Origin: Hydrogenophaga sp.
GTDB taxonomy: Bacteria > Pseudomonadota > Gammaproteobacteria > Burkholderiales > Burkholderiaceae_C
Length of the DNA: 64,000 bases
Direction: 5' to 3'
Assembly (NCBI GenBank): GCA_018333605.1
Contig: JAGXSV010000074.1
Span: 1-64,000 of the forward strand
Part shown: positions 1-64,000 of the stretch, piece after piece
How the letters are laid out: the number at the start of each line of letters is the position of its first letter
Position numbering within the stretch: position 1 is the first letter of the stretch
Made by a program: the position numbers and the translations under genes
The notes under the pieces: model-generated
Databases searched by the model: none
Told to the model about the DNA's origin: nothing
What the model saw: only the letters and a program-made list of their open reading frames with translations

Positions 1-230
1 CTGTCGCGCCTGCTTCTTACACAGGTAGGCGATATGTAACGCAAAAGACCAGCGCTGCGCCATACCCCTGCGCTGGCTCACTCCCGCCATCCCACGGCCA
101 CAGCAGGCACGCCCCCCCGGCACACCTCAGTGCCCTGCAGAACGGGCACCCCCCATTCAACTCAAAGGAAGTTCAAGGCATTCAGCTGACTGCCGCGGAT
201 GACCGCGTCCGACTGCTTGCCGACACCAGA

Positions 231-1092
231 TTTACGCGGAAACTGACCGCCGCTAACAGGCGTAGAACAATCGCCTGTGTCGCGCGCAATGCGCAATCTC
301 GAAGCCACGCTCGGCGTGCAGTTGTTCGACCGCAGCGCGCACCAGACGCGACTGACCTGGGCCGGTCAAGTGTTCCTCGGTGAGTGCCGGCGTGTGCTGG
401 CCACCGTGGAGCAGGCGGTGAGTGCCGCAAAGGCGGCGGCGCAGGGCTATCAGGGTTATCTGCGCATCGCCATCTGCGACAGCTTGGCGCAGCCCCACAT
501 TGCCACCTTGCTGGCGCGCAGCCGCGAGGAAGAGCCCGAACTGGAGATTCGCGTCTTCGAGCTGCCTTTCGCGCAGCAGCTCAAGGGCCTGCACAACGAT
601 CTGCTGGACATCGGCTTTGCGCTGTCGGACGCGGTGAGCGAAGGCCTTGTCGCCGAGCCCGTGTGGACCGATCCTCTGTCGGTGATCGTGCCCGTGCGCC
701 ACCCCTTGTTGGCGCACGCGGAAGTGCCATTGGATGAAGCCTTGAAGTTTCCGTTGGTACTGTGCCATCCGGACGCGGGATCGGGCTGCCACCACCAGAT
801 CCAGGCGGTGCTTCAAGGTGCGTCCAAGCCGCTCAAGCTGGTAGATCAGGTGACGAGCCTAGGCGTGATGCTGACTCTGGTCGGTGCCGGTTATGGCCTA
901 GGTTTCGCCATTGCCTCGCAGGTGCAGACCCTGAACCGCCCCGACATAACCGTTCGCCCCTTGGCCGGCACGCCGCCCATGCTGTCCACCTACCTGCTGC
1001 GCCGCAGCGCCGAACCCTCTGAGCCCATGAAGCGGTTTCTGCAGCGCGCCCGCGAGGAGTTCCTGCCAAAGGGAGATGAACCGGCCTCGTGA
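231..1092 (+). pseudogene. LysR-family regulator with broken N-terminal HTH
   Basis: The longest open frame uses GTG at 277 and gives 271 residues, nearly all of the LysR substrate-binding part, beginning inside the recognition helix. In the same frame the codons just upstream of the GTG still read G-V-E-Q-S-P-V-S-R-A-M, typical LysR helix-turn-helix sequence, but they run into an in-frame TGA at 244-246. The preceding HTH residues (R-F-T-R...A-A-N-R) are visible in another frame at about 228-262, so a small indel has split the DNA-binding domain. The C-terminal domain is complete to the stop. The protein probably cannot bind DNA. It ends 170 bp before a tRNA-Gly-like integration junction and so probably belongs to an integrated element; similar regulators are, as far as I recall, common on such elements in Beta- and Gammaproteobacteria. 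Confidence 0.7.
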
Positions 1093-1223
1093 CGTTGAGC
1101 GCTCGGGTACATTGGCTACTGCTGGCTGTCCATGGCTCGCGCTGGACTTGCTCGGAGCGCGCGTTGACCAAGCGTGGTTTTTCAGTCCATAATTATGTCC
1201 ATCTCGGTTCGCCGAGTGCGGAA

Positions 1224-1246
1224 AACTCGTTATCAATCAACGAGTT
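1224..1246. repeat. 8-bp inverted repeat beside the tRNA-Gly junction
   Basis: AACTCGTT at 1224-1231 and AACGAGTT at 1239-1246 form a perfect inverted repeat around a 7-bp spacer. It lies 15 bp left of the 18-bp tRNA-Gly identity, on the presumed element side, where tyrosine recombinase arm or core sites would be expected. A recombinase role is inference. Confidence 0.45.
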
Positions 1247-1261
1247 GGGAACACGATGATG

Positions 1262-1279
1262 TTCCCTTCACCCGCTCCA
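1262..1279 (+). other. Putative att site: 18-bp tRNA-Gly 3' end
   Basis: TTCCCTTCACCCGCTCCA matches the last 18 bases of a bacterial tRNA-Gly (end of T loop, T-stem 3' strand, the acceptor strand CACCCGC, discriminator and CCA). The bases to the left do not continue as tRNA: no T-loop TTCGA, anticodon arm or 5' acceptor strand is present. A tRNA tail without its body, followed by a terminator, is what remains at the far end of an element that integrated into the 3' end of a tRNA gene; ICEclc-type elements target tRNA-Gly in this way. A further 6-bp inverted repeat (GGGAAC 1247-1252, GTTCCC 1261-1266) overlaps its left edge. The intact tRNA and the integrase would lie outside the window, so the element's nature is not proven. 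Confidence 0.6.
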
Positions 1280-1290
1280 AATGCATCGCC

Positions 1291-1326
1291 AAAGGCCGTC
1301 AAGGGCATACACCTGACGGCCTTTTT
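1291..1326 (+). terminator. Rho-independent terminator after the tRNA-Gly tail
   Basis: AAAGGCCGTCA (1291-1301) pairs with TGACGGCCTTT (1314-1324), an 11-bp stem followed by T residues. It most likely was the terminator of the intact tRNA-Gly gene before the insertion separated them. Confidence 0.75.
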
Positions 1327-1643
1327 CATTGGTAAATCAACATCTTTCCTGTCAGCGACGTACCGGAAACACCATTGACATACGGAAGTGAGCGGTGGGA
1401 ACAATCGGGGGAACAGAATGCTTGTACTCCCTCTGACCCCCTGTGCGGATCCTTCTCAGAGGCGCGGCATTTCACCACCAATGCAGGCGGCGACAAACTC
1501 GATTTGGCCGTGACCCAAACCACCGCACGGAATACCCACCTGACGCACCCAAGCGTCCTGACGCCACAACACCGCCAGTGCCAGCATCAAGCCGAATGAA
1601 CACCATTCGGGATGGCTCGCTGATGGACACATCACACCAACGC
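1327..1643. other. Stretch with no supported gene
   Basis: Only short overlapping frames without convincing start sites or recognisable protein families are present. Together with the att-like site it separates the presumed element from the phasin gene. I see no tRNA, repeat or integrase remnant in it. Confidence 0.4.
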
Positions 1644-1671
1644 AAAAGAGGCTCCCAAAGGAGCCTCTTTT
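1644..1671 (-). terminator. Terminator of the phasin gene
   Basis: AAAAGAGGCTCC, loop CAAA, GGAGCCTCTTTT: a perfect 12-bp stem with A and T tracts on either side, about 45 bp beyond the phasin stop. It can work in both directions. Confidence 0.85.
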
Positions 1672-1714
1672 GCATTGGGATACCAGTCCGAAGGCTGGTC
1701 ACAACATCTCGGAA

Positions 1715-2260
1715 TCAGACGGCTTTGGCTGCCTTCTTGACCATGTCGGTGGTCTGCTTGGTGGCCACAGCAAAGTTGGCCTGGGCGACTTCGGTGGCTT
1801 TCTTGATGCTGGCCTGGGCCGACTCGATTGCTTTCTGGCTGTTGCTCAAGGCGCTTTGGAAAGCAACCACCGCAGTTTCAGAACCAGTGGGCGCGCTCTT
1901 GACGAGTTGGTCCACCGAAGCGCCGAAGGCTTTTTGTGCATCGGCCATATTGGCTTCGATCTGCTTGGTGATGTCTGCGCTGCCTTCGGCGGCAATGCTT
2001 TGCACGTGCTGGAAGTAAGCGGTCGACTTTTCAGCCATGGGCTGAAAAAAGCCGGTTTGCAGGGTCATGAATTCCTGGGGCGTCTTGGCCGACAGGGCGG
2101 CCTTGGCGTGGGTGAAGGACTCGCTCACGGCGGCTTTGGAAGCGGCCATGTTGAGTTCAACCAGTTTTTCTGCGCCGGTGAAGGCCTTTTTGAAGGCAGC
2201 TTCGAACGCTTCCATGTTGGCTTTGTTGGCGGCCATGATCTGTTCAGCGGGGTTGTTCAT
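1715..2260 (-). CDS. phaP: Phasin (polyhydroxyalkanoate granule protein)
   Basis: A 181-residue, Ala/Lys/Glu-rich, almost entirely helical protein without signal peptide or membrane segment. It has the phasin layout: a short N-terminus with M-A-A-N-K-A-N, a middle amphipathic region with phenylalanines (F-E-A-A-F-K-K-A-F) and a long C-terminal helix rich in A and K. Phasins coat PHA granules in the cytoplasm and control their number and size. The gene is monocistronic, with its own terminator. TGC-rich repeats upstream (2326-2338 and about 2388-2403) resemble sites bound by the PHA-responsive repressor PhaR. The family assignment is firm; which phasin paralogue it is cannot be told. Confidence 0.85.
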   Translation of the reverse strand: MNNPAEQIMAANKANMEAFEAAFKKAFTGAEKLVELNMAASKAAVSESFTHAKAALSAKTPQEFMTLQTGFFQPMAEKSTAYFQHVQSIAAEGSADITKQIEANMADAQKAFGASVDQLVKSAPTGSETAVVAFQSALSNSQKAIESAQASIKKATEVAQANFAVATKQTTDMVKKAAKAV

Positions 2261-2325
2261 TTCGTTTTCCTTTGGGTGAAGTGGAGTGAGTGAGCCTTGA
2301 ACATGGACCGGATGACCGATTTATG

Positions 2326-2403
2326 TTGCAGTGCAGCATGCATTGAATTTTACGGGTATTCCCGAAGATGGCAAGTGTTTTTGCTGCACCGCAACAAAGT
2401 TAG
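2326..2403 (-). promoter_or_regulatory. Phasin upstream region with TGC-rich, PhaR-like motifs
   Basis: Two related motifs lie upstream of the phasin start: TTGCAGTGCAGCA at 2326-2338 and TTGCTGCACCGCAACA near 2388-2403. Alternating TTGC/TGCA elements are characteristic of PhaR operators upstream of phaP and phaR genes. Promoter hexamers cannot be assigned with confidence. Confidence 0.35.
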
Positions 2404-2477
2404 AGGCATTCCTCCAACATCGCAGGTTTGCCAGCCTGCGTGGTGTGTGTGGGCCTGGCGAAAAGCTGCTGAGCGGC

Positions 2478-3467
2478 TCAGGTCGGGATCATCGCGTCCG
2501 GTGCAGGGAAACCATTGCGACCGGGGAACTCCAGCGCCAGGGTGCGGGCGTTGGGCATCTTGAGCCACAGTCGCAGCATTTTGCGGTGCAGCGCGGGGTT
2601 GGTGTCGTCCAGGAAGTCGTTGCGCGAGTGCAGCACAGCGTAGTTGTTGGCGAACTGCAGGTCACCGGGCTCCAGCATCATGTCAAGCCGGATGCTCGCC
2701 TGGTGCATGACGGCGTCGAACAGGTCTAACGCCTCGATCTCCACCTGCGACAGCGGCTGCTGCCGAATCTCGTGGCCGAGTTCGATGTACTGCCGCAGGT
2801 AGCGGCAACTGAGCTTGCCCTGGTGGTGGCTGAAAATGGGTGACAGGCTGGGCAGTGGCTCGCACAGGTGGGCGAAATACACAGGTCGGTAGTAGAGACC
2901 GAGGTATTCGGGGAATTTCTCCAGTATCTCGTTGTAAATGGCGGCCACACTGACGAGGCTGCTCAGGCCACCGGCCTTGGCTTTGCGCACGCAGAGCAAG
3001 CCGACCACGTCGGACGGGTCGGAGTGGTAGGGCAGATACAGGTTGGTCTCGTAGACGCGGGTGTTCTTGTCGTTGACATCGCCTACATTCATCACGGTGC
3101 CCAGCAGGTCGCCTCTGGGGTTCTGCCGCACAGGCACACCGAGATGCAGGCCGAGGCCGAAGTAGACGGTGTTGATGTCTTCGTCGGTGTAACGCTCCAC
3201 CGGCAGGCCACGCAGCACCAGGAAACCTCGGCCATTTTCCAGTTCTTCGGCGTAGCGCCGGAGATCGGGCGCAAGGGCCTGGATGGGGAAGTCTTCCCGG
3301 GAGAAGTTGGGGAAGCTCAGACCTTGGGCTTTGACGTGAGCGAGCGCCGCGTCGAGCACCGCAACAGACTCGCCGCTCAGCTGGTGCAGCCAGGTGAAGT
3401 CACCGGCCAGATCGGAGCCGCGCCAGGCGGCGGGACCGGTGATGGGTTGTTTCAGGATCAGGCTCAC
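2478..3467 (-). CDS. TauD/TfdA-family Fe(II)/2-oxoglutarate dioxygenase
   Basis: 329 residues, cytoplasmic. The iron-binding facial triad is visible: H148 and D150 in P-Y-H-S-D, and the distal H280 in V-L-H-S-R-N; arginines at about 295-299 could bind 2-oxoglutarate. Length and motif order fit the TauD/TfdA superfamily, whose members hydroxylate small organic acids, sulfonates or amino-acid derivatives. The substrate is unknown. The gene is 64 bp downstream of the DSD1-type PLP enzyme on the same strand, suggesting joint expression and perhaps a shared amino-acid or hydroxy-amino-acid catabolic role (inference). Confidence 0.8.
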   Translation of the reverse strand: MSLILKQPITGPAAWRGSDLAGDFTWLHQLSGESVAVLDAALAHVKAQGLSFPNFSREDFPIQALAPDLRRYAEELENGRGFLVLRGLPVERYTDEDINTVYFGLGLHLGVPVRQNPRGDLLGTVMNVGDVNDKNTRVYETNLYLPYHSDPSDVVGLLCVRKAKAGGLSSLVSVAAIYNEILEKFPEYLGLYYRPVYFAHLCEPLPSLSPIFSHHQGKLSCRYLRQYIELGHEIRQQPLSQVEIEALDLFDAVMHQASIRLDMMLEPGDLQFANNYAVLHSRNDFLDDTNPALHRKMLRLWLKMPNARTLALEFPGRNGFPAPDAMIPT

Positions 3468-3531
3468 AAACAGGCTCCTTCATAGCGGTACAAGATTGGG
3501 CACTGGCGAACGGGCCACAAGCGACCCTAAG

Positions 3532-4809
3532 TCAAAAACGGGTGGTCACCGCGTCCACCACGCGGTAGGTGTCGTCTACCACCGGTAGCCAGCGCCATTT
3601 GTCGAACGTGGTGCAGGGGTGCGAAATTCCGTTCGCCACGATTTGACCCAGCGCGGGCCACTCGTCTTTTGGCGCAACCGGGTCATAGCGCAGGTAGGCG
3701 TGCTGGTCGTTCAGAGCGTCAATGCGCCAGTGTCCCGGAACGGCCTTGGGTGATCCACCCTGCCCGTCGCCTCGCCAGAGAGGCAACGGCAAGTCCAGGT
3801 CGTGGGACACGTCGCGCTTGCCCATACTGAGCAAGGCCAATCCTGGCTCAGGGCAGCTTTGCACGCAGGCCAGTACCTCCAGCGCGGGCTTCAGGGTTTC
3901 ACGCAGGTTCAGGCGCTCAGCCACGCAGCACAAATACCGCGTGTAGCGTTGGTGGTCGTGCGTGAGGTAGCACCCCGAGCGCAGCACGCCGCGCACCGGG
4001 TGGCCCAGATCGGGCATGAGACGTTCGGCCACCAGGTCAAAAATGGCGGAGCCACCGGCACTGAGAATGATTTCTTCGTGCGCGAACCACTGTTGCTCGA
4101 TGGCTTTGCGTGCGATCGCCTCGACTCGGTCCATCAGGCTTTGCACGGTGGCGCGGTCTTGGGCGTGGTCGCACGTGGCGGTGGTGCCTTCGTAACACTC
4201 GATACCCGCCAACTGCAGCGCTGGGCTGGCGGCAATGCGCTGGGCAATCTGCCACGCTTGCTCTGTCGTGCGGCAGCCGGTGCGCTGGCCGGTCATGCCC
4301 AGTTCCAGCAGCACCTCAAACCGGTCCTTGAAACCACGGGCCGCCGCCCACGCCTCAATCTGGTCCACCTGCCCGAGCGAATCCACCAGAAACAGCGAGC
4401 GCAGCGCCGGCCGCTCGGCGTGCAGCAGGGCCAGCGCGTCCAGCTCGGCGCGCTGGATCACCTGGTTGGCGATGAGCAGCACCGGCACGCCGTGGCGCGC
4501 ACCCACTGTCGCCTGGAACACAGTGGCAAAGCTGATGCCCCAGGCGCCCGTGTCCAGCTGCATCTGCCACAGCTCGGGCGACATGCTGGTTTTGCCGTGC
4601 GGCGCCAGGTACAGGCCACGCTGGGCGCAGAAGTCGCGCATCCAGTGCAGGTTGTGCCGCAAGGCGCTTTGCCTGATGACAGCCAGCGGCAAGGCCAGGT
4701 CGCCGCGCAGCAGTTGCCAGCCTTGCTCGGCAAGGTGTTCCCGCGACAGCTCTGCGTGGCCTGCAGGGAAGCCCTTGAGGTGGGGACCAAAGCGGGGCGC
4801 GGTGGGCAT
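3532..4809 (-). CDS. DSD1-type PLP-dependent amino-acid deaminase/aldolase
   Basis: 425 residues. An alanine-racemase-like N-terminal TIM barrel carries the PLP lysine K73 in A-P-H-G-K-T-S-M-S-P, and the C-terminal domain ends with S-H-P-C-T-T-F-D-K-W, where H397 and C399 match the zinc ligands of eukaryotic-type D-serine dehydratases. Relatives act as D-serine/D-threonine dehydratases or D-threonine and 3-hydroxyaspartate aldolases; the substrate cannot be read from sequence. It starts 9 bp after the small membrane protein gene and is followed by a 2-oxoglutarate dioxygenase. Confidence 0.8.
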   Translation of the reverse strand: MPTAPRFGPHLKGFPAGHAELSREHLAEQGWQLLRGDLALPLAVIRQSALRHNLHWMRDFCAQRGLYLAPHGKTSMSPELWQMQLDTGAWGISFATVFQATVGARHGVPVLLIANQVIQRAELDALALLHAERPALRSLFLVDSLGQVDQIEAWAAARGFKDRFEVLLELGMTGQRTGCRTTEQAWQIAQRIAASPALQLAGIECYEGTTATCDHAQDRATVQSLMDRVEAIARKAIEQQWFAHEEIILSAGGSAIFDLVAERLMPDLGHPVRGVLRSGCYLTHDHQRYTRYLCCVAERLNLRETLKPALEVLACVQSCPEPGLALLSMGKRDVSHDLDLPLPLWRGDGQGGSPKAVPGHWRIDALNDQHAYLRYDPVAPKDEWPALGQIVANGISHPCTTFDKWRWLPVVDDTYRVVDAVTTRF

Positions 4810-4818
4810 CGTGGTGCT

Positions 4819-4992
4819 TCAGTTGCGCTTTTTGCGCGCCTGCGCACGCCGCACTTGCCGGCTTTGCCCGGCCAGTTGCTGCTGCGTCTGCTGGGCCGCA
4901 CGGCGGGCACGCGTGCGTTTGCCCAAAGCCCGGGCCACGATGAAGGCCAGCACAGCGCAGGCCACGATGATGAACAGAGCGGTGAGGTCCAT
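4819..4992 (-). CDS. Small single-span membrane protein
   Basis: 57 residues from the ATG at 4992: a hydrophobic N-terminal helix (L-T-A-L-F-I-I-V-A-C-A-V-L-A-F-I-V-A) followed by a basic, Gln-rich cytoplasmic tail ending K-K-R-N. A GGTGGAG ribosome-binding site sits 8 bases before this ATG. An alternative GTG at 5001 would overlap the parC stop by GTGA but leaves no room for that site. It lies between parC and the PLP enzyme with almost no spacing. The family is not recognised. Confidence 0.6.
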   Translation of the reverse strand: MDLTALFIIVACAVLAFIVARALGKRTRARRAAQQTQQQLAGQSRQVRRAQARKKRN

Positions 4993-4997
4993 ACCGG

Positions 4998-7349
<2,352 letters not shown>

Positions 7350-7406
7350 GGGGTTTCAGGCATTCGTACAAACGGTTGCGCGCCAGGGGAGTTGGTCCAG
7401 AAACAC

Positions 7407-7474
7407 CGCCGGGCTGGCTTCGCCAGACGGCTGGTGTTGCCCTCTGGGGGTGACGCCGCAGGCGGCGCGGGGGG
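7407..7474 (-). repeat. 3'-end-associated GC-rich repeat, copy 1 (after parE)
   Basis: Read in the parE direction the element starts 2 bp after the stop codon: CCCCCGCGCCGC, a short loop, GGCGTCACCCCC, then AGAGGG, CACCAGC and a GGC..GCC arm, ending in GGCGGTG. The same order of blocks is found after four other genes in this window. The arms can fold into successive GC-rich hairpins. Confidence 0.7.
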
Positions 7475-7476
7475 AA

Positions 7477-9480
7477 TCAAATATCCACTTCTACCGAGTC
7501 GCCATGCAGCTCCATGAGTTCGCGGCGCGAAGCGGCTTCGCCTTTGCCCATGAGCTTGGTGATAAGCGCCTCGGTGCCGGCGAAGTCCATGCTACCCAGG
7601 TTCACCTGCATCAGGCGGCGCGTGTCGGGGTTGAGCGTGGTGTCCCACAGCTGCTCGGCGTTCATTTCACCCAGGCCTTTGAAGCGGCTGATTTGGCACT
7701 TCTCGCGGGGCACGCCGTCTTTAGCGCATTTGTCCAGAATGGCGGTCAACTCGCCCTCGTCCAGCGCGTATTGCTTGATGGCGGGCTTTTTGCCGCGCGC
7801 CGGTACGTCCACCCGAAACAGCGGCGGGCGCGCCACGTACAGATGGCCGTTCTCGATCAGCTTGGGAAAGTGGCGGAAGAACAGCGTGAGCAGCAGCACC
7901 TGGATGTGCGAGCCGTCCACGTCGGCGTCGCTCAAGATACAGACCTTGCCATAGCGCAAACCGCTCATGTCGGGTGTGTCCAGCGGGCCGTGCGGGTCGA
8001 TGCCGATGGCGACCGAAATGTCGTGGATTTCGTTGTTGGCAAACAGGCGGTCGCGCTCCACCTCCCAGGTGTTCAGCACCTTGCCCCGCAGCGGCAAAAT
8101 GGCCTGGCTTTCCTTGTCGCGGCCCATCTTGGCGCTGCCACCGGCCGAGTCGCCCTCGACCAGAAACACCTCGTTGTGCGCCAGGTCTTTGCTTTCGCAG
8201 TCGGTCAGCTTGCCGGGCAACACCGCCACGCCCGAGCCCTTGCGTTTTTCCACCTTCTGACCGGCCTTCTGGCGAAACTGCGCCGCCTTGATGGCGAGTT
8301 CGGCCAGCTTCTTGCCGTGGTCCACATGCTGGTTGAGCCAGAGTTCGAGCGCCGGGCGCACAAAGCTGCCCACCAGGCGCACCGCGTCACGCGAGTTCAG
8401 CCGCTCCTTGATCTGGCCCTGGAACTGCGGGTCCAGCACCTTGGCACTCAGCACGTAGCTGGCACGCGCAAACACGTCTTCGGGCAGCAGCTTCACGCCT
8501 TTGGGCAGCAGCGCATGCAGTTCGATGAAGCCCTTCACGGCTTGAAACAGGCCATCGCGCAAACCGCTTTCGTGCGTGCCGCCCGCGCTGGTGGGGATCA
8601 GGTTCACATAACTTTCGCGCACCGGCTGGCCGTCTTCGGTAAAGGCCACGCACCAGTTGGCGCCCTCGCCTTCGGCAAAACTGTCGTGCCCGCTGTCGGC
8701 GAAGCCTTCGCCCTCAAACAGCGGAATCACCGGCTCGCCGTGCAGCGTTTGCTGCAAATAGTCGCGCAGGCCGCCCTTGTACAGCCACACCTGCGTGTCT
8801 TTGGTTTTCTCGTTCACCAGCGTCACCGTCACGCCCGGCATCAGCACCGCCTTGCTGCGCAGCAGGTGGGTGAGCTCGCTCATGGGCAGCGCGGCTGACT
8901 CAAAGTACGTCGGGTCGGGCCAGGCGCGCACCGTGGTGCCCTGCTTGCGGTCACCCTCGCCTTTGGGCGCGATCACGAGTTGCTCGATCACGTCACCGGC
9001 CGAAAATGCCAGCTTGGCCACCTGGCCTTCGCGGTAGCTGGTCACCTCCAGCCGGGTCGAGAGCGCGTTGGTGACACTCACGCCCACACCGTGCAGGCCG
9101 CCCGAGAAGCTGTAGGCGCCACCGCTGCCTTTGTCAAACTTGCCCCCGGCGTGCAGCCGGGTGAACACAAGCTCCACCACCGGCGCGTTTTCTTCCGGGT
9201 GCAGGCCAAACGGAATGCCACGGCCGTCGTCTTCCACGCTCACCGAGCTGTCAGCGTGCAGCGTCACCTTGATCTTTTTGCCGTGGCCAGCCAGCGCTTC
9301 GTCGGCTGCGTTGTCCAGCACTTCCTGAATGATGTGCAGCGGATTGTCGGTGCGGGTGTACATGCCCGGCCGTTGCTTGACCGGCTCCAGGCCCTTGAGG
9401 ACGCGGATCGAACCTTCGGAATAAGCGTCGCTGGCGGCAACGGACTTGGGGGCGGCGGGTTTCTCAGTCATGCGCGGCAT
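7477..9480 (-). CDS. parE: DNA topoisomerase IV subunit B
   Basis: 667 residues. GHKL ATPase domain with E-V-L-D-N-A-A-D-E-A near residue 55 and G-G-L-H-G-V-G-V-S; Toprim domain with V-E-G-D-S-A-G-G and the metal-binding D-A-D-V-D-G-S-H; C-terminal G-L-G-E-M-N. The length (about 630-670 for ParE against about 800 for GyrB) and adjacency to parC identify it. It is the first gene of the minus-strand block parE-parC-small ORF-DSD1-TauD; a repeat element between parE and parC may separate or modulate their expression. Confidence 0.95.
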   Translation of the reverse strand: MPRMTEKPAAPKSVAASDAYSEGSIRVLKGLEPVKQRPGMYTRTDNPLHIIQEVLDNAADEALAGHGKKIKVTLHADSSVSVEDDGRGIPFGLHPEENAPVVELVFTRLHAGGKFDKGSGGAYSFSGGLHGVGVSVTNALSTRLEVTSYREGQVAKLAFSAGDVIEQLVIAPKGEGDRKQGTTVRAWPDPTYFESAALPMSELTHLLRSKAVLMPGVTVTLVNEKTKDTQVWLYKGGLRDYLQQTLHGEPVIPLFEGEGFADSGHDSFAEGEGANWCVAFTEDGQPVRESYVNLIPTSAGGTHESGLRDGLFQAVKGFIELHALLPKGVKLLPEDVFARASYVLSAKVLDPQFQGQIKERLNSRDAVRLVGSFVRPALELWLNQHVDHGKKLAELAIKAAQFRQKAGQKVEKRKGSGVAVLPGKLTDCESKDLAHNEVFLVEGDSAGGSAKMGRDKESQAILPLRGKVLNTWEVERDRLFANNEIHDISVAIGIDPHGPLDTPDMSGLRYGKVCILSDADVDGSHIQVLLLTLFFRHFPKLIENGHLYVARPPLFRVDVPARGKKPAIKQYALDEGELTAILDKCAKDGVPREKCQISRFKGLGEMNAEQLWDTTLNPDTRRLMQVNLGSMDFAGTEALITKLMGKGEAASRRELMELHGDSVEVDI

Positions 9481-9604
9481 TGTAGTGCGCGCCCCGCTTT
9501 TTCACTGTATGCAATCACAGCCATCCAGCGGGCAAGGGTGTGGTCGTGTGAACGGTTTCGCGCAGGTGGCTGCGGGCAGGGGGCAAATTCGCTACATTCC
9601 CCCG

Positions 9605-10867
9605 ATGTCCATTGCCTCACCCACCCCTGCCGGCGCTGCCCCCAACCCGGGTCCCGCCGGCCTGTCTACCCTGCAAGTGCTCGTCTGTGGCGCTTTCATC
9701 GTCACGCTGTCCATGGGCATCCGCCACGGTTTTGGCCTGTGGCTGCAACCCGTGACCCAGTCTCAGGGCTGGACGCGCGAAACCTTTGCCTTCGCGCTGG
9801 CGGTGCAAAACCTGTCCTGGGGCGTGTTCGGCATTTTTGCCGGCATGGCGGCCGACCGCTTCGGCGCCTTCAAGGTGCTGGTGGTGGGCGCCGCGCTGTA
9901 TGCGCTGGGCCTGCTGGGCATGGCCATGTCCACCACCTCGCTGGGGTTCGCGCTCACGGCGGGCATCTTGATCGGGGCGGCGCAGGCCGGCACCACCTAC
10001 GCGGTGATTTACGGCGTGATCGGGCGGCAAATACCGGCCGAAAAGCGCTCATGGGCCATGGGCGTGGCCGCGGCGGCAGGCTCGTTCGGGCAGTTCCTCA
10101 TGGTGCCGGTGGAAGGCTGGCTCATCAGCAGCTTCGGCTGGCAAGAAGCGCTCATGGTGCTGGGTGCGGCAGTGCTGCTGATCATGCCGCTGGCCTGGGG
10201 CCTGCGTGAGCCGGGCTTTGCGGGTGGCACCATGCCCAGGCGGGAGCAGTCCATCTTGCAGGCGCTGCGCGAGGCGTTCAAATACCGCAGCTTCCAGTTG
10301 CTCATGGCCGGCTATTTCGTTTGCGGCTTCCAGGTGGTGTTCATTGGCGTGCACATGCCCAGCTACCTGAAGGACAACGGGCTTTCGCCCCAGGTAGCGA
10401 GCTACGCGCTGGCGCTCATAGGCCTGTTCAACGTGATCGGCACCTACGCCGCCGGTGCGCTGGGCCAGCGCATGCCCAAGCGCTACATCCTGGCGTTTAT
10501 TTACATGGCGCGCGCGGTGGTCATCAGCATCTTCCTGCTCGTGCCGCTGTCACCGGCCAGCGTGTATGTGTTTTCGGCCGTCATGGGCGTGCTGTGGCTG
10601 TCCACTGTGCCGCCCACCAACGCGGTGGTGGCGCAAATATTTGGTGTGGCCCACCTGTCCATGCTGGGCGGGTTTGTGTTTTTCAGCCACCAGATCGGCA
10701 GCTTCATGGGCGTGTGGCTCGGCGGCGTGCTGTACGACCGCACCGGCAGCTACAACATCGTCTGGTACATCTCGATTGCGCTGGGCGTTTTTGCCGCACT
10801 GATCAATCTGCCGGTGCGGGAGTCTCCCATCGTGCGCGGGCCCCAGCGCATGGGAGCGGCGGCGTGA
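9605..10867 (+). CDS. Major facilitator superfamily transporter
   Basis: 420 residues from ATG 9605, with about 12 hydrophobic segments in two halves and a central cytoplasmic loop around residues 205-225. An MFS loop motif of the G-x-x-A-D-R-F-G type follows TM2 (G-M-A-A-D-R-F-G). It resembles the monocarboxylate/oxalate-formate type of MFS proteins; the substrate is unknown. An upstream extension of the frame lacks protein-like sequence, so ATG 9605 is preferred. It overlaps the next small gene by GTGA. Confidence 0.8.
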   Translation: MSIASPTPAGAAPNPGPAGLSTLQVLVCGAFIVTLSMGIRHGFGLWLQPVTQSQGWTRETFAFALAVQNLSWGVFGIFAGMAADRFGAFKVLVVGAALYALGLLGMAMSTTSLGFALTAGILIGAAQAGTTYAVIYGVIGRQIPAEKRSWAMGVAAAAGSFGQFLMVPVEGWLISSFGWQEALMVLGAAVLLIMPLAWGLREPGFAGGTMPRREQSILQALREAFKYRSFQLLMAGYFVCGFQVVFIGVHMPSYLKDNGLSPQVASYALALIGLFNVIGTYAAGALGQRMPKRYILAFIYMARAVVISIFLLVPLSPASVYVFSAVMGVLWLSTVPPTNAVVAQIFGVAHLSMLGGFVFFSHQIGSFMGVWLGGVLYDRTGSYNIVWYISIALGVFAALINLPVRESPIVRGPQRMGAAA

Positions 10868-11007
10868 AAACCACCGGCTGGAACGGCCTGTGGGCCAAGA
10901 CCGCCCTCTGGGCGGCCATTGGTGCGGCGCTGCTGGGCACCCTGGCGCTGTACAACCAGCCCGACTTTTTGATGAGCCTGGCCGACCAGCTTTGGAGTTG
11001 TTTCTGA
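10864..11007 (+). CDS. Small membrane protein
   Basis: 47 residues beginning with GTG at 10864, overlapping the transporter stop (GTGA), and ending at a TGA that overlaps the next ATG (TGATG). It has one hydrophobic segment (A-L-W-A-A-I-G-A-A-L-L-G-T-L-A-L) and a single C-terminal Cys. The double overlap argues strongly that it is translated by coupling. Function unknown. Confidence 0.6.
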   Translation: MKTTGWNGLWAKTALWAAIGAALLGTLALYNQPDFLMSLADQLWSCF

Positions 11008-11600
11008 TGCCCACCACCCCCAACCCTTCGCCGGGCAGCCCCGTGCTGCATGGCAACGAAGCCCCGTCTGCCTGGGTGCGCCGCTGGACGCACCTGATCC
11101 CCGCCGGGGGCACCGTGCTGGACGTGGCCTGCGGCCAAGGCCGCCACCTGCGATGGCTGGCCGGGCGGGGCCACCCCGTGACAGGCTTGGACCGCTCGCC
11201 AGAAGCCATCGCCGCCGTGGCACCGCTGGGCCGCGCCGTGCTGGCCGACATTGAAAACGGCCCCTGGCCGCTGGATGGCGAGACCTTTGACGCGGTGGTG
11301 GTGACCAACTACCTGTGGCGTCCGCTGCTGCCCCTCATCGTGGCCACTGTGGCCCCGGGTGGCGTGCTGCTGTACGAAACTTTTGCCAGCGGCCATGAGA
11401 CCGTGGGCCGGCCGGCCCGGCCCGATTTTTTGCTGCAACCCGGCGAGCTGCTGCAAGCCTGCAGCGGGCTGCGGGTGGTGGCTTTTGAGGACGGTTTTTG
11501 CAGCGCACCCGAGCGCTTCGTGCAGCGCATCGCCGCCGTGCGTGAAACCGGGCCCTCAGGGGCCACGCCAGTGCGTCATCTGCTCGACATCACTGGGTAG
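11007..11600 (+). CDS. Class I SAM-dependent methyltransferase
   Basis: 197 residues from ATG 11007, the start that overlaps the preceding stop. SAM-binding motif I is V-L-D-V-A-C-G-Q-G-R (37-46), followed by an acidic residue region D-R-S-P-E-A and an aspartate loop D-I-E-N-G-P-W-P. The fold and length match small Rossmann methyltransferases of the tellurite-resistance/UbiE-like type. The substrate is unknown. Confidence 0.75.
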   Translation: MPTTPNPSPGSPVLHGNEAPSAWVRRWTHLIPAGGTVLDVACGQGRHLRWLAGRGHPVTGLDRSPEAIAAVAPLGRAVLADIENGPWPLDGETFDAVVVTNYLWRPLLPLIVATVAPGGVLLYETFASGHETVGRPARPDFLLQPGELLQACSGLRVVAFEDGFCSAPERFVQRIAAVRETGPSGATPVRHLLDITG

Positions 11601-11678
11601 AATGCAAGATTACCTGCCCACCGCGGGCCGGCCCGTCCTGACGCCGGGTCGGGTTGCATCCTTTCGAGCCTGAAGCTT

Positions 11679-12566
11679 ATGAAAACCATCACCGGCAGCA
11701 TCGTGGCCCTGGTCACGCCCCTGTTAGAAGACGGCAGCGTGGACTACCCCACCCTGCGCAAACTGATCGACTGGCACATCACTGAGGGCACCGACTGCAT
11801 CGGCGTGGTCGGCACCACCGGCGAGTCGCCCACCGTCACGGTGGAAGAACACTGCGAGATCATCCGCGTGTCGGTGGAACAGGCCGCCAAACGCGTGCCC
11901 ATCATGGCCGGCTGCGGCGCCAATTCCACCGCCGAAGCCATTGAACTGGCCAAATTTGCCCAAAAAGTGGGCGCCGACTGCCAACTGCAGGTCGTGCCCT
12001 ATTACAACAAGCCCACGCAAGAGGGCCAGTACCAGCACTTCAAAGCCATCGCCGAAGCCACCGGCGACCTGCCCATCGTGCTGTACAACGTGCCCGGCCG
12101 CAGCGTGGCGGACATGTCGGTCGAAACCGCCCTGCGCCTGGCGCAGGTGCCCGGCGTGGTCGGCATCAAGGAAGCCACCGGCAACATCGAGCGGGCGCAG
12201 TGGCTCATTCGCGAAGCGCCCGAGGGCTTTGCCATTTACTCGGGCGACGACCCCACCGCCGTGGCACTGATGCTGTGCGGCGGCCAGGGCAATGTGAGCG
12301 TGACCGCCAACATCGCACCGCGCCTGATGCACGAACTGTGTGTGGCCGCCATCGCGGGCGACGTGAAGCGCGCCATGGACATCCAGTTCCGACTGATGCC
12401 GGTGCACAAAAACCTGTTCGTTGAAGCCAACCCGATCCCGCTCAAATGGGCCATGGCCCGCATGGGCCTGTGCAACGAGACCATGCGCCTGCCGCTCACG
12501 CCCATGTCGCGCGCGCTGGTGCCCACGGTCGAAAACGCTCTGCAGGACAGCGGTCTGATTGTCTGA
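11679..12566 (+). CDS. dapA: 4-hydroxy-tetrahydrodipicolinate synthase
   Basis: 295 residues, the usual DapA length. It condenses pyruvate with aspartate semialdehyde, the first committed step to lysine and diaminopimelate. The Schiff-base lysine K164 is in V-V-G-I-K-E-A-T-G, the catalytic Y136 and substrate-binding R141 are in L-Y-N-V-P-G-R-S, and T46-T47 are in G-T-T-G-E-S. It is followed 64 bp later by bamC, the same dapA-bamC order as in enterobacteria. Confidence 0.95.
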
Positions 12567-12630
12567 ATCAAGGCGCTGCCCCGGCACAAAGCCCCTACCC
12601 ATCCCATCTTTTCTCACCGAGCGCCCCAAC

Positions 12631-13779
12631 ATGCCCACTTTCGCACCGTCTGAAGCAGCATCCCTCCCGGCCTTACCGGTTCACGTCGGCTCGCGGCTGG
12701 CACGCCTGAGCCTGGTGGCCGCCGCCACCGTGCTGGTCACGGGGTGCTCCATCTTGCAGGAAGACAAGATCGACTACAAAAGCGCTGAGCGCGGTGTCAC
12801 GCTGGACGTGCCGCCCGACCTGACCCAGCTCAGCCGCGACTCGCGCTACAACGTGCCGGGCTCCGTGGTCACCGCCAGCGGCTACCAAACCGCGCAGCCC
12901 GCCCAGGCGTCGAGCAGCACCACCGCGGTCAACACCGTGGGCGACGTGCGCATCGAACGGGCCGGCAACCAGCGCTGGCTGGTGATCGACCGCCCGGCCG
13001 ACAAACTCTGGAGCCCTGTGCGCGACTTCTGGCAGGAAAACGGCTTCCTGCTCGAACTCGATCAGGAAAACCTGGGCATCATGGAAACCGACTGGGCGGA
13101 AAACCGCGCCAAGTTGCCTCAAGACATCATTCGCCGAACCATTGGCAAGGTGTTTGAGAGTCTGTACTCCACCGGCGAGCGCGACAAATTCCGCACCCGC
13201 CTGGAGCGCAACGCCGCTGGCGGCACCGAAATCTACATCAGCCACCGCGGCATGATCGAGGTGTATTCCAGCGCACAGAAAGACCAGACGGTGTGGCAAC
13301 CCCGTCCGGCCGACAGTGAACTCGAAACCGAGTTTTTGCGCCGCCTGATGGTGAAGCTGGGCGTGAGCGAAGCACAGGCCAAGGCCGTTGCGGAGACCGC
13401 ACCGTCTCAGGCCGTCGCCCGTGTGACCACGGTCAACAACGTACCCGTGGTGCAGATCGACGACGGATTCGATCGCGCGTGGCGCCGGGTCGGCCTGTCG
13501 CTGGATCGCACCGGCTTCACCGTGGAAGACCGGGACCGCACGCAAGGCATCTACTTCGTGCGTTATGTCCCGGCGTTGGCGACCGACGCAGCCAAACCCG
13601 GTTTCTTTGGCCGCTTGATTGGGCGGGCGACCCCAGAAGCCACGCCGGCGAAATACCGGGTGGTGGTGCGCAGCAGTGGCAACAGCACCACCGTGTCGGT
13701 GTTGGACGCCCAGGGCCAACCCGCCAGCTCGACCAATGCGCAAAACATTTTGCAGCTGCTGGCCAACGACCTGAAGTGA
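12631..13779 (+). CDS. bamC: Outer-membrane assembly lipoprotein BamC
   Basis: 382 residues from ATG 12631. A hydrophobic stretch leads to the lipobox L-V-T-G-C with C39 as the lipidated residue. The following unstructured segment (D-K-I-D-Y-K-S...L-D-V-P-P-D-L-T-Q-L) is the BamC region that binds BamD, and two helix-grip domains follow. It is an accessory subunit of the BAM complex inserting beta-barrel proteins. The N-terminus is longer than usual before the hydrophobic core, so a later start is possible. Confidence 0.88.
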   Translation: MPTFAPSEAASLPALPVHVGSRLARLSLVAAATVLVTGCSILQEDKIDYKSAERGVTLDVPPDLTQLSRDSRYNVPGSVVTASGYQTAQPAQASSSTTAVNTVGDVRIERAGNQRWLVIDRPADKLWSPVRDFWQENGFLLELDQENLGIMETDWAENRAKLPQDIIRRTIGKVFESLYSTGERDKFRTRLERNAAGGTEIYISHRGMIEVYSSAQKDQTVWQPRPADSELETEFLRRLMVKLGVSEAQAKAVAETAPSQAVARVTTVNNVPVVQIDDGFDRAWRRVGLSLDRTGFTVEDRDRTQGIYFVRYVPALATDAAKPGFFGRLIGRATPEATPAKYRVVVRSSGNSTTVSVLDAQGQPASSTNAQNILQLLANDLK

Positions 13780-13836
13780 CCAGGGTAAAGAGAGGGCGCG
13801 GCACTTGAGTTTGCGGCCTCTTCAACACACTCAAGA

Positions 13837-13870
13837 CGCAAGAAAGCCGCCCGAGGGCGGCTTTCTTGCG
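13837..13870. terminator. Bidirectional terminator between bamC and a convergent lipoprotein gene
   Basis: A perfect 15-bp stem, GCAAGAAAGCCGCCC (13838-13852) with GGGCGGCTTTCTTGC (13855-13869) and a GA loop, one further CG pair at the base. It lies between two convergent genes. Confidence 0.75.
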
Positions 13871-13897
13871 CTCGGGCACAAGGCCCGAATGCACCAA

Positions 13898-14203
13898 TTA
13901 CTGTGCGGGCTTCACAGCAGCTTTGGCGGCTTCAGCAGCAGCGTCGGCAGCGGCTTTGGCAGCATCGGCAGCGCCTGCAGCAGCGGCGTCAGCAGCAGCA
14001 CCGGCAGCAGCTTCGATTGCACCGGCAACGGTGGGCGTTGCAGCAGCGTCGGTTGCGGCGGGCGTAACGGCAGCAGGTGCGGCTTCCACAGGTGCTGGAG
14101 CAGCAGCAGGCGCTGGTGCCTCAACAGGTGCTTCTTCTTTTTTGCCGCAGGCGGTCAGGGCAACAGCGGCCAACAGGCTGGCGATCAGGAGGGTTTTTTT
14201 CAT
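13898..14203 (-). CDS. Small alanine-rich lipoprotein
   Basis: 101 residues from ATG 14203: M-K-K-T-L-L signal peptide, lipobox L-T-A-C, then G-K-K-E-E-A-P and a low-complexity tail made almost only of Ala, Pro, Val, Glu, Asp and Lys. The mature part has a proline-rich linker and then a helical alanine-rich stretch with regularly spaced D, E and K. It may be a small envelope lipoprotein comparable to other Lpp- or entericidin-like proteins; no precise family is claimed. A TTG at 14215 is a weaker alternative start. Confidence 0.65.
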   Translation of the reverse strand: MKKTLLIASLLAAVALTACGKKEEAPVEAPAPAAAPAPVEAAPAAVTPAATDAAATPTVAGAIEAAAGAAADAAAAGAADAAKAAADAAAEAAKAAVKPAQ

Positions 14204-14427
14204 GAGAGATTCCAATGGATGTGTACAAAACGAAGCAAAACGCTTGAATCGACCAAAAAAAAACCCGAAAGCTTTTTCGAGTTAGGTCGATTCAGCCTGA
14301 CGCCCATTTGTAAATGTGTGTCCCGGCTGGGTGCAAATCATACGATGAAAAAAACAACCGTGTTTACCCTGATCAAGTTTTTCTTTTGCTCACACAAAGG
14401 CGTTGTTAAAAAGCGACTTTTATAAAA

Positions 14428-14952
14428 CTATAAACCCAAAGTGCTCGGTGGCAGCGAGACGCAACCCTTTTGCCACCAGTGATCAAGCCGCTCACCGAGC
14501 GCCACGAGCCGCCCCGTATCGCGGCTTGCCACCATCACGCCATGGGTCGCGTCGATGCGCTCCAGCGTCCAGCCGGGCGACCAGATCGCACTCGGAAAGG
14601 CCTCTGCCGCTGCGCTGCGGCAGGCGCGAACCTCCAGCAGATGGGCCCAGGTCACGCGCCACTGCACAAAACGCGGATGTTGAAGGCGTAAGGGGCCAAA
14701 GTCGCGCCCGAGAACCTGCAGCAGGCGGCCACGCCGTGCCCATGCCTGCAGCGAGGTCACCACCGCCTGCTCCCCCAAGGGCCAATCGGAAAAGTCGGGG
14801 TCACACAGCACCAGGCGTGGCCAGCCTTCAACGGCCGCCGTGGCCAGCGCCTGACGCACCAGATCAGCGAAGAGCAAACGCCCCTGCAACCGCCCTTCAG
14901 GCAGGGGAAGCAGCACAGGGGATACATCGGGCGAACTCAAACCATCGGTCAT
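14428..14952 (-). CDS. Conserved hypothetical protein, possibly DUF7931
   Basis: 174 residues from ATG 14952, soluble. A central L-V-L-C-D-P-D-F-S-D-W block and the C-terminal T-L-G-L are the most conspicuous parts and remind me of the DUF7931 group found in Burkholderiales, but this is from memory. It lies 140 bp downstream of the uL16 hydroxylase gene on the same strand. Function unknown. Confidence 0.55.
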   Translation of the reverse strand: MTDGLSSPDVSPVLLPLPEGRLQGRLLFADLVRQALATAAVEGWPRLVLCDPDFSDWPLGEQAVVTSLQAWARRGRLLQVLGRDFGPLRLQHPRFVQWRVTWAHLLEVRACRSAAAEAFPSAIWSPGWTLERIDATHGVMVASRDTGRLVALGERLDHWWQKGCVSLPPSTLGL

Positions 14953-15092
14953 GGTGGTCTCCAGACAGCTCATCAAAGACATCGTCGATGACAAAGCGAA
15001 CACCCCGCTGGACTGGGTGCATCAGCACACCGGTGCAGGGAGCACCCACACACTTTCTCCGATCCACGTCCGGCGCAACCAACACCTGCGCC

Positions 15093-16268
15093 TCAGATTG
15101 CGGGGGTGGTGTGTAACCAGCCGGCCTCGAACCAGTCTTGCAAAAGCGCACGCGCATCAGCGCTGGCACGCTGCACCTGCGCGGCCGTGAGGCACCGCTC
15201 GTCTGCCAGCGCACGCATCAACCGGGCATCAGCGCCACCCGCGCGCAAGCTCTCACCGTTGATGAACACGTGGCGCTCGTCATACATCATGCGGGTGCGC
15301 CGGTCCAGTTGCACCCCACCGGACACCCACTCGGTTTCGGGTTCTTCAAACCACACACGCGGTTTCGGCTCGGTCATGACCTCGCCCAGAGCGCAAGTGA
15401 GCGACTGGCGCTCGGCCAGCAAGCGCTGCAGCGCATCCACCGCAAACGCTTCCAGCGCGGGCGGCATGGCGGCGGGCGTGGCGGTGGCTGGCTGGGCCGG
15501 GTCGCGGTAGAGCGTGGCATCTTCAAAATCGTCGGCCATGCGCTGCAACAGTTCACCGGCCAACCCACCGCGCTGGGGCACGCGAAAGCCCACCGAATAG
15601 GTCATGCAGTCGTCGCCCACGGCCACGCCGTCGTGCGCCCAACGCGGGGGCAGATACAGCATGTCACCGGGGTTGAGCAGGTGCTCTTCTTCGGGTTGAA
15701 AGTTGCTCAGAATTTTCAGGGGCACGCCCTCCTCGAGCGTCAGGTCTTTTTGCCGCCCAATGCGCCAGTGGCGCTGTCCACTGGTCTGCAGCAAAAACAC
15801 GTCGTAGCTGTCGAAATGCGGGCCCACACCGCCGCCGTCGCTGGCCCACGAGATCATGAGGTCGTCCAGCCGGGCGTCGGGCACAAAACGAAAGCGCTGC
15901 AGCAGCTCGTGCGCAGCATTCACATGTAGGTCCACGCCTTGCACCAGCAGCGTCCAACGGGCTTGTTTGATGGGTGGCAAGGCGGTGCGGGCCAGGGGGC
16001 CATGCTTGAGCGTCCAGCCTTTGGTCTGGTGCACGATCAGGCGCGACTCCACCGCTTCGTCAGCGGCCATGGCAAACAGTTGCTGGCGCGTGAGAAAGGG
16101 CTTGAAACCCGGCAGTGCATTGCGGATCAGCAGCGGCTTTTTCTGCCAATGGCGGCGCATGAACTGCGCGGGCGAGAGACCACCGAGCAGCGCGGTGGGT
16201 GCATCGGGCTGGGGATGAGCGGCCGCCACGGAGGCGCTGGCCAGGCTGGAGGGGTTGGCTTTGAACAT
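15093..16268 (-). CDS. Ribosomal protein uL16 3-hydroxylase-like cupin oxygenase (RoxA/YcfD)
   Basis: 391 residues. A JmjC/cupin fold with iron ligands H151 and D153 (G-P-H-F-D-S-Y-D) and a distal H212 (P-R-W-A-H-D-G), followed by the C-terminal winged-helix and dimerisation regions of the bacterial ROX family. Family members use 2-oxoglutarate and O2 to hydroxylate an arginine of ribosomal protein uL16. Its start codon is only 14 bp from the divergent FKBP gene. Confidence 0.85.
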   Translation of the reverse strand: MFKANPSSLASASVAAAHPQPDAPTALLGGLSPAQFMRRHWQKKPLLIRNALPGFKPFLTRQQLFAMAADEAVESRLIVHQTKGWTLKHGPLARTALPPIKQARWTLLVQGVDLHVNAAHELLQRFRFVPDARLDDLMISWASDGGGVGPHFDSYDVFLLQTSGQRHWRIGRQKDLTLEEGVPLKILSNFQPEEEHLLNPGDMLYLPPRWAHDGVAVGDDCMTYSVGFRVPQRGGLAGELLQRMADDFEDATLYRDPAQPATATPAAMPPALEAFAVDALQRLLAERQSLTCALGEVMTEPKPRVWFEEPETEWVSGGVQLDRRTRMMYDERHVFINGESLRAGGADARLMRALADERCLTAAQVQRASADARALLQDWFEAGWLHTTPAI

Positions 16269-16269
16269 G

Positions 16270-16281
16270 GGACAATTGTCC
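16270..16281. promoter_or_regulatory. 12-bp palindrome between divergent genes
   Basis: GGACAATTGTCC is a perfect palindrome filling almost the whole 14-bp gap between the uL16 hydroxylase and FKBP start codons. It could be an operator or chance; nothing else supports a role. Confidence 0.3.
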
Positions 16282-16282
16282 G

Positions 16283-16840
16283 ATGAAAAGCCCTATGACC
16301 ATCACCGAACAATGCGTTGTGGCCCTGACTTGGACGCTGAAAGACACGCTGGGCGAAGAACTCGATGTGCTCGACGAGCCGATTGAGTTCTTTGTCGGCG
16401 GCAACGACCTGCTGGCCAAGATCGAGGAAGCCCTGCAAGGCCACGAAGCCGGCGATACCGTGGACCTGCACCTGGAGCCGCAAGACGCCTTTGGCGACTA
16501 CGACGACACCCTGCTGTTTCTGGAGCCGCGCCACCTGTTTCCCGCCGGGCTTGAAGAAGGCATGGGCTTTGAAGGCCTGCCCGCCGGCTGCACCCCCAAT
16601 GCGCCGAAAGACCGCCTGTACTTCGTGAGCGACATTTACCCCGAGCATGTGGTGCTGGACGCCAACCACCCGCTGGCGGGCATTGCGCTGCGCATCTCGA
16701 TGAAGGTGCACGCGGTGCGCGAAGCCGAGGAAAGCGAAGTGGGCGCAGGCTCGCTGGGTACCGGGTTTTTCAGCATGCAGGTCACGCCGGAACCCGCTGC
16801 AGATGCACCCGGCGACGACACCCCAAGCACCCTGCACTGA
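16283..16840 (+). CDS. FKBP-type peptidyl-prolyl isomerase (SlyD-like)
   Basis: 185 residues, cytoplasmic. The FKBP core contains an insert-in-flap arrangement: G-N-D-L-L-A-K-I-E-E-A-L-Q-G-H-E-A-G-D, then A-F-G-D-Y, V-V-L-D-A-N-H-P-L-A-G. There is no His-rich C-terminal tail as in E. coli SlyD. It acts in proline isomerisation and chaperoning. ATG 16295 is a possible start that would leave room for a ribosome-binding site. Confidence 0.85.
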   Translation: MKSPMTITEQCVVALTWTLKDTLGEELDVLDEPIEFFVGGNDLLAKIEEALQGHEAGDTVDLHLEPQDAFGDYDDTLLFLEPRHLFPAGLEEGMGFEGLPAGCTPNAPKDRLYFVSDIYPEHVVLDANHPLAGIALRISMKVHAVREAEESEVGAGSLGTGFFSMQVTPEPAADAPGDDTPSTLH

Positions 16841-16866
16841 ACGCAACCCAACCGCGTCCGACAAGC

Positions 16867-16893
16867 AAAAAGGGCTCCGAAGAGCCCTTTTTT
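16867..16893. terminator. Bidirectional terminator between FKBP gene and dut
   Basis: GGGCTC, loop CGAA, GAGCCC with A5 before and T6 after; between convergent genes, 30 bp after the FKBP stop and 12 bp after the dut stop. Confidence 0.85.
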
Positions 16894-16904
16894 GTGGCCG
16901 GCGC

Positions 16905-17357
16905 TCAGGAGCGTCCGGTAGAGCCGTAGCCCCCTGCACCCCGCTCGCTGGCGGCGCCAAATTCAGACACCACGTTGAACTGCGCCTGCACCACCGGCAC
17001 GATGACCATTTGCGCAATGCGTTCCATGGGCTCAATGGTGAAAGCCACGTCGCTGCGGTTCCAGGCGCTGACCATGAGCTGCCCCTGGTAGTCGCTGTCG
17101 ATCAGACCGACCAGGTTGCCCAGCACAATGCCGTGCTTGTGGCCCAGGCCCGAGCGCGGCAGGATCATGGCCGCGTAGCCGGGGTCGGCCAGGTGAATGG
17201 CCAGACCGGTGGGCACCAGTTGCCAGGCGTTGGGCGCGAGCGTGAGCGGTGCGTCCAGGCAGGCGCGCAAGTCCAGGCCGGCGCTGCCGCTGGTGGCATA
17301 GGCAGGCAGCTGGTCCGCCATGCGCGGGTCCAGCAGCTTCACATCGATCTGCATCAC
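16905..17357 (-). CDS. dut: dUTP diphosphatase
   Basis: 150 residues with the five trimeric dUTPase motifs: [33 protein letters not shown], and the C-terminal [10 protein letters not shown] arm. It hydrolyses dUTP to dUMP. Its start overlaps the stop of the TRAP large permease by ATGA, so it is translationally coupled to a transporter, an unusual neighbour without obvious meaning. Confidence 0.95.
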
Positions 17358-19132
17358 TCGGCCTTCTTCATGGCCTCTTCCAGGGCCTTCATCGGGTCGA
17401 CCTCTTCGCCCACTGGCGCGGCATCGCCTGCCGGTTGCTCTTGGCCTGGGGCTTCCAGGGAAGGCGGGGCGTTCTCCTCGTTCTGCTGGTCCTGCATGTT
17501 GTTGAACATGTCCATGACCGTCGCGTCATCCATCTTCACCGCCTTGTCCAAATTGCCCGACACAATGCCCGGGTTGAACACGATCACCACCACCATGATC
17601 AGCTGCAGGACGATGAACGCAATGGAGCCTTTGTAGATCTGCGCTGTGGTCACCGCTGGAATGCGTTTCTTGGTCACATGGTCGGTGTAGTCGTTGCGTG
17701 CGGCCACGCTGCGCAGGTAAAACAGTGCAAAACCAAACGGCGGCGTGAGGAACGAGGTCTGCAGATTCATGGCCAGGATGATGCCGAACCAGATCAGGTC
17801 AATCTCCAGCTTGGTGGCCACCGGCACCAGCAACGGAACCACGATGAACGCGATCTCGAAGAAGTCGATGAACATGCCCAGGATGAACACGATGAGGTTC
17901 ACCACCAGCAGGAAGCCGAGTTGGCCACCGGGCAACTTGTCAAACAGGTGCTCTACCCAGATGTGACCATCCGCCGCGTTGAAGGTGAAGGCGAAAACGG
18001 TCGAACCGATCAGGATGAACATCACGAAGATGGCCAGCTTGGTGCTGTTGTCCAGCGCCTGCTGGAGCAGCTTGAACGACAGCGTGCGCCGTGCACCCGC
18101 CATGATCAGTGCGCCAATGGCGCCCATGGCGCCACCCTCGGTGGGCGTGGCCACGCCCAGGAAGATGGTGCCGAGTACCAGGAAAATCAGCACCAGGGGC
18201 GGGATCAACACGAAGGTGACGCGCTCGGTCAGGCGAGACAACAGACCCAGCTTGAACAGGCGGTTGAGCAAGGCCAGGCCCAAGGCCAGGAACGCGCCGA
18301 CGGCGGTGGACAGGATGAACACCTCGTCGCCAGGAGCGGTTTCACGCTCCAGCATCGGGTTCAGGATGGCGCCATGCACTTGCGACCACAGCACACTGGC
18401 GACCGCGCAGACGCCCAGCAGAATGAGCAATGAGATGTGACCGCTGCTGCCGTTGGGCTCGCTGTAAATGCGGGCTTCGGGCGGCAACGCAGGCACCCAG
18501 GAGGGCTTAACGAGTGCCACCACGACGATGAAGGCCAGGTACAGCCCCACCAGTGACAGACCGGGAATCAGGGCGCCGGCATACATGTCCCCCACCGAGC
18601 GACCGAGTTGGTCGGCCAGCACGATCAACACCAGCGACGGCGGCAGCGCCTGGGCCAGCGTGCCCGAAGCGGTGATGGTGCCGGTGGCGATGGTGCGGTT
18701 GTAGCCATAGCGCAGCATGATGGGCATGGCGATCAGGCCCATGGAAATCACCGATGCGGCCACCACGCCGGTGGTGGCGGCCAGCAGCGCACCGACCAGC
18801 ACCACGGCAATGCCCACGCCACCGCGCAGCGGGCCAAACACCTGGCCCACGGTTTCCAGCAGGTCTTCGGCCATGCGGCTGCGCTCCAGGATGATGCCCA
18901 TGAGCGTGAAGAACGGAATGGCCAGCAGCGTGTCGTTCTGCATGATGCCGAAAACCCGCAGGGGCAGCGCCTGGAACAGGTTGGAAGGGAACAAGCCCAG
19001 CTCCATCCCGATGAGGCCAAAAAACAGGCCTGTGGCAGCCAGCGAGAAAGCGACTGGAAAACCGATCAGCAAAAAAGCGATCAACCCGACGAACATCACC
19101 GGGACAAAGTTGGCGGACAAAAATTCAACCAT
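17354..19132 (-). CDS. TRAP transporter large permease (DctM type)
   Basis: 592 residues, about 14 hydrophobic segments, of the long DctM class found with Tat-exported binding proteins. Conserved features include [10 protein letters not shown] and [11 protein letters not shown] 50-residue cytoplasmic C-terminal tail rich in Glu, Pro and Ala follows the last membrane span. It forms the Na+-coupled channel with the small permease encoded 12 bp upstream. Confidence 0.9.
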
Positions 19133-19144
19133 GGTGCAAACCGA

Positions 19145-19762
19145 TCAGTGCTTGTTGGCGGAAGCCAATGACGCTTCCAGCTTGTGTTTTTCGGCGTCGG
19201 CGATCTCTTTCGCCAGCAACTCGGTTTCACTGGGCCCCGTGTGGCTCAAAACATCAGGGCCTTGACCCGTCAAGAACGCCAGCCGCTTGATCAGCTCACT
19301 CATGCCTTGCAGCATGAGCAGTGCAAAACCCAGCGGAATGAAAAGGTAGACCGGCCAGCGGATCAGGCCACCCGCATTGGACGACATTTCGCCGGAGGTC
19401 CAGGCGTTCATGAACAGCGGCCAGCCTTCAACAATCATCAGGTAGCACAAAGGCAGCAAGAAAATGATGATGCCGCCCACGTCGATCCAGTTGCGGGTGC
19501 GGTCGCTGAATTTGGAGGAAATGAAGTCAATGCGCACATGGGCGTTGCGCAAAAAGGCGTAGCCGCCACCCAGCAGAAAAACCGCCGCAAACAGATACCA
19601 CTGGATTTCAAGCCAGGCATTGGAGCTGGTATCAAAAGTCTTGCGGATGATGGCGTTGCCCGCGCTGATGAGGGTGGCGGCCAGGATCAACCACATGGCG
19701 ACCTTGCCAATGAGATCGCTGAGGCCGTCAACGAGGCGGGAGAACTTGAGCAGAAAAGACAT
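19145..19762 (-). CDS. TRAP transporter small permease (DctQ type)
   Basis: 205 residues from ATG 19762 with four membrane spans, including the family feature W-L-E-I-Q-W-Y and H-V-R-I-D. A longer frame to 19897 exists, but it runs through the hairpin region and lacks protein-like sequence. It stabilises the large permease and contacts the binding protein. Confidence 0.88.
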   Translation of the reverse strand: MSFLLKFSRLVDGLSDLIGKVAMWLILAATLISAGNAIIRKTFDTSSNAWLEIQWYLFAAVFLLGGGYAFLRNAHVRIDFISSKFSDRTRNWIDVGGIIIFLLPLCYLMIVEGWPLFMNAWTSGEMSSNAGGLIRWPVYLFIPLGFALLMLQGMSELIKRLAFLTGQGPDVLSHTGPSETELLAKEIADAEKHKLEASLASANKH

Positions 19763-19854
19763 GAGAATTCCCAACGAAGCAGGTGATGGGTTGGCAGCGG
19801 ACAGGACTGAGAAGCCGACGGACACCACAATGGAACCCGTCACGAGTTTGAACC

Positions 19855-19890
19855 GACACCAAGCCGCCCGCGTTAAGGCGGCTTGGTGTC
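19855..19890. repeat. Strong hairpin upstream of the TRAP permease genes
   Basis: GACACCAAGCCGCC (19855-19868) and GGCGGCTTGGTGTC (19877-19890) form a 14-bp stem with an 8-base loop. No T tract follows on either strand, so it is more likely an mRNA stabiliser or processing site between binding-protein and permease genes than a terminator. Confidence 0.5.
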
Positions 19891-19894
19891 TGAT

Positions 19895-19923
19895 CAAAAA
19901 ACCCCGCCAAAGCGGGGTTTTTG
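19895..19923 (-). terminator. Terminator after the TRAP binding-protein gene
   Basis: CCCCGC, loop CAAA, GCGGGG with A6 and T5 flanks, 18 bp after the dctP-type stop. Partial read-through would give much binding protein and less permease, as usual for TRAP systems. Confidence 0.8.
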
Positions 19924-19940
19924 TCAGACTCGCTCCCCGA

Positions 19941-21020
19941 TTACAGCTTGGCCGACTGCATGTAGCGGTCGAACGAAGCTTCGGGAAAGCGGAACCAGAG
20001 GTTTTGGTCCTTGCGGAAGGCCGAGTAGTCGGCGTAAATTTTCTTCCAGTTGGGGTTGCTGGCGCTGAGTTCGCCGTACAACGCCATCGATTCCTTGAAG
20101 GCGGCGTCCATCACCACCTTGGGGAACGGCAACAGCTTGGCGCCACCAGACACCAGGCGCTTCAACGCGGCCGGGTTGCGGGCGTCGTAGCGGGCCTGCA
20201 TTTCGGTGTGCGCGTAGGCCGCAGCCGTTTCAACCATGGCCTGGTGGTCTTTCGACAGGGCGTTGAATGCAGTCTTGTTGACGTAGAAGTCAAGCTGAGC
20301 GCCACCTTCCCAGAAACCTGGGTAGTAGTAGTTCTTGGCAACCTTTTGAAAGCCGAGCTTTTCATCGTCGTATGGCCCGATCCACTCGGTGGCGTCGATG
20401 GTGCCTTTTTCCAGGGCTTGGTAAATCTCGCCACCCGGAATGTTTTGTGGCACCACGCCCATGCGGGTCAGCACTTTGCCGGCAAAGCCGCCCATGCGCA
20501 TCTTCAGGCCCTTGAGGTCTGCCACCGTCTTGATTTCCTTGCGGAACCAGCCACCCATTTGGGCGCCCGTGTTGCCACCAGGGAAGTTCACGATGTTGTA
20601 CTGGTTGTAGAACTCGCGGAACAGCTTCAGGCCGTTGCCGTCGTAGTACCAGGCGGTGAGCTGGCGGCTGTTCAGACCAAACGGAATGGCCGTGCCCAGG
20701 GCGAAGGTGTCGTCCTTGCCGAAGTAGTAATAGGCTGCGGTGTGGCCGGCTTCGACCGTACCGGCCTGAACCGCGTCCACGACACCGAAAGCGGGCACCA
20801 GCTCGCCAGGGGCGTGCACCGTGACCTGAAACCTGCCGTTCGACATTTCGCCAATCTTCTGGGCAAAAACGTCGGCCGCGCCGTGAATGGTGTCCAGCGC
20901 CTTGGGAAAGCTGGAAGTCAGGCGCCAGCGAATGGCGGCCTGGGCATGCACAGCGGGTGCTGCGCCTGCGGCAAGCACACCGGCAATGCCAGCATGCTTG
21001 ATGATGGAACGACGATCCAT
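19941..21020 (-). CDS. TRAP transporter substrate-binding protein (DctP/TakP type)
   Basis: 359 residues from ATG 21020. The N-terminus M-D-R-R-S-I-I-K-H-A-G followed by a hydrophobic stretch and A-V-H-A-Q-A is a twin-arginine signal, so the protein is exported folded. The mature part has the DctP fold with G-A-Q-M-G-G-W-F-R-K-E and the D-L-K-G-L-K-M-R strand whose Arg binds the substrate carboxylate. The TakP-like subgroup binds 2-oxo acids, mannitol-type or aromatic acids; the ligand is not determined. Confidence 0.9.
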   Translation of the reverse strand: MDRRSIIKHAGIAGVLAAGAAPAVHAQAAIRWRLTSSFPKALDTIHGAADVFAQKIGEMSNGRFQVTVHAPGELVPAFGVVDAVQAGTVEAGHTAAYYYFGKDDTFALGTAIPFGLNSRQLTAWYYDGNGLKLFREFYNQYNIVNFPGGNTGAQMGGWFRKEIKTVADLKGLKMRMGGFAGKVLTRMGVVPQNIPGGEIYQALEKGTIDATEWIGPYDDEKLGFQKVAKNYYYPGFWEGGAQLDFYVNKTAFNALSKDHQAMVETAAAYAHTEMQARYDARNPAALKRLVSGGAKLLPFPKVVMDAAFKESMALYGELSASNPNWKKIYADYSAFRKDQNLWFRFPEASFDRYMQSAKL

Positions 21021-21255
21021 TGGTGGGTATCTCCGTGTTGGTTGAATTCCAGCTGGCATGCGGGACTGCGCCAGCCGTTGACTTTAAGGCCAGCGCGATT
21101 CTATGGGCAGAAAGGGACCGGCGAGCGTGGGTTTTCCCTCGGGAAACCCCCAAAATGACAAGCTTTCGACCCTATGCGCAAGCTCTGCGGGACGGCATGA
21201 AATCTGCTCAAGCAAGGTGTGAAATAACTTCATCCGCCGGGCTGCAAGGACCGCG

Positions 21256-22092
21256 TCAGGGCAGGCGTTTGTCACGCGATACGCGCGCGTGCACGTCGTG
21301 TGCGTGGATGGATTCGAAGTTGGTCACGTCCACCACATAGGCATCGATGCGCGCGTCGCGCTCCAGCGCCAACGCCACATCGCGCACCAGGTCTTCCACA
21401 AACTTGGGGTGCGCGTAGGCCCGCTCGGTCACCCACTTTTCGTCGGTGCGTTTGAGCAAACCCCACAACTCGCAAGAAGCGTTGTCTTCGGCAAAGCGCA
21501 CCAGTTCGGTCCAGGCCATGGGCGCGTTGAGCAACACCTCCAGCCGGATGTGTGAGCGCTGGTTGTGCGCACCGTCGTCGCTGACCTCTTTGGAGCACGG
21601 GCATAAGGACTTGACCGGCACGGTCGCGATCATGCGAACGTCGGTGAAACCGCCTGCGGTATGAGACACCGACCAGCCGCCGTCGTATTCCATCAGGCTT
21701 TGCAGCCCGGACACCGGCGCTGATTTGCGAATGAAAAAGGGGAAGCTCACATCAAAACCACCGGTGGTGGTTTCCAGCAGGGCCAGCAACTCGGGCATGG
21801 CGGTTTGCAGCCGCTCGAAGGTGACGGGCAATGGGTCACCGTCTGCCGGTTGGGTAAAGCTGTCCAGCCAGGCCAGCAGGCGGGACATGTGAGCACCCTT
21901 TTGCTCGGCGCGCAAACCGACATGCACGTGCCAGGTGCCCACGCTGTGTTGCAGGCGTTCCGCCACCTGCAGGGCAATGGGGTAGCGCAGGTTTTTCACG
22001 CCCACCTGGGCAATGGGCATGGCGCGCCGGTCGTGACGGCCTTGCACATCGGGCATGGGCGCGGCCGCAGCGACCTTGAGCGGCTCCGTCAC
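21256..22092 (-). CDS. folE2: GTP cyclohydrolase FolE2 (type IB)
   Basis: 278 residues. The metal site L-C-P-C-S-K-E-V-S and the following H-N-Q-R-S-H, plus the C-terminal F-E-S-I-H-A-H-D, identify FolE2, which makes 7,8-dihydroneopterin triphosphate for folate and queuosine and can work with metals other than zinc. Its start overlaps the dxs stop by 4 bp, making it the last gene of xseB-ispA-dxs-folE2. Confidence 0.93.
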
Positions 22093-23984
22093 GCTGCCGC
22101 TTTCAAGCCGGCACCGGCGGCCAACAGATCGGCAAAACGCTGGCGCACCGAGCGTTCAATGCCGGCGGCATCGAGCCCAAGCATGGCCAGCAACCTGGCC
22201 GGGTCGCCGTGCTCAATGAATTCGTCGGGCAAGCCCAGTTGCAGCACCGGCACGTTGAAACCCTCGGCCTGCAGGGCCTCCAGCACGGCGCTGCCGGCGC
22301 CACCCTGAAGACACCCCTCTTCCAGAGTGACCAGCGCCTGGTGGCTCTGCGCGAGTTCACGCAGCAGGTCCACATCAATGGGCTTGGCCCAGCGCATGTT
22401 GGCCACGCTGGCGCCCAGCTTTTCGGCCGCGGCCAGTGCGGGGTGCAACAAGGTGCCAAACGCCAAAATGGCCACGCCTTGGCCCTTGCGCGTCCATTCG
22501 CCACGGCCATAAGGCAGCCCATCCAGGCCAGCGGGCTGCACCGCCCCCACGCCCGCACCGCGCGGGTACCGCACGGCCACCGGGTGGTTTTGCTCAAAAG
22601 CGGTGCTGAGCAGCTGGCGGCACTCGGCCTCGTCGGCCGGGCAGGCCACCGCCATGTTGGGAATGCAGCGGAGAAATGCGATGTCGTAGGCACCGGCGTG
22701 GGTGGCGCCGTCGGCCCCCACGAGGCCGGCGCGGTCCAGTGCGAACACCACGGGCAGGTTTTGCAGGGCGACGTCGTGGATCAACTGGTCGTAGCCGCGC
22801 TGCAAGAAGGTGGAGTAAATGGCCACCACCGGTTTCAAGCCTTCGCAGGCCAGACCGGCGGCGAAAGTGACGGCGTGCTGCTCGGCAATACCGACGTCGA
22901 AATAACGGGCCGGAAATCGGCGCTCGAACTCGACCATGCCGGAGCCTTCGCGCATGGCTGGCGTGATGCCGACCAACCGGGGATCGGCAGCGGCCATGTC
23001 ACACAGCCACTGCCCAAACACCTGGGTAAACGTGGTTTTGGGTGGCGCGGCGGGCTGGGTGAGGCCCACCGCCGGGTCGAACTTGCCGGGGCCGTGGTAC
23101 GCCACGGGATCGGCTTCGGCCTGCTTGTAGCCCTGGCCTTTTTTGGTGACCACGTGCAGAAACTGCGGGCCGCTGTCGGTGTCGAGCAGGTGGCGGATGT
23201 TTTCGAGCGTGGGGATGAGGGAGTCGAGGTCGTGACCGTCGATGGGGCCGATGTAATTGAAGCCAAACTTCTCGAACAGCGTGGCCGGCACCACCATGCC
23301 CTTGGCCTGCTCTTCCAGGCGCTTGGCCAGCTCAAACAGCGGCGGCGCGTTTTTCAGCACCTGCTTGCCCACGTTTTTGGCGGCGGCATAAAACTGGCCA
23401 CTCATGAGCTGAGCCAGGTAGCGGTTGAGCGCGCCCACGGGCGGCGAGATCGACATGTCGTTGTCGTTGAGCACCACCAGCAGGCGGCCATCGGCCACAC
23501 CGGCGTTGTTCAGGGCTTCAAAAGCCATGCCGGCGGTCATGGCGCCGTCGCCAATGATGGCCACGGCGTTGCGGTTTTCGCCTTTGATCTTGGCCGCCAG
23601 AGCCATGCCCAACGCGGCCGAAATGCTGGTGGACGAGTGTGCCGTGCCGAAGGTGTCGTATTCGCTTTCTTCGCGGCGCGGAAAGCCGCTGATGCCGCCC
23701 TGCTGGCGCAGGCTGTGCATGCGGTCGCGACGACCGGTCAGGATCTTGTGCGGGTAGGTCTGGTGACCCACGTCCCAGACCAGGCGGTCTTCGGGCGTGT
23801 TGAACACGTAGTGCAACGCCACGGTGAGCTCGACGGTGCCCAGGTTGGAACTCAGGTGTCCGCCGGTGCGGGCCACACTGTCCAGCAAAAAGGCCCGCAG
23901 CTCATCGGCGAGCGGGTGCAACTGGGTGCGCGACAGACGCCGCAGGTCGGCAGGCGACTGGATGTGGGACAGCAATGAACTCAT
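22089..23984 (-). CDS. dxs: 1-deoxy-D-xylulose-5-phosphate synthase
   Basis: 631 residues, the usual length. The thiamine-diphosphate motif is [16 protein letters not shown], and the transketolase-like pyrimidine domain contains [15 protein letters not shown]. It makes DXP from pyruvate and glyceraldehyde 3-phosphate, the first step of the MEP isoprenoid pathway. It is 43 bp downstream of ispA, which uses the pathway's products. Confidence 0.97.
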
Positions 23985-24027
23985 GTGTAGGGTCGCGTCG
24001 TTCGCTCTAAAAGGACTCAGTGGGCAC

Positions 24028-24933
24028 TCAGTGGGCGCGGTGTCCCACCCAGTCGGCCAGAGCGTGCAAGGTATCCAGCTGGGTCAGGCCGGTCTGGGCC
24101 AAGGCAGCGTGCGCCTGGTCCAGCACCTGGCCGGCGTAGGCCTGCGCCGGCTCAAGCCCCAGCAGGGACACGAAGGTCGGTTTGTCACAGGCAGCGTCTT
24201 TGCCAGCGGTCTTGCCCAGCGTGGCCGAATCGGCGGTGACGTCGAGAATATCGTCCACCACCTGGAAGGCCAGGCCCAGGCTGGCACCGTATTGGGCCAG
24301 TTGGGCCAGCACCGCAGCGCTGACCTGACCCGTGGCGGCCCCCATCATGACGCTGGCCTGGAGCAAGGCCCCGGTTTTCAGGCGGTGCATGGCTTCCAGC
24401 GCAGCCTGGTCAAGAGCGAGGCCCACGCTGGCCAGATCCACCGCCTGCCCGCCCGCCATGCCCGACGCACCCGCTGAGCGCGCCAGCAAGCGGCACAGCG
24501 AAGCGGCCATGTCGGGCGCCATGCTGCCGTCATCGGGTACCAGCAACTCAAAAGCCAGCGCCTGCAGCGCATCACCGGCCAGCAGGGCCTGGGCTTCACC
24601 AAAGCGCACATGCACCGTGGGCTTGCCGCGGCGCAACACATCGTTGTCCATGCAGGGCATGTCGTCGTGCACCAGCGAATAGGCGTGGATCAGTTCCACC
24701 GCGCACGCGGCACGCATGGCCGCGGCGGGCGAGCCACCCACCGCGACGCTGGTGGCCAGCGCCAACAGCGGACGCAGGCGCTTGCCCCCATCCAGCACCG
24801 CGTAGCGCATGGCCTCACCCAGGCCGGCGGGCGCGTCGGGCGAGACCCATTGGGACAGTGCGCGTTCGACAGCAGCCTGTTGCGACTCGCGCCAGGCCGC
24901 AAAAGACGGGCTCTCAGCCCGCGCGGCGCTCAT
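24028..24933 (-). CDS. ispA: Farnesyl diphosphate synthase
   Basis: 301 residues with both aspartate-rich motifs: D-D-M-P-C-M-D-N-D from residue 90 and D-D-I-L-D near 228, plus G-G-K-R-L-R-P near 49. It condenses IPP with DMAPP and GPP to FPP for ubiquinone, undecaprenol and other isoprenoids. Its start overlaps the xseB stop by ATGA. Confidence 0.95.
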
Positions 24934-25199
24934 GCCGCGTCCCAGGGTTTGAGCTCACCGTCCTCGAGCACCTTGATCTGGTTTTCCACCGCTTCGAGCC
25001 GCGCACGGCAGTAGGCCAGCAGTTCGGCGCCACGCTGGTAGCGCGTGAGCAGCTGGTCCAGTGGCAACTGCCCTGCATCCAGTTGGGCCACGAGTTGCTC
25101 CAGCTCCTCCAGAGCGGCCTCATAGCTGGTGGCGACCGGGCTGGCTGCGCCGGCCCGGGCTGGGGACTTGGTGGGTTTGGATGGGGTGGGTGAGGTCAT
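24930..25199 (-). CDS. xseB: Exodeoxyribonuclease VII small subunit
   Basis: 89 residues from ATG 25199. The conserved core is [20 protein letters not shown], then [12 protein letters not shown] and L-E-A-V-E, the XseB helical hairpin. A 20-residue Pro/Ser/Lys-rich N-terminal tail precedes it. The frame continues upstream without protein-like sequence. First gene of the isoprenoid operon, an arrangement known from many proteobacteria. Confidence 0.92.
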
Positions 25200-25513
25200 G
25201 GAACAGCAACAAAACAGACCGCCTGACCGCCGGGACAGGCCGCAGCCAGCACCCGGCCAGCCAGACCGTCGATCGAAGATTTTAGCCCTGAGAGCCACCC
25301 TTGCTGCGGCCGGGTCAAAACCGGCGCCCGGGCGCACGAAGCCAAACCCCAGACATGCAGGCGCCCCGGGGTACAATCCGCGCTCATTTTTTCATCACTG
25401 ACGGACAGCCTTGTCCGGAGGGACGCACCACTCCACCCATCCCGCGCGAATTCGATTTTCGACCAGCGCTTACCCTGCCCCTTCATAGGGGGAGTCTCTA
25501 GGTCAAGACCACC
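25200..25513 (+). promoter_or_regulatory. Intergenic region with probable promoter of the Rieske gene
   Basis: 314 bp between the divergent xseB and Rieske genes. TACAAT at 25372-25377 is a good -10 hexamer; the -35 is uncertain. That would give a leader of about 130 nt containing a small hairpin (CGGACA/TGTCCG near 25402-25417). No riboswitch class is recognised. Confidence 0.4.
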
Positions 25514-26722
25514 ATGTCTGATTTAAGTCTTCAATTACAGCAGGCCAGAAGCCAACTCCCGGTTTCCAGCTATTTCAACCAGACGCTCTTTGAGCGCGAA
25601 CTGGAAATCCTCTTTCAGCGCGGGCCCCGTTATGTGGGGCACGAACTCGCTGTACCCAACGTGGGGGACTACCACGCCCTGCCCCAGGAAGCTGGCGGCC
25701 GAGCCTTGGTGCGCACCAAAAACGGCGTGGAATTGGTGTCCAACGTGTGCCGACACCGCCAGGCGGTGATGCTCAAAGGCCGCGGCAACCTGAGCACCAC
25801 CCAAAGCGGCAGCGCCGGCGGCAACATCGTGTGCCCCCTGCACCGCTGGACCTACAGCGGTGGCCAGGGCAGCTCGCCCGCCGGCAACCTGCTGGGCGCG
25901 CCGCACTTTGCGCAAGACCCCTGCCTGAACCTGAACAATTACAAGCTGCGCGAATGGAACGGCTTGCTGTTTGAAGACAACGGCCGCGACATTGCGGCCG
26001 ACCTGGCCCACATGGGGCCGCGTGCGGCCCTGAACTTTGACGGCATGGTGCTGGACCACGTGGAGCTGCATACCTGCAACTACAACTGGAAGACCTTCAT
26101 TGAGGTCTATCTGGAGGACTACCACGTGGGGCCGTTCCACCCGGGGCTGGGCAACTTCGTCACCTGCGACGACCTGCGCTGGGAGTTCAAGCCCGCGTAC
26201 TCGGTGCAAACCGTGGGCGCTGCCAACCTGCTGGGCAAAGCGGGCAGCCCGGTGTACCAGCGCTGGCAACAGCAGTTGATGCAGTACCGCCAGGGGCTGA
26301 TGCCCGAACACGGCGCGATCTGGCTTACCTACTACCCTCACATCATGGTGGAGTGGTACCCGCATGTGCTGACGGTTTCGACCCTGTTCCCCCTCAGCGT
26401 GGACAAGACGCTGAACATGGTGGAGCTCTATTACCCCGAAGAAATTGCCGCCTTCGAACGCGAGTTTGTGGAGGCCCAGCGTGCGGCCTACATGGAAACC
26501 TGCATAGAAGACGACGAGATCGCCGAGCGCATGGATGCCGGACGCAAGGCGCTGCTGGCACGCGGTGACAACGAGGTGGGTCCGTACCAGAGCCCCATGG
26601 AAGATGGCATGCAGCACTTTCACGAGTGGTACCGGAGGATGATGCACCCCCCTGCGCCGCCTTCGGCGTCAGCCCCCCGAGGGGGCGCCACCAGCAGCCC
26701 GGCGGAGCCGGTTCTGCGGTGA
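25514..26722 (+). CDS. Rieske-type ring-hydroxylating oxygenase alpha subunit
   Basis: 402 residues. The Rieske [2Fe-2S] site is C79-x-H81 (V-C-R-H-R) and C107-x2-H110 (C-P-L-H-R-W); the mononuclear iron ligands H204 and H209 are in E-D-Y-H-V-G-P-F-H. This is the layout of aromatic-ring or amine-demethylating oxygenases. No reductase or ferredoxin gene is adjacent, so electron partners must be elsewhere. The last 25 or so codons (H-P-P-A-P-P-S-A...E-P-V-L-R) come from a dispersed intergenic repeat that overlaps the gene end and supplies its stop codon. Confidence 0.88.
   Translation: MSDLSLQLQQARSQLPVSSYFNQTLFERELEILFQRGPRYVGHELAVPNVGDYHALPQEAGGRALVRTKNGVELVSNVCRHRQAVMLKGRGNLSTTQSGSAGGNIVCPLHRWTYSGGQGSSPAGNLLGAPHFAQDPCLNLNNYKLREWNGLLFEDNGRDIAADLAHMGPRAALNFDGMVLDHVELHTCNYNWKTFIEVYLEDYHVGPFHPGLGNFVTCDDLRWEFKPAYSVQTVGAANLLGKAGSPVYQRWQQQLMQYRQGLMPEHGAIWLTYYPHIMVEWYPHVLTVSTLFPLSVDKTLNMVELYYPEEIAAFEREFVEAQRAAYMETCIEDDEIAERMDAGRKALLARGDNEVGPYQSPMEDGMQHFHEWYRRMMHPPAPPSASAPRGGATSSPAEPVLR
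26646..26722 (+). repeat. 3'-end-associated GC-rich repeat, copy 2 (inside the Rieske gene end)
   Basis: The blocks CCCCCCTGCGCCGC, GGCGTCA, CCCCCCGAGGGGG, CACCAGC, CCCGGCGGAGCCGG and GCGGTGA appear in the same order as in the other copies. Here the element is translated, and its terminal GCGGTGA provides the TGA stop. Confidence 0.75.
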
Positions 26723-26774
26723 CCCCGGAGCGGGTCACGCGCGCCGATCAGGCCGTCTTTTTGGTAAGGGCCTG

Positions 26775-27665
26775 ATGCAAGCCTTATGGATGCTGCTCGC
26801 GTCGCTGTTTTTTGCCACCATGGGGGTGTGCATCAAGTTCGCGTCCGAGCATTTCAACAGTTTTGAAATCGTCTGCTACCGGGGCATGGTGGGCGTGATC
26901 TTTCTGTTGGGGCTGACCCGCGTGCGGGGGGTATCGTTGCGCACCAGCGTGCCCATGATGCATTTCTGGCGCAGCGTGGTGGGCGTCACCGCGCTCACGT
27001 CCTGGTTCTATGCCATTGCCGCACTGCCACTGGCCACCGCCGTCACGCTGAACTACATGAGCAGCGTCTGGATTGCCGCTTTCCTGCTGGGCGGCGCGCT
27101 GCTGGTGCAGGGCCGCAACGCGCCCATCAAGCAACAAGGCCCCCTTTTTCTGGCGGTGCTGGCCGGTTTTGCCGGGGTGGCGATGATGCTGCGCCCGACC
27201 CTCAACGAAGACCAGTTTGTGGGCGCCTTTGTGGGCTTGCTTTCGGGTATTTTTTCAGCCTTTGCCTACCTGCAGGTGGCCGCCCTCTCGCGCGCAGGCG
27301 AGCCTGAAAGCCGCACCGTGTTTTATTTCTCCATCGGCGCGGTGCTGGCCGGGGCGCTGGGCATGGTGTTTGCAGGCGCCAGCACATGGCACTGGCCCAG
27401 CGCACTGTGGCTGCTGCCCATTGGTTTGCTGGCGGTGTTTGGCCAGCTGTGCATGACGCGCGCCTACGCCAGCGGCGCCACGCTGGTGGTGGCCAATCTG
27501 CAGTATTCGGGCATTGTGTTTGCCGGCATTTACAGCCTCACCCTGTTTGGCGACCAGTTGCCCCTGATCGGCTGGCTGGGCATGGGCCTGATCATTGTGA
27601 GCGGCATCACCGCCACCGTGCTGCGCGCCCGTGCGGTGCCACATGCGCCGGCCGAAGATCACTGA
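26775..27665 (+). CDS. EamA/DMT-family transporter
   Basis: 296 residues, ten hydrophobic segments in two EamA repeats, the second starting near residue 150. The drug/metabolite transporter superfamily exports amino acids and other metabolites; the substrate is unknown. It follows the Rieske gene by 52 bp, past the repeat, and may be read from the same promoter. Confidence 0.82.
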   Translation: MQALWMLLASLFFATMGVCIKFASEHFNSFEIVCYRGMVGVIFLLGLTRVRGVSLRTSVPMMHFWRSVVGVTALTSWFYAIAALPLATAVTLNYMSSVWIAAFLLGGALLVQGRNAPIKQQGPLFLAVLAGFAGVAMMLRPTLNEDQFVGAFVGLLSGIFSAFAYLQVAALSRAGEPESRTVFYFSIGAVLAGALGMVFAGASTWHWPSALWLLPIGLLAVFGQLCMTRAYASGATLVVANLQYSGIVFAGIYSLTLFGDQLPLIGWLGMGLIIVSGITATVLRARAVPHAPAEDH

Positions 27666-27757
27666 CCACGTGGGCGCGTGACGCGTTGCAGGCGCGCCGG
27701 TGGTGGGAAAGCCTTCATGGCCTCGCCAAGCCCAGGCGGCCACCGCACAATACCGCG

Positions 27758-28624
27758 ATGCACACCACCCTGATCTCCGCCACCGAACTGAAACAGCTGC
27801 TGGACAGCGCCACGCCCGTGCGCGTGTACGACTGCAGCGCCGATCTGATGAACCCCGGTGCCGGCCGGGAGCAATACCAGGCCGAACACATCCCCGGCGC
27901 GTCTCATGTGAGCCTGGACGAACACCTGAGCGACAAAGCCCACCCCGACCGCGCCAGCGGCGGACGCCACCCGTTGCCCTCACGCGAGCGTTTTGCCGCC
28001 TGGCTGGGGCGCAGCGGCCTCACATCCCCCGCCACCCAGGTGGTGGTGTACGACCGGCAGGGTGCGAATTACTGCGGCCGCCTGTGGTGGATGCTGAAAT
28101 GGTGCGGCCACGAAGCGGTGGCCGTGCTCGACGGTGGCTGGGCCGCCTGGGTGGCGGCTGGCGGCGTTGCTGAAAGCGGCCCAGGCCCGGCGCCACCTGC
28201 CGAAGCGCCGGCCTACCCGCTGAGCCCGGCGCGCGCAGCCACGGCCAACACCACCCGCCTCGTCCAGCAGATGGGCAGCCCTGACCTCACCTTGCTGGAT
28301 GCACGGGCTGCGGCCCGGTTTCGGGGCGAAGTGGAGCCGCTGGACCCCGTGGCAGGTCATATTCCCGGCGCGTTGAACCGGCCCTTCACCGAGAACCTTG
28401 GGCCCGACGGCCGGTTCAAGCCCGCATCGGCACTGCGCGTCGAATTCGAACAACTGCTGGCTGGCCGCGACCCTGCCAGCGTGGTGCACCACTGCGGCAG
28501 TGGTGTGAGCGCCATTCCCAACCTGCTGGCCATGGAAGTGGCCGGCCTGGGCCGCACCGCGCTGTACCCCGGCAGCTGGAGCGAATGGTGCAACACGCCG
28601 GGCGCACCGTGCGCGCGCGGCTGA
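27758..28624 (+). CDS. Sulfurtransferase (rhodanese, two-domain)
   Basis: 288 residues from ATG 27758. Two rhodanese domains; the N-terminal domain is inactive, the C-terminal one has the active cysteine C246 in H-H-C-G-S-G-V-S. The C-G-S-G-V loop is typical of 3-mercaptopyruvate sulfurtransferases rather than thiosulfate rhodaneses (C-R-x-G-x-R/T). Cytoplasmic. Confidence 0.88.
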   Translation: MHTTLISATELKQLLDSATPVRVYDCSADLMNPGAGREQYQAEHIPGASHVSLDEHLSDKAHPDRASGGRHPLPSRERFAAWLGRSGLTSPATQVVVYDRQGANYCGRLWWMLKWCGHEAVAVLDGGWAAWVAAGGVAESGPGPAPPAEAPAYPLSPARAATANTTRLVQQMGSPDLTLLDARAAARFRGEVEPLDPVAGHIPGALNRPFTENLGPDGRFKPASALRVEFEQLLAGRDPASVVHHCGSGVSAIPNLLAMEVAGLGRTALYPGSWSEWCNTPGAPCARG

Positions 28625-29285
28625 TCCGGCCAGTACCAATTCACACGGACACAGGGTGCCCCACAGCCGACGGCGTCCGTGCGCCGGATGGCTCGCCGGC
28701 GACACCCTGACCAGCGCAGCCCGCGCTGCGTGCCCGGGGTGTGCCGCAGTGCCGCCAGGTCGCCCATGGGGTGTGGCGCCTCGTGTGCCAGCACCGTCCG
28801 CACGGCCCGGCCACACGTCGACCATGAAGGCCGAGGCCATCAGGCTGCTGTCGCCAGACGCCTGCACGTTGTCACCCGCCAACACGGCCCAGCCGCCTGA
28901 GCGCGGACCGCGAACAGGGTCGTGATGCCGCCGGCCTGCGTGCGATGCGGCTCTGCAGGGCTGTGGTGCGTGTGACCCTGGTGTTCACCTGGGCCGTGCC
29001 CTGGTTCCTGGTGGTGCGCATGACCGTGCGGCCGCAGCACGGCCTTGTCGAGCAGAAAGAAAAACACCAGAGCCGCCAGCAACATGGAAAACAGCTCGTG
29101 CGCACTGGCCTGACGTTCGAAAGCTTCGGGCAACAAGTGCAAGACGGCCGCGGCGATGAGCGCGCCCGCCACCAGGCTCGGCACGTGCTGTGTGCAGCCC
29201 GCCAGCATGGCAAAACCCGCACAGCTGGCCACACACGGCCCGCACGCGCCAGCATGGCGCCCACCAGGATCGTGCACAAAGTCAT
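28625..29285 (-). pseudogene. Decayed ZIP-family metal transporter
   Basis: Pieces of one ZIP (zinc/iron permease) protein follow one another in different frames on the minus strand: M-T-L-C-T-I-L-V-G-A-M-L from 29285; then S-L-V-A-G-A-L-I-A-A-A-V-L-H-L-L-P-E-A-F-E and a His-rich loop; then V-L-A-G-D-N-V-Q; then V-L-A-H-E-A-P-H-P-M-G-D (TM5 metal site) in further frames. At least three frame changes are needed, and the C-terminal spans are missing where the convergent sulfurtransferase gene ends. It is non-functional as read; sequencing errors are unlikely to explain so many breaks. Confidence 0.7.
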
Positions 29286-29387
29286 GTGGTTCTGCGCAAT
29301 GCACCAGCCAAACGCTCCGCCCGGGGCGGCCCCTGTCACAAAAAAAGGCCGCTGAACTGCGGCCCTTGGTGCAAACACGGCACACAT

Positions 29388-30287
29388 CTACGCCACGCCG
29401 TGCTGCTGGAACCACGCCATGGCGCGCTTCCAGCCGTCTTCAGCCGCCTCCTTGCGGAAACTGGGCCGGTAGTCCGCGTGAAAGGCGTGCGGGGCGTCGG
29501 GGTAGACCACAAACGTCGATGCCCTGGCCGCTGCGTTGCCAGCCGCCAGCACGGTCTTCATCTTCTCAACTGTCTCCAGCGGAATGCCGGTGTCGGCACC
29601 GCCGTACAAACCAAGCACCGGTCCATACAGGCCTGCCGCCACGTCCACCGGGTGCTTCGGGTTGAGTGCGCTCTTCTCGCCCACCAGCCGGCCGTACCAC
29701 GCCACACCCGCTTTCACCGCCGGGTTGTGCGCCGCATACAGCCAGGTCTGGCGACCACCCCAGCAAAAACCCGTCACCCCGAGCCTGCGGGCATCGCCGC
29801 CATGGGCTGCAGCCCATTTCACCGTCGCGTCCAGGTCGGCCAACACCTGTGCGTCGGGCACCTTGGAAATCACCTCGGCGATCAGCCTGGCCATTTCGCC
29901 ATAGCTCTGTGCATCACCCTGGCGCACAAACAGCTCCGGCGCAATCGCCAGGTAACCGGCCCGGGCAAATCGGCGCGCGGTGTCGGCAATGTATTCGTGC
30001 ACGCCGAAAATTTCGGACAGCACCAGCACCATCGGGAGACCGGTTTTGCCTGCGGGCGCGGCCCGGTAAGCCGGCATCGAATAGCCGTTCACGTCAATCA
30101 TCACGTCGCCAGCCGTCAGGCCGTCAGCCGACGTTTTGATGGCGGTTTGGGCCATGATGGGCAAGGCGGCTGCGGCGTAACCCACCCCAATCGCCGCCTT
30201 GAGCGCGGCGCGGCGCGTGGCGCCAGCCCCGGTAGACTGGCCGGGCAGCAAGGCCGAAAGATCCTGGGTCTGGGTTTCATTGAGCAT
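29388..30287 (-). CDS. Dienelactone hydrolase-family protein, Tat-exported
   Basis: 299 residues. The N-terminus has T-R-R-A-A-L-K-A-A followed by a hydrophobic segment ending P-I-M-A-Q, a twin-arginine signal, so it likely acts in the periplasm. The alpha/beta-hydrolase core carries the dienelactone hydrolase cysteine nucleophile C175 (G-F-C-W-G-G), E92 (L-S-E-I-F-G) and a C-terminal His in A-P-H-A-F-H. Substrate unknown. It lies 102 bp beyond the ZIP remnant. Confidence 0.85.
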   Translation of the reverse strand: MLNETQTQDLSALLPGQSTGAGATRRAALKAAIGVGYAAAALPIMAQTAIKTSADGLTAGDVMIDVNGYSMPAYRAAPAGKTGLPMVLVLSEIFGVHEYIADTARRFARAGYLAIAPELFVRQGDAQSYGEMARLIAEVISKVPDAQVLADLDATVKWAAAHGGDARRLGVTGFCWGGRQTWLYAAHNPAVKAGVAWYGRLVGEKSALNPKHPVDVAAGLYGPVLGLYGGADTGIPLETVEKMKTVLAAGNAAARASTFVVYPDAPHAFHADYRPSFRKEAAEDGWKRAMAWFQQHGVA

Positions 30288-30395
30288 GGGTCATCTCCTT
30301 GTGGTTGGCCAGGTGCGGATGATTCTGCATGCCCGGGACCGTTCGCACAACCCTGCAACAAGCCCTTGCCGAGCGCAGGTTTCCCAGCCAGGAAA

Positions 30396-30476
30396 CACCG
30401 CGAAACCCGCTGTACCGGGCCGCTGGTGCTGCCCCCTTGAGGGGGTCGCGGGCAGCGCGGCGAGGGTGGGTCAGCG
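30396..30476 (-). repeat. 3'-end-associated GC-rich repeat, copy 3 (after polA)
   Basis: Read in the polA direction it begins directly after the stop: CGCCGCGCTGCCCGCGACCC, CCCCTCAAGGGGG, CACCAGC, GGCCCGGTACAGCGGG, ending in GCGGTG. Same block order as the other copies. Confidence 0.7.
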
Positions 30477-33320
30477 TCAGTGCGCCTGGTCCCAGTTCAG
30501 CCCCACGCCCACCTCGGCCAGCAGCGGCACCTTGAGCTGGGCCACGCCGGCCATCAGGCTGGGGATCTCGGTTTTGAGCCAGTCCACCTCGGCCTCGGGT
30601 ACTTCGAACACCAGTTCGTCGTGCACCTGCATGATCATTTTGGTGGCCCGGCCCTGGGCGTCCAGCGTTTTTTGCACCGCCACCATGCTGAGCTTGATGA
30701 GGTCGGCTGCGGTGCCTTGCATGGGCGCGTTGATGGCGGCGCGCTCGGCGCCGCTGCGGCGCGGGCCGTTGGGGCTGTTGATTTCGGGCAGGTACAGGCG
30801 GCGGCCAAACACGGTTTCCACATAGCCCTGGGCTTTGGCCTGGGCGCGGGTGTCGTCCATGTATTGCTTCACGCCCGCGAAGCGCTCGAAATAGCGGGTG
30901 ATGTAGTTTTTGGCGGCGGTGTTGTCGATGGCCAGGGCCTTGGCCAGGCCAAAGGCACTCATGCCATAGATAAGGCCAAAGTTGATGACCTTGGCGTAGC
31001 GCCGCTGTTCGGTGCTGACCTGTGTGGCGTCCACCCCAAACACCTCGGCAGCGGTGGCGCGGTGCACATCGATGCCTTCGTGGAAAGCTTTGAGCAGGGC
31101 CGCGTCGCCGCTGATGTGCGCCATGATGCGCAGCTCGATTTGCGAGTAGTCGGCGCTGGCGATGACGCTGCCAGCGGGCGCCACGAAGGCCTCCCGCACT
31201 TTGCGGCCTTCGGGCGTGCGGATGGGAATGTTTTGCAGGTTGGGCTCGTTGCTGGACAGCCGCCCCGTCACCGCCACGGCCTGGGCATAGTGCGTGTGCA
31301 CGCGGCCGGTGCGCGGGTGGGCCAGCTGGGCGAGCTTATCGGTGTAGGTGCCCTTGAGCTTGATCAGACCGCGGTGCTCCAGAATTTTGGCGGGCAGCGG
31401 GTAGTCTTCGGCCAGCTTCTCCAGCACCTCTTCGTCGGTGCTGCGGGCGCCTGTGGCGGTTTTCTTGACGACGGGCAAGCCGAGCTTGTCAAAGAAGATT
31501 TCACCCAGTTGCTTGGGGCTGCTCAAATTGAAGGGCTGGCCCGCAATTTCATAAGCCTCCTGCTCCAGCGCGTGGATGCGAGCGCCGAGTTCGTGGCTTT
31601 GTTTGGCCAGCGTGGGCGCGTCGATCAGCACGCCGTTGCGTTCAATGCGGTACAGCGCCTCGCTGCTGGCCATTTCCAGTTCGTAGATGAAGCGCAATTT
31701 GTCGTCTGCCTGCAGCCGGGGCCAGAGCACACGGTGCACGTCCAGGGTCTGGTCGCTGTCTTCACAGGCGTATTCGGCGGCTTTGGCCACGTCCACCTGC
31801 GCAAACGGGATCTGGTGCGCGCCCTTGCCGCAGAGCTCCTCGTAGCCAATGCCGCTGCGGCCCAAATGGCGCTCGGCCAGGCTGGCCAGGCCGTGGGGTT
31901 TGTGGACTTCCAGCACATAGCTTTGCAACATGGTGTCGTGCGCGTAGCCCTGCACTTCAATGCCATGGTTGGCGAACACGTGGCGGTCGTATTTGATGTG
32001 CTGGCCGAGCTTGTGATTCGCCGGGTTTTCCAGCCAGGGCTTGAGCCGGGCCAGCACCTCGTCAAAGGGCAGTTGTTCGGGCGCGTCGGGCCCGGCGTGG
32101 CGCAGCGGAATGTAGGCGGCTTCGCCGGGCTTCACGCTGAAGCTGATGCCCACGATCTCGGCGCGCATTTCGTCGAGTGACGTGGTTTCGGTGTCCACCG
32201 CCACCAGCTCAGCGGCTTGCAGGCGGGCCAGCCAGGTGTTGAGGGCGTCCCAGGTGAGGATGGTTTCGTAAGCGAGCGTGCTGACGCGTGGCTCAGCGGG
32301 TGTGGGTTCGTCGAAAAGGCCAGGGTTTGCATCATCCCTCCGTTCGGGCTGAGCCTGTCGAAGGGCTGCACCCGGCTCAGCCCGAACGGCTGATGTGCCG
32401 CCGAGCGACTGGGCCAGGCCCTTGAAGCCATAGGTTTCGTAGAAGGTCTTGAGCGCGGCGGTCTGTGGCGCCCCGATGCGAATGGCGTCCAGCGCGGGCA
32501 GACCGGGCACCCAGCCATTCAGATCGCAGTCGGTCTTGATGGTCAGCAATTGGCGCCCGGTGGGCAGCCAGTTCAGGGCCTTGCGCAGGTTTTCGCCGGC
32601 CACACCCTTGATCTTGTCGGCGTTGGCCACCACGCCCTCCAGCGAACCGTATTCGGTCAGCCATTTGGCGGCGGTTTTGGGACCCACTTTTTCGACGCCC
32701 GGCACGTTGTCAATCACGTCGCCAACCAGGGTCTGAAAGTCCACCATGAGGCGGGCAGGCACGCCGAATTCGGCCTCCACGCCGGCCAGGTCGCGCCGCT
32801 TGCCGTTCATGGTGTCGATGATGGTGATGTGTTCGTTCACCAGCTGGGCCAGATCTTTGTCACCGCTGGACACGATGACGCGAACGCCTTGCTGCGCGGC
32901 CACGACCGCCAGCGTGCCGATCACGTCGTCGGCCTCCACCCCCGGCACATCCAGAACGGCCCAGCCCAGCAGACGCACCACTTCGTGTATGGGTTCGATC
33001 TGCGCACGCAGATCGTCCGGCATGGGGCTGCGGTGCTGTTTGTATTCGGGGTAGATCTCGTCGCGAAAGGTGGGGCCCTTGGCGTCAAACACACAAGCCA
33101 CAAAGTCGGCAGGCACCTCCTTTTTTAGGCTCTGCATCATGTTGATCATGCCGCGGATGGCGCCGGTGGCCGGGCTGTTCGGGTCGCCGGGGGTGGCCCG
33201 CAGGTCGGGCATGGCGTGAAAAGCGCGGTAAAGGTAGCTGGAGCCGTCGACCAGCAGCAAGGTGGGGGGCGCTTCGGCGGCAGCACTGGACGGGGCCAGG
33301 GTCTTTGGATCTTCTGTCAT
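30477..33320 (-). CDS. polA: DNA polymerase I
   Basis: 947 residues from ATG 33320 (the open frame continues another 103 codons upstream without conserved sequence). 5'-nuclease domain from L-L-L-V-D-G-S-S-Y-L-Y-R; 3'-5' exonuclease with intact D-T-E-T (V-A-V-D-T-E-T-T-S-L) and D-R-H-V-F; polymerase motifs A (D-Y-S-Q-I-E-L-R), B (K-V-I-N-F-G-L-I-Y-G) and C (V-H-D-E-L-V-F). It fills gaps in repair and Okazaki fragment processing. Residues about 311-327, in the linker between nuclease and exonuclease, are encoded by an inserted palindromic element and read through in frame. Confidence 0.96.
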   Translation of the reverse strand: MTEDPKTLAPSSAAAEAPPTLLLVDGSSYLYRAFHAMPDLRATPGDPNSPATGAIRGMINMMQSLKKEVPADFVACVFDAKGPTFRDEIYPEYKQHRSPMPDDLRAQIEPIHEVVRLLGWAVLDVPGVEADDVIGTLAVVAAQQGVRVIVSSGDKDLAQLVNEHITIIDTMNGKRRDLAGVEAEFGVPARLMVDFQTLVGDVIDNVPGVEKVGPKTAAKWLTEYGSLEGVVANADKIKGVAGENLRKALNWLPTGRQLLTIKTDCDLNGWVPGLPALDAIRIGAPQTAALKTFYETYGFKGLAQSLGGTSAVRAEPGAALRQAQPERRDDANPGLFDEPTPAEPRVSTLAYETILTWDALNTWLARLQAAELVAVDTETTSLDEMRAEIVGISFSVKPGEAAYIPLRHAGPDAPEQLPFDEVLARLKPWLENPANHKLGQHIKYDRHVFANHGIEVQGYAHDTMLQSYVLEVHKPHGLASLAERHLGRSGIGYEELCGKGAHQIPFAQVDVAKAAEYACEDSDQTLDVHRVLWPRLQADDKLRFIYELEMASSEALYRIERNGVLIDAPTLAKQSHELGARIHALEQEAYEIAGQPFNLSSPKQLGEIFFDKLGLPVVKKTATGARSTDEEVLEKLAEDYPLPAKILEHRGLIKLKGTYTDKLAQLAHPRTGRVHTHYAQAVAVTGRLSSNEPNLQNIPIRTPEGRKVREAFVAPAGSVIASADYSQIELRIMAHISGDAALLKAFHEGIDVHRATAAEVFGVDATQVSTEQRRYAKVINFGLIYGMSAFGLAKALAIDNTAAKNYITRYFERFAGVKQYMDDTRAQAKAQGYVETVFGRRLYLPEINSPNGPRRSGAERAAINAPMQGTAADLIKLSMVAVQKTLDAQGRATKMIMQVHDELVFEVPEAEVDWLKTEIPSLMAGVAQLKVPLLAEVGVGLNWDQAH
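32340..32389. repeat. 50-bp palindromic element inserted in frame within polA
   Basis: CCGTTCGGGCTGAGCC (32340-32355) and its exact reverse complement (32374-32389) enclose an 18-bp loop containing TGTCGAAGGG. This GTTCGGGCTGAGCCTGTCGAAG type of sequence is a familiar mobile intergenic repeat in beta- and gammaproteobacteria (recollection). Here it is coding and lies in a flexible interdomain linker. Confidence 0.75.
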
Positions 33321-33423
33321 GGCGCCATTGTGGAGGAGATTGGGCAGCCGCCCGGCGGGCCACCACCAGGACCGGTGTTGGCCCATGCAGGGCGCCGGTT
33401 GGCTGGCTTGCCTACAATCAGCC

Positions 33424-33747
33424 ATGCACCCAATTTTGCGAACATCGACGCTGGCAGCCCTGTGGCTGGCCCTGAGCGCTACCGCCCAGACCCCCGCCTC
33501 GCCGCCTGAGGCGGCGGCGCCGCTGCCGTTGACGCCACGCGTGGAGCGCATCACGCACGAAGACGCGCTGTCCCGCATTGACGAACTGCGCGTGGGCGGG
33601 CAAACCCAGCGTATCGACGTGCAACCCAAGAACGGCGCACCCGCCTACCAGATACAACCCGGGCACGGGCAGCCCGCCGGCCTGGACGGCGCCACGCAAC
33701 CCACGGGCAACGCTGGGCGCAGCAGCTGGCGCATCCTGAGTTTCTGA
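33424..33747 (+). CDS. Periplasmic DUF2782-type protein
   Basis: 107 residues from ATG 33424, with a signal peptide probably cleaved after A-T-A. A short Pro/Ala region is followed by V-E-R-I...I-D-E-L-R-V-G-G-Q-T-Q-R-I-D-V-Q-P-K-N-G-A-P-A-Y-Q, the DUF2782 pattern (basic beta-strands with a P-x-x-G-x-P-x-Y core). DUF2782 genes are often next to polA and thrB, as here, divergent from polA and 16 bp before thrB. Function unknown. Confidence 0.75.
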   Translation: MHPILRTSTLAALWLALSATAQTPASPPEAAAPLPLTPRVERITHEDALSRIDELRVGGQTQRIDVQPKNGAPAYQIQPGHGQPAGLDGATQPTGNAGRSSWRILSF

Positions 33748-33763
33748 AACCTTCTGCTTTCAC

Positions 33764-34774
33764 ATGGCCGTTTACACCGAAGTCTCGTTTGAAGAAGCTT
33801 CTGCCCTGCTGCGCACCCTGAACCTGGGCGAACTGACCCAACTGCGGGGCATCAAGGGAGGCATTGAGAACACCAACTATTTCGTCACCAGCACACGCGA
33901 CGGTGAGGTGCTGGAGCATGTGCTCACGCTGTTCGAGCGTCTGGGGTTTGAGCAACTGCCGTTTTACCTGCACCTCATGAAGCACCTGGCGGGCAAAGGC
34001 ATTGCCGTGCCCGACCCGGCCGCCACCGCCAAGGGCGAGATCTTGCACCGCGTGCAGGGCAAACCAGCGGCGGTGGTGAACAAGCTGCGCGGCTCAAGCG
34101 AGCTGAAGCCCGCACCCAGGCACTGCCTCGCCGTGGGCGACATGCTGGCCCGCATGCACCTGGCCGGGCGTGACTTCGGCATGAGCCAGCCCAACCTGCG
34201 CGGCCTGCCCTGGTGGAACGAAACCGTGCCGGTGGTGCTGCCGTATCTGAGCGCAACCCAGGCCGACCTGATCCGCTCCGAACTGGCCTATCAAAACCAT
34301 GTCGCGGCCAGCCCGGCCTATGCCGCCTTGCCGCGCGGGCCGATCCACGCCGACCTGTTTCGCGACAACGTGATGTTTGACGGCGACGAACTCACCGGCT
34401 TCTTTGACTTTTACTTTGCCGGCTGCGACAGCTTTTTGTTCGACATCGCCGTGTGCCTGAACGACTGGTGCGTGTCACACAGCGCCGACGACAACGATGG
34501 CGCCCACGACGACGCACGCGCGCAGGCATTTCTGGCCGCTTACCAGGCGGTTCGCCCCCTGAGTGCGGCCGAGCGCAACCTGCTCGGCGCCATGCTGCGG
34601 GCTGGCGCGCTGCGCTTCTGGGTTTCGCGCCTGTGGGACTTGCACCTGCCACGCGAAGCCGCCATGCTGCAAGCGCACGACCCAGCGCATTTCGAACGTG
34701 TGCTGCGCCATCGCGTGCGCCACGCCCCTACCCTTTCATCGGTCCTGCTTGATGCGCCTTGCCTGGCGCACTGA
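33764..34774 (+). CDS. thrB: Homoserine kinase (aminoglycoside phosphotransferase type)
   Basis: 336 residues. The ThrB type II kinase signature is clear: G-I-K-G-G-I-E-N-T-N-Y-F nucleotide loop, catalytic H-A-D-L-F-R-D-N-V-M-F and metal-binding F-F-D-F-Y-F-A. It phosphorylates homoserine for threonine synthesis. About 20 residues longer at the C-terminus than the typical 316. Confidence 0.93.
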   Translation: MAVYTEVSFEEASALLRTLNLGELTQLRGIKGGIENTNYFVTSTRDGEVLEHVLTLFERLGFEQLPFYLHLMKHLAGKGIAVPDPAATAKGEILHRVQGKPAAVVNKLRGSSELKPAPRHCLAVGDMLARMHLAGRDFGMSQPNLRGLPWWNETVPVVLPYLSATQADLIRSELAYQNHVAASPAYAALPRGPIHADLFRDNVMFDGDELTGFFDFYFAGCDSFLFDIAVCLNDWCVSHSADDNDGAHDDARAQAFLAAYQAVRPLSAAERNLLGAMLRAGALRFWVSRLWDLHLPREAAMLQAHDPAHFERVLRHRVRHAPTLSSVLLDAPCLAH

Positions 34775-34800
34775 GCCCGCTACAACCTGCGTCCCCCCAC

Positions 34801-35592
34801 ATGAAACTTAACGCCGTCCCCGCAAGCACCGGCCTGTCCTGGGTCAAGCTGGGGGTGAAAACCTTCTTTAGCCAGCCGCTGGCCATGTCTGGCCTGTTCT
34901 TCATGTTCATGGCGGTGGTGTCGGTGCTGTCGGTGGTGCCGCTCATTGGCACCCCGGTTTCGCTGGCGCTCGTGCCCGCGGCCACCGTGGGCCTGATGGC
35001 CGCGAGCCGCGAAGCCCTGGCTGGGCGTTTTCCCATGCCGTTGCTGCTGCTCACCGCCTTTCGCTCGGGCAAAGACCGCGCGCGCGCCATGCTCATTCTG
35101 GGCGGCATGTACGCCGGCGCGCTCTTGCTCGTGCTCGGTATGGCCGCCTTGCTGGGCCCCGCCGACGGCACACCGGTGCCCGTAACCGACGGCGAGGTTA
35201 CCCCCGAAGCCATGCGCACAGCCTTTGTGAGCCAGGGCATGTGGGTGGCCATGCTGGCCTATGTGCCGGTGCTCATGGCCTTCTGGCACGCGCCCGCGCT
35301 GGTCCTCTGGCATGGCGTGAGCCCGGGCAAAAGCCTGTTTTTCAGCGTCATGGCCTGCTGGCGCAACAAAGGCGCCATGCTGGCCTACACCTTTGGCTGG
35401 GTGGGCGTGTTCATCTTGATGGGCCTGGTGATGAGCCTGCTGGGCGCCATGCTGGGCGGGGCAAGCGCCCTCAGCTTCATCATGTACCCCATGGTCTTGT
35501 TCATGGCGTCCATGTTTCATACCTCGATTTACTTCACCTTCCGCGACAGCTTCGTCACCGACGAACAGAACACGCCGGATACACCAGTCTGA
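34801..35592 (+). CDS. BPSS1780-type integral membrane protein
   Basis: 263 residues from ATG 34801, 26 bp after thrB. Six or so hydrophobic segments; the start V-P-A-S-T-G...W-V-K-L-G-V-K-T-F-F and P-A-A-T-V-G-L-M-A-A-S-R-E match the BPSS1780 family of beta-proteobacterial inner-membrane proteins. No function is known. Probably co-transcribed with the DUF2782 gene and thrB. Confidence 0.75.
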   Translation: MKLNAVPASTGLSWVKLGVKTFFSQPLAMSGLFFMFMAVVSVLSVVPLIGTPVSLALVPAATVGLMAASREALAGRFPMPLLLLTAFRSGKDRARAMLILGGMYAGALLLVLGMAALLGPADGTPVPVTDGEVTPEAMRTAFVSQGMWVAMLAYVPVLMAFWHAPALVLWHGVSPGKSLFFSVMACWRNKGAMLAYTFGWVGVFILMGLVMSLLGAMLGGASALSFIMYPMVLFMASMFHTSIYFTFRDSFVTDEQNTPDTPV

Positions 35593-35985
35593 TCTTTCGG
35601 GGCGGCGGCGGCGGGGTGGCGGTCAGGGGTGTGAAACAGCACGCACAGTACCGGTGTCTACCCCGTCGTGAGGCCGGCCAGCATCCACATTTTTTCAAAG
35701 GCTACGGCACCATGGATATGGTCGCCAAAACCGACTGAGCGCTTTCGATGCGCCATGACCACGCGCCGTTCTGGTGTGAGCTTGAGGCCAGAGACAGCCG
35801 ATTTTTCGCCCCTCCGGAACCACCACACGCCCGGACGAGGAACTCGTATTTCTGGCCTGCCAGATCCGTCCGCGCACCACCGTCACCATGGCAGCCAGGG
35901 CAGGTGAAAAGAGTGATGTTGACGACAATCCCGACGCGATGCCCCGGCGATACAGACACCGGTGCGCAGGCGGCCCGGGGATCTC
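35593..35985. other. Stretch with no supported gene
   Basis: 393 bp between the BPSS1780-type gene and the phoX promoter. Short frames occur on both strands without a ribosome-binding site or recognisable family. One + frame ends with G-Y-G-T-M-D-M-V-A-K-T-D at 35738, which looks like a protein terminus but has no body. Confidence 0.4.
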
Positions 35986-36025
35986 ACGTCATCCGGATTT
36001 CACGAATGCTTCATGAGCGCGTCAC
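35986..36025 (+). promoter_or_regulatory. Putative tandem PhoB boxes upstream of phoX copy 1
   Basis: Four 7-bp units related to CTGTCAT follow one another at exactly 11-bp intervals: ACGTCAT (35986), ATTTCAC (35997), GCTTCAT (36008) and GCGTCAC (36019), each with T-C-A at the conserved place. That spacing defines PhoB boxes. No good -10 hexamer is visible downstream, so the promoter start is uncertain. Confidence 0.55.
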
Positions 36026-36072
36026 ACGTGCTGGCGAGACTGCAGTTTGTTCAAACCAAGCAGGAGAGCCAC

Positions 36073-38244
36073 ATGGCGCAAAGCATTCGAGACGACGACA
36101 GCGTTTCCAACACCTCCGGTAACACCAGCCTGACCGAACTGGTCGACCGGGCCATCGCACAGAACCCCAAGCGGCGCCTGCTGCTGAAGTCTGGCCTGGG
36201 GATGGCGGCGATCCCCTTTCTCGGCGGTCTGGCCGCCTGCGGCGGTGGCGATGACGTGGTGGCACCAACGCCGGCACCAACGCCGGCACCTCCGGTGGCG
36301 CCAGTCGAACAGATGCTGGGATTCAAGGCCGTGGCCACCTCCAGCGGCAGCGAAATCGTGGTGCCCGAGGGCTACATCGCCTCCGCTTTCGCCCCCTGGG
36401 GCTCGCCGATCAACGATCTGGCTCCGGCCTGGAAAGGCGATGCCACCGGCACCGCGGCCGAACAGGAGCAGCAGGTCGGTGACAACCACGACGGCATGGC
36501 CTTCTTCGGCTTCAACGCGGCGGGCAACGGCTTCGGTGATCGCAGCGACGAAGGCCTGCTGGTGATGAACCACGAGTACATCAACCCCGAGTACTTCTAC
36601 GCTCCGGAAATCGATGCCACCGACTGGATGGCGCCCTTCACCTTCGAAAAGGCACGCAAGGCCCTGGCCGCTCACGGCATCAGCGTGCTGCACGTCAAGC
36701 GCGCAGCCGACGGCAGCTGGGAGCATGTCAAGTCGTCACCCTACAACCGCCGCATCCATGGCAACACGCCGATCACGATCCAGGGCCCGGCCGCCGGCCA
36801 CCCCCTGATGAAGACGGCTGCCGACCCGAGCGGCACCGTGGCGCTGGGCACGCTGAACAACTGCGGCAACGGCCGCACGCCCTGGGGCACCTACCTGACC
36901 TGCGAGGAAAACTTCAACGGCTACTTCGGCTGGAACGGGACCCGCACCGCCACCGCGCTGGAAAACCGCTACGGCATTTCTGCCAACGGCTTTGGCTACC
37001 GCTGGCACACCGTGGATTCGCGTTTTGACGTGAACGCCACGCCCAACGAACCGAACCGCCACGGCTACATCGTCGAAGTCGATCCCTTTGCACCGGGCAG
37101 CCAGGCCACCAAGCGCACCGCACTGGGCCGCTTCAAGCACGAAAACGCCGCGCTGGAAGTCACGCCCAGTGGCAAGGTCGCCGTCTACATGGGCTGCGAC
37201 GAGCGCAATGAATACGTCTACAAGTTCGTCGCCGACGGCACCTTCGATGCGGCCAACCCCACCAGTGCTGCCAACCGCAGCCTGCTGGGCAAGGGTACGC
37301 TGTACGTGGCCCGCTTTGGCGCCGGCACCACGGTGGGTGACAACATGGGCACGGGCACCTGGATTCCACTGAAGCCGGACACCGTGGGTGTTAACAGCGT
37401 CGCACTGCGCGACAACCCGAACTTCGCAGCCGCCACCGACGCCGAAGTGCTGGCCAACATCATGATCAAGACCCGCCAGGCCGCCGATGCCGTGGGCGCG
37501 ACCATGATGGACCGCCCGGAATGGGTCGCGGTCAATCCGAAGAAGGCTGGCGAGGTGTTCATCACGCTGACCAACAACAACCGCCGCGGTACCACCACCG
37601 CCTCGGTCAACAACCCCGACGGCAGCACCGTGGCCGGCTCGGCCCGCCCGCCGGTGGACGAAGCCAACCCCCGCGCCAACAACGTCTGGGGTCACATCGT
37701 GCGCTGGAACGAAGCCGGTGGCGATGGCGGCACCGCCACCACCTTCGACTGGGACATCTTCGTCCTAGCCGGTCAACCCGCGGTCACCGGCGCGCGCGCG
37801 CCGTCTTCAAACATCAACGCCGAAACCCTCTTCAACAGCCCCGACGGTCTGGATTTTGACGCCTTCGGTCGCATGTGGATCCAGACCGACGGCAGCTTCG
37901 CCAACACCGGTGACTTCGCTGGCAACGGCAACAACCAGATGCTGGTGGCCGACCCGAAGACCAAGGAAATCCGTCGCTTCCTCGTCGGCCCGGACGGCTG
38001 CGAAGTCACCGGCATCACCTGGTCGCCGGACCGCAAGACGATGTTTGTGAACATCCAGCACCCCGGCGAGGTGGGCAGCCACCCGAAGGCGCCGGCCGCG
38101 TACCTCGCCCTGCCGAGTGCCGAGCGTGACAACTGGATCGCGAAAAACCCGACCGCGTTCTCACAGTGGCCCACCAGCGGTGTCCGTCCTCGTTCGGCCA
38201 CTGTGGTGGTGCGTCGCACCGACGGCGGTGTGATCGGGGGTTGA
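36073..38244 (+). CDS. phoX: PhoX-type alkaline phosphatase, copy 1
   Basis: 723 residues from ATG 36073, preceded by CAGGAGAGCC. R34-R35 in N-P-K-R-R-L-L-L-K-S-G-L-G-M begin a twin-arginine signal, and L-A-A-C-G-G with C56 offers a lipobox, so the protein is probably Tat-exported and perhaps lipid-anchored. The PhoX signature G-T-L-N-N-C-G-N-G-R-T-P-W-G-T-Y-L-T-C-E-E-N is complete with both cysteines. PhoX enzymes (Ca/Fe-dependent) release phosphate from organic monoesters. Tandem PhoB-box-like repeats lie upstream, a terminator follows. A PhoX-like esterase without phosphatase activity cannot be excluded. Confidence 0.88.
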   Translation: MAQSIRDDDSVSNTSGNTSLTELVDRAIAQNPKRRLLLKSGLGMAAIPFLGGLAACGGGDDVVAPTPAPTPAPPVAPVEQMLGFKAVATSSGSEIVVPEGYIASAFAPWGSPINDLAPAWKGDATGTAAEQEQQVGDNHDGMAFFGFNAAGNGFGDRSDEGLLVMNHEYINPEYFYAPEIDATDWMAPFTFEKARKALAAHGISVLHVKRAADGSWEHVKSSPYNRRIHGNTPITIQGPAAGHPLMKTAADPSGTVALGTLNNCGNGRTPWGTYLTCEENFNGYFGWNGTRTATALENRYGISANGFGYRWHTVDSRFDVNATPNEPNRHGYIVEVDPFAPGSQATKRTALGRFKHENAALEVTPSGKVAVYMGCDERNEYVYKFVADGTFDAANPTSAANRSLLGKGTLYVARFGAGTTVGDNMGTGTWIPLKPDTVGVNSVALRDNPNFAAATDAEVLANIMIKTRQAADAVGATMMDRPEWVAVNPKKAGEVFITLTNNNRRGTTTASVNNPDGSTVAGSARPPVDEANPRANNVWGHIVRWNEAGGDGGTATTFDWDIFVLAGQPAVTGARAPSSNINAETLFNSPDGLDFDAFGRMWIQTDGSFANTGDFAGNGNNQMLVADPKTKEIRRFLVGPDGCEVTGITWSPDRKTMFVNIQHPGEVGSHPKAPAAYLALPSAERDNWIAKNPTAFSQWPTSGVRPRSATVVVRRTDGGVIGG

Positions 38245-38279
38245 CCCCCTGTGCGGTCTCCGGATCGCACCAGACAAGC

Positions 38280-38314
38280 AAAAAGGCAGAGCGCCCAGGC
38301 GCCCTGCCTTTTTT
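38280..38314 (+). terminator. Terminator after phoX copy 1
   Basis: GGCAG-A-GCGCC, loop CA, GGCGC-C-CTGCC with A5 before and T6 after; 35 bp after the phoX stop. Confidence 0.8.
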
Positions 38315-38414
38315 CATGGGGAGACGCCGGACCGGCACACCAAATTCACAAACGCCATCGACCCTGCGCTGTTTCACCCCGCTATCTGAACTTTCTCCAT
38401 CCACGACCACCCAC

Positions 38415-39180
38415 GAACACGGCTGCCACCCCCACCGACTTCAACATCGAAGACGCCAAGCCAACCGCCAACCCCAGCATCGCGCCGGTGCTGGACGCGC
38501 GCCTGAGCCGCCGTAGCCTGCTGCGCGGGATATGGGCGCGGCCGGTGTGGGCACGCTGGCCGCCACCAGCCTGGCCGATGCGGTGATCGTGCCCGAGGGT
38601 TACAGCGCCCAGATCGTCTACGCGCTGGGTGATCCGCTGACCGCCAGCACCCCCGCCTTCAAGAACGACGGCACCGACGCCGACTTCACCAACCGCGCCG
38701 GTGACCACGCGACGGCATGGCGTGGTTTGGCCTGGACGCGCAAGGCCAGCCTTCGCACAGTGCCGCACTGCGTGACCTGATCGCGATGAACCACGAGGCC
38801 ACCACCGACGAGAAGCTGGTGTCGTTCTTCATCCACGCCAACCGCGCTGCGTCCACCCTGCCCCGCACCGCCGCCGAAGTGGACAAGGAACTCACGATCC
38901 GCCGCCTGTCCGTGGTCGAGTTGCAGAGCGATGGCGAACAGTGGGCCAACAAGACGGGCTCGGCCTTCAACCGCCGCGTCACCACCATGACCGAAGCCGC
39001 CATCCACGGGCCGGCCCGCGGCACGCTGAACAATTGCGGCTCCGGCAAGGCGCCCTGGGGCCCCTGCGTCTCCGGCGAAGAAAACGGGTTCGCCTCCTTC
39101 CACCGCGAGGCCACGGTCGACGACGCGCGCAGGAAGGACAAGCAGATGCAGGCGCTCAACCGGCATGGCCACAAAGGCCG
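38415..39180 (+). pseudogene. Truncated, frameshifted PhoX copy
   Basis: Three frames must be joined. First, I-A-P-V-L-D-A-R-L-S-R-R-S-L-L-R-G (Tat motif region) to about 38525; second, M-G-A-A-G-V-G-T-L-A-A-T-S-L-A-D-A-V-I-V-P-E-G-Y to about 38710; third, D-G-M-A-W-F-G-L-D through G-T-L-N-N-C-G-S-G-K-A-P-W-G. Each joint needs about one base. Similarity to PhoX stops near 39180, about one third of the way through, where T-C-E-E-N has become S-G-E-E-N. No start codon is evident. Lying between two intact phoX genes, it is a decayed paralogue. Confidence 0.8.
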
Positions 39181-39646
39181 GCGTCGCCAGCAAGGGGGGC
39201 CCTCTCACAGGAGAAACGCACGCTCATGGAACGGGGAGCGGCACGTTGGCTGGGGAAAGTTCGTGGGTCCAGGTCGTCAGTTGATGGTGCGCGGCGCCAG
39301 CAAAGTCGGCCTGCTCTTCACCCGGCAGCTTGGCGGTCCTGCGGTCGCCGGCGTCACCGCACGCGGGCGAGCAGGACCACCGTGGCCTGTCCGTACCGGC
39401 TTCGCCACGTGCCAAGGAACTGACACCGCACCAACCAGGGCGCGCACCCTCGCCAAACGGATGGCCTGGCGCAAGCTTGCAACAAGAAAGGTTCTTTGTA
39501 CCACCCGCTCCCTCCAGGTTGCAGCCCCAAAGCCCTTGGACGGCGCAGCCAAGCCTAGCCGGGGATGCGACCCAGACGGCATTTTGCGCCTCCCGCATCG
39601 CCTTTTTTATGGGCAACGCATCGCGACAAAACAGTGTGGACAGGCC
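39181..39646. other. Stretch with no supported gene
   Basis: 466 bp between the PhoX remnant and the convergent 5'-nucleotidase gene. The + frame of the remnant stays open here but no longer resembles PhoX. No inverted repeats or transposase fragment were recognised. It may be where the rest of the pseudogene was replaced. Confidence 0.4.
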
Positions 39647-41650
39647 CTAATTCAGCACGGCGTCTGACCGGCGGGCCAGATTCTGGATGCGCAAGTCCTC
39701 GGCTTCCGGCGTGTCGGCCACGCTGAAAGGCGTGGCGGTGAACTGGCTGCGCAGGTACTTCATCAGCGCGTCCTGCTCGCTGCCCAGGGTTGCGGTGGTG
39801 GTGCTGGCTGCGCCACCCGCGGTGGCCGCCGTCATGACAACGTCGAGCTCGGCCAGGTTGACCATGCTGGCTTTCAGCGGGAACGGGTAGCCGTCGCCAC
39901 GGCCAGCCAGGAAGTTCAGTGTCACCAGGCGGAAGCTGCGGTTGGCATCACCCACGATGGCGCCGTTCTGCACCACCGTCTCATCCCCCACCTTCAGGGA
40001 TCGAATGCGTTCACCGTGCGTGGTCACCGCAAAACCGGTGAGCACCTGTGCCGTGCGGCTGGCGTCGTAGCTGAAGGCCATGCCGGCCACCTGCGGAAAC
40101 CGGCCCTGCGACCCGAGTGAAGCCACGCCGTGCTCGAGCAGCTGCTTGAGCTGGGTGGCGGTCACGTCCAGCGCCCACAGCTTGTTGTTGAACTTGAGCG
40201 CGGTCTCGATGGCCAGTTGCGAGACTTGGCCCGCCTTGCGCCCCGCGTCCGCGTTGGCCTTGGGCGGCGTGAGGGTGGCACCGGACACAGAACCCGGTGC
40301 GGCCACCACTTCCCCAATCTCAGACCGAATACCGCCGCCGTTTTTCAGGGCAATCCGCACGGTGCTGTCGAACTGGCGGGCGTACCAGAGGTCGGCGTCG
40401 GCGGTCAGGTTTCCGAAGTTGGTTTCCTGGTTGCGCACCGCCAGGCGGCGCCCCTCAAGGAACACCGCGGTTTCACCAAAGCTGACACCGTCCTTCAGGC
40501 GCAACACGCTCTTGACCGCCTCACGCAACTCCACCACTTTGGCGATGGCCGTGGATGTGCTGGACTCGCTGGTGGCCCAGGCACCCGAGCGCACCGTTTC
40601 AAACTGCGCAGGCATGAGCACGCCCTGTGCATTGAAAGGGGCCATGAAACGGCCGAGGTATTTGTAGTCGCCGTCCACGTTGACCACCACCACCGGTTGC
40701 CCGGATGCGCTGGTCGTCTGGTACGGGTACACGCCGGCGGCCACATCGCCGGTGCGCAGGGCGTCGTTGCTGTCGGCCAGCAGGGTGTTGGAGCCACCGG
40801 CCACGATGATGTCCACGTTGCGCAGCCGGCTGGCCAGCGCCTTCTCGGTGTCCAGCGTCTGCATGTGGGCCAGCAGCACGATCTTGTTGATGCCGGCGGC
40901 GGTCATTTCGTCCACGCCTGGCTGGATCGCGCTGGCCAGGCCATCCACATCCACTGCGCTGCCGCCCATGCGGGGCAGGAATTCCAGCCCATCGGTGGTG
41001 GTGATGTTCTTGAACACCGGCGAACCGGCGCCAATGAGGCCGATGCGCTCGCCGTTGACGGTGATGTGGCTCCACCCGCTGAGCTTGCCGGCCTGCGTGG
41101 CCGCGTCGCCGCCGTTGGGCACGGCCAGGTTGCGGGTGTTGCTGTCGGCGCTGAGATCGACGTTGTAGCTCAGGTGCGGGAACTGCGCGCCCACCCAGCT
41201 GGTGGTTGTCGTGCCGCTGGGCCGCACGATTTCGGTGAACTGTCGTGTGCCCAGATCCAGCTCGTGATTGCCGATGGTGGACGCCTGCACGCCAAGGGCA
41301 TTGAGCAATGCGATGTCGGCGCGGCCGACTTCCGGCGTACCAAGCTGTGTGATCAGCGAACTGTCGTTGGCGGCGTTGAAGCGCGGGCCAGGAATGTAGT
41401 TGTCACCCGAACTCACCACCAGGGTGCTGGTGGGGAACTGGCTGCGAAACTGGCTGACCAGGCCCGACAGGCTGGCCACCGAATTCAACGCCGTGGTATC
41501 GGACCCATCGGCATCCGAGAAGTGCAGCAGCTGAAGCGTGAACGCGGGCTGCTCGGCCGGTGGGGGCGCGTCAGAGCCGCCGCAAGCGGTAACCAGGCCC
41601 GCGACCAGCAACCCCAGAACCCATGCTGTGGGACGAAATGCAGATGACAT
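39647..41650 (-). CDS. Lipoprotein 5'-nucleotidase/metallophosphatase
   Basis: 667 residues from ATG 41650. The signal ends L-V-T-A-C-G-G with lipobox Cys C23. The calcineurin-like domain shows L-H-F-S-D-A-D, S-S-G-D-N and G-N-H-E-L-D metal motifs (the first normally D-x-N/H), then the 5'-nucleotidase C-terminal domain with N-x-G-G-I-R (K-N-G-G-G-I-R-S). Such enzymes release phosphate from nucleotides or cyclic nucleotides in the periplasm. Upstream it shares a divergent promoter region with phoX copy 2 and has its own PhoB-box-like repeat. Confidence 0.88.
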   Translation of the reverse strand: MSSAFRPTAWVLGLLVAGLVTACGGSDAPPPAEQPAFTLQLLHFSDADGSDTTALNSVASLSGLVSQFRSQFPTSTLVVSSGDNYIPGPRFNAANDSSLITQLGTPEVGRADIALLNALGVQASTIGNHELDLGTRQFTEIVRPSGTTTTSWVGAQFPHLSYNVDLSADSNTRNLAVPNGGDAATQAGKLSGWSHITVNGERIGLIGAGSPVFKNITTTDGLEFLPRMGGSAVDVDGLASAIQPGVDEMTAAGINKIVLLAHMQTLDTEKALASRLRNVDIIVAGGSNTLLADSNDALRTGDVAAGVYPYQTTSASGQPVVVVNVDGDYKYLGRFMAPFNAQGVLMPAQFETVRSGAWATSESSTSTAIAKVVELREAVKSVLRLKDGVSFGETAVFLEGRRLAVRNQETNFGNLTADADLWYARQFDSTVRIALKNGGGIRSEIGEVVAAPGSVSGATLTPPKANADAGRKAGQVSQLAIETALKFNNKLWALDVTATQLKQLLEHGVASLGSQGRFPQVAGMAFSYDASRTAQVLTGFAVTTHGERIRSLKVGDETVVQNGAIVGDANRSFRLVTLNFLAGRGDGYPFPLKASMVNLAELDVVMTAATAGGAASTTTATLGSEQDALMKYLRSQFTATPFSVADTPEAEDLRIQNLARRSDAVLN

Positions 41651-41678
41651 CGCGACTCCGTGTGATTCGATGGAACAC

Positions 41679-41712
41679 ATGTTGCGCACCACACATGACA
41701 GGTTCGTGTCGC
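41679..41712 (-). promoter_or_regulatory. Putative PhoB box and -10 of the 5'-nucleotidase gene
   Basis: On the minus strand GCGACAC, four bases, CTGTCAT (41712 to 41695): a perfect second unit and a 4/7 first unit at 11-bp spacing. Ten bases further, CAACAT (41684-41679) could be the -10, at the distance seen in characterised PhoB promoters. Confidence 0.5.
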
Positions 41713-41749
41713 TGCTGCCGTGCTCTCGCCACAAGCCTTGACCCACTGA

Positions 41750-41783
41750 CTTTCACGCAAATGTCACGGAACGCGCCTAACCT
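41750..41783 (+). promoter_or_regulatory. Putative PhoB box and -10 of phoX copy 2
   Basis: CTTTCACGCAAATGTCAC (41750-41767) is two 6/7 matches to CTGTCAC separated by four bases. TAACCT (41778-41783) follows after exactly 10 bp, as in E. coli phoA. The best PhoB-box candidate in the window. Confidence 0.7.
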
Positions 41784-41823
41784 GCACGCCAGTTACCACC
41801 GATTTGAAACAGGAACCCACACG

Positions 41824-43869
41824 ATGTCGAATATTTCCAACAACCTGATCATTGACAACGGCGACGGCGACGAGCCGATGTCCAACCCCAGCAACAACCG
41901 TCACTTCAACGATGTGCTCAACGCCAGCCTGAGCCGGCGCTCGGCGCTCAAGGGCGGCCTGGGCGCCTCCATCACCGCCCTGTTCGGCGGCGTCGGTCTG
42001 GTCGGCTGTGCCACCACCGCCGGTGGCGCGGGCGGCCAGCTGATCGGTTTCGAAGCCGTGCCCATCGGCAGCGCCGACACCGTGGTGGTGCCCAAGGGCT
42101 ACAAGGTGCAGAACTTCATTCCCTGGGGCACACCCATCACCGGCAACATGCCGGCGTTTGACCCACTGAAGAACACCGGCGCCGACCAGGCCAACCAGTT
42201 GGGCAGCCACCACGACGGCATGCACTTCTTCCCGATCGAGGGCAAGGACCCGTACAGCGGCAGTTCCACCGAAGGCTTGCTGGTGCTCAACCACGAATAC
42301 GTGGAGCCGCGCTACATGCACGCCAGCGCCGTGGGCCAGAAACTGAGCCGCGATGCGGTGCCTGCGCTGGTCAACGGCAAGCGCCCGGCCGATGAGTGCC
42401 GCAAGGAAATCAACGGTCACGGTGTGTCGGTGGTGCACATCAAGAAGGGTGGCAATGGCCAGTGGGAGGTGGTGAACAGCAAGTTCAACCGCCGCATCAC
42501 CGGCGCCACGCCGATGGTCATCAACGGCCCGGTGCGCGGCACCGACTTCGTCAAGACCAAACACAGCCCGGACGGCACCCGCACCCGCGGCACACTCAAC
42601 AACTGTGCCCACGGCGTGACGCCCTGGAACACCTACATGATGGCCGAGGAAAACTGGGCCGGCTACTTCATCAACAAGGTGAGCGCTAGTGGCCGCACCC
42701 GCGAGCAGTCGCGCTATGGCGTCAACAGCAACGACAGCAAGCCTGCCACCTCGCGCTACGGCTGGGAACTGGCCGACAGCGGTGCCGACGAGTTCGCCCG
42801 CTTCGACGTCAGCGCCACAGGTGCCGATGCGACGCAGGACTACCGCAACGAAGCCAACGGCTTTGGCTGGATGGTGGAAGTCGACCCGTTCAACCCGGAC
42901 AGCACACCGGTCAAGCGCACCGCGCTGGGCCGCTTCGCCCACGAGGGCGTGGTGTTCCAGCCGGGCGTGGAGGGCAAGCCGGTGGTGTGTTATTCGGGTG
43001 ACGACGCCACCAACGAATACATCTACAAATTCGTCTCCAAGGGCGTGTACCGCAAGGCCGCTGGCCTGGCCAACGGCGCGCTGCTCGACGAAGGCACGCT
43101 GTACGTGGCCAAGTTCAACGACGACGGCTCGGGCGTGTGGCTGCCACTGGTGTTTGGCCAGGGCCCGCTGACCCCGTTCCGTTTCAACAGCCAAGCCGAC
43201 GTTCTGGTCAACACCCGCCTGGCGGCCGATACCCTGGGCGCCACCCGGATGGACCGCCCGGAGTGGGGTGCCATCGACCCGAAAAACGGGCAGGTGTATT
43301 TCACCCTGACCAACAACAGCGACCGCACCACCACGGACAAAGCCAACCCGCGCGAGAAGAGCCGCTGGGGCCACATCATTCGCTGGACCGAAGCCGGCAA
43401 CGACCCCGCCGCGACCCGCTTCAACTGGAACATCTTCCTGCTGGCCGGCCCGGAGAAAGACTCGCAGTTCGCCGGCAAGCCGCTGAACAAGGACCAGATC
43501 TTCAACAGCCCCGACGGCCTGTGGTTCGACAACGACGGCCGTCTGTGGATCCAGTCCGACATCAGCGAAAGCTCGATGAACCAGGGCGACTATGCGCAGT
43601 TCGGCAACAACCAGATGCTGTGCGCCGACCCGCGCACCAACGAGCTCAAGCGCTTCCTGGTGGGGCCGGTCGGGCAGGAGATCACCGGTGTGATCACCAC
43701 GCCCGACGGCAAGACCATGTTCGTCAACGTGCAGCACCCGGGAGCCACCACCACGGCCGACGACTTTGCCGCCGGCAAGCTCACCGGCACCTGGCCGAAC
43801 ATGGGCCGCTACGGCCGCTCGGCCACCATCGTCATCACCAAAGAAGACGGCGGTGTGATCGGCACCTGA
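41824..43869 (+). CDS. phoX: PhoX-type alkaline phosphatase, copy 2
   Basis: 681 residues from ATG 41824, preceded by CAGGAACCC. R38-R39 in L-S-R-R-S-A-L-K-G-G begin a Tat signal, and L-V-G-C with C62 is a lipobox. The family signature reads G-T-L-N-N-C-A-H-G-V-T-P-W-N-T-Y-M-M-A-E-E-N-W: the second cysteine present in copy 1 (T-C-E-E-N) is alanine here, which may reflect another subfamily or altered metal chemistry. The rest of the six-bladed propeller is collinear with copy 1. PhoB-box-like promoter upstream, terminator downstream. Confidence 0.88.
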   Translation: MSNISNNLIIDNGDGDEPMSNPSNNRHFNDVLNASLSRRSALKGGLGASITALFGGVGLVGCATTAGGAGGQLIGFEAVPIGSADTVVVPKGYKVQNFIPWGTPITGNMPAFDPLKNTGADQANQLGSHHDGMHFFPIEGKDPYSGSSTEGLLVLNHEYVEPRYMHASAVGQKLSRDAVPALVNGKRPADECRKEINGHGVSVVHIKKGGNGQWEVVNSKFNRRITGATPMVINGPVRGTDFVKTKHSPDGTRTRGTLNNCAHGVTPWNTYMMAEENWAGYFINKVSASGRTREQSRYGVNSNDSKPATSRYGWELADSGADEFARFDVSATGADATQDYRNEANGFGWMVEVDPFNPDSTPVKRTALGRFAHEGVVFQPGVEGKPVVCYSGDDATNEYIYKFVSKGVYRKAAGLANGALLDEGTLYVAKFNDDGSGVWLPLVFGQGPLTPFRFNSQADVLVNTRLAADTLGATRMDRPEWGAIDPKNGQVYFTLTNNSDRTTTDKANPREKSRWGHIIRWTEAGNDPAATRFNWNIFLLAGPEKDSQFAGKPLNKDQIFNSPDGLWFDNDGRLWIQSDISESSMNQGDYAQFGNNQMLCADPRTNELKRFLVGPVGQEITGVITTPDGKTMFVNVQHPGATTTADDFAAGKLTGTWPNMGRYGRSATIVITKEDGGVIGT

Positions 43870-43898
43870 TACCCCTTTTCTCAGTTGCATGAGATTTC

Positions 43899-43924
43899 AG
43901 AGCGGCTTCGGCCGCTCTTTTTTT
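43899..43924 (+). terminator. Terminator after phoX copy 2
   Basis: AGAGCGGC, loop TTCG, GCCGCTCT and a T run. A stable UUCG tetraloop hairpin 30 bp after the stop; the TPR gene starts 12 bp beyond it. Confidence 0.88.
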
Positions 43925-43936
43925 GCCCTCCAAACG

Positions 43937-44440
43937 ATGAACCGACCCATGACCCCTGCTCACTGGCTGGCCCCGCGTGTGCGCCTGGCGTTCGGCGCCC
44001 TCCTGTTGCTGCACTGCCTGAGCGTGCTTTCAGAACCCCGACCTGAGCCCTATGGGGCTGGTGCCGATCAATTTTCAGAGACCCGGCAGGCTTTGCGAAG
44101 CCAGCAGTGGTTGCAGGCGCTTGACGCCCTGCGGCAGTTGACGCGCGAGATGCCGGAGATCACGGACGACGCGGAATTTCACAATTTGATGGGTTACGCC
44201 TTGCGGCAGGCCAGTCCGTCGAACCTGGGCGTTGCGGTCGATCATTACCAGCAGGCGCTCAGGCTGGATCCTGCACATGTGCAGGCCCGCGAGTACCTTG
44301 GCCAGGCGTATCTCATGCAGGGTCGCCAAGACCTCGCCCGCGAGCAGCTTCAGGCGATCGAGCGCCTTTGCAAAGGACAAGACTGCCAAGCCTGGCGCGA
44401 TCTGCACCAGGCCATCCAGGCCTCAGCGGGCGCGCGCTGA
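43937..44440 (+). CDS. Exported TPR-repeat protein
   Basis: 167 residues from ATG 43937 (ATG 43949 is also possible). A hydrophobic N-terminal segment (L-A-F-G-A-L-L-L-L-H-C-L-S-V-L-S) is a signal peptide or anchor. About three TPR-like helical pairs follow, the clearest being A-V-D-H-Y-Q-Q-A-L-R-L-D-P-A-H-V-Q-A-R-E-Y-L-G-Q-A-Y. TPR proteins scaffold partners; its place 12 bp after the phoX2 terminator suggests weak read-through expression with phoX2. Confidence 0.72.
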   Translation: MNRPMTPAHWLAPRVRLAFGALLLLHCLSVLSEPRPEPYGAGADQFSETRQALRSQQWLQALDALRQLTREMPEITDDAEFHNLMGYALRQASPSNLGVAVDHYQQALRLDPAHVQAREYLGQAYLMQGRQDLAREQLQAIERLCKGQDCQAWRDLHQAIQASAGAR

Positions 44441-45013
44441 GGATCAGGCCGTGCGCTCAGCAAGGCGCTGAGCGCATCAAACGCATGGCACGTCCGCCGG
44501 GTCAGGCGGTCAAAGCTGCAACCTCCACCCGATCATCAGGGCGGTGCAGTCGATGCCCACAAAGGCCGGGCCGCGTTGCTGATGGGCTCAAACGGTCGGC
44601 GCTGAGACCGCTCCGGTGCATTTGTGACCATCAGCAATGCCACGCTGGGAGCGGCTGGACAGGCGCTTGTTCGCCGGCATGGTCACAGGGCACCGGGCCC
44701 ACCAGCGTGCCGGTTTTCCCAGCACGGAGCCACCGGGATGGGTGCGGTATTCGGCTTCATGCTGCTGCACCTGCTGCACCTGCGGCCCTGCCCTGGCGGG
44801 CATGGCGGTCGTCATGCGACCCACAGCTTGCATCGCAGACACCCTGGACACACACCTCCCCCGATAAAAAGGGGACGCCTGCGCACAGAGCACAACCCAG
44901 CAGTCCCTTCGCAGGTGCGGCCCGGGGATCCGGCGGTGAAGCCCTGAGGTCGAAGTGGATCTCCACCCCAACCGCCCGACCAGGGCGACTCCATGTGCCA
45001 TGGATTTCGGGCA
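44441..45013. other. Stretch with no supported gene
   Basis: 573 bp between the TPR gene and the convergent GDPD gene. Frames on both strands show no conserved motifs, suitable start sites or repeats. It may contain eroded coding sequence that I cannot identify. Confidence 0.4.
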
Positions 45014-46276
45014 TCAGCGCAATCCGGCGCAGTTCGCGTAGAAGGTCGTGGTGGCCGGCCAGTCGGAGAACACGCCCATCACGCCCACCTCCCGCGCCAG
45101 CACATCGAGCACGCGCAGCATGTCGCCCTCGCTCTTGATGGCCGAATCGAAGGACTGGTAGTAAAAGCCGTTGTTGCCATCGGCCAGGATGCCCGAGCGC
45201 TCCAGCGTCCAGGTGATGATGCCCAGACCGGCGTTCCTGGCGTCGCGAGCGTAGGTCGAAGGCACGAGCTTGCCAGCCGTATCGGTGTTCAGCAGCGCGA
45301 AGATCGGCGGTGCGACGATCTGGATACCCGCGCTCTTGTAGGCCACCAGATCGTTGTAGCTGGGCAAGTCGGCCACAGTGTTGGCGTCGTCCAGGAAGAC
45401 AGCCTGCTGGCCGAAAGCGGCCTCGTTGCGGACCCAGTACAGCACGTCGTCGATGTTGAACGACTGTGCCCACACGTTGCGCGCAGGCACGCCCGCACGT
45501 TTGTATTCGTCGATCATTTTCTGTGCGTAGGCCTCCTGCGTGAACCCGTCAAAGGGCATCGTCACGCTGGCGCTCTTGAGTTCGGGCGTCATTTTCACCC
45601 CGAGTCGCTTGAACAGCTCGATGCTCTCGGCATGCGTCAGGAGCGTGCCGCTGCTGGGACCGGCGTACAGGTCCGTGCGCCAGCTGGCGGTGCCGCCCAG
45701 GTATTCCTGCGGCGTGCGGGCGGCCGCATTGAAAGCGTCCATCTTCCCTCGCAGGGTTTTGAACTCGGCGAGCGTGATGTCGCTGGCCCGACACTCGGCC
45801 GTGGCAGGGGTGATCAGTTTTCCATGGGCATCCAGTGTGGCGGGAACGAATGGCTGGATGCACTTGGTGGCCAGTGGCGTCACCAGGATGTTGGTGGTGG
45901 TGTGCAGGTCGTTCTGCGCATGGCGGCAGACCAGTTCCTTGTCCTTGGTGAAGGTCACATCGCATTCGACAATGCCGGCGCCCATGCGGGCCGCGGCGGT
46001 GTAGGACTCCAGGGTGTGCTCGGGAAACTGCATGGGCGCACCGCGGTGACCAATGGAGAACTCACGTGGGCTGAACTGGCCTCGCTGGCCGCATTGCTGC
46101 AGCCGTTGTTTGAGCGGGCCTTCACTCATGTCATCGACCAGGAAAAACGGGCGTACCCCGAGCTGTACGTGGGCAGGACGTTCGGCACGCTGCCCCAGCT
46201 TGGTGTCGCGCGGGGAGGCCAGCGCGGTGCCGGCTGCCACGCTCAGGAGAGCGAGACAAAGAATCAAATGACGCAT
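45014..46276 (-). CDS. Secreted glycerophosphodiester phosphodiesterase
   Basis: 420 residues from ATG 46276 with a signal peptide [16 protein letters not shown] cleaved near A-L-A. The GDPD core begins at H77-R78-G-A with E86 in P-E-H-T-L-E, E104 and D106 in V-E-C-D-V and H119 in C-R-H-A, the catalytic and metal-binding residues. The enzyme releases glycerol 3-phosphate from deacylated phospholipids in the periplasm. Close in length to GlpQ-type enzymes of the long bacterial class. It is about 400 bp downstream of the PhoB-like promoter that precedes the 42-residue ORF and may belong to the same transcript. Confidence 0.88.
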
Positions 46277-46672
46277 AGAAGTACCTCGTGAGTGAAGGGA
46301 TTGATTGCGTGAACAAAGCACACTGCGGCTGGCAGCGCCAGATCGATGATGGGCAGGGGTTGTGGCAATGGCGTGGCAACGAGGCGCAGCAGCCATGCTT
46401 TGCGCAGCGGGTCAGGCGACCCGTCGGGCTCCCTGAAGACCCGCGGCCTGCATGCCTGACGACAAGCTCTTGCTCAAGGCTGCAGGGCGCGACAGCCCAG
46501 ACCCCACGACAGGGCCCGACCGCCAGGCTCCCGAAAGCCTCAGCGGTGCCAGACGGTGTCTTTGCGGCTGCGCCGCGCGAGGTAGCGCGCCCGTTGCAGT
46601 GCAAATAGCTCCAGAATGCCGCACACCACGGTGCAGCCGATCAAACCGGTGCGCCGGATTGTGTGCCGCGGG
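46277..46672. other. Stretch with no supported gene
   Basis: 396 bp between the GDPD gene and the 42-residue ORF, both on the minus strand. No further reading frame with a ribosome-binding site, terminator or PhoB-like repeat was found, so it could be an untranslated spacer in one transcript. Confidence 0.35.
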
Positions 46673-46801
46673 TCAATCATCCGACAGCCCCAGAACCTCG
46701 TCGTAGCAGACCCCTTCGGTCTCGGGCAGGCAGAGCCGGCACCAGCCATCGTCGAACAGGGCATCCAGCAGCTTCTGCAGGCCAAGCAGTTTCCAGAGCA
46801 T
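46673..46801 (-). CDS. Small 42-residue protein under a PhoB-like promoter
   Basis: ATG at 46801 is preceded by CAGGAGTGCCTC, giving an AGGAG ribosome-binding site at good distance. The product starts M-L-W-K-L-L-G-L-Q-K-L-L-D-A-L-F-D-D-G-W, an amphipathic helix, followed by C-R-L-C and a further Cys in V-C-Y, and ends acidic (G-L-S-D-D). Upstream lie three CTGTCAT-like units at 11-bp spacing and TAACTT exactly 10 bp later. Three cysteines and strong helix propensity argue for a real peptide, but its family is unknown and proof of translation is missing. Confidence 0.5.
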   Translation of the reverse strand: MLWKLLGLQKLLDALFDDGWCRLCLPETEGVCYDEVLGLSDD

Positions 46802-46835
46802 GAGGCACTCCTGAAGTTGATGTGAATCTCGAGAC

Positions 46836-46880
46836 AAGTTAACGCGCCTGTGTGAAGGTTTTGGGGCAGTTTCATGACAA
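46836..46880 (-). promoter_or_regulatory. Putative PhoB boxes and -10 before the 42-residue ORF
   Basis: On the minus strand TTGTCAT (46880-46874), CTGCCCC (46869-46863) and CCTTCAC (46858-46852) are at exact 11-bp spacing with 6/7, 5/7 and 5/7 matches to CTGTCAT/C. TAACTT (46841-46836) follows after 10 bp, nearly identical to TAACCT of phoX copy 2. Expected transcript start about 28 nt before the ATG. Confidence 0.6.
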
Positions 46881-47995
46881 GCCGGTCAGACTCTGTCCCC
46901 ATGCCGGACGCCATGGGTCGGCGTTATGCTTGGCGCTCTGCGATGGCCCTCACAGGCACCCATTCACCCTTCCGTCCCAACGTGCCTAAAAATAGCCTGC
47001 CCGAACTGCTGGCGCTGGAAAAAATCATCGCGCAGGGTGCCCCCCACCTTCAGGTTGACGTGGTGCGCGAGGTGTCGGTGGCTGCGGGCCACCGCTTTCC
47101 CGTTTACGCCATCAGCCTGGGCAACCCCAGCCTGGATGTTCCCGGCGTGGGCTTCTTTGGCGGCGTGCATGGCCTTGAGCGCATCGGTGCCGAGGTGGTG
47201 ATCGCCTACCTGCAGCACATCGTCATGCGGCTGCGCTGGGACACGATGCTGATCCGGCAGCTGGAGCAGGTGCGCCTCGTGTTCATGCCGATCGTCAATC
47301 CCGGCGGCATGTGGTCGGCCACGCGCGCGAACCCGCGCGGCGTGGACCTGATGCGCAACGCGCCCGTCGATGCGCGTGAGAAAGTGCCGTACCTGCTGGG
47401 CGGTCAGCGGCTGAGTGCCGGACTGCCCTGGTACCGGGGGCGCCTGGGCGACCCGCTGGAAGCGGAGAGCCAGGCGCTGTGCGAAGTGGTGAGCCGCGAG
47501 CTGCTCACGCGCACCATCAGCATCGCCATCGACTGCCATTCGGGCTTCGGCGTGAGCGACCGCCTGTGGTTCCCCTTTGCGCACACCCGCAGGCCGATGA
47601 CGCATCTGGCCGAACTGCATGCGCTGAAGGAGATCTTCGAGCAGACGCACAGCCATCACCCCTACATCATCGAACCCCAGAGTGCCCAGTACCTGGCACA
47701 CGGCGACCTGTGGGACCACCTGTACCTGCAGGCCTGCAGCGATCCCGAACGCATCTTCCTGCCGCTCACGCTGGAAATGGGTTCCTGGCTGTGGATCAAG
47801 AAAAACCCACGGCAACTGTTCTCCCGCAGGGGCATCTTCAACCCGCTGATCAGCCACCGCCTGCAGCGGGTGCTGCGGCGTCACCTTGCGCTGCTGGACT
47901 TTCTGGTGCGCGCCGCCAGCAGCCATGCCCGCTGGATGCCAACCCCTGACCAGCGCGAAGCACGCCATGCCAACGCGCTGGTCGACTGGTATTGA
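46874..47995 (+). CDS. M14-family zinc carboxypeptidase-like protein
   Basis: 373 residues if the ATG at 46874 is used. Zinc ligands H99 and E102 (G-G-V-H-G-L-E-R), H222 (D-C-H-S-G-F-G) and the catalytic Glu in L-T-L-E-M-G-S are present in M14 order. There is no clear signal peptide. The first ATG overlaps the divergent PhoB-like repeats, so a later start such as 46901 or 46943 may be right. The alpha/beta hydrolase gene follows after 9 bp. Substrate unknown; M14 proteins of this type cleave peptides or amide-linked small molecules. Confidence 0.75.
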   Translation: MTSRSDSVPMPDAMGRRYAWRSAMALTGTHSPFRPNVPKNSLPELLALEKIIAQGAPHLQVDVVREVSVAAGHRFPVYAISLGNPSLDVPGVGFFGGVHGLERIGAEVVIAYLQHIVMRLRWDTMLIRQLEQVRLVFMPIVNPGGMWSATRANPRGVDLMRNAPVDAREKVPYLLGGQRLSAGLPWYRGRLGDPLEAESQALCEVVSRELLTRTISIAIDCHSGFGVSDRLWFPFAHTRRPMTHLAELHALKEIFEQTHSHHPYIIEPQSAQYLAHGDLWDHLYLQACSDPERIFLPLTLEMGSWLWIKKNPRQLFSRRGIFNPLISHRLQRVLRRHLALLDFLVRAASSHARWMPTPDQREARHANALVDWY

Positions 47996-48004
47996 GAGCG
48001 TGCC

Positions 48005-48790
48005 ATGAGCACCTGGATCTTCTTGCGCGGACTGACACGGGAACGTACCCACTGGGGATCGTTTCCCGACACGTTTCGACAGGTCATCCCGAACGCACAG
48101 ATCCTCTCCCTGGATCTGCCCGGCAACGGACTTCTGCATGGGCAGCGCAGCCCGATGGCGGTTCAAGACATGGTGGCGGCCTGCCGCACGGCACTGGAGT
48201 GCCGTGGCGTAGAGCACCCGGTGCGTCTGCTCGCGATGTCGCTCGGGGCCATGGTGGCAGCCGATTGGGCTCGCACGGCCCCTTCGGAAATCGCAGGGTG
48301 CGTCCTGATCAACACCAGCATGCGCCCCTTCAGCCCCTTCTACCGGCGCCTGCTGCCGCGCAACTACCTGAGCCTGCTTCGGCTGGCGCTGCTACCGCGC
48401 TCGGCAGAAACCATCGAAAGCAGCATCCTGCGCATGACGAGCAACCACCCCGATCAACACCGCCATGTCGTGACCGACTGGGTCGCTGCACGCACGCAAA
48501 GGCCGGTGTCCCGCGCCAACGCCCTGCGGCAGTTGGTGGCTGCGGCCCGCTACCAGGCGCCCGCCACCGCGCCCACTCCGGCCATCCTGCTGCTGTCCAG
48601 CCGTTTGGACCACCTGGTCGACAACCGGTGTTCCCAGGCGATTGCAAGGGCATGGAACTGCCCTCTCGTGGCACACCCCGATGCCGGGCACGACCTGCCG
48701 CTGGACGATCCCCTGTGGGTGGCAGAAGCCGTGCGGCGGTGGTTGAACGGTCACCCCAACAAGCACAACTTCAACGGCCGCAGCCGGTGA
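48005..48790 (+). CDS. Alpha/beta hydrolase
   Basis: 261 residues. Nucleophile S79 in L-L-A-M-S-L-G-A-M, an Asp in S-S-R-L-D-H-L and the C-terminal His in D-A-G-H-D-L-P-L-D-D-P make a usual catalytic triad. No signal peptide. It starts 9 bp after the M14 gene, so the two are one transcription unit. Esterase or lipase-like; substrate unknown. Confidence 0.8.
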   Translation: MSTWIFLRGLTRERTHWGSFPDTFRQVIPNAQILSLDLPGNGLLHGQRSPMAVQDMVAACRTALECRGVEHPVRLLAMSLGAMVAADWARTAPSEIAGCVLINTSMRPFSPFYRRLLPRNYLSLLRLALLPRSAETIESSILRMTSNHPDQHRHVVTDWVAARTQRPVSRANALRQLVAAARYQAPATAPTPAILLLSSRLDHLVDNRCSQAIARAWNCPLVAHPDAGHDLPLDDPLWVAEAVRRWLNGHPNKHNFNGRSR

Positions 48791-48848
48791 TCCGCGACGT
48801 GTTGATCTGTCGCCACGGGCGGGCATGGTGAGCCCGGTGCTCCCCGTT

Positions 48849-48877
48849 ACGTCACGGTCATGCCACGAATTTGTCAT
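48849..48877 (+). promoter_or_regulatory. Putative PhoB boxes before the 97-residue gene
   Basis: ACGTCAC (48849), ATGCCAC (48860) and TTGTCAT (48871) are at exact 11-bp spacing with 5/7, 5/7 and 6/7 matches. An A9 tract follows; the -10 (TTACGG at 48888, exactly 10 bp on) is weak. Confidence 0.5.
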
Positions 48878-48978
48878 CAAAAAAAAATTACGGTCCCGGT
48901 ATGCTTCAGCCACAGTCGGCCAGACGAACCATCCGGACCGCATCCCCTTCACCAACTGTTGAGAACCAGAGGCCACCC

Positions 48979-49272
48979 ATGAGAGCCCTGAAAAAAGCCC
49001 GCAAACTGATTGAGCGCAACCCCGGCAAACCGGCGGCAAAGATCCTGTCCAGCCTGGTGGTGGCCCTCGAATCAGAACAACCCTTCAGACTCTCGGACCT
49101 GTACCAACTGGATTACGACGATTTTGGTCTGGCCGTGGAGTTGCTGACCGAATGGCGTCTGGACCGCTACTACAGCAGCAAGGCGGTTCTGCTGGACATC
49201 TCGATGCAAGCGGGCAAGTTGCAGGAAGATCAGGCCGAACCGGTTGCAGCCACCCCTGCAGCCAAACCGTGA
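48979..49272 (+). CDS. Small cytoplasmic protein under a PhoB-like promoter
   Basis: 97 residues from ATG 48979, preceded by CAGAGGCC. The N-terminus is basic and helical (M-R-A-L-K-K-A-R-K-L-I-E-R-N-P), followed by L-S-S-L-V-V-A-L-E-S, then F-R-L-S-D-L-Y-Q-L-D-Y-D-D-F-G-L-A-V and W-R-L-D-R-Y-Y. No signal peptide or membrane segment. It resembles small helical proteins of unknown function seen in related bacteria. The leader is about 80 nt. Function unknown; its promoter suggests a phosphate-starvation role. Confidence 0.7.
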   Translation: MRALKKARKLIERNPGKPAAKILSSLVVALESEQPFRLSDLYQLDYDDFGLAVELLTEWRLDRYYSSKAVLLDISMQAGKLQEDQAEPVAATPAAKP

Positions 49273-49631
49273 ACCGAACCCGAACCGACCGGACCACAAC
49301 GGGGCGGCAACACCTGGCCCCCTTCGCCTGAGGGCAGCAAGCAGGCTCACGCTAAAGCCACGAAGCGCCGAGCGCTTGGCACCACTTCAGCCCCCCCCCC
49401 GCTGACAGCCCCGACGACCGGTTCGCACCCTGAGCCGTTGCAAGCGCTGTATCGGGTACACACGGTCAGGTGAACACAACGAATCACAGGCACGGACCAA
49501 AAAAAAGTCCCGACCTCGTTTCCGTCGGTGAGCCTTGAAGATCAAATGTTGTACGGAAGCAACAGATAGGGAACATACGGCTTGTGTCACAAATGTTTTA
49601 TGGTTTCTCGATGAAATACAGGCACCTGCTT

Positions 49632-49666
49632 GCAATGGGCAATGGGCAATGGGCAATGGGCAACGG
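49632..49666. repeat. Heptanucleotide tandem repeat
   Basis: GCAATGG is repeated four times in succession, then once as GCAACGG. A seven-base unit is not a multiple of three; the tract lies outside genes and could vary in copy number. Confidence 0.85.
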
Positions 49667-49712
49667 GCGCGGGGAGCAAGCAATTGCAATCAGAGACCGC
49701 ATAATTTTTTAT

Positions 49713-49744
49713 GCCGTGACCGGCTCGCTGGTCACGGCTTTTTT
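49713..49744 (+). terminator. Lone Rho-independent terminator
   Basis: GCCGTGACC, 8-base loop, GGTCACGGC, T6. The T run is on the + strand only, so it does not serve uvrD. The nearest + gene ends 440 bp earlier, which leaves room for a small RNA ending here. Confidence 0.8.
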
Positions 49745-49801
49745 GTGTGGCCCGGCCTGCAAGGCCACCTGGCCGACTGGCCAGCCACTTACGCCTTCAG
49801 T

Positions 49802-52222
<2,421 letters not shown>

Positions 52223-52312
52223 GCGGTTGATTGTAGAAAGCCCAGCCAGCGCGCGTTGGGTATACGCCTATCGGTATAAAACCCATACGCGCCTTGCGGG
52301 TCGCTCGCGCTG

Positions 52313-52339
52313 TTGCGGCCGGCTGTATGCGCCTAGAAT
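52313..52339 (+). promoter_or_regulatory. Possible guaC promoter
   Basis: TTGCGG at 52313 and TAGAAT at 52334 are the best hexamer pair, although the 15-bp spacing is short. It would place the start of transcription just before the leader hairpin. Confidence 0.3.
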
Positions 52340-52340
52340 T

Positions 52341-52383
52341 GGCCACCGGGCCCAAGATTCTTGCGCCCGGTTTCTTTGTGGCC
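52341..52383 (+). promoter_or_regulatory. Leader hairpin upstream of guaC
   Basis: GGCCAC pairs with GTGGCC and, inside it, ACCGGGC (52345-52351) with GCCCGGT (52365-52371); the two stems compete for AC. It lies in the 5' leader about 85 nt before the guaC start. A regulatory role is possible but no known riboswitch matches. Confidence 0.35.
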
Positions 52384-52468
52384 GGATGGGTTCCGTTCGG
52401 ACTGAAGGCCGGACCCAAGCCAAGCGCTCTCCCTGTTCACACAAACAGTTTTCTGGAGCCTGGTATTT

Positions 52469-53446
52469 ATGGAAATTTTTGACTACGACAACATCCTGCT
52501 GCTGCCGCGCAAATGCCGCGTGGAAAGCCGTTCAGAGTGCGACGCGAGCGTGGAGCTGGGCGGGCGCAAGTTTCGCCTGCCGGTGGTGCCGGCCAACATG
52601 AAGACGGTGGTGGACGAGTCCATCAGCCTCTGGTTGGCGCAAAACGGCTATTTTTATGTGATGCACCGGTTCGATCTGGACAACGCGGCTTTTGTGCGCC
52701 ACATGCATGCCCAGGGCACCTACGCCTCCATTTCGATGGGGGTGAAAGCGCCCGACCGCGCCACGGTGGACACGCTGGCCGCTGAGGGGCTGGTACCCGA
52801 ATACATCACCATCGACATTGCCCATGGCCATGCCGACAGCGTGCGCAACATGATCGGGTACATCAAGGGCAAGCTGCCCAGCAGTTTTGTGATTGCTGGC
52901 AACGTGGCCACGCCCGAGGCCGTGATTGACCTGGAAAACTGGGGCGCCGACGCCACCAAGGTGGGTGTGGGACCGGGCAAGGTGTGCATCACCAAGCTCA
53001 AGACCGGCTTTGGCACCGGCGGCTGGCAACTCAGCGCGCTCAAGTGGTGCGCCCGTGTGGCCACCAAACCCATCATTGCCGACGGCGGCATCCGCAGCCA
53101 CGGCGACATTGCCAAGAGCATCCGTTTTGGCGCGTCCATGGTCATGATCGGCTCGCTGTTTGCCGGCCACGAAGAGTCGCCTGGCAAAACCGTGGAGGTG
53201 GACGGCGCCTTGTTCAAGGAATACTACGGCTCGGCCAGCGACTTCAACAAGGGCGAGTACAAGCATGTGGAAGGCAAGCGCATTCTGGAGCCCATCAAGG
53301 GCAAGCTGGCCAACACGCTGATTGAAATGGAGCAAGACGTGCAGAGCTCCATCAGCTATTCGGGCGGCACCAAACTGGCCGATCTGAAGAAGGTGAACTA
53401 CGTGGTGCTGGGCGGTGAGAACGCGGGCGAACACCTGTTTATGTGA
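52469..53446 (+). CDS. guaC: GMP reductase
   Basis: 325 residues. The IMPDH/GMPR barrel without CBS domains; active-site loop [10 protein letters not shown] with the catalytic cysteine, followed by K-L-K-T-G-F-G and A-D-G-G-I-R-S. The length and the '[11 protein letters not shown]' start match the bacterial GuaC group. It converts GMP to IMP with NADPH. Followed directly by repeat copy 4. Confidence 0.92.
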
Positions 53447-53451
53447 GGGTC

Positions 53452-53527
53452 TCCCCCGCGCCGCGCCCAAGGGCGCGTCACCCCACAGGGGGCGATGCGA
53501 GCGGCCCGGCAAAGCCGGTTCCACCGC
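53452..53527 (+). repeat. 3'-end-associated GC-rich repeat, copy 4 (after guaC)
   Basis: It begins 5 bp after the guaC stop: CCCCCGCGCCGCGCCC, GGGCGCGTCACCCC, AGGGGGC, GGCCCGGCAAAGCCGG, ending CCACCGC. Same order and orientation relative to its gene as copies 1-3. Confidence 0.75.
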
Positions 53528-53574
53528 ATTCTCGAATCAAGACACTCGCGCCGGCGAGAGAGCTGGTCCCAGGG

Positions 53575-53646
53575 CACCGCGGAACCGGCTTTGCGGAGCC
53601 GCAAGTGCCGCCCCCTTGGAGGGGGTCGCGCGCAGCACGGCGGGGG
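53575..53646 (-). repeat. 3'-end-associated GC-rich repeat, copy 5
   Basis: Read from the convergent hydrolase gene it starts directly after the stop: CCCCCGCCGTGCTGCGCGCG, CCCCCTCCAAGGGGG, CTTGCGGCTCCGC, GCCGGTTCCGCGGTG. With copy 4 it forms an inverted pair about 47 bp apart between convergent genes. Confidence 0.75.
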
Positions 53647-54528
53647 TCAGTCCAACAGTTGCAGTGCCAGCTTGTTCAACCGGTGACGCGGCTGGATCAG
53701 GGCGTCAAGCACAGTGAAGTGGTTCAGGTCTGGCAGGGTCTCGCAAGTCGGCACCAGTGCCTCGCCCCAGGTCTCGCGGATCAGGTGGTTCTGGCGCTGG
53801 AATTCGCTGCTCTCGTCACCGCCCGCCACGCTCAGTAACACGCCGCGCTCGTCCTCCTGCGGCACACGCGGCAGATAGGCCGGGCTGGCCATGCGCACCT
53901 GCTCGGGCGTGAGCCGCAACGAGTCGGCCAGGAACGGCGTATGGCGCAGCGGCTCCAGGTCGTACAAGCCGGAAATGGACAGCGCGTTTTTCACCAGCAC
54001 CGGTGGCAAGTCGGCCTGGTAGGTGGGCCATTGGCAAGCCAGTAGCATGGCGGCCAGGTGCCCACCGGCCGAATGGCCCACCACGGTGATGCGGTTGGGG
54101 TCACCGCCGTGGGTGGCGATGTGGCGGTATACCCAAGCCAACGCTTTCACCATCTGCATCGTGATCTCGGGGATGGTGACCGCCGGGCACAGCGCGTAGT
54201 TGGGCACCACCACGCAGGCGCCCTGCTTCACAAAGGCCGGGGCCAGAAACGAGTGGTCGGCTTTGTCCAGGCTGCGCCAGTAGCCGCCATGAATGAACAC
54301 CAGCACGGGCGCAGGTGCCGTGCCCGGCTGGCGTGCAGAGGGAAAAATGTCCAGCGTTTCACCGCTGCCGTGCCCGTAGGCCACGTCCAGCAACGCCCCG
54401 CCAAACGCTCGGGCTGCGGCGGAATCTCGGGCCCAGCGCTCAAAATGGCTGGCGTGCTCGGGCACCAGGGCGCGGTTGTTGTATTGGCTGTCCAGCCAGG
54501 CCGGGTCGGGGCGTTGGGGGGCTTTCAT
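53647..54528 (-). CDS. Alpha/beta hydrolase, kynurenine-formamidase-like
   Basis: 293 residues from ATG 54528. The oxyanion-hole motif H-G-G-Y-W and the nucleophile S153 in V-V-G-H-S-A-G-G are typical of AFMID-type arylformamidases and hormone-sensitive-lipase relatives; the C-terminal His is in L-N-H-F-T-V. An open upstream extension has no conserved sequence. Without tryptophan-pathway neighbours the substrate is uncertain. Confidence 0.78.
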   Translation of the reverse strand: MKAPQRPDPAWLDSQYNNRALVPEHASHFERWARDSAAARAFGGALLDVAYGHGSGETLDIFPSARQPGTAPAPVLVFIHGGYWRSLDKADHSFLAPAFVKQGACVVVPNYALCPAVTIPEITMQMVKALAWVYRHIATHGGDPNRITVVGHSAGGHLAAMLLACQWPTYQADLPPVLVKNALSISGLYDLEPLRHTPFLADSLRLTPEQVRMASPAYLPRVPQEDERGVLLSVAGGDESSEFQRQNHLIRETWGEALVPTCETLPDLNHFTVLDALIQPRHRLNKLALQLLD

Positions 54529-54624
54529 GCGTCGGCATTGTGTCACGCACCCCCGCCACACTCCACCTACAATTTTCCAAATGCCGCGCATGCGGGCCCC
54601 ATTGACCCCCCACAGCAAACCCAC

Positions 54625-55535
54625 GTGAACACCCGTACCGCGCCTCGCAACCCCTTTCAACAACCGGCCCAGGTGGCCGTGCTCGGCATCGGCATGATGG
54701 GTTTTCCCATGGCCCGGCGCCTGTGTGAGGCCGGTTGCGCCGTGAGCGTGTGGAACCGCTCCAGAACCAAAGCCGAGCGCCTGCTGCCCTTCGGCGCCCG
54801 GGTGGCAGACACCCCGGCCCAAGCCGTGGCGCAGGCCGACATTGTCATCACGCTGCTGGAAAACGGCGGCGTGGTGGAAGACGTGCTGTTTGCCCAAGGT
54901 GCCGCGCAGGCCCTGCGCCCGGGCACGCTGGTGGTGGACATGTCGTCCATACAACCGCGCCAGGCGCGCGAGCACGCCGCCCGGCTGCTGGCACAGGGTG
55001 TGCACCACCTCGACGCACCCGTGTCGGGCGGTACGGTGGGTGCTGAACAGGGCACGCTCGCCATCATGGCGGGCGGGGAAGCCGCTGACTTTGAGCGCGC
55101 GCATCCACTGCTGGAGCTGCTGGGGCGCCCCACGCATGTGGGCCCACACGGCGCCGGGCAGCTGGCCAAACTGGCCAATCAGATGATTGTGGGCATCACC
55201 ATTGGCGCAGTGGCCGAGGCGCTGCTGCTGTGCGAAAAGGCGGTGCCGACATGGCCAAAGTGAAGCAGGCCATCAGCGGTGGGTTCGCTGACAGCCGCAT
55301 CTTGCAGGTGCACGGGCAGCGCATGGTTGAACGCGATTTCACCAAACGAGCCGCCATCACCGTGCAGCTGAAAGACATGCGCAACGCCCTGTCCACGGCC
55401 GGCGAAATTGGCTTTGAAGCGCCCATTACAAGCCTGTTTGAACAGCTCTTTGCCCAGGCCACCGAACACGGGCTGGGTGACCTGGACCACTCGGCCCTGT
55501 TTGTCGAGCTGGCGCAGCGCAACGGCATGCGCTGA
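54625..55535 (+). pseudogene. Beta-hydroxyacid dehydrogenase with one-base frameshift
   Basis: From GTG 54625 the frame encodes V-A-V-L-G-I-G-M-M-G-F-P-M-A (Rossmann), D-A-P-V-S-G-G-T-V-G-A and the catalytic-lysine motif G-A-G-Q-L-A-K-L-A-N-Q. At about 55240 it changes to the next frame and stops at 55263, whereas the expected continuation G-A-D-M-A-K-V-K-Q-A-I-S-G-G-F-A-D-S-R runs in another frame to 55535. One missing G in GCGGTGCC (expected GCGGGTGCC) explains it. Full length would be about 300 residues, normal for 3-hydroxyisobutyrate/tartronate semialdehyde reductases. Either a true recent mutation or a sequencing error. Confidence 0.8.
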
Positions 55536-55589
55536 AAAAAAAGAGGGTGAATGGCTGAGCGCCTCCCGGCAGGGGGTCAAGCAGGCACA

Positions 55590-55618
55590 AAAAAGCCGGA
55601 CAGTTTGTCCGGCTTTTT
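55590..55618. terminator. Bidirectional terminator
   Basis: AAAAAGCCGGACA, loop GTT, TGTCCGGCTTTTT, perfect 13-bp palindrome between the dehydrogenase and the convergent helicase gene. Confidence 0.9.
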
Positions 55619-55651
55619 CAAATGGGCCGAAAGGCCCGGCCGCACGCCGAT

Positions 55652-57580
55652 TTATCGTGGGCTGCGGCGCGCCACGGGGCGGGCCGGTGCGCCACCTTCA
55701 GGGCGGCGGGGAGCGAACTCACCGCCGCGCATGGCGGCGCGCTCGGAGTTGCCACGGTCGCTGAAGCGATCGCCACCGCGGGTATCGGGGCGAGCAAAGC
55801 TGGAGAAACCGGCTGGCTTGGCACCGAAGCCGGCACGTGCTGGCGGCTTGTCGCCAAAGCCACGGCCTGCGGGACGGCTGTCGCCCCGGTTGTCAAAGCG
55901 GTTTTCGCTGCGAGGAGCCTCGCGTTCGAAACGGTTGCCTTCAAAGCGGGGTGCCTCACCACGCCCTTCGAAACGGGGCGCGTCGCTGCGACCTTCAAAG
56001 CGAGGCGCATCGCCGCGACCTTCGAAGCGCGGACCGCGCGGTGCGGGTGCGCCACGGCGATCAGCAAAGCGGTCGTTGCTGTTGCCACGACCCACTGGGC
56101 GGCCACCGGGTGCACCACCGCGGCCAAACGGCTCGGCAGACGGCGCGCGCTGGCGTGGCTCCATGCCGGGGATGGTTTCCACGGCAATGCGCTGGCGGGT
56201 GAAGGCTTCGATGTCGAAGATCTTGCGGCGGTCGCGCATTTCAGCAAACGTGATGGCCTGACCATCGCGGCCGGCACGGCCGGTGCGGCCGATGCGGTGC
56301 GTGTAGTCTTCGGCTTTCATCGGCAGGCCAAAGTTGAACACGTGGGTGATGGTGGGCACGTCGATGCCACGGGCCGCCACATCGGTGGCCACCAGAATCT
56401 GCACCTGGCCGTCGCGCAGCGCCATCAGGCGGCGGTTGCGAATGCCCTGGCTCAGCGCGCCGTGCAAGGCCACGGCCGCAAAGCCAGACTGTTGCAGGTC
56501 GGTGGCGAGACCGTCACATTCGATTTGCGTGCTGCAGAACACGATGGCCTGGTTGATGGTGGTGTCGCGCAGCCAGTGGTCGAGCAGGGTGCGCTTGTGC
56601 TGGGCGTTGTCGGCCCAGAACAGCTTTTGCTGGATGTTGACGTGCTGCTCTTGCGGGCTGTCGATCTGGATTTTCTGGACGTGCTTGCCGCCGTCGTGCA
56701 TCACGCGCATAGCAAGTTGTTGAATGCGGGGTGCAAACGTGGCCGAGAACATCATGGTCTGGCGGCGCTGGCTGGTCATGTCGTTGACATCGGCCAGGTC
56801 GTCGGAGAAGCCCAGATCGAGCATGCGGTCGGCCTCGTCAACCACCAGGAACTGCACTTTGTCGAGCTTGATCTGCTGCGAGCGCTGCAGATCCAGCAAG
56901 CGGCCAGGCGTGGCCACCACCAGGTCGGCGTTTTGCAGACGGGCAATCTGCACCTGGTAAGGCATGCCGCCCACCACGTTGGCGATGCGCAGCCCGCGGC
57001 AATGGCGCACCAGGTCGATGGCGTCTTGCGCCACCTGCTGGGCCAGTTCGCGGGTGGGGCACAAGATCAGGGCGCCAGGGGTGGCGGCCTTGAAGTTGCG
57101 TGCACTGGTGGGGTCTTTGCGCTTGGGGCGCTTGGGCGCAACTTCACCGCGAGCCAGGGCTTCGGCCACGGAGCGGTCGAAGTCGGCGCGCTCTTGGGCT
57201 TCTGCCTGGGCTTGCTGTTGCAGCAGGGTGTGCAGCACCGGCAGCAAAAAAGCAGCGGTTTTGCCGCTACCGGTTTGGCTGGAAACCATCAGGTCGGCAA
57301 AACGGGCTTCGCCTTCGGCCAGCATGGCCTTGGGCACCACGTTGTTTTGCACCTGGGTGGGCTTGGTATAGCCGAGGTCCACACAGGCCTGCACCAGTTC
57401 GGGCGCGAGGCCCAGCAATTCAAAGCCGTTGGGCTCGGTCACCACCGGTGCGGCGTTGGCCACAGCGCCGGTTTCAGGGTCGGCTTCCACGGCCACGTCG
57501 GCCACTTCAGCAATAAAAGCGTCTTGCGCAGGCGAAAATTCGTCGCGGGTGTTGTCGGAGAAATCCAGTGAGTCGTTCAT
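55652..57580 (-). CDS. DEAD-box RNA helicase with RGG-type tail
   Basis: 642 residues. Q motif F-E-L-L-G-L...T-Q-V-Q, motif I S-Q-T-G-S-G-K-T (about 101-108), D-E-A-D, S-A-T, and R-G-I-D-V-P and H-R-I-G-R-T-G-R-A-G-R of the second domain. An unusual insert of about 60 residues sits between motif I and P-T-R-E-L. The last 150 residues are disordered and basic, with tandem P-R-F-E-G-R-G/S-D-A-type units and many R-G pairs. RhlE-like helicases act in ribosome maturation and RNA decay, often at low temperature. A long leader precedes the gene. Confidence 0.9.
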   Translation of the reverse strand: MNDSLDFSDNTRDEFSPAQDAFIAEVADVAVEADPETGAVANAAPVVTEPNGFELLGLAPELVQACVDLGYTKPTQVQNNVVPKAMLAEGEARFADLMVSSQTGSGKTAAFLLPVLHTLLQQQAQAEAQERADFDRSVAEALARGEVAPKRPKRKDPTSARNFKAATPGALILCPTRELAQQVAQDAIDLVRHCRGLRIANVVGGMPYQVQIARLQNADLVVATPGRLLDLQRSQQIKLDKVQFLVVDEADRMLDLGFSDDLADVNDMTSQRRQTMMFSATFAPRIQQLAMRVMHDGGKHVQKIQIDSPQEQHVNIQQKLFWADNAQHKRTLLDHWLRDTTINQAIVFCSTQIECDGLATDLQQSGFAAVALHGALSQGIRNRRLMALRDGQVQILVATDVAARGIDVPTITHVFNFGLPMKAEDYTHRIGRTGRAGRDGQAITFAEMRDRRKIFDIEAFTRQRIAVETIPGMEPRQRAPSAEPFGRGGAPGGRPVGRGNSNDRFADRRGAPAPRGPRFEGRGDAPRFEGRSDAPRFEGRGEAPRFEGNRFEREAPRSENRFDNRGDSRPAGRGFGDKPPARAGFGAKPAGFSSFARPDTRGGDRFSDRGNSERAAMRGGEFAPRRPEGGAPARPVARRSPR

Positions 57581-57983
57581 GTTCCATCATCCTGTGCGCA
57601 AAAAATGGCGCGCACGTGATCGAGCAAAGCGGGAACTGTTCCGGGCAGACGGGCAAAGCCGGTGCCGCAGAGTCAGGCTGCTTCATTCGTGGTTGGCAAA
57701 AACATCAACCATCAAACGAAGAGCGCCGCTCGTCAGATCAACAATCTGACAGAGGATGGCGCATGGGCCCTGGAGATAAACATCAACCGTGAAGACCCAC
57801 CGAAGGTGGGTGTCTGTCACGGTCGTGGCCGTTATTGGGGAAGCTTGAGCGGTTTGGCTGTTGGCTTCCCGACGGTATCAGGACTCTGAGTGTGAGGCAG
57901 ATGCACAAATCAGCGCAGTTTCCTGCGCAGCCCTGATTATGGCAGATTTCAGGGAAAACCCTAAATTATTTTTCACATGCGAC
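57581..57983 (-). promoter_or_regulatory. Long structured leader of the DEAD-box helicase gene
   Basis: 403 bp between pit and the helicase gene (both minus strand) contain no gene. A CATAAT hexamer (57939-57934) could be the -10, giving a leader of about 340 nt. Within it are two perfect hairpins: ACCCACC-GAA-GGTGGGT (57795-57811) and GTCAGAT-CAACA-ATCTGAC (57732-57750). Long structured leaders are typical of cold-inducible helicase mRNAs; a function here is inference. Confidence 0.4.
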
Positions 57984-59570
57984 TCAACCGAGCACAGCTG
58001 CCACGATATGGAAGAGGATCGCCGCGAGCACCGCCGTGGCGGGCACGGTCACGATCCATGCAGCCACGATGCGCATGACCGCCGAGCGTTTGACGATTTC
58101 CTGCCTGTAGGCTTTCTTCAGCGCCTTGCGCTCGCTCTTGCCAAACAGGGTGCTGTCGGCTTCCTCGCGGGCATTTGTCCGGCGTTTCATGTCGGCCAGC
58201 ATGTTTTTTTTCTCCAGCACTTCGGCGGTCTCGAAGCGCTGCAGGTACGCCTCGACCTCGGCCCGGTCTTGGCCCTGATGGGCTGCGTACACCACGGCCT
58301 CCATCTTGGCGTAATTCACCTTCAGCAATTCGCGCAGAAAACCCACACCAAACACAGCGCCAAGGGTCACATGCGTGGTGGACACCGGCATACCCAGCTG
58401 AGACGCTACGATCACGGTCAGCGTGGCCGCCATGGCAATCGAATACGCGCGCATGTTGTCCAGCTCGGTGATTTCCTTGCCCACGGTGCGAATCAGTTTG
58501 GCACCGTACAAGGCCAGACCGATGGCCAGACCCAGCGCCCCCAGCACCATGATCCACATGGGCGTTGCGGCTTTGGTGGCCACAGCGCCTTGCTTCACAG
58601 CTTCATAGATGGCCGCGAGCGGACCTATGGCGTTGGCCACGTCGTTGGCTCCATGGGCAAAGCTCAACAACGCGGCCGAGCACACCAGCGGCCAAGTGAA
58701 CAAGCGGTTCACACCATCTTTGCTATTGTCTTGGCGCGCTGCCATGCGGGCAACCGGCTTTCGAAGCAATGCCCAGGCCACAGCGGCCATGAGCACACCA
58801 GCCAGCAACGCGGTCACGAAGCCGACCTTGACCAACTGCCCCAGACCCTTGAGCATCATGTAAGTGCCAAAGGCCCAGACCATGACGGCGATGAGCCACG
58901 GCACCATACGGGTGGCAGCCTCGGTTTTTTCAGCGCGGTAGGTGATGCTGCGCTTGATGAGGTAGAGAAAAGCCGCCGCAATGGCGCCGCCCACCAGCGG
59001 CGAAATCACCCAGCTCGCCACGATGGCGCCAATGGTGCTCCAGTTGACCAGGCCCCAGCCGCCGGACGCGATGCCCGCGCCCATGACGGCACCAATGATG
59101 GCGTGCGTTGTAGACACGGGCGCCCCCAGTGCGGTGGCCAGGTTCAGCCAGAGTGCGCCGGCCAGCAGCGCCGAAAACATGACCCAGGCAAACCGGTTGG
59201 GGTCGGCGATTTGATCGGCGTCGATGATGCCGCCCTTGATCGTGCCGACCACCTCGCCCCCGGCCACGACGGCGCCCAAGACTTCAAAAACCGCGGCAAT
59301 CAGAATGGCCCAGCCCATGGTCATGGCGCCAGAGCCCACGGCGGGTCCCACGTTGTTGGCAACATCGTTCGCGCCGATATTCATGGCCATGTAAGCGCCC
59401 ACAACAGCGGCCACAATGAGCAGCCATACGGCCGACGACGTGAGCCCCGCTGCGGAGGCGCCGGTAAACGAGGCGTAAATCCCGACCAGAATCAAAAAAA
59501 CAACCGCAACGCCGAGTTGCAGAACGTCCTGGTTTTTGGAGACGAAACGGGGCTTTGATTTTTTTGTCAT
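57984..59570 (-). CDS. pit: PiT-family inorganic phosphate transporter
   Basis: 528 residues from ATG 59570. Two PiT signatures G-A-N-D-V-A-N at about 67 and in the second half (H-G-A-N-D-V-A-N-A-I), each followed by P-V-S-T-T-H. About ten membrane spans with a large cytoplasmic loop. Symports metal-phosphate complexes with protons. No PhoB-like box was found upstream, unlike the region at 36-49 kb; PiT transporters are usually constitutive. Confidence 0.92.
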   Translation of the reverse strand: MTKKSKPRFVSKNQDVLQLGVAVVFLILVGIYASFTGASAAGLTSSAVWLLIVAAVVGAYMAMNIGANDVANNVGPAVGSGAMTMGWAILIAAVFEVLGAVVAGGEVVGTIKGGIIDADQIADPNRFAWVMFSALLAGALWLNLATALGAPVSTTHAIIGAVMGAGIASGGWGLVNWSTIGAIVASWVISPLVGGAIAAAFLYLIKRSITYRAEKTEAATRMVPWLIAVMVWAFGTYMMLKGLGQLVKVGFVTALLAGVLMAAVAWALLRKPVARMAARQDNSKDGVNRLFTWPLVCSAALLSFAHGANDVANAIGPLAAIYEAVKQGAVATKAATPMWIMVLGALGLAIGLALYGAKLIRTVGKEITELDNMRAYSIAMAATLTVIVASQLGMPVSTTHVTLGAVFGVGFLRELLKVNYAKMEAVVYAAHQGQDRAEVEAYLQRFETAEVLEKKNMLADMKRRTNAREEADSTLFGKSERKALKKAYRQEIVKRSAVMRIVAAWIVTVPATAVLAAILFHIVAAVLG

Positions 59571-59666
59571 GAAAAGATCGCGCGATTGCCACATTTTCGA
59601 CGCGCGAGGGGCGATGGCTTTCCGCCTCAGGCGCCAATGCCCCGAAACTCGGAGTTGTCGCTCGCC

Positions 59667-60269
59667 TCAGCGCAAAAAGTGCGTGCGGTAGTGCTCAAGT
59701 TCGTCAATGGACTCGTGCACGTCAGCCAGGGCGGTGTGTTTCTGTTGCTTTTTAAAAGCGTCGTACACCGCGGGACTCCAGCGCTTGGCCAGTTCTTTGA
59801 GCGTGCTCACGTCCAGGCAGCGGTAATGGAAATACGCCTCCAGCTTGGGCATGAACTTCACCAGAAAGCGGCGGTCCTGGCTGATGGTGTTGCCACACAT
59901 GGGCGAGCTGTTTTTGGGCACATATTTCCCGATAAAGGTCAGCAACTCGGCCTGTGCCTGCTCTTCGGTGACGGTACTGGCGCGCACCTTGTCAATCAGG
60001 CCACTGCGGCCATGGGTGCCCTTGTTCCAGTTGTCCATGGCGCCGAGCACGGCCTCGCTCTGGTGAATCACCAGCACCGGGCCTTCCAACCGGGGCGTCA
60101 GTTGCGGGCCGGTGATCACCACCGCAATTTCCAGCAAACGCTCCTTTTCTGGATCGAGCCCGCTCATTTCGCAGTCGATCCAGACCAAGTTTTGGTCACT
60201 TTTTGCCAACGTGGGCGCAGTGGTGGGGGGCGTGGCAGCCGGCATTTCGATGAGGTTGGGCAATGTCAT
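59667..60269 (-). CDS. orn: Oligoribonuclease
   Basis: 200 residues from ATG 60269, about 20 longer at the N-terminus than E. coli Orn. DEDDh exonuclease motifs: [26 protein letters not shown] and H-T-A-L-A-D-V. It degrades the last dinucleotides of RNA and of pGpG. ATG at 60245 is another possible start. Confidence 0.93.
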
Positions 60270-60369
60270 GGCAAGATTTTCGCCGATCCGGCACAGTTGC
60301 CCGCCAACCCAAGGGGAAACCGGTGACCCGCGCGCCTCGGTTGCCACGGTCTTCGATAGACTCGCGGGC

Positions 60370-61659
60370 ATGGACACTGCATCACTGATCTTCACCGCCG
60401 TCTTCTGCGCCTTGCTGGTGCTCAGCCTGATCACGCGAACCGTGCTGGCCAGCCGCCAGATACGGCATGTGGCCCGGCACCGTGCTGCGGTGCCGGCGGC
60501 TTTCAGCGACACCATTTCACTGCCGGCCCACCAAAAGGCGGCCGACTACACCATCACCAAGTCGCGCTTTGGTCTGTTGGAGCAGGCCATTGACGCCGCA
60601 CTTTTGCTCGGCTGGACGCTGCTGGGCGGGCTGAACTGGCTCAACCAGACGCTGCTGGACGCGTTGGGTGGCGGCATGGTGCAACAACTGGCTTTGCTGG
60701 CAGCCTTTGCACTCATTGGCGGACTGATCACCTTGCCGCTGGGCTGGTGGGCCACGTTCCGCATCGAAGAGCGCTTTGGCTTCAACAAAATGACACTTTC
60801 CCTCTGGCTGGGTGACCTGGTCAAGGGCACTTTCGTGGGTGCCCTGGTCGGGCTGCCCATCGCGGCCCTGGTCTTGTGGCTCATGGGCGCAGCGGGCGCC
60901 ACCTGGTGGCTCTGGGCCTGGGGTGTGTGGATGGCTTTCAACTTGCTGGCGCTCGTGCTGTACCCCACGGTGATCGCGCCGTTGTTCAACAAATTTGAGC
61001 CGCTGCAAGACGAGACGCTGAAGACCCGAGTGAACGCACTGATGCAGCGCTGCGGCTTTGCGGCCAAGGGCCTGTTTGTGATGGACGGCAGCAAGCGCAG
61101 CGCCCATGCCAATGCGTACTTCACCGGGTTTGGGGCCGCCAAGCGCGTGGTGTTTTTTGACACCCTGCTGCAGCAACTCAGCCCGGCTGAAATTGATGCC
61201 GTACTGGCGCACGAACTGGGTCACTACAAACGCCGTCACATCATCAAGCGCATTGCGCTCATGTTTGGCTTGAGCCTGCTGGGCTTTGCGCTGCTGGGCT
61301 GGTTGTCTGGCCAAATCTGGTTTTACACCGGGCTGGGTGTCATGCCGGCGCTGGATGCGCCCAACAACGCGCTGGCGCTGCTGCTGTTCATGATGGTGGT
61401 GCCTTTGCTCACTTTTTTCCTCTCGCCCCTGATGGCGGGCATGTCGCGCAGCCACGAGTTTGAAGCCGACGCCTACGCCATGGCGCAGACCAGCGGGGCA
61501 GATTTGGCCAGCGCGCTGCTCAAGCTCTTCAAGGACAATGCCAGCACCCTCACACCCGACCCGGTGTACGCGCAGTTTTATTACTCGCACCCGCCAGCCA
61601 GCGAGCGCCTGGCCCGCCTGCTGGCGGCCAGCCCAGCCCAAACCGCCCGCCCTGCCTGA
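60370..61659 (+). CDS. M48-family membrane metallopeptidase (Ste24-like)
   Basis: 429 residues from ATG 60370. The zinc motif H-E-L-G-H is at 281-285 and the third ligand in [10 protein letters not shown]. Six or seven membrane spans and the long C-terminal half match CAAX-protease-1/Ste24-like peptidases rather than HtpX. Probably clears damaged or peptide substrates in the inner membrane; physiological substrate unknown. First gene of M48-pterin dehydratase-rsgA. Confidence 0.88.
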
Positions 61660-61674
61660 AGGCACACCGACACC

Positions 61675-61995
61675 ATGAACCCCATTCACCAAAACCGCCG
61701 CGCCCTGTCGGCCACCGAAATCGTGACGCAACTCACCCAGCTCAACGGCGATGCTGCCCAGGGCTGGAAGCTGATTGATGGGTCGCTGGAGAAAACCTAC
61801 ACCTTTGCCAACTTCCACGAAACCATGGCCTTCGTCAACGCGTTGGCCTGGGTGGCCCACCAAGAAGACCACCACCCCGACCTGGCGCTGGGCTACAGCC
61901 GCTGCAATGTGCGCTTCAACACGCACGACGTGGGCGGCATTTCGGTGAGTGATTTTTTCTGTGCCGCAGCGGTTGACGCCCTGCTGAAAGCCTAA
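61675..61995 (+). CDS. 4a-hydroxytetrahydrobiopterin (pterin-4a-carbinolamine) dehydratase
   Basis: 106 residues. The conserved H-Q-E-D-H-H-P-D-L core with the catalytic histidines, followed by N-V-R-F-N-T-H-D-V-G-G-I. It recycles tetrahydropterin cofactors or, in bacteria without phenylalanine hydroxylase, acts elsewhere. It starts 15 bp after the M48 gene. Confidence 0.92.
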   Translation: MNPIHQNRRALSATEIVTQLTQLNGDAAQGWKLIDGSLEKTYTFANFHETMAFVNALAWVAHQEDHHPDLALGYSRCNVRFNTHDVGGISVSDFFCAAAVDALLKA

Positions 61996-62027
61996 ATGCA
62001 AGGCCTCACACCTAACGGGCGCACCGC

Positions 62028-63014
62028 TTGAAGCGCAACCACACCCTGCAGCCTTCCGGGGTCAGCGTTGCACCGACACCCCCCACCGAAGGACTGGTGG
62101 TGGCGGCCCACGGGCGGCACTGCCTGGTAGAAAGCCCCGACGGTGAACGCCGCATTTGCCACCCCCGTGGCAAAAAGAGCCAGGTCGTCGTGGGCGATCA
62201 GGTGCTGTGGCAAACCACCGGAGACGAAGGCAGCATTGAGCGCGTGCAGACGCGGCGCAACCTTTTTTACCGCCAGGACGAGATGCGAACCAAGTCGTTT
62301 GCGGCCAACCTGGACCAGATACTGGTACTGGTGGCAGCCGACCCCGAGTTTTCAGAAAGCCAACTCGCTCGCGCCCTGATTGCAGCCGAGGCCGAGCACA
62401 TCGACGTGCTGATCGTGCTCAACAAGAGCGACGTGCAACCGGGTTTTGATCGCGCCTGGGCACGTCTTGCACCCTACCGCCGCATGGGTTCCGCGGTGCT
62501 GCCGTTGCGGCTCAAAGGCGAAACCGCTGCCACCACCGAAGCCGGACTGGACGAGCTCCAAGCCCGGTTGGCAGGCAAACGCACACTGGTGCTCGGACCG
62601 TCGGGCGTGGGCAAAAGCACCCTGGTCAACCGGCTTGTGCCGCATGCGCGAGCGCTCACCGGTGAAATTTCCCGCGCCCTCAATTCCGGCAAACACACGA
62701 CCACCAGCACCACCTGGTACTGGGTTGACGAACAGCGCCAGACCGCGTTGATCGACTCGCCCGGCTTCCAGGAGTTTGGGCTCAACCACCTTGAGCCCAT
62801 GCAGCTTGCGCACCTGATGCCCGACCTTCGAGCCAACCTGGGCACCTGCCGCTTTTACAACTGCACCCACCTGCACGAGCCCGGCTGCGCCGTGGTGGCG
62901 CATGTGCAAACCGGTGACGAGCCTGGAGCCAACAATGCCTTGGCCATCAGCCCCTACCGCTACCAGATCTACCGCGAGCTGTTCGACGAGCTGTCGAACA
63001 AGCGCCGCTACTGA
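62028..63014 (+). CDS. rsgA: Ribosome small-subunit-dependent GTPase A
   Basis: 328 residues. N-terminal OB-fold; circularly permuted G motifs: N-K-S-D (132-135), then G-P-S-G-V-G-K-S-T, then D-S-P-G-F; C-terminal zinc finger C-R-F-Y-N-C...H-L-H-E-P-G-C. It checks late 30S maturation. No ATG precedes the conserved part, so translation probably starts at TTG 62028. Confidence 0.93.
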   Translation: MKRNHTLQPSGVSVAPTPPTEGLVVAAHGRHCLVESPDGERRICHPRGKKSQVVVGDQVLWQTTGDEGSIERVQTRRNLFYRQDEMRTKSFAANLDQILVLVAADPEFSESQLARALIAAEAEHIDVLIVLNKSDVQPGFDRAWARLAPYRRMGSAVLPLRLKGETAATTEAGLDELQARLAGKRTLVLGPSGVGKSTLVNRLVPHARALTGEISRALNSGKHTTTSTTWYWVDEQRQTALIDSPGFQEFGLNHLEPMQLAHLMPDLRANLGTCRFYNCTHLHEPGCAVVAHVQTGDEPGANNALAISPYRYQIYRELFDELSNKRRY

Positions 63015-63031
63015 GCGCGGCTCTCGGCATA

Positions 63032-63967
63032 TCAGCCCACCAGGCGGGCCAGTGTCAGCAAAGCCAACAGCAGCATCCACAGCACCACGGTGCGCCACAC
63101 CAGTCCCACCACGCTGCCCAAGTGCGCCAATTGGGGATCGGGTCGAAGGCTGCTGTCTGCATCTTCAGCCGTGCCATTCATTTCCAGCTGGGGCGCCAGC
63201 CGGACATTGATCGCACCCGAGGTCGCAGCCAAGACAACACCATCACTGCCTGGCGCAAAGCGTTCAGCATCACCACGCCAACTGGCCACGGCCTCTTCAA
63301 AGTTACCCACAATGGCAAAGCCTAGCGCCGTCACACGCGCCGGCAAGAGGTCTACCCATTGCCAAGCCAGCGCCGCGGCCTGATGCAGCGCTTCGCTGGG
63401 CGCTCCGTTGGGGCGGGCACGCCAGTTGCGCGACAGGTACTCGGCCATTCGGTAGAACACCGCGCCAGCCGGCCCCAGACCCAGCACCCAGAACACGACA
63501 AACGCCACCAGCACACCAAACACATGGCGGTGAGCAGACAGCACCGAATGCTCGATCACCTGGCGCAACAACTCGGTGCGCGGCAAACTGCTGGCATCCA
63601 CCTGCAACCACTGCGCCAGCTTGTCACGCGCTGCGGCATCGTCGCCCACGTCCAGCGCCAGCCGAATTTCGCTGAAGTGGTGGCTGAACTGGCGAAAACC
63701 CAAGGTCACATACAACACGCCCACCATCCAGACGAAGGCCATCACGGTGCTGAACTGCCACAGTCCCCAGTAAACCAGACCGGCCACCAGGGCGGGCACA
63801 CCCACAGCCAGCGCCCATGCCGTCCAGCCGTGGGCCGACTGCCCGGTGTCGAGGTTGCGACGCACCATGCGGGCCCAGCCCCGCAAACCCGCGTGTACCC
63901 GGTTGTCGTGCGCGAGCGGGCGTGCCTGCTCCAGAAGCAGCGCAATCAAGATGGCAAAGAAACTCAT
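63032..63967 (-). CDS. CobD/CbiB-family membrane protein
   Basis: 311 residues. The start F-F-A-I-L-I-A-L-L-L-E-Q-A-R-P-L and the F-G-V-L-V-A-F-V-V-F-W block with four to five spans match the CbiB/AmpE-like family often annotated next to rsgA in Burkholderiales. True adenosylcobinamide-phosphate synthases carry additional motifs I cannot confirm, and no cobalamin genes are nearby, so the enzymatic role is doubtful. Confidence 0.72.
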   Translation of the reverse strand: MSFFAILIALLLEQARPLAHDNRVHAGLRGWARMVRRNLDTGQSAHGWTAWALAVGVPALVAGLVYWGLWQFSTVMAFVWMVGVLYVTLGFRQFSHHFSEIRLALDVGDDAAARDKLAQWLQVDASSLPRTELLRQVIEHSVLSAHRHVFGVLVAFVVFWVLGLGPAGAVFYRMAEYLSRNWRARPNGAPSEALHQAAALAWQWVDLLPARVTALGFAIVGNFEEAVASWRGDAERFAPGSDGVVLAATSGAINVRLAPQLEMNGTAEDADSSLRPDPQLAHLGSVVGLVWRTVVLWMLLLALLTLARLVG

Positions 63968-64000
63968 GCCAGCATCATAGCGGCCGAGGTGCCGTCCATC

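Follow-up and report, generated by a model that had tools for sequence, protein, structure and literature searches.

A probable phosphate-starvation island with candidate PhoB-controlled small proteins in a Hydrogenophaga-type genome

On a contig of a Hydrogenophaga-type MAG, the region from 35.9 to 49.3 kb brings together a pair of PhoX genes, a PhoX remnant and the genes for a 5'-nucleotidase and a glycerophosphodiester phosphodiesterase (GDPD). Judged from its sequence, the region is probably a phosphate-starvation island in which PhoB drives scavenging enzymes together with three small proteins; PhoB would be the activator, and the small proteins would be made under phosphate limitation. 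Phosphorylated PhoB would bind phased 11-bp direct repeats and, once bound, would turn on PhoX1, PhoX2, the 5'-nucleotidase and GDPD and co-activate a 97-aa helical protein and an overlapping pair of 42 and 46 aa. The lines of evidence are PhoB-type sites and their geometry, conservation, reading frames and linkage to phosphate genes.

The Pho regulon is among the best-studied bacterial stress responses. Two small-protein families lying behind PhoB-type promoters across many species are candidates for tuning PhoR activity, and the members of one are so short that routine gene prediction can overlook them. The promoters of the 97-aa family offer a natural set for asking at what distance from the -10 element PhoB can work.

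Phosphate-scavenging genes and PhoB-type sites

The preliminary description of this DNA had recognised a phosphate-scavenging set (two PhoX proteins, a remnant, a 5'-nucleotidase and a GDPD within 13 kb), and Pfam profile matches bear this out. phoX1 (36073-38244, + strand; PF05787, 2.4e-158) and phoX2 (41824-43869, +; 6.7e-168) are full-length matches above the cut-off, and the remnant is a fragment whose matched stretch (38708-39169, +; 58.6 bits) covers positions 54-196 of the 515 in the same profile. These three are the only PhoX matches in the MAG, which is 2.74 Mb long and 62% complete. The 5'-nucleotidase-type protein (39647..41650, -) carries the 5'-nucleotidase C-terminal domain (PF02872, 2.4e-23), GDPD (45014..46276, -) matches PF03009 (8.3e-22), and an M14-type carboxypeptidase-like protein (46901..47995, +; PF00246, 1.9e-11) is followed by an alpha/beta hydrolase (48005..48790, +; PF12697, 2.3e-13). 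By inspection, phoX1 starts at an in-frame ATG at 36073, downstream of PhoB-type sites, the longest frame opening at a GTG at 35962, and the remnant apparently starts near 38430; the 5'-nucleotidase-type protein has a lipoprotein-like N-terminus with a lipobox, and GDPD has a signal-peptide-like start.

CTGTCAT-like units at 11-bp spacing had been reported in the region; TCAY cores do recur there in exact phase, but the units are degenerate and no copy of the CTGTCAT dyad in its literal form occurs there, so a matrix was trained on the pstS promoters of relatives. The training set was 22 pstS promoters of the genus and nothing else: of 30 pstS loci collected, seven showed no strict dyad in the part searched and a frame check removed one more (L109), and training on strict dyads biases the matrix towards strong sites. 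The matrix recovers the pstS promoter of this genome (full score 36.8) and also marks sites between its PPK2 gene and a divergent acyltransferase-like gene. With up to three mismatches, CTGTCATNNNNCTGTCAT gave one match in the window (the whole 64,000-nucleotide stretch that was analysed), against a chance expectation of 3.27; this match lies outside the region.

Scored against the genome's own background, the region is enriched as the preliminary description would predict. At 8 bits or more there are eight sites (35986+, 39409-, 41695-, 41750+, 46362-, 46863-, 48849+ and 48860+) compared with 0.97 expected from 220 kb of own-genome background (Poisson 8e-6, a value that belongs to the 8-bit threshold among the four looked at, 8, 10, 12 and 15 bits). 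At 15 bits or more there are two sites in the region and none in the 220 kb, a background that omits the pst operon and the 97-aa paralogue of this genome, both of which were fetched apart. The rest of the window holds three sites of at least 8 bits in 50.6 kb, about the background rate, and the 39409- site, inside the PhoX remnant, is probably due to chance. Upstream of phoX1 (35986), four TCA cores stand at exact 11-bp phase, an arrangement found in none of ten shuffles. Genome-wide, TCAY-N7-TCAY-N7-TCAY has four matches, two in the region and two in one tandem repeat on another contig (C80); tandem 11-bp units with a TCAY core, as in the PhoB regulon, are present in the promoters of the region.

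All five promoter regions previously proposed hold up, and GDPD adds a weak sixth. The phoX1 promoter (35986..36025, +) has four TCAY units in 11-bp phase, and a weak dyad of 8.7 bits lies upstream of the 5'-nucleotidase gene (41695..41712, -). The phoX2 promoter (41750..41784, +) combines a dyad with a -10 element at offset 16 and is the best of the window (box 17.9, full 18.3). The GDPD dyad (46362..46379, -) scores 10.7 bits, with a full score of 7.5 at 46345. Three phased units precede the 42-aa ORF and would serve it together with the overlapping 46-aa ORF (46836..46882, -; full 15.2, box 10.5), in the same place as in homologues, with a -10 TAACTT that lies by inspection at offset 16 of the third unit. 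The promoter of the 97-aa gene (48849..48905, +; box 16.0) has phased TCAC, CCAC and TCAT with a -10 TATGCT at offset 28. Only the phoX2 (17.9) and 97-aa (16.0) sites beat the top scores of all ten shuffles (maximum 15.2); taken one by one, those of phoX1, the 5'-nucleotidase, GDPD and the 42-aa ORF do not exceed what the best shuffles reach, and they rest on clustering, phase and conservation. A -10 element 16 nt past the last unit is found in the 22 training pstS promoters, where the check reached offset 16 at most as the training stretches end there, in phoX2 and, counted by eye, in the promoter of the 42-aa ORF. The 42-aa and 97-aa genes had been assigned one promoter type; both promoters are of PhoB type, but the former has the pstS geometry and in the latter the distance to the -10 is longer by about one 11-bp unit.

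The 97-aa family

The 97-aa protein (48979..49272, +) has homologues in an unnamed family found in 57 of 399 genomes of the bacterial family, and its structure prediction is a confident, all-helical model (pLDDT 86.9). H. taeniospiralis (L033) is one of the species with the 97-aa gene. It has no match in the PDB (best sequence E 0.07, best Foldseek E 2.9), and neither it nor the 42-aa and 46-aa proteins fit any Pfam or NCBIfam family.

A PhoB-type site of at least 12 bits is present in 39 of 73 upstream regions of 97-aa homologues and in 2.1% of shuffles; the 73 come from two collections that may share an assembly (L017 and L070 are alike), and related upstreams resemble one another by descent, an effect that shuffling leaves in place. 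Some upstreams, for example those of L041, L022 and L055, are without a site. The -10 element lies 27-28 nt past the last unit, not 16, in 42 of the 49 scored. Phosphate genes (PhoX, Pst, PhoU, PhoB, PPK2, phytase-like and Ppx, with representatives checked) occur within 6 kb in 46 of 54 named loci, and the 97-aa gene often adjoins pst-phoU-phoB or PPK2. One suspected fusion (L049) was rejected, as the frame merely runs on into a phytase-like gene. A paralogue on another contig of this genome has a 21.1-bit site, the highest box score in the scanned stretches of the genome. PhoB-type sites upstream of their homologues support the earlier suggestion that the two small proteins may belong to the phosphate response as new components, as do, for the 97-aa protein, this paralogue and the neighbouring phosphate genes.

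The overlapping small ORFs divergent from the M14 gene

The 42-aa ORF (sORF1; 46673..46801, -) has homologues and looks coding, with a pN/pS of 0.32 in frame, the alternative frames giving 0.93 and 2.79. Several of its homologues are preceded by a dyad that is unremarkable by itself, being matched by 0 to 31% of shuffles; what stands out is the dyad together with its -10 (0 to 4%). One genome (G138, locus L157) has a 42-aa ORF that is not divergent from M14, its M14 match sitting on another contig. An N-terminal amphipathic helix in sORF1 was considered and is no better than shuffled order, being reached by 34% of shuffles, so that reading was abandoned.

The end of sORF1 is overlapped by the start of a 46-aa ORF absent from the preliminary description (sORF2; 46540..46680, -), with a basic start, one transmembrane helix, an arginine-rich tail and the core G..E..AL.R.R. 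Of the two, sORF2 is conserved more widely than sORF1. The M14 protein occurs in 76 of 250 family genomes, and the upstreams of 70 of its 77 matches, the window included, were examined. The sORF2 core was found divergent from M14 in 48 of the 70 and on the other strand in one (shuffle mean 0.1, 30 rounds), and a full promoter score of at least 0 towards sORF2 in 45 (0.6% of shuffles); 22 upstreams are without the core and 25 without the promoter. Two cores, from frames no longer than 28 and 22 aa (L177 and L213), were excluded from the alignment (A2), whose 46 members were selected on the G, E, A, L and R positions. The pN/pS of sORF2 is 0.64 in a close set, not far from the 0.79 of the +1 frame. 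A profile search of the genus that was not restricted to M14 neighbours found sORF2 in 16 of 60 genomes, and 11 of the 15 loci besides the window have a promoter score of at least 0 (1.1% of shuffles). No sequence in the PDB matched the sORF2 profile at E up to 1, a match to DUF5337 fell below the cut-off, and a YmiA-like identity (PF22868) was rejected at 23.4 bits in one of the 46 members (L164), the curated cut-off being 27.

Could the small ORFs be bystanders, the sites serving the M14 peptidase with its hydrolase, and GDPD, and sORF1-sORF2 being an untranslated leader or relic? The promoter does lie between sORF1 and M14, where its sites could act both ways, and in the window GDPD follows sORF2 downstream; it also falls inside the 3-kb locus at 7 of the 15 genus loci, six times on the same strand. 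However, of 33 scored loci 31 have the offset-16 -10 reading away from M14, only 5 of 70 upstreams have a promoter that faces M14, 8 of the 15 loci contain sORF2 but no GDPD, and sORF1 shows coding constraint; such a reading is quite improbable. It is also doubtful that sORF2 is primarily a membrane partner, either anchor or inhibitor, of the divergent M14 peptidase, with the phosphate link secondary. M14 adjoins sORF2 in all 15 genus loci, including four with the 97-aa gene beside sORF2, and in the single good hit from beyond the family (G419; class samples in which the family of the window is represented by few genomes), where the neighbouring M14 is 63% identical and the PhoB-type promoter weak (-4.4). 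The 70 other loci, having been picked by M14, lend this no support; divergent neighbours need not interact, and the conserved PhoB-type promoter is oriented towards sORF2 and only rarely towards M14.

Direct repeats of 10-11 bp are common to OmpR/PhoB-type regulators, and the phased repeats might bind another member of the class with a similar site. That the regulator is not PhoB is nevertheless very unlikely: a matrix built from pstS promoters alone recovers the genome's own pstS and marks the sites beside PPK2, and the genes concerned are phosphate-scavenging.

Possible roles and likeness to known systems

Returning to the candidate PhoB-driven small proteins, a tentative suggestion by analogy is that they are adaptors tuning the phosphate response, in which the 46-aa protein, in the inner membrane, would exert feedback on a membrane partner, PhoR or the Pst transporter for instance, and the 97-aa protein would influence how phosphate is taken up or stored. 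A broader and rather speculative extension is that the Burkholderiaceae (GTDB sense, the family being judged from named relatives) possess two unrecognised PhoB-controlled small-protein families. One, divergent from M14, of about 40-60 aa and single-pass (G..E..AL.R.R), would tune PhoR/Pst as feedback; the other would be the all-helical 97-aa adaptor, whose PhoB array, one 11-bp unit further upstream, would represent a separate activation mode.

The PhoB/PhoR regulon, with its Pho boxes, is known from E. coli and other proteobacteria. The region resembles it in its 11-bp direct-repeat units with a TCAY core, in having phosphatases as targets and in the phoX2 -10 at 16 nt, and differs in that the units are degenerate and the -10 of 97-aa promoters lies about one unit further downstream, at 27-28 nt. 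MgrB is a small membrane protein that acts on the sensor kinase PhoQ; sORF2 is likewise a small membrane protein, although the regulon of MgrB differs and the likeness is one of description. YmiA-like proteins (PF22868) share with sORF2 their size and single hydrophobic segment, with a score below the curated cut-off.

Small DUF1127 proteins, often shorter than 50 aa, are described as positively charged, tied to phosphate control and binding PhoR, a contact reported only in 2025 (PMC12501420). They are like sORF2 in size, charge and phosphate link, but sORF2 differs in its core and in having a transmembrane segment, and DUF1127 was absent among the Pfam families matched at E up to 1 by the 46 sORF2 members and the 97-aa, 42-aa and 46-aa proteins. 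Multiple PhoX genes are also found in Ramlibacter tataouinensis, which has four, one with a predicted PhoB site upstream (PMC5768637). Its five phosphatase genes are described there as mutually distant (PMC5768637), whereas those of the present region are clustered with small proteins.

PhoB-type promoters in the phosphate gene island

The phosphate genes that the preliminary description had claimed for the region (35.9-49.3 kb in the window) are present, as Pfam matches identify two PhoX genes, a PhoX fragment, a 5'-nucleotidase (PF02872) and a glycerophosphodiesterase (GDPD; PF03009). PF05787 (PhoX) has three matches genome-wide, all within the window, at 36319, 42046 and, for the fragment, 38708, and the two full-length genes score 529 and 560 bits. 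An M14-type peptidase (46901-47995, +) and an alpha/beta hydrolase are situated between the GDPD and the 97-aa gene (48979-49272, +). The MAG comprises 2.74 Mb in 83 contigs and is 62% complete, with the window on contig C74; on contig C75 pstS is followed by genes reading as pstCAB, phoU and phoB, all but pstS being named from gene order and sequence inspection. A small TPR protein (43949-44437, +) is encoded ~80 bp past phoX2. By eye, it is preceded by a hairpin with a T run, and GGGCAAT-type short tandem repeats lie beyond the 97-aa gene at ~49636-49665.

The PhoB matrix was trained on pstS loci of same-genus genomes (22 of 30 used) and includes no window sequence, so it is independent of the window; in every one of the 22 training promoters there is a strict dyad, with a TA...T -10 in identical position. 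Box scores for the dyad of phoX2 (17.9 bits) and the 97-aa gene (16.0 bits) were higher than all 30 top scores from ten shuffles, the maximum of which (15.2 bits) was not exceeded by GDPD (10.7), the 42-aa sORF1 (10.5), the 5'-nucleotidase (8.7) or phoX1 (8.1). Upstream of phoX1 there are four in-step TCA cores, and phase alone stands out. The comparison with the genome that had been proposed as a check gave 8 sites of at least 8 bits in the region versus 0.97 expected from a 220 kb own-genome background, and 3 full promoters (dyad plus -10) scoring at least 5 versus 0.06 expected from the same background. Outside the region, genome-wide matches to a strict triple TCAY pattern are confined to one tandem TCACGCGGGCG repeat (contig C80, 49303-49339). 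The CTGTCAT-like units at 11-bp spacing described earlier hold as in-phase TCA cores and matrix sites, but a search of the region for a literal E. coli-like dyad gave no match. Judged from these sequences, the region's promoters would be under PhoB control.

As a gene island this is an ordinary Pho-type cluster; what makes it of interest is the two unnamed families of small proteins that are tied to it. Literature on these families was absent from the matches listed, among which few subscription papers were covered; for Ramlibacter tataouinensis, of a related genus, a phosphatase survey has been published (PMC5768637).

Small reading frames divergent from the M14 gene

Homologues of sORF1 (46673-46801, -) were found in 6/150 family genomes and 3/60 genus genomes, own genome counted in both, and over the first 20 codons of nine sequences pN/pS is 0.32 in frame, whereas the two other frames give 0.93 and 2.79. 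Eight loci were scored, and in these a dyad with its -10 sits 66-79 nt before the start, with a full score matched by 0 to 4% of shuffles and a dyad by itself matched by 0 to 31%. By search, sORF1 is divergent from M14 in the window and in 5/7 other loci; a sixth, in genome G050, was judged so by coordinates at a contig end, and the homologue in G138 is not divergent from M14. The latter (locus L157, contig C268) retains its promoter without an M14 neighbour, and the G138 M14 gene lies on a different contig, accompanied by a 49-aa sORF2-type frame.

As sORF1 is mostly divergent from M14, M14 upstreams were examined across the taxonomic family (70 of 77 matches). A full PhoB-type promoter score of at least 0 occurred on the strand leading away from M14 in 45/70 (shuffles 0.6%) and of at least 6 in 30/70 (0/1400 shuffles), with 5/70 scoring at least 0 facing M14. 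By motif search, most M14 loci lack sORF1 and encode instead a small protein, sORF2, which has a single hydrophobic segment and a G..E..AL.R.R core and is found on the strand away from M14 in 48/70 and on the opposite strand in 1/70 (shuffle mean 0.1). In the window sORF2 occupies 46543-46680 (-), its start lying inside the end of sORF1; the preliminary description was right but stopped one gene short. An alignment of 46 members has a median length of 44.5 and a median net charge of +6, and 45/46 contain a 17-residue stretch with mean hydropathy of at least 1.2. In the class sample sORF2 was matched in 5/229 genomes at E <=0.01, namely our own, G419 and three weak matches; G419 is the one convincing match outside the family (7e-9), adjoining M14 with a promoter score of -4.4.

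The small proteins could be regulatory or assembly factors rather than enzymes. For sORF2, as a basic, single-pass membrane protein of 46 aa with a PhoB-type promoter, the first choice would be feedback on PhoR or Pst. The analogy is with small DUF1127 proteins, described as positively charged and reported to bind PhoR (PMC12501420). The main rival is that sORF2 is a partner of M14: a profile search with no M14 requirement placed sORF2 in 16/60 genus genomes, and M14 is adjacent in 15/15 loci besides the window. A 3-kb span of the same 15 loci contains GDPD in 7, PhoX in 3 and the 97-aa gene in 5, and the promoter scores at least 0 in 11/15. The sites, their geometry and conservation, the reading frames and the phosphate linkage are themselves direct observations on sequence.

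The 97-aa family and its phosphate gene neighbours

No Pfam family matches the 97-aa protein above cut-off and no NCBIfam family matches it at all; its closest named relatives are from Hydrogenophaga. The family, with a conserved KKARKLIE start and EWRLDRYY segment, is present in 57/399 genomes of the taxonomic family and 42/60 of the genus, and in only 2/274 of the class sample (own genome and one congener). Sites of at least 12 bits were found in 39/73 homologue upstreams (shuffles 2.1%). In an alignment of 26 upstreams, window included, TCAY units are in phase, and most Hydrogenophaga rows then show CAAA and a conserved TATGCT-like hexamer. In 42/49 scored upstreams the last unit is followed by the -10 after 27-28 nt; the offset is 16 in 31/33 scored M14-divergent promoters and, as far as the limited search range extends, in the 22 pstS promoters used for training. 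This gap of about one 11-bp unit may reflect an additional, degenerate PhoB unit or a different polymerase contact.

A census of 54 named loci, up to 6 kb each side and with Pfam checks on one representative per neighbour cluster, recovered PhoX in 19, PstS in 16, PhoU in 13, PhoB in 12, PPK2 in 12, a phytase-like protein in 11 and Ppx in 4. At least one of these seven or a Pst permease/ATPase cluster is present in 46/54; one of the other 8 is a 3.2 kb contig. In 15/16 PstS-cluster loci pstS is on the opposite strand to the 97-aa gene, a median of ~750 nt upstream. From its linkage to pst-phoU-phoB and PPK2, a role in phosphate uptake or storage is proposed for the 97-aa protein.

A paralogue in the same genome (L120:6252-6660; contig C23, about 58250-58660) has a 21.1-bit PhoB-type site 120 bp upstream, and ~6 kb away are a PPK2 gene and a divergent, by reading acyltransferase-like gene with PhoB-type sites of their own. 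Downstream of the paralogue come genes for an Ala/Lys/Pro-rich protein of 162 aa and for a ParA-like ATPase. In 8 loci, L083:7267-7731 among them, an Ala/Lys/Pro-rich protein of ~155 aa is encoded close to the 97-aa gene; a Pfam search gave it no family, and it might bind polyphosphate or DNA. Within loci L030-L083, phosphatidylserine decarboxylase (11 loci), GT4 glycosyltransferase (9) and calcineurin-like phosphoesterase (5) also occur near the 97-aa gene and are possible lipid-remodelling genes.
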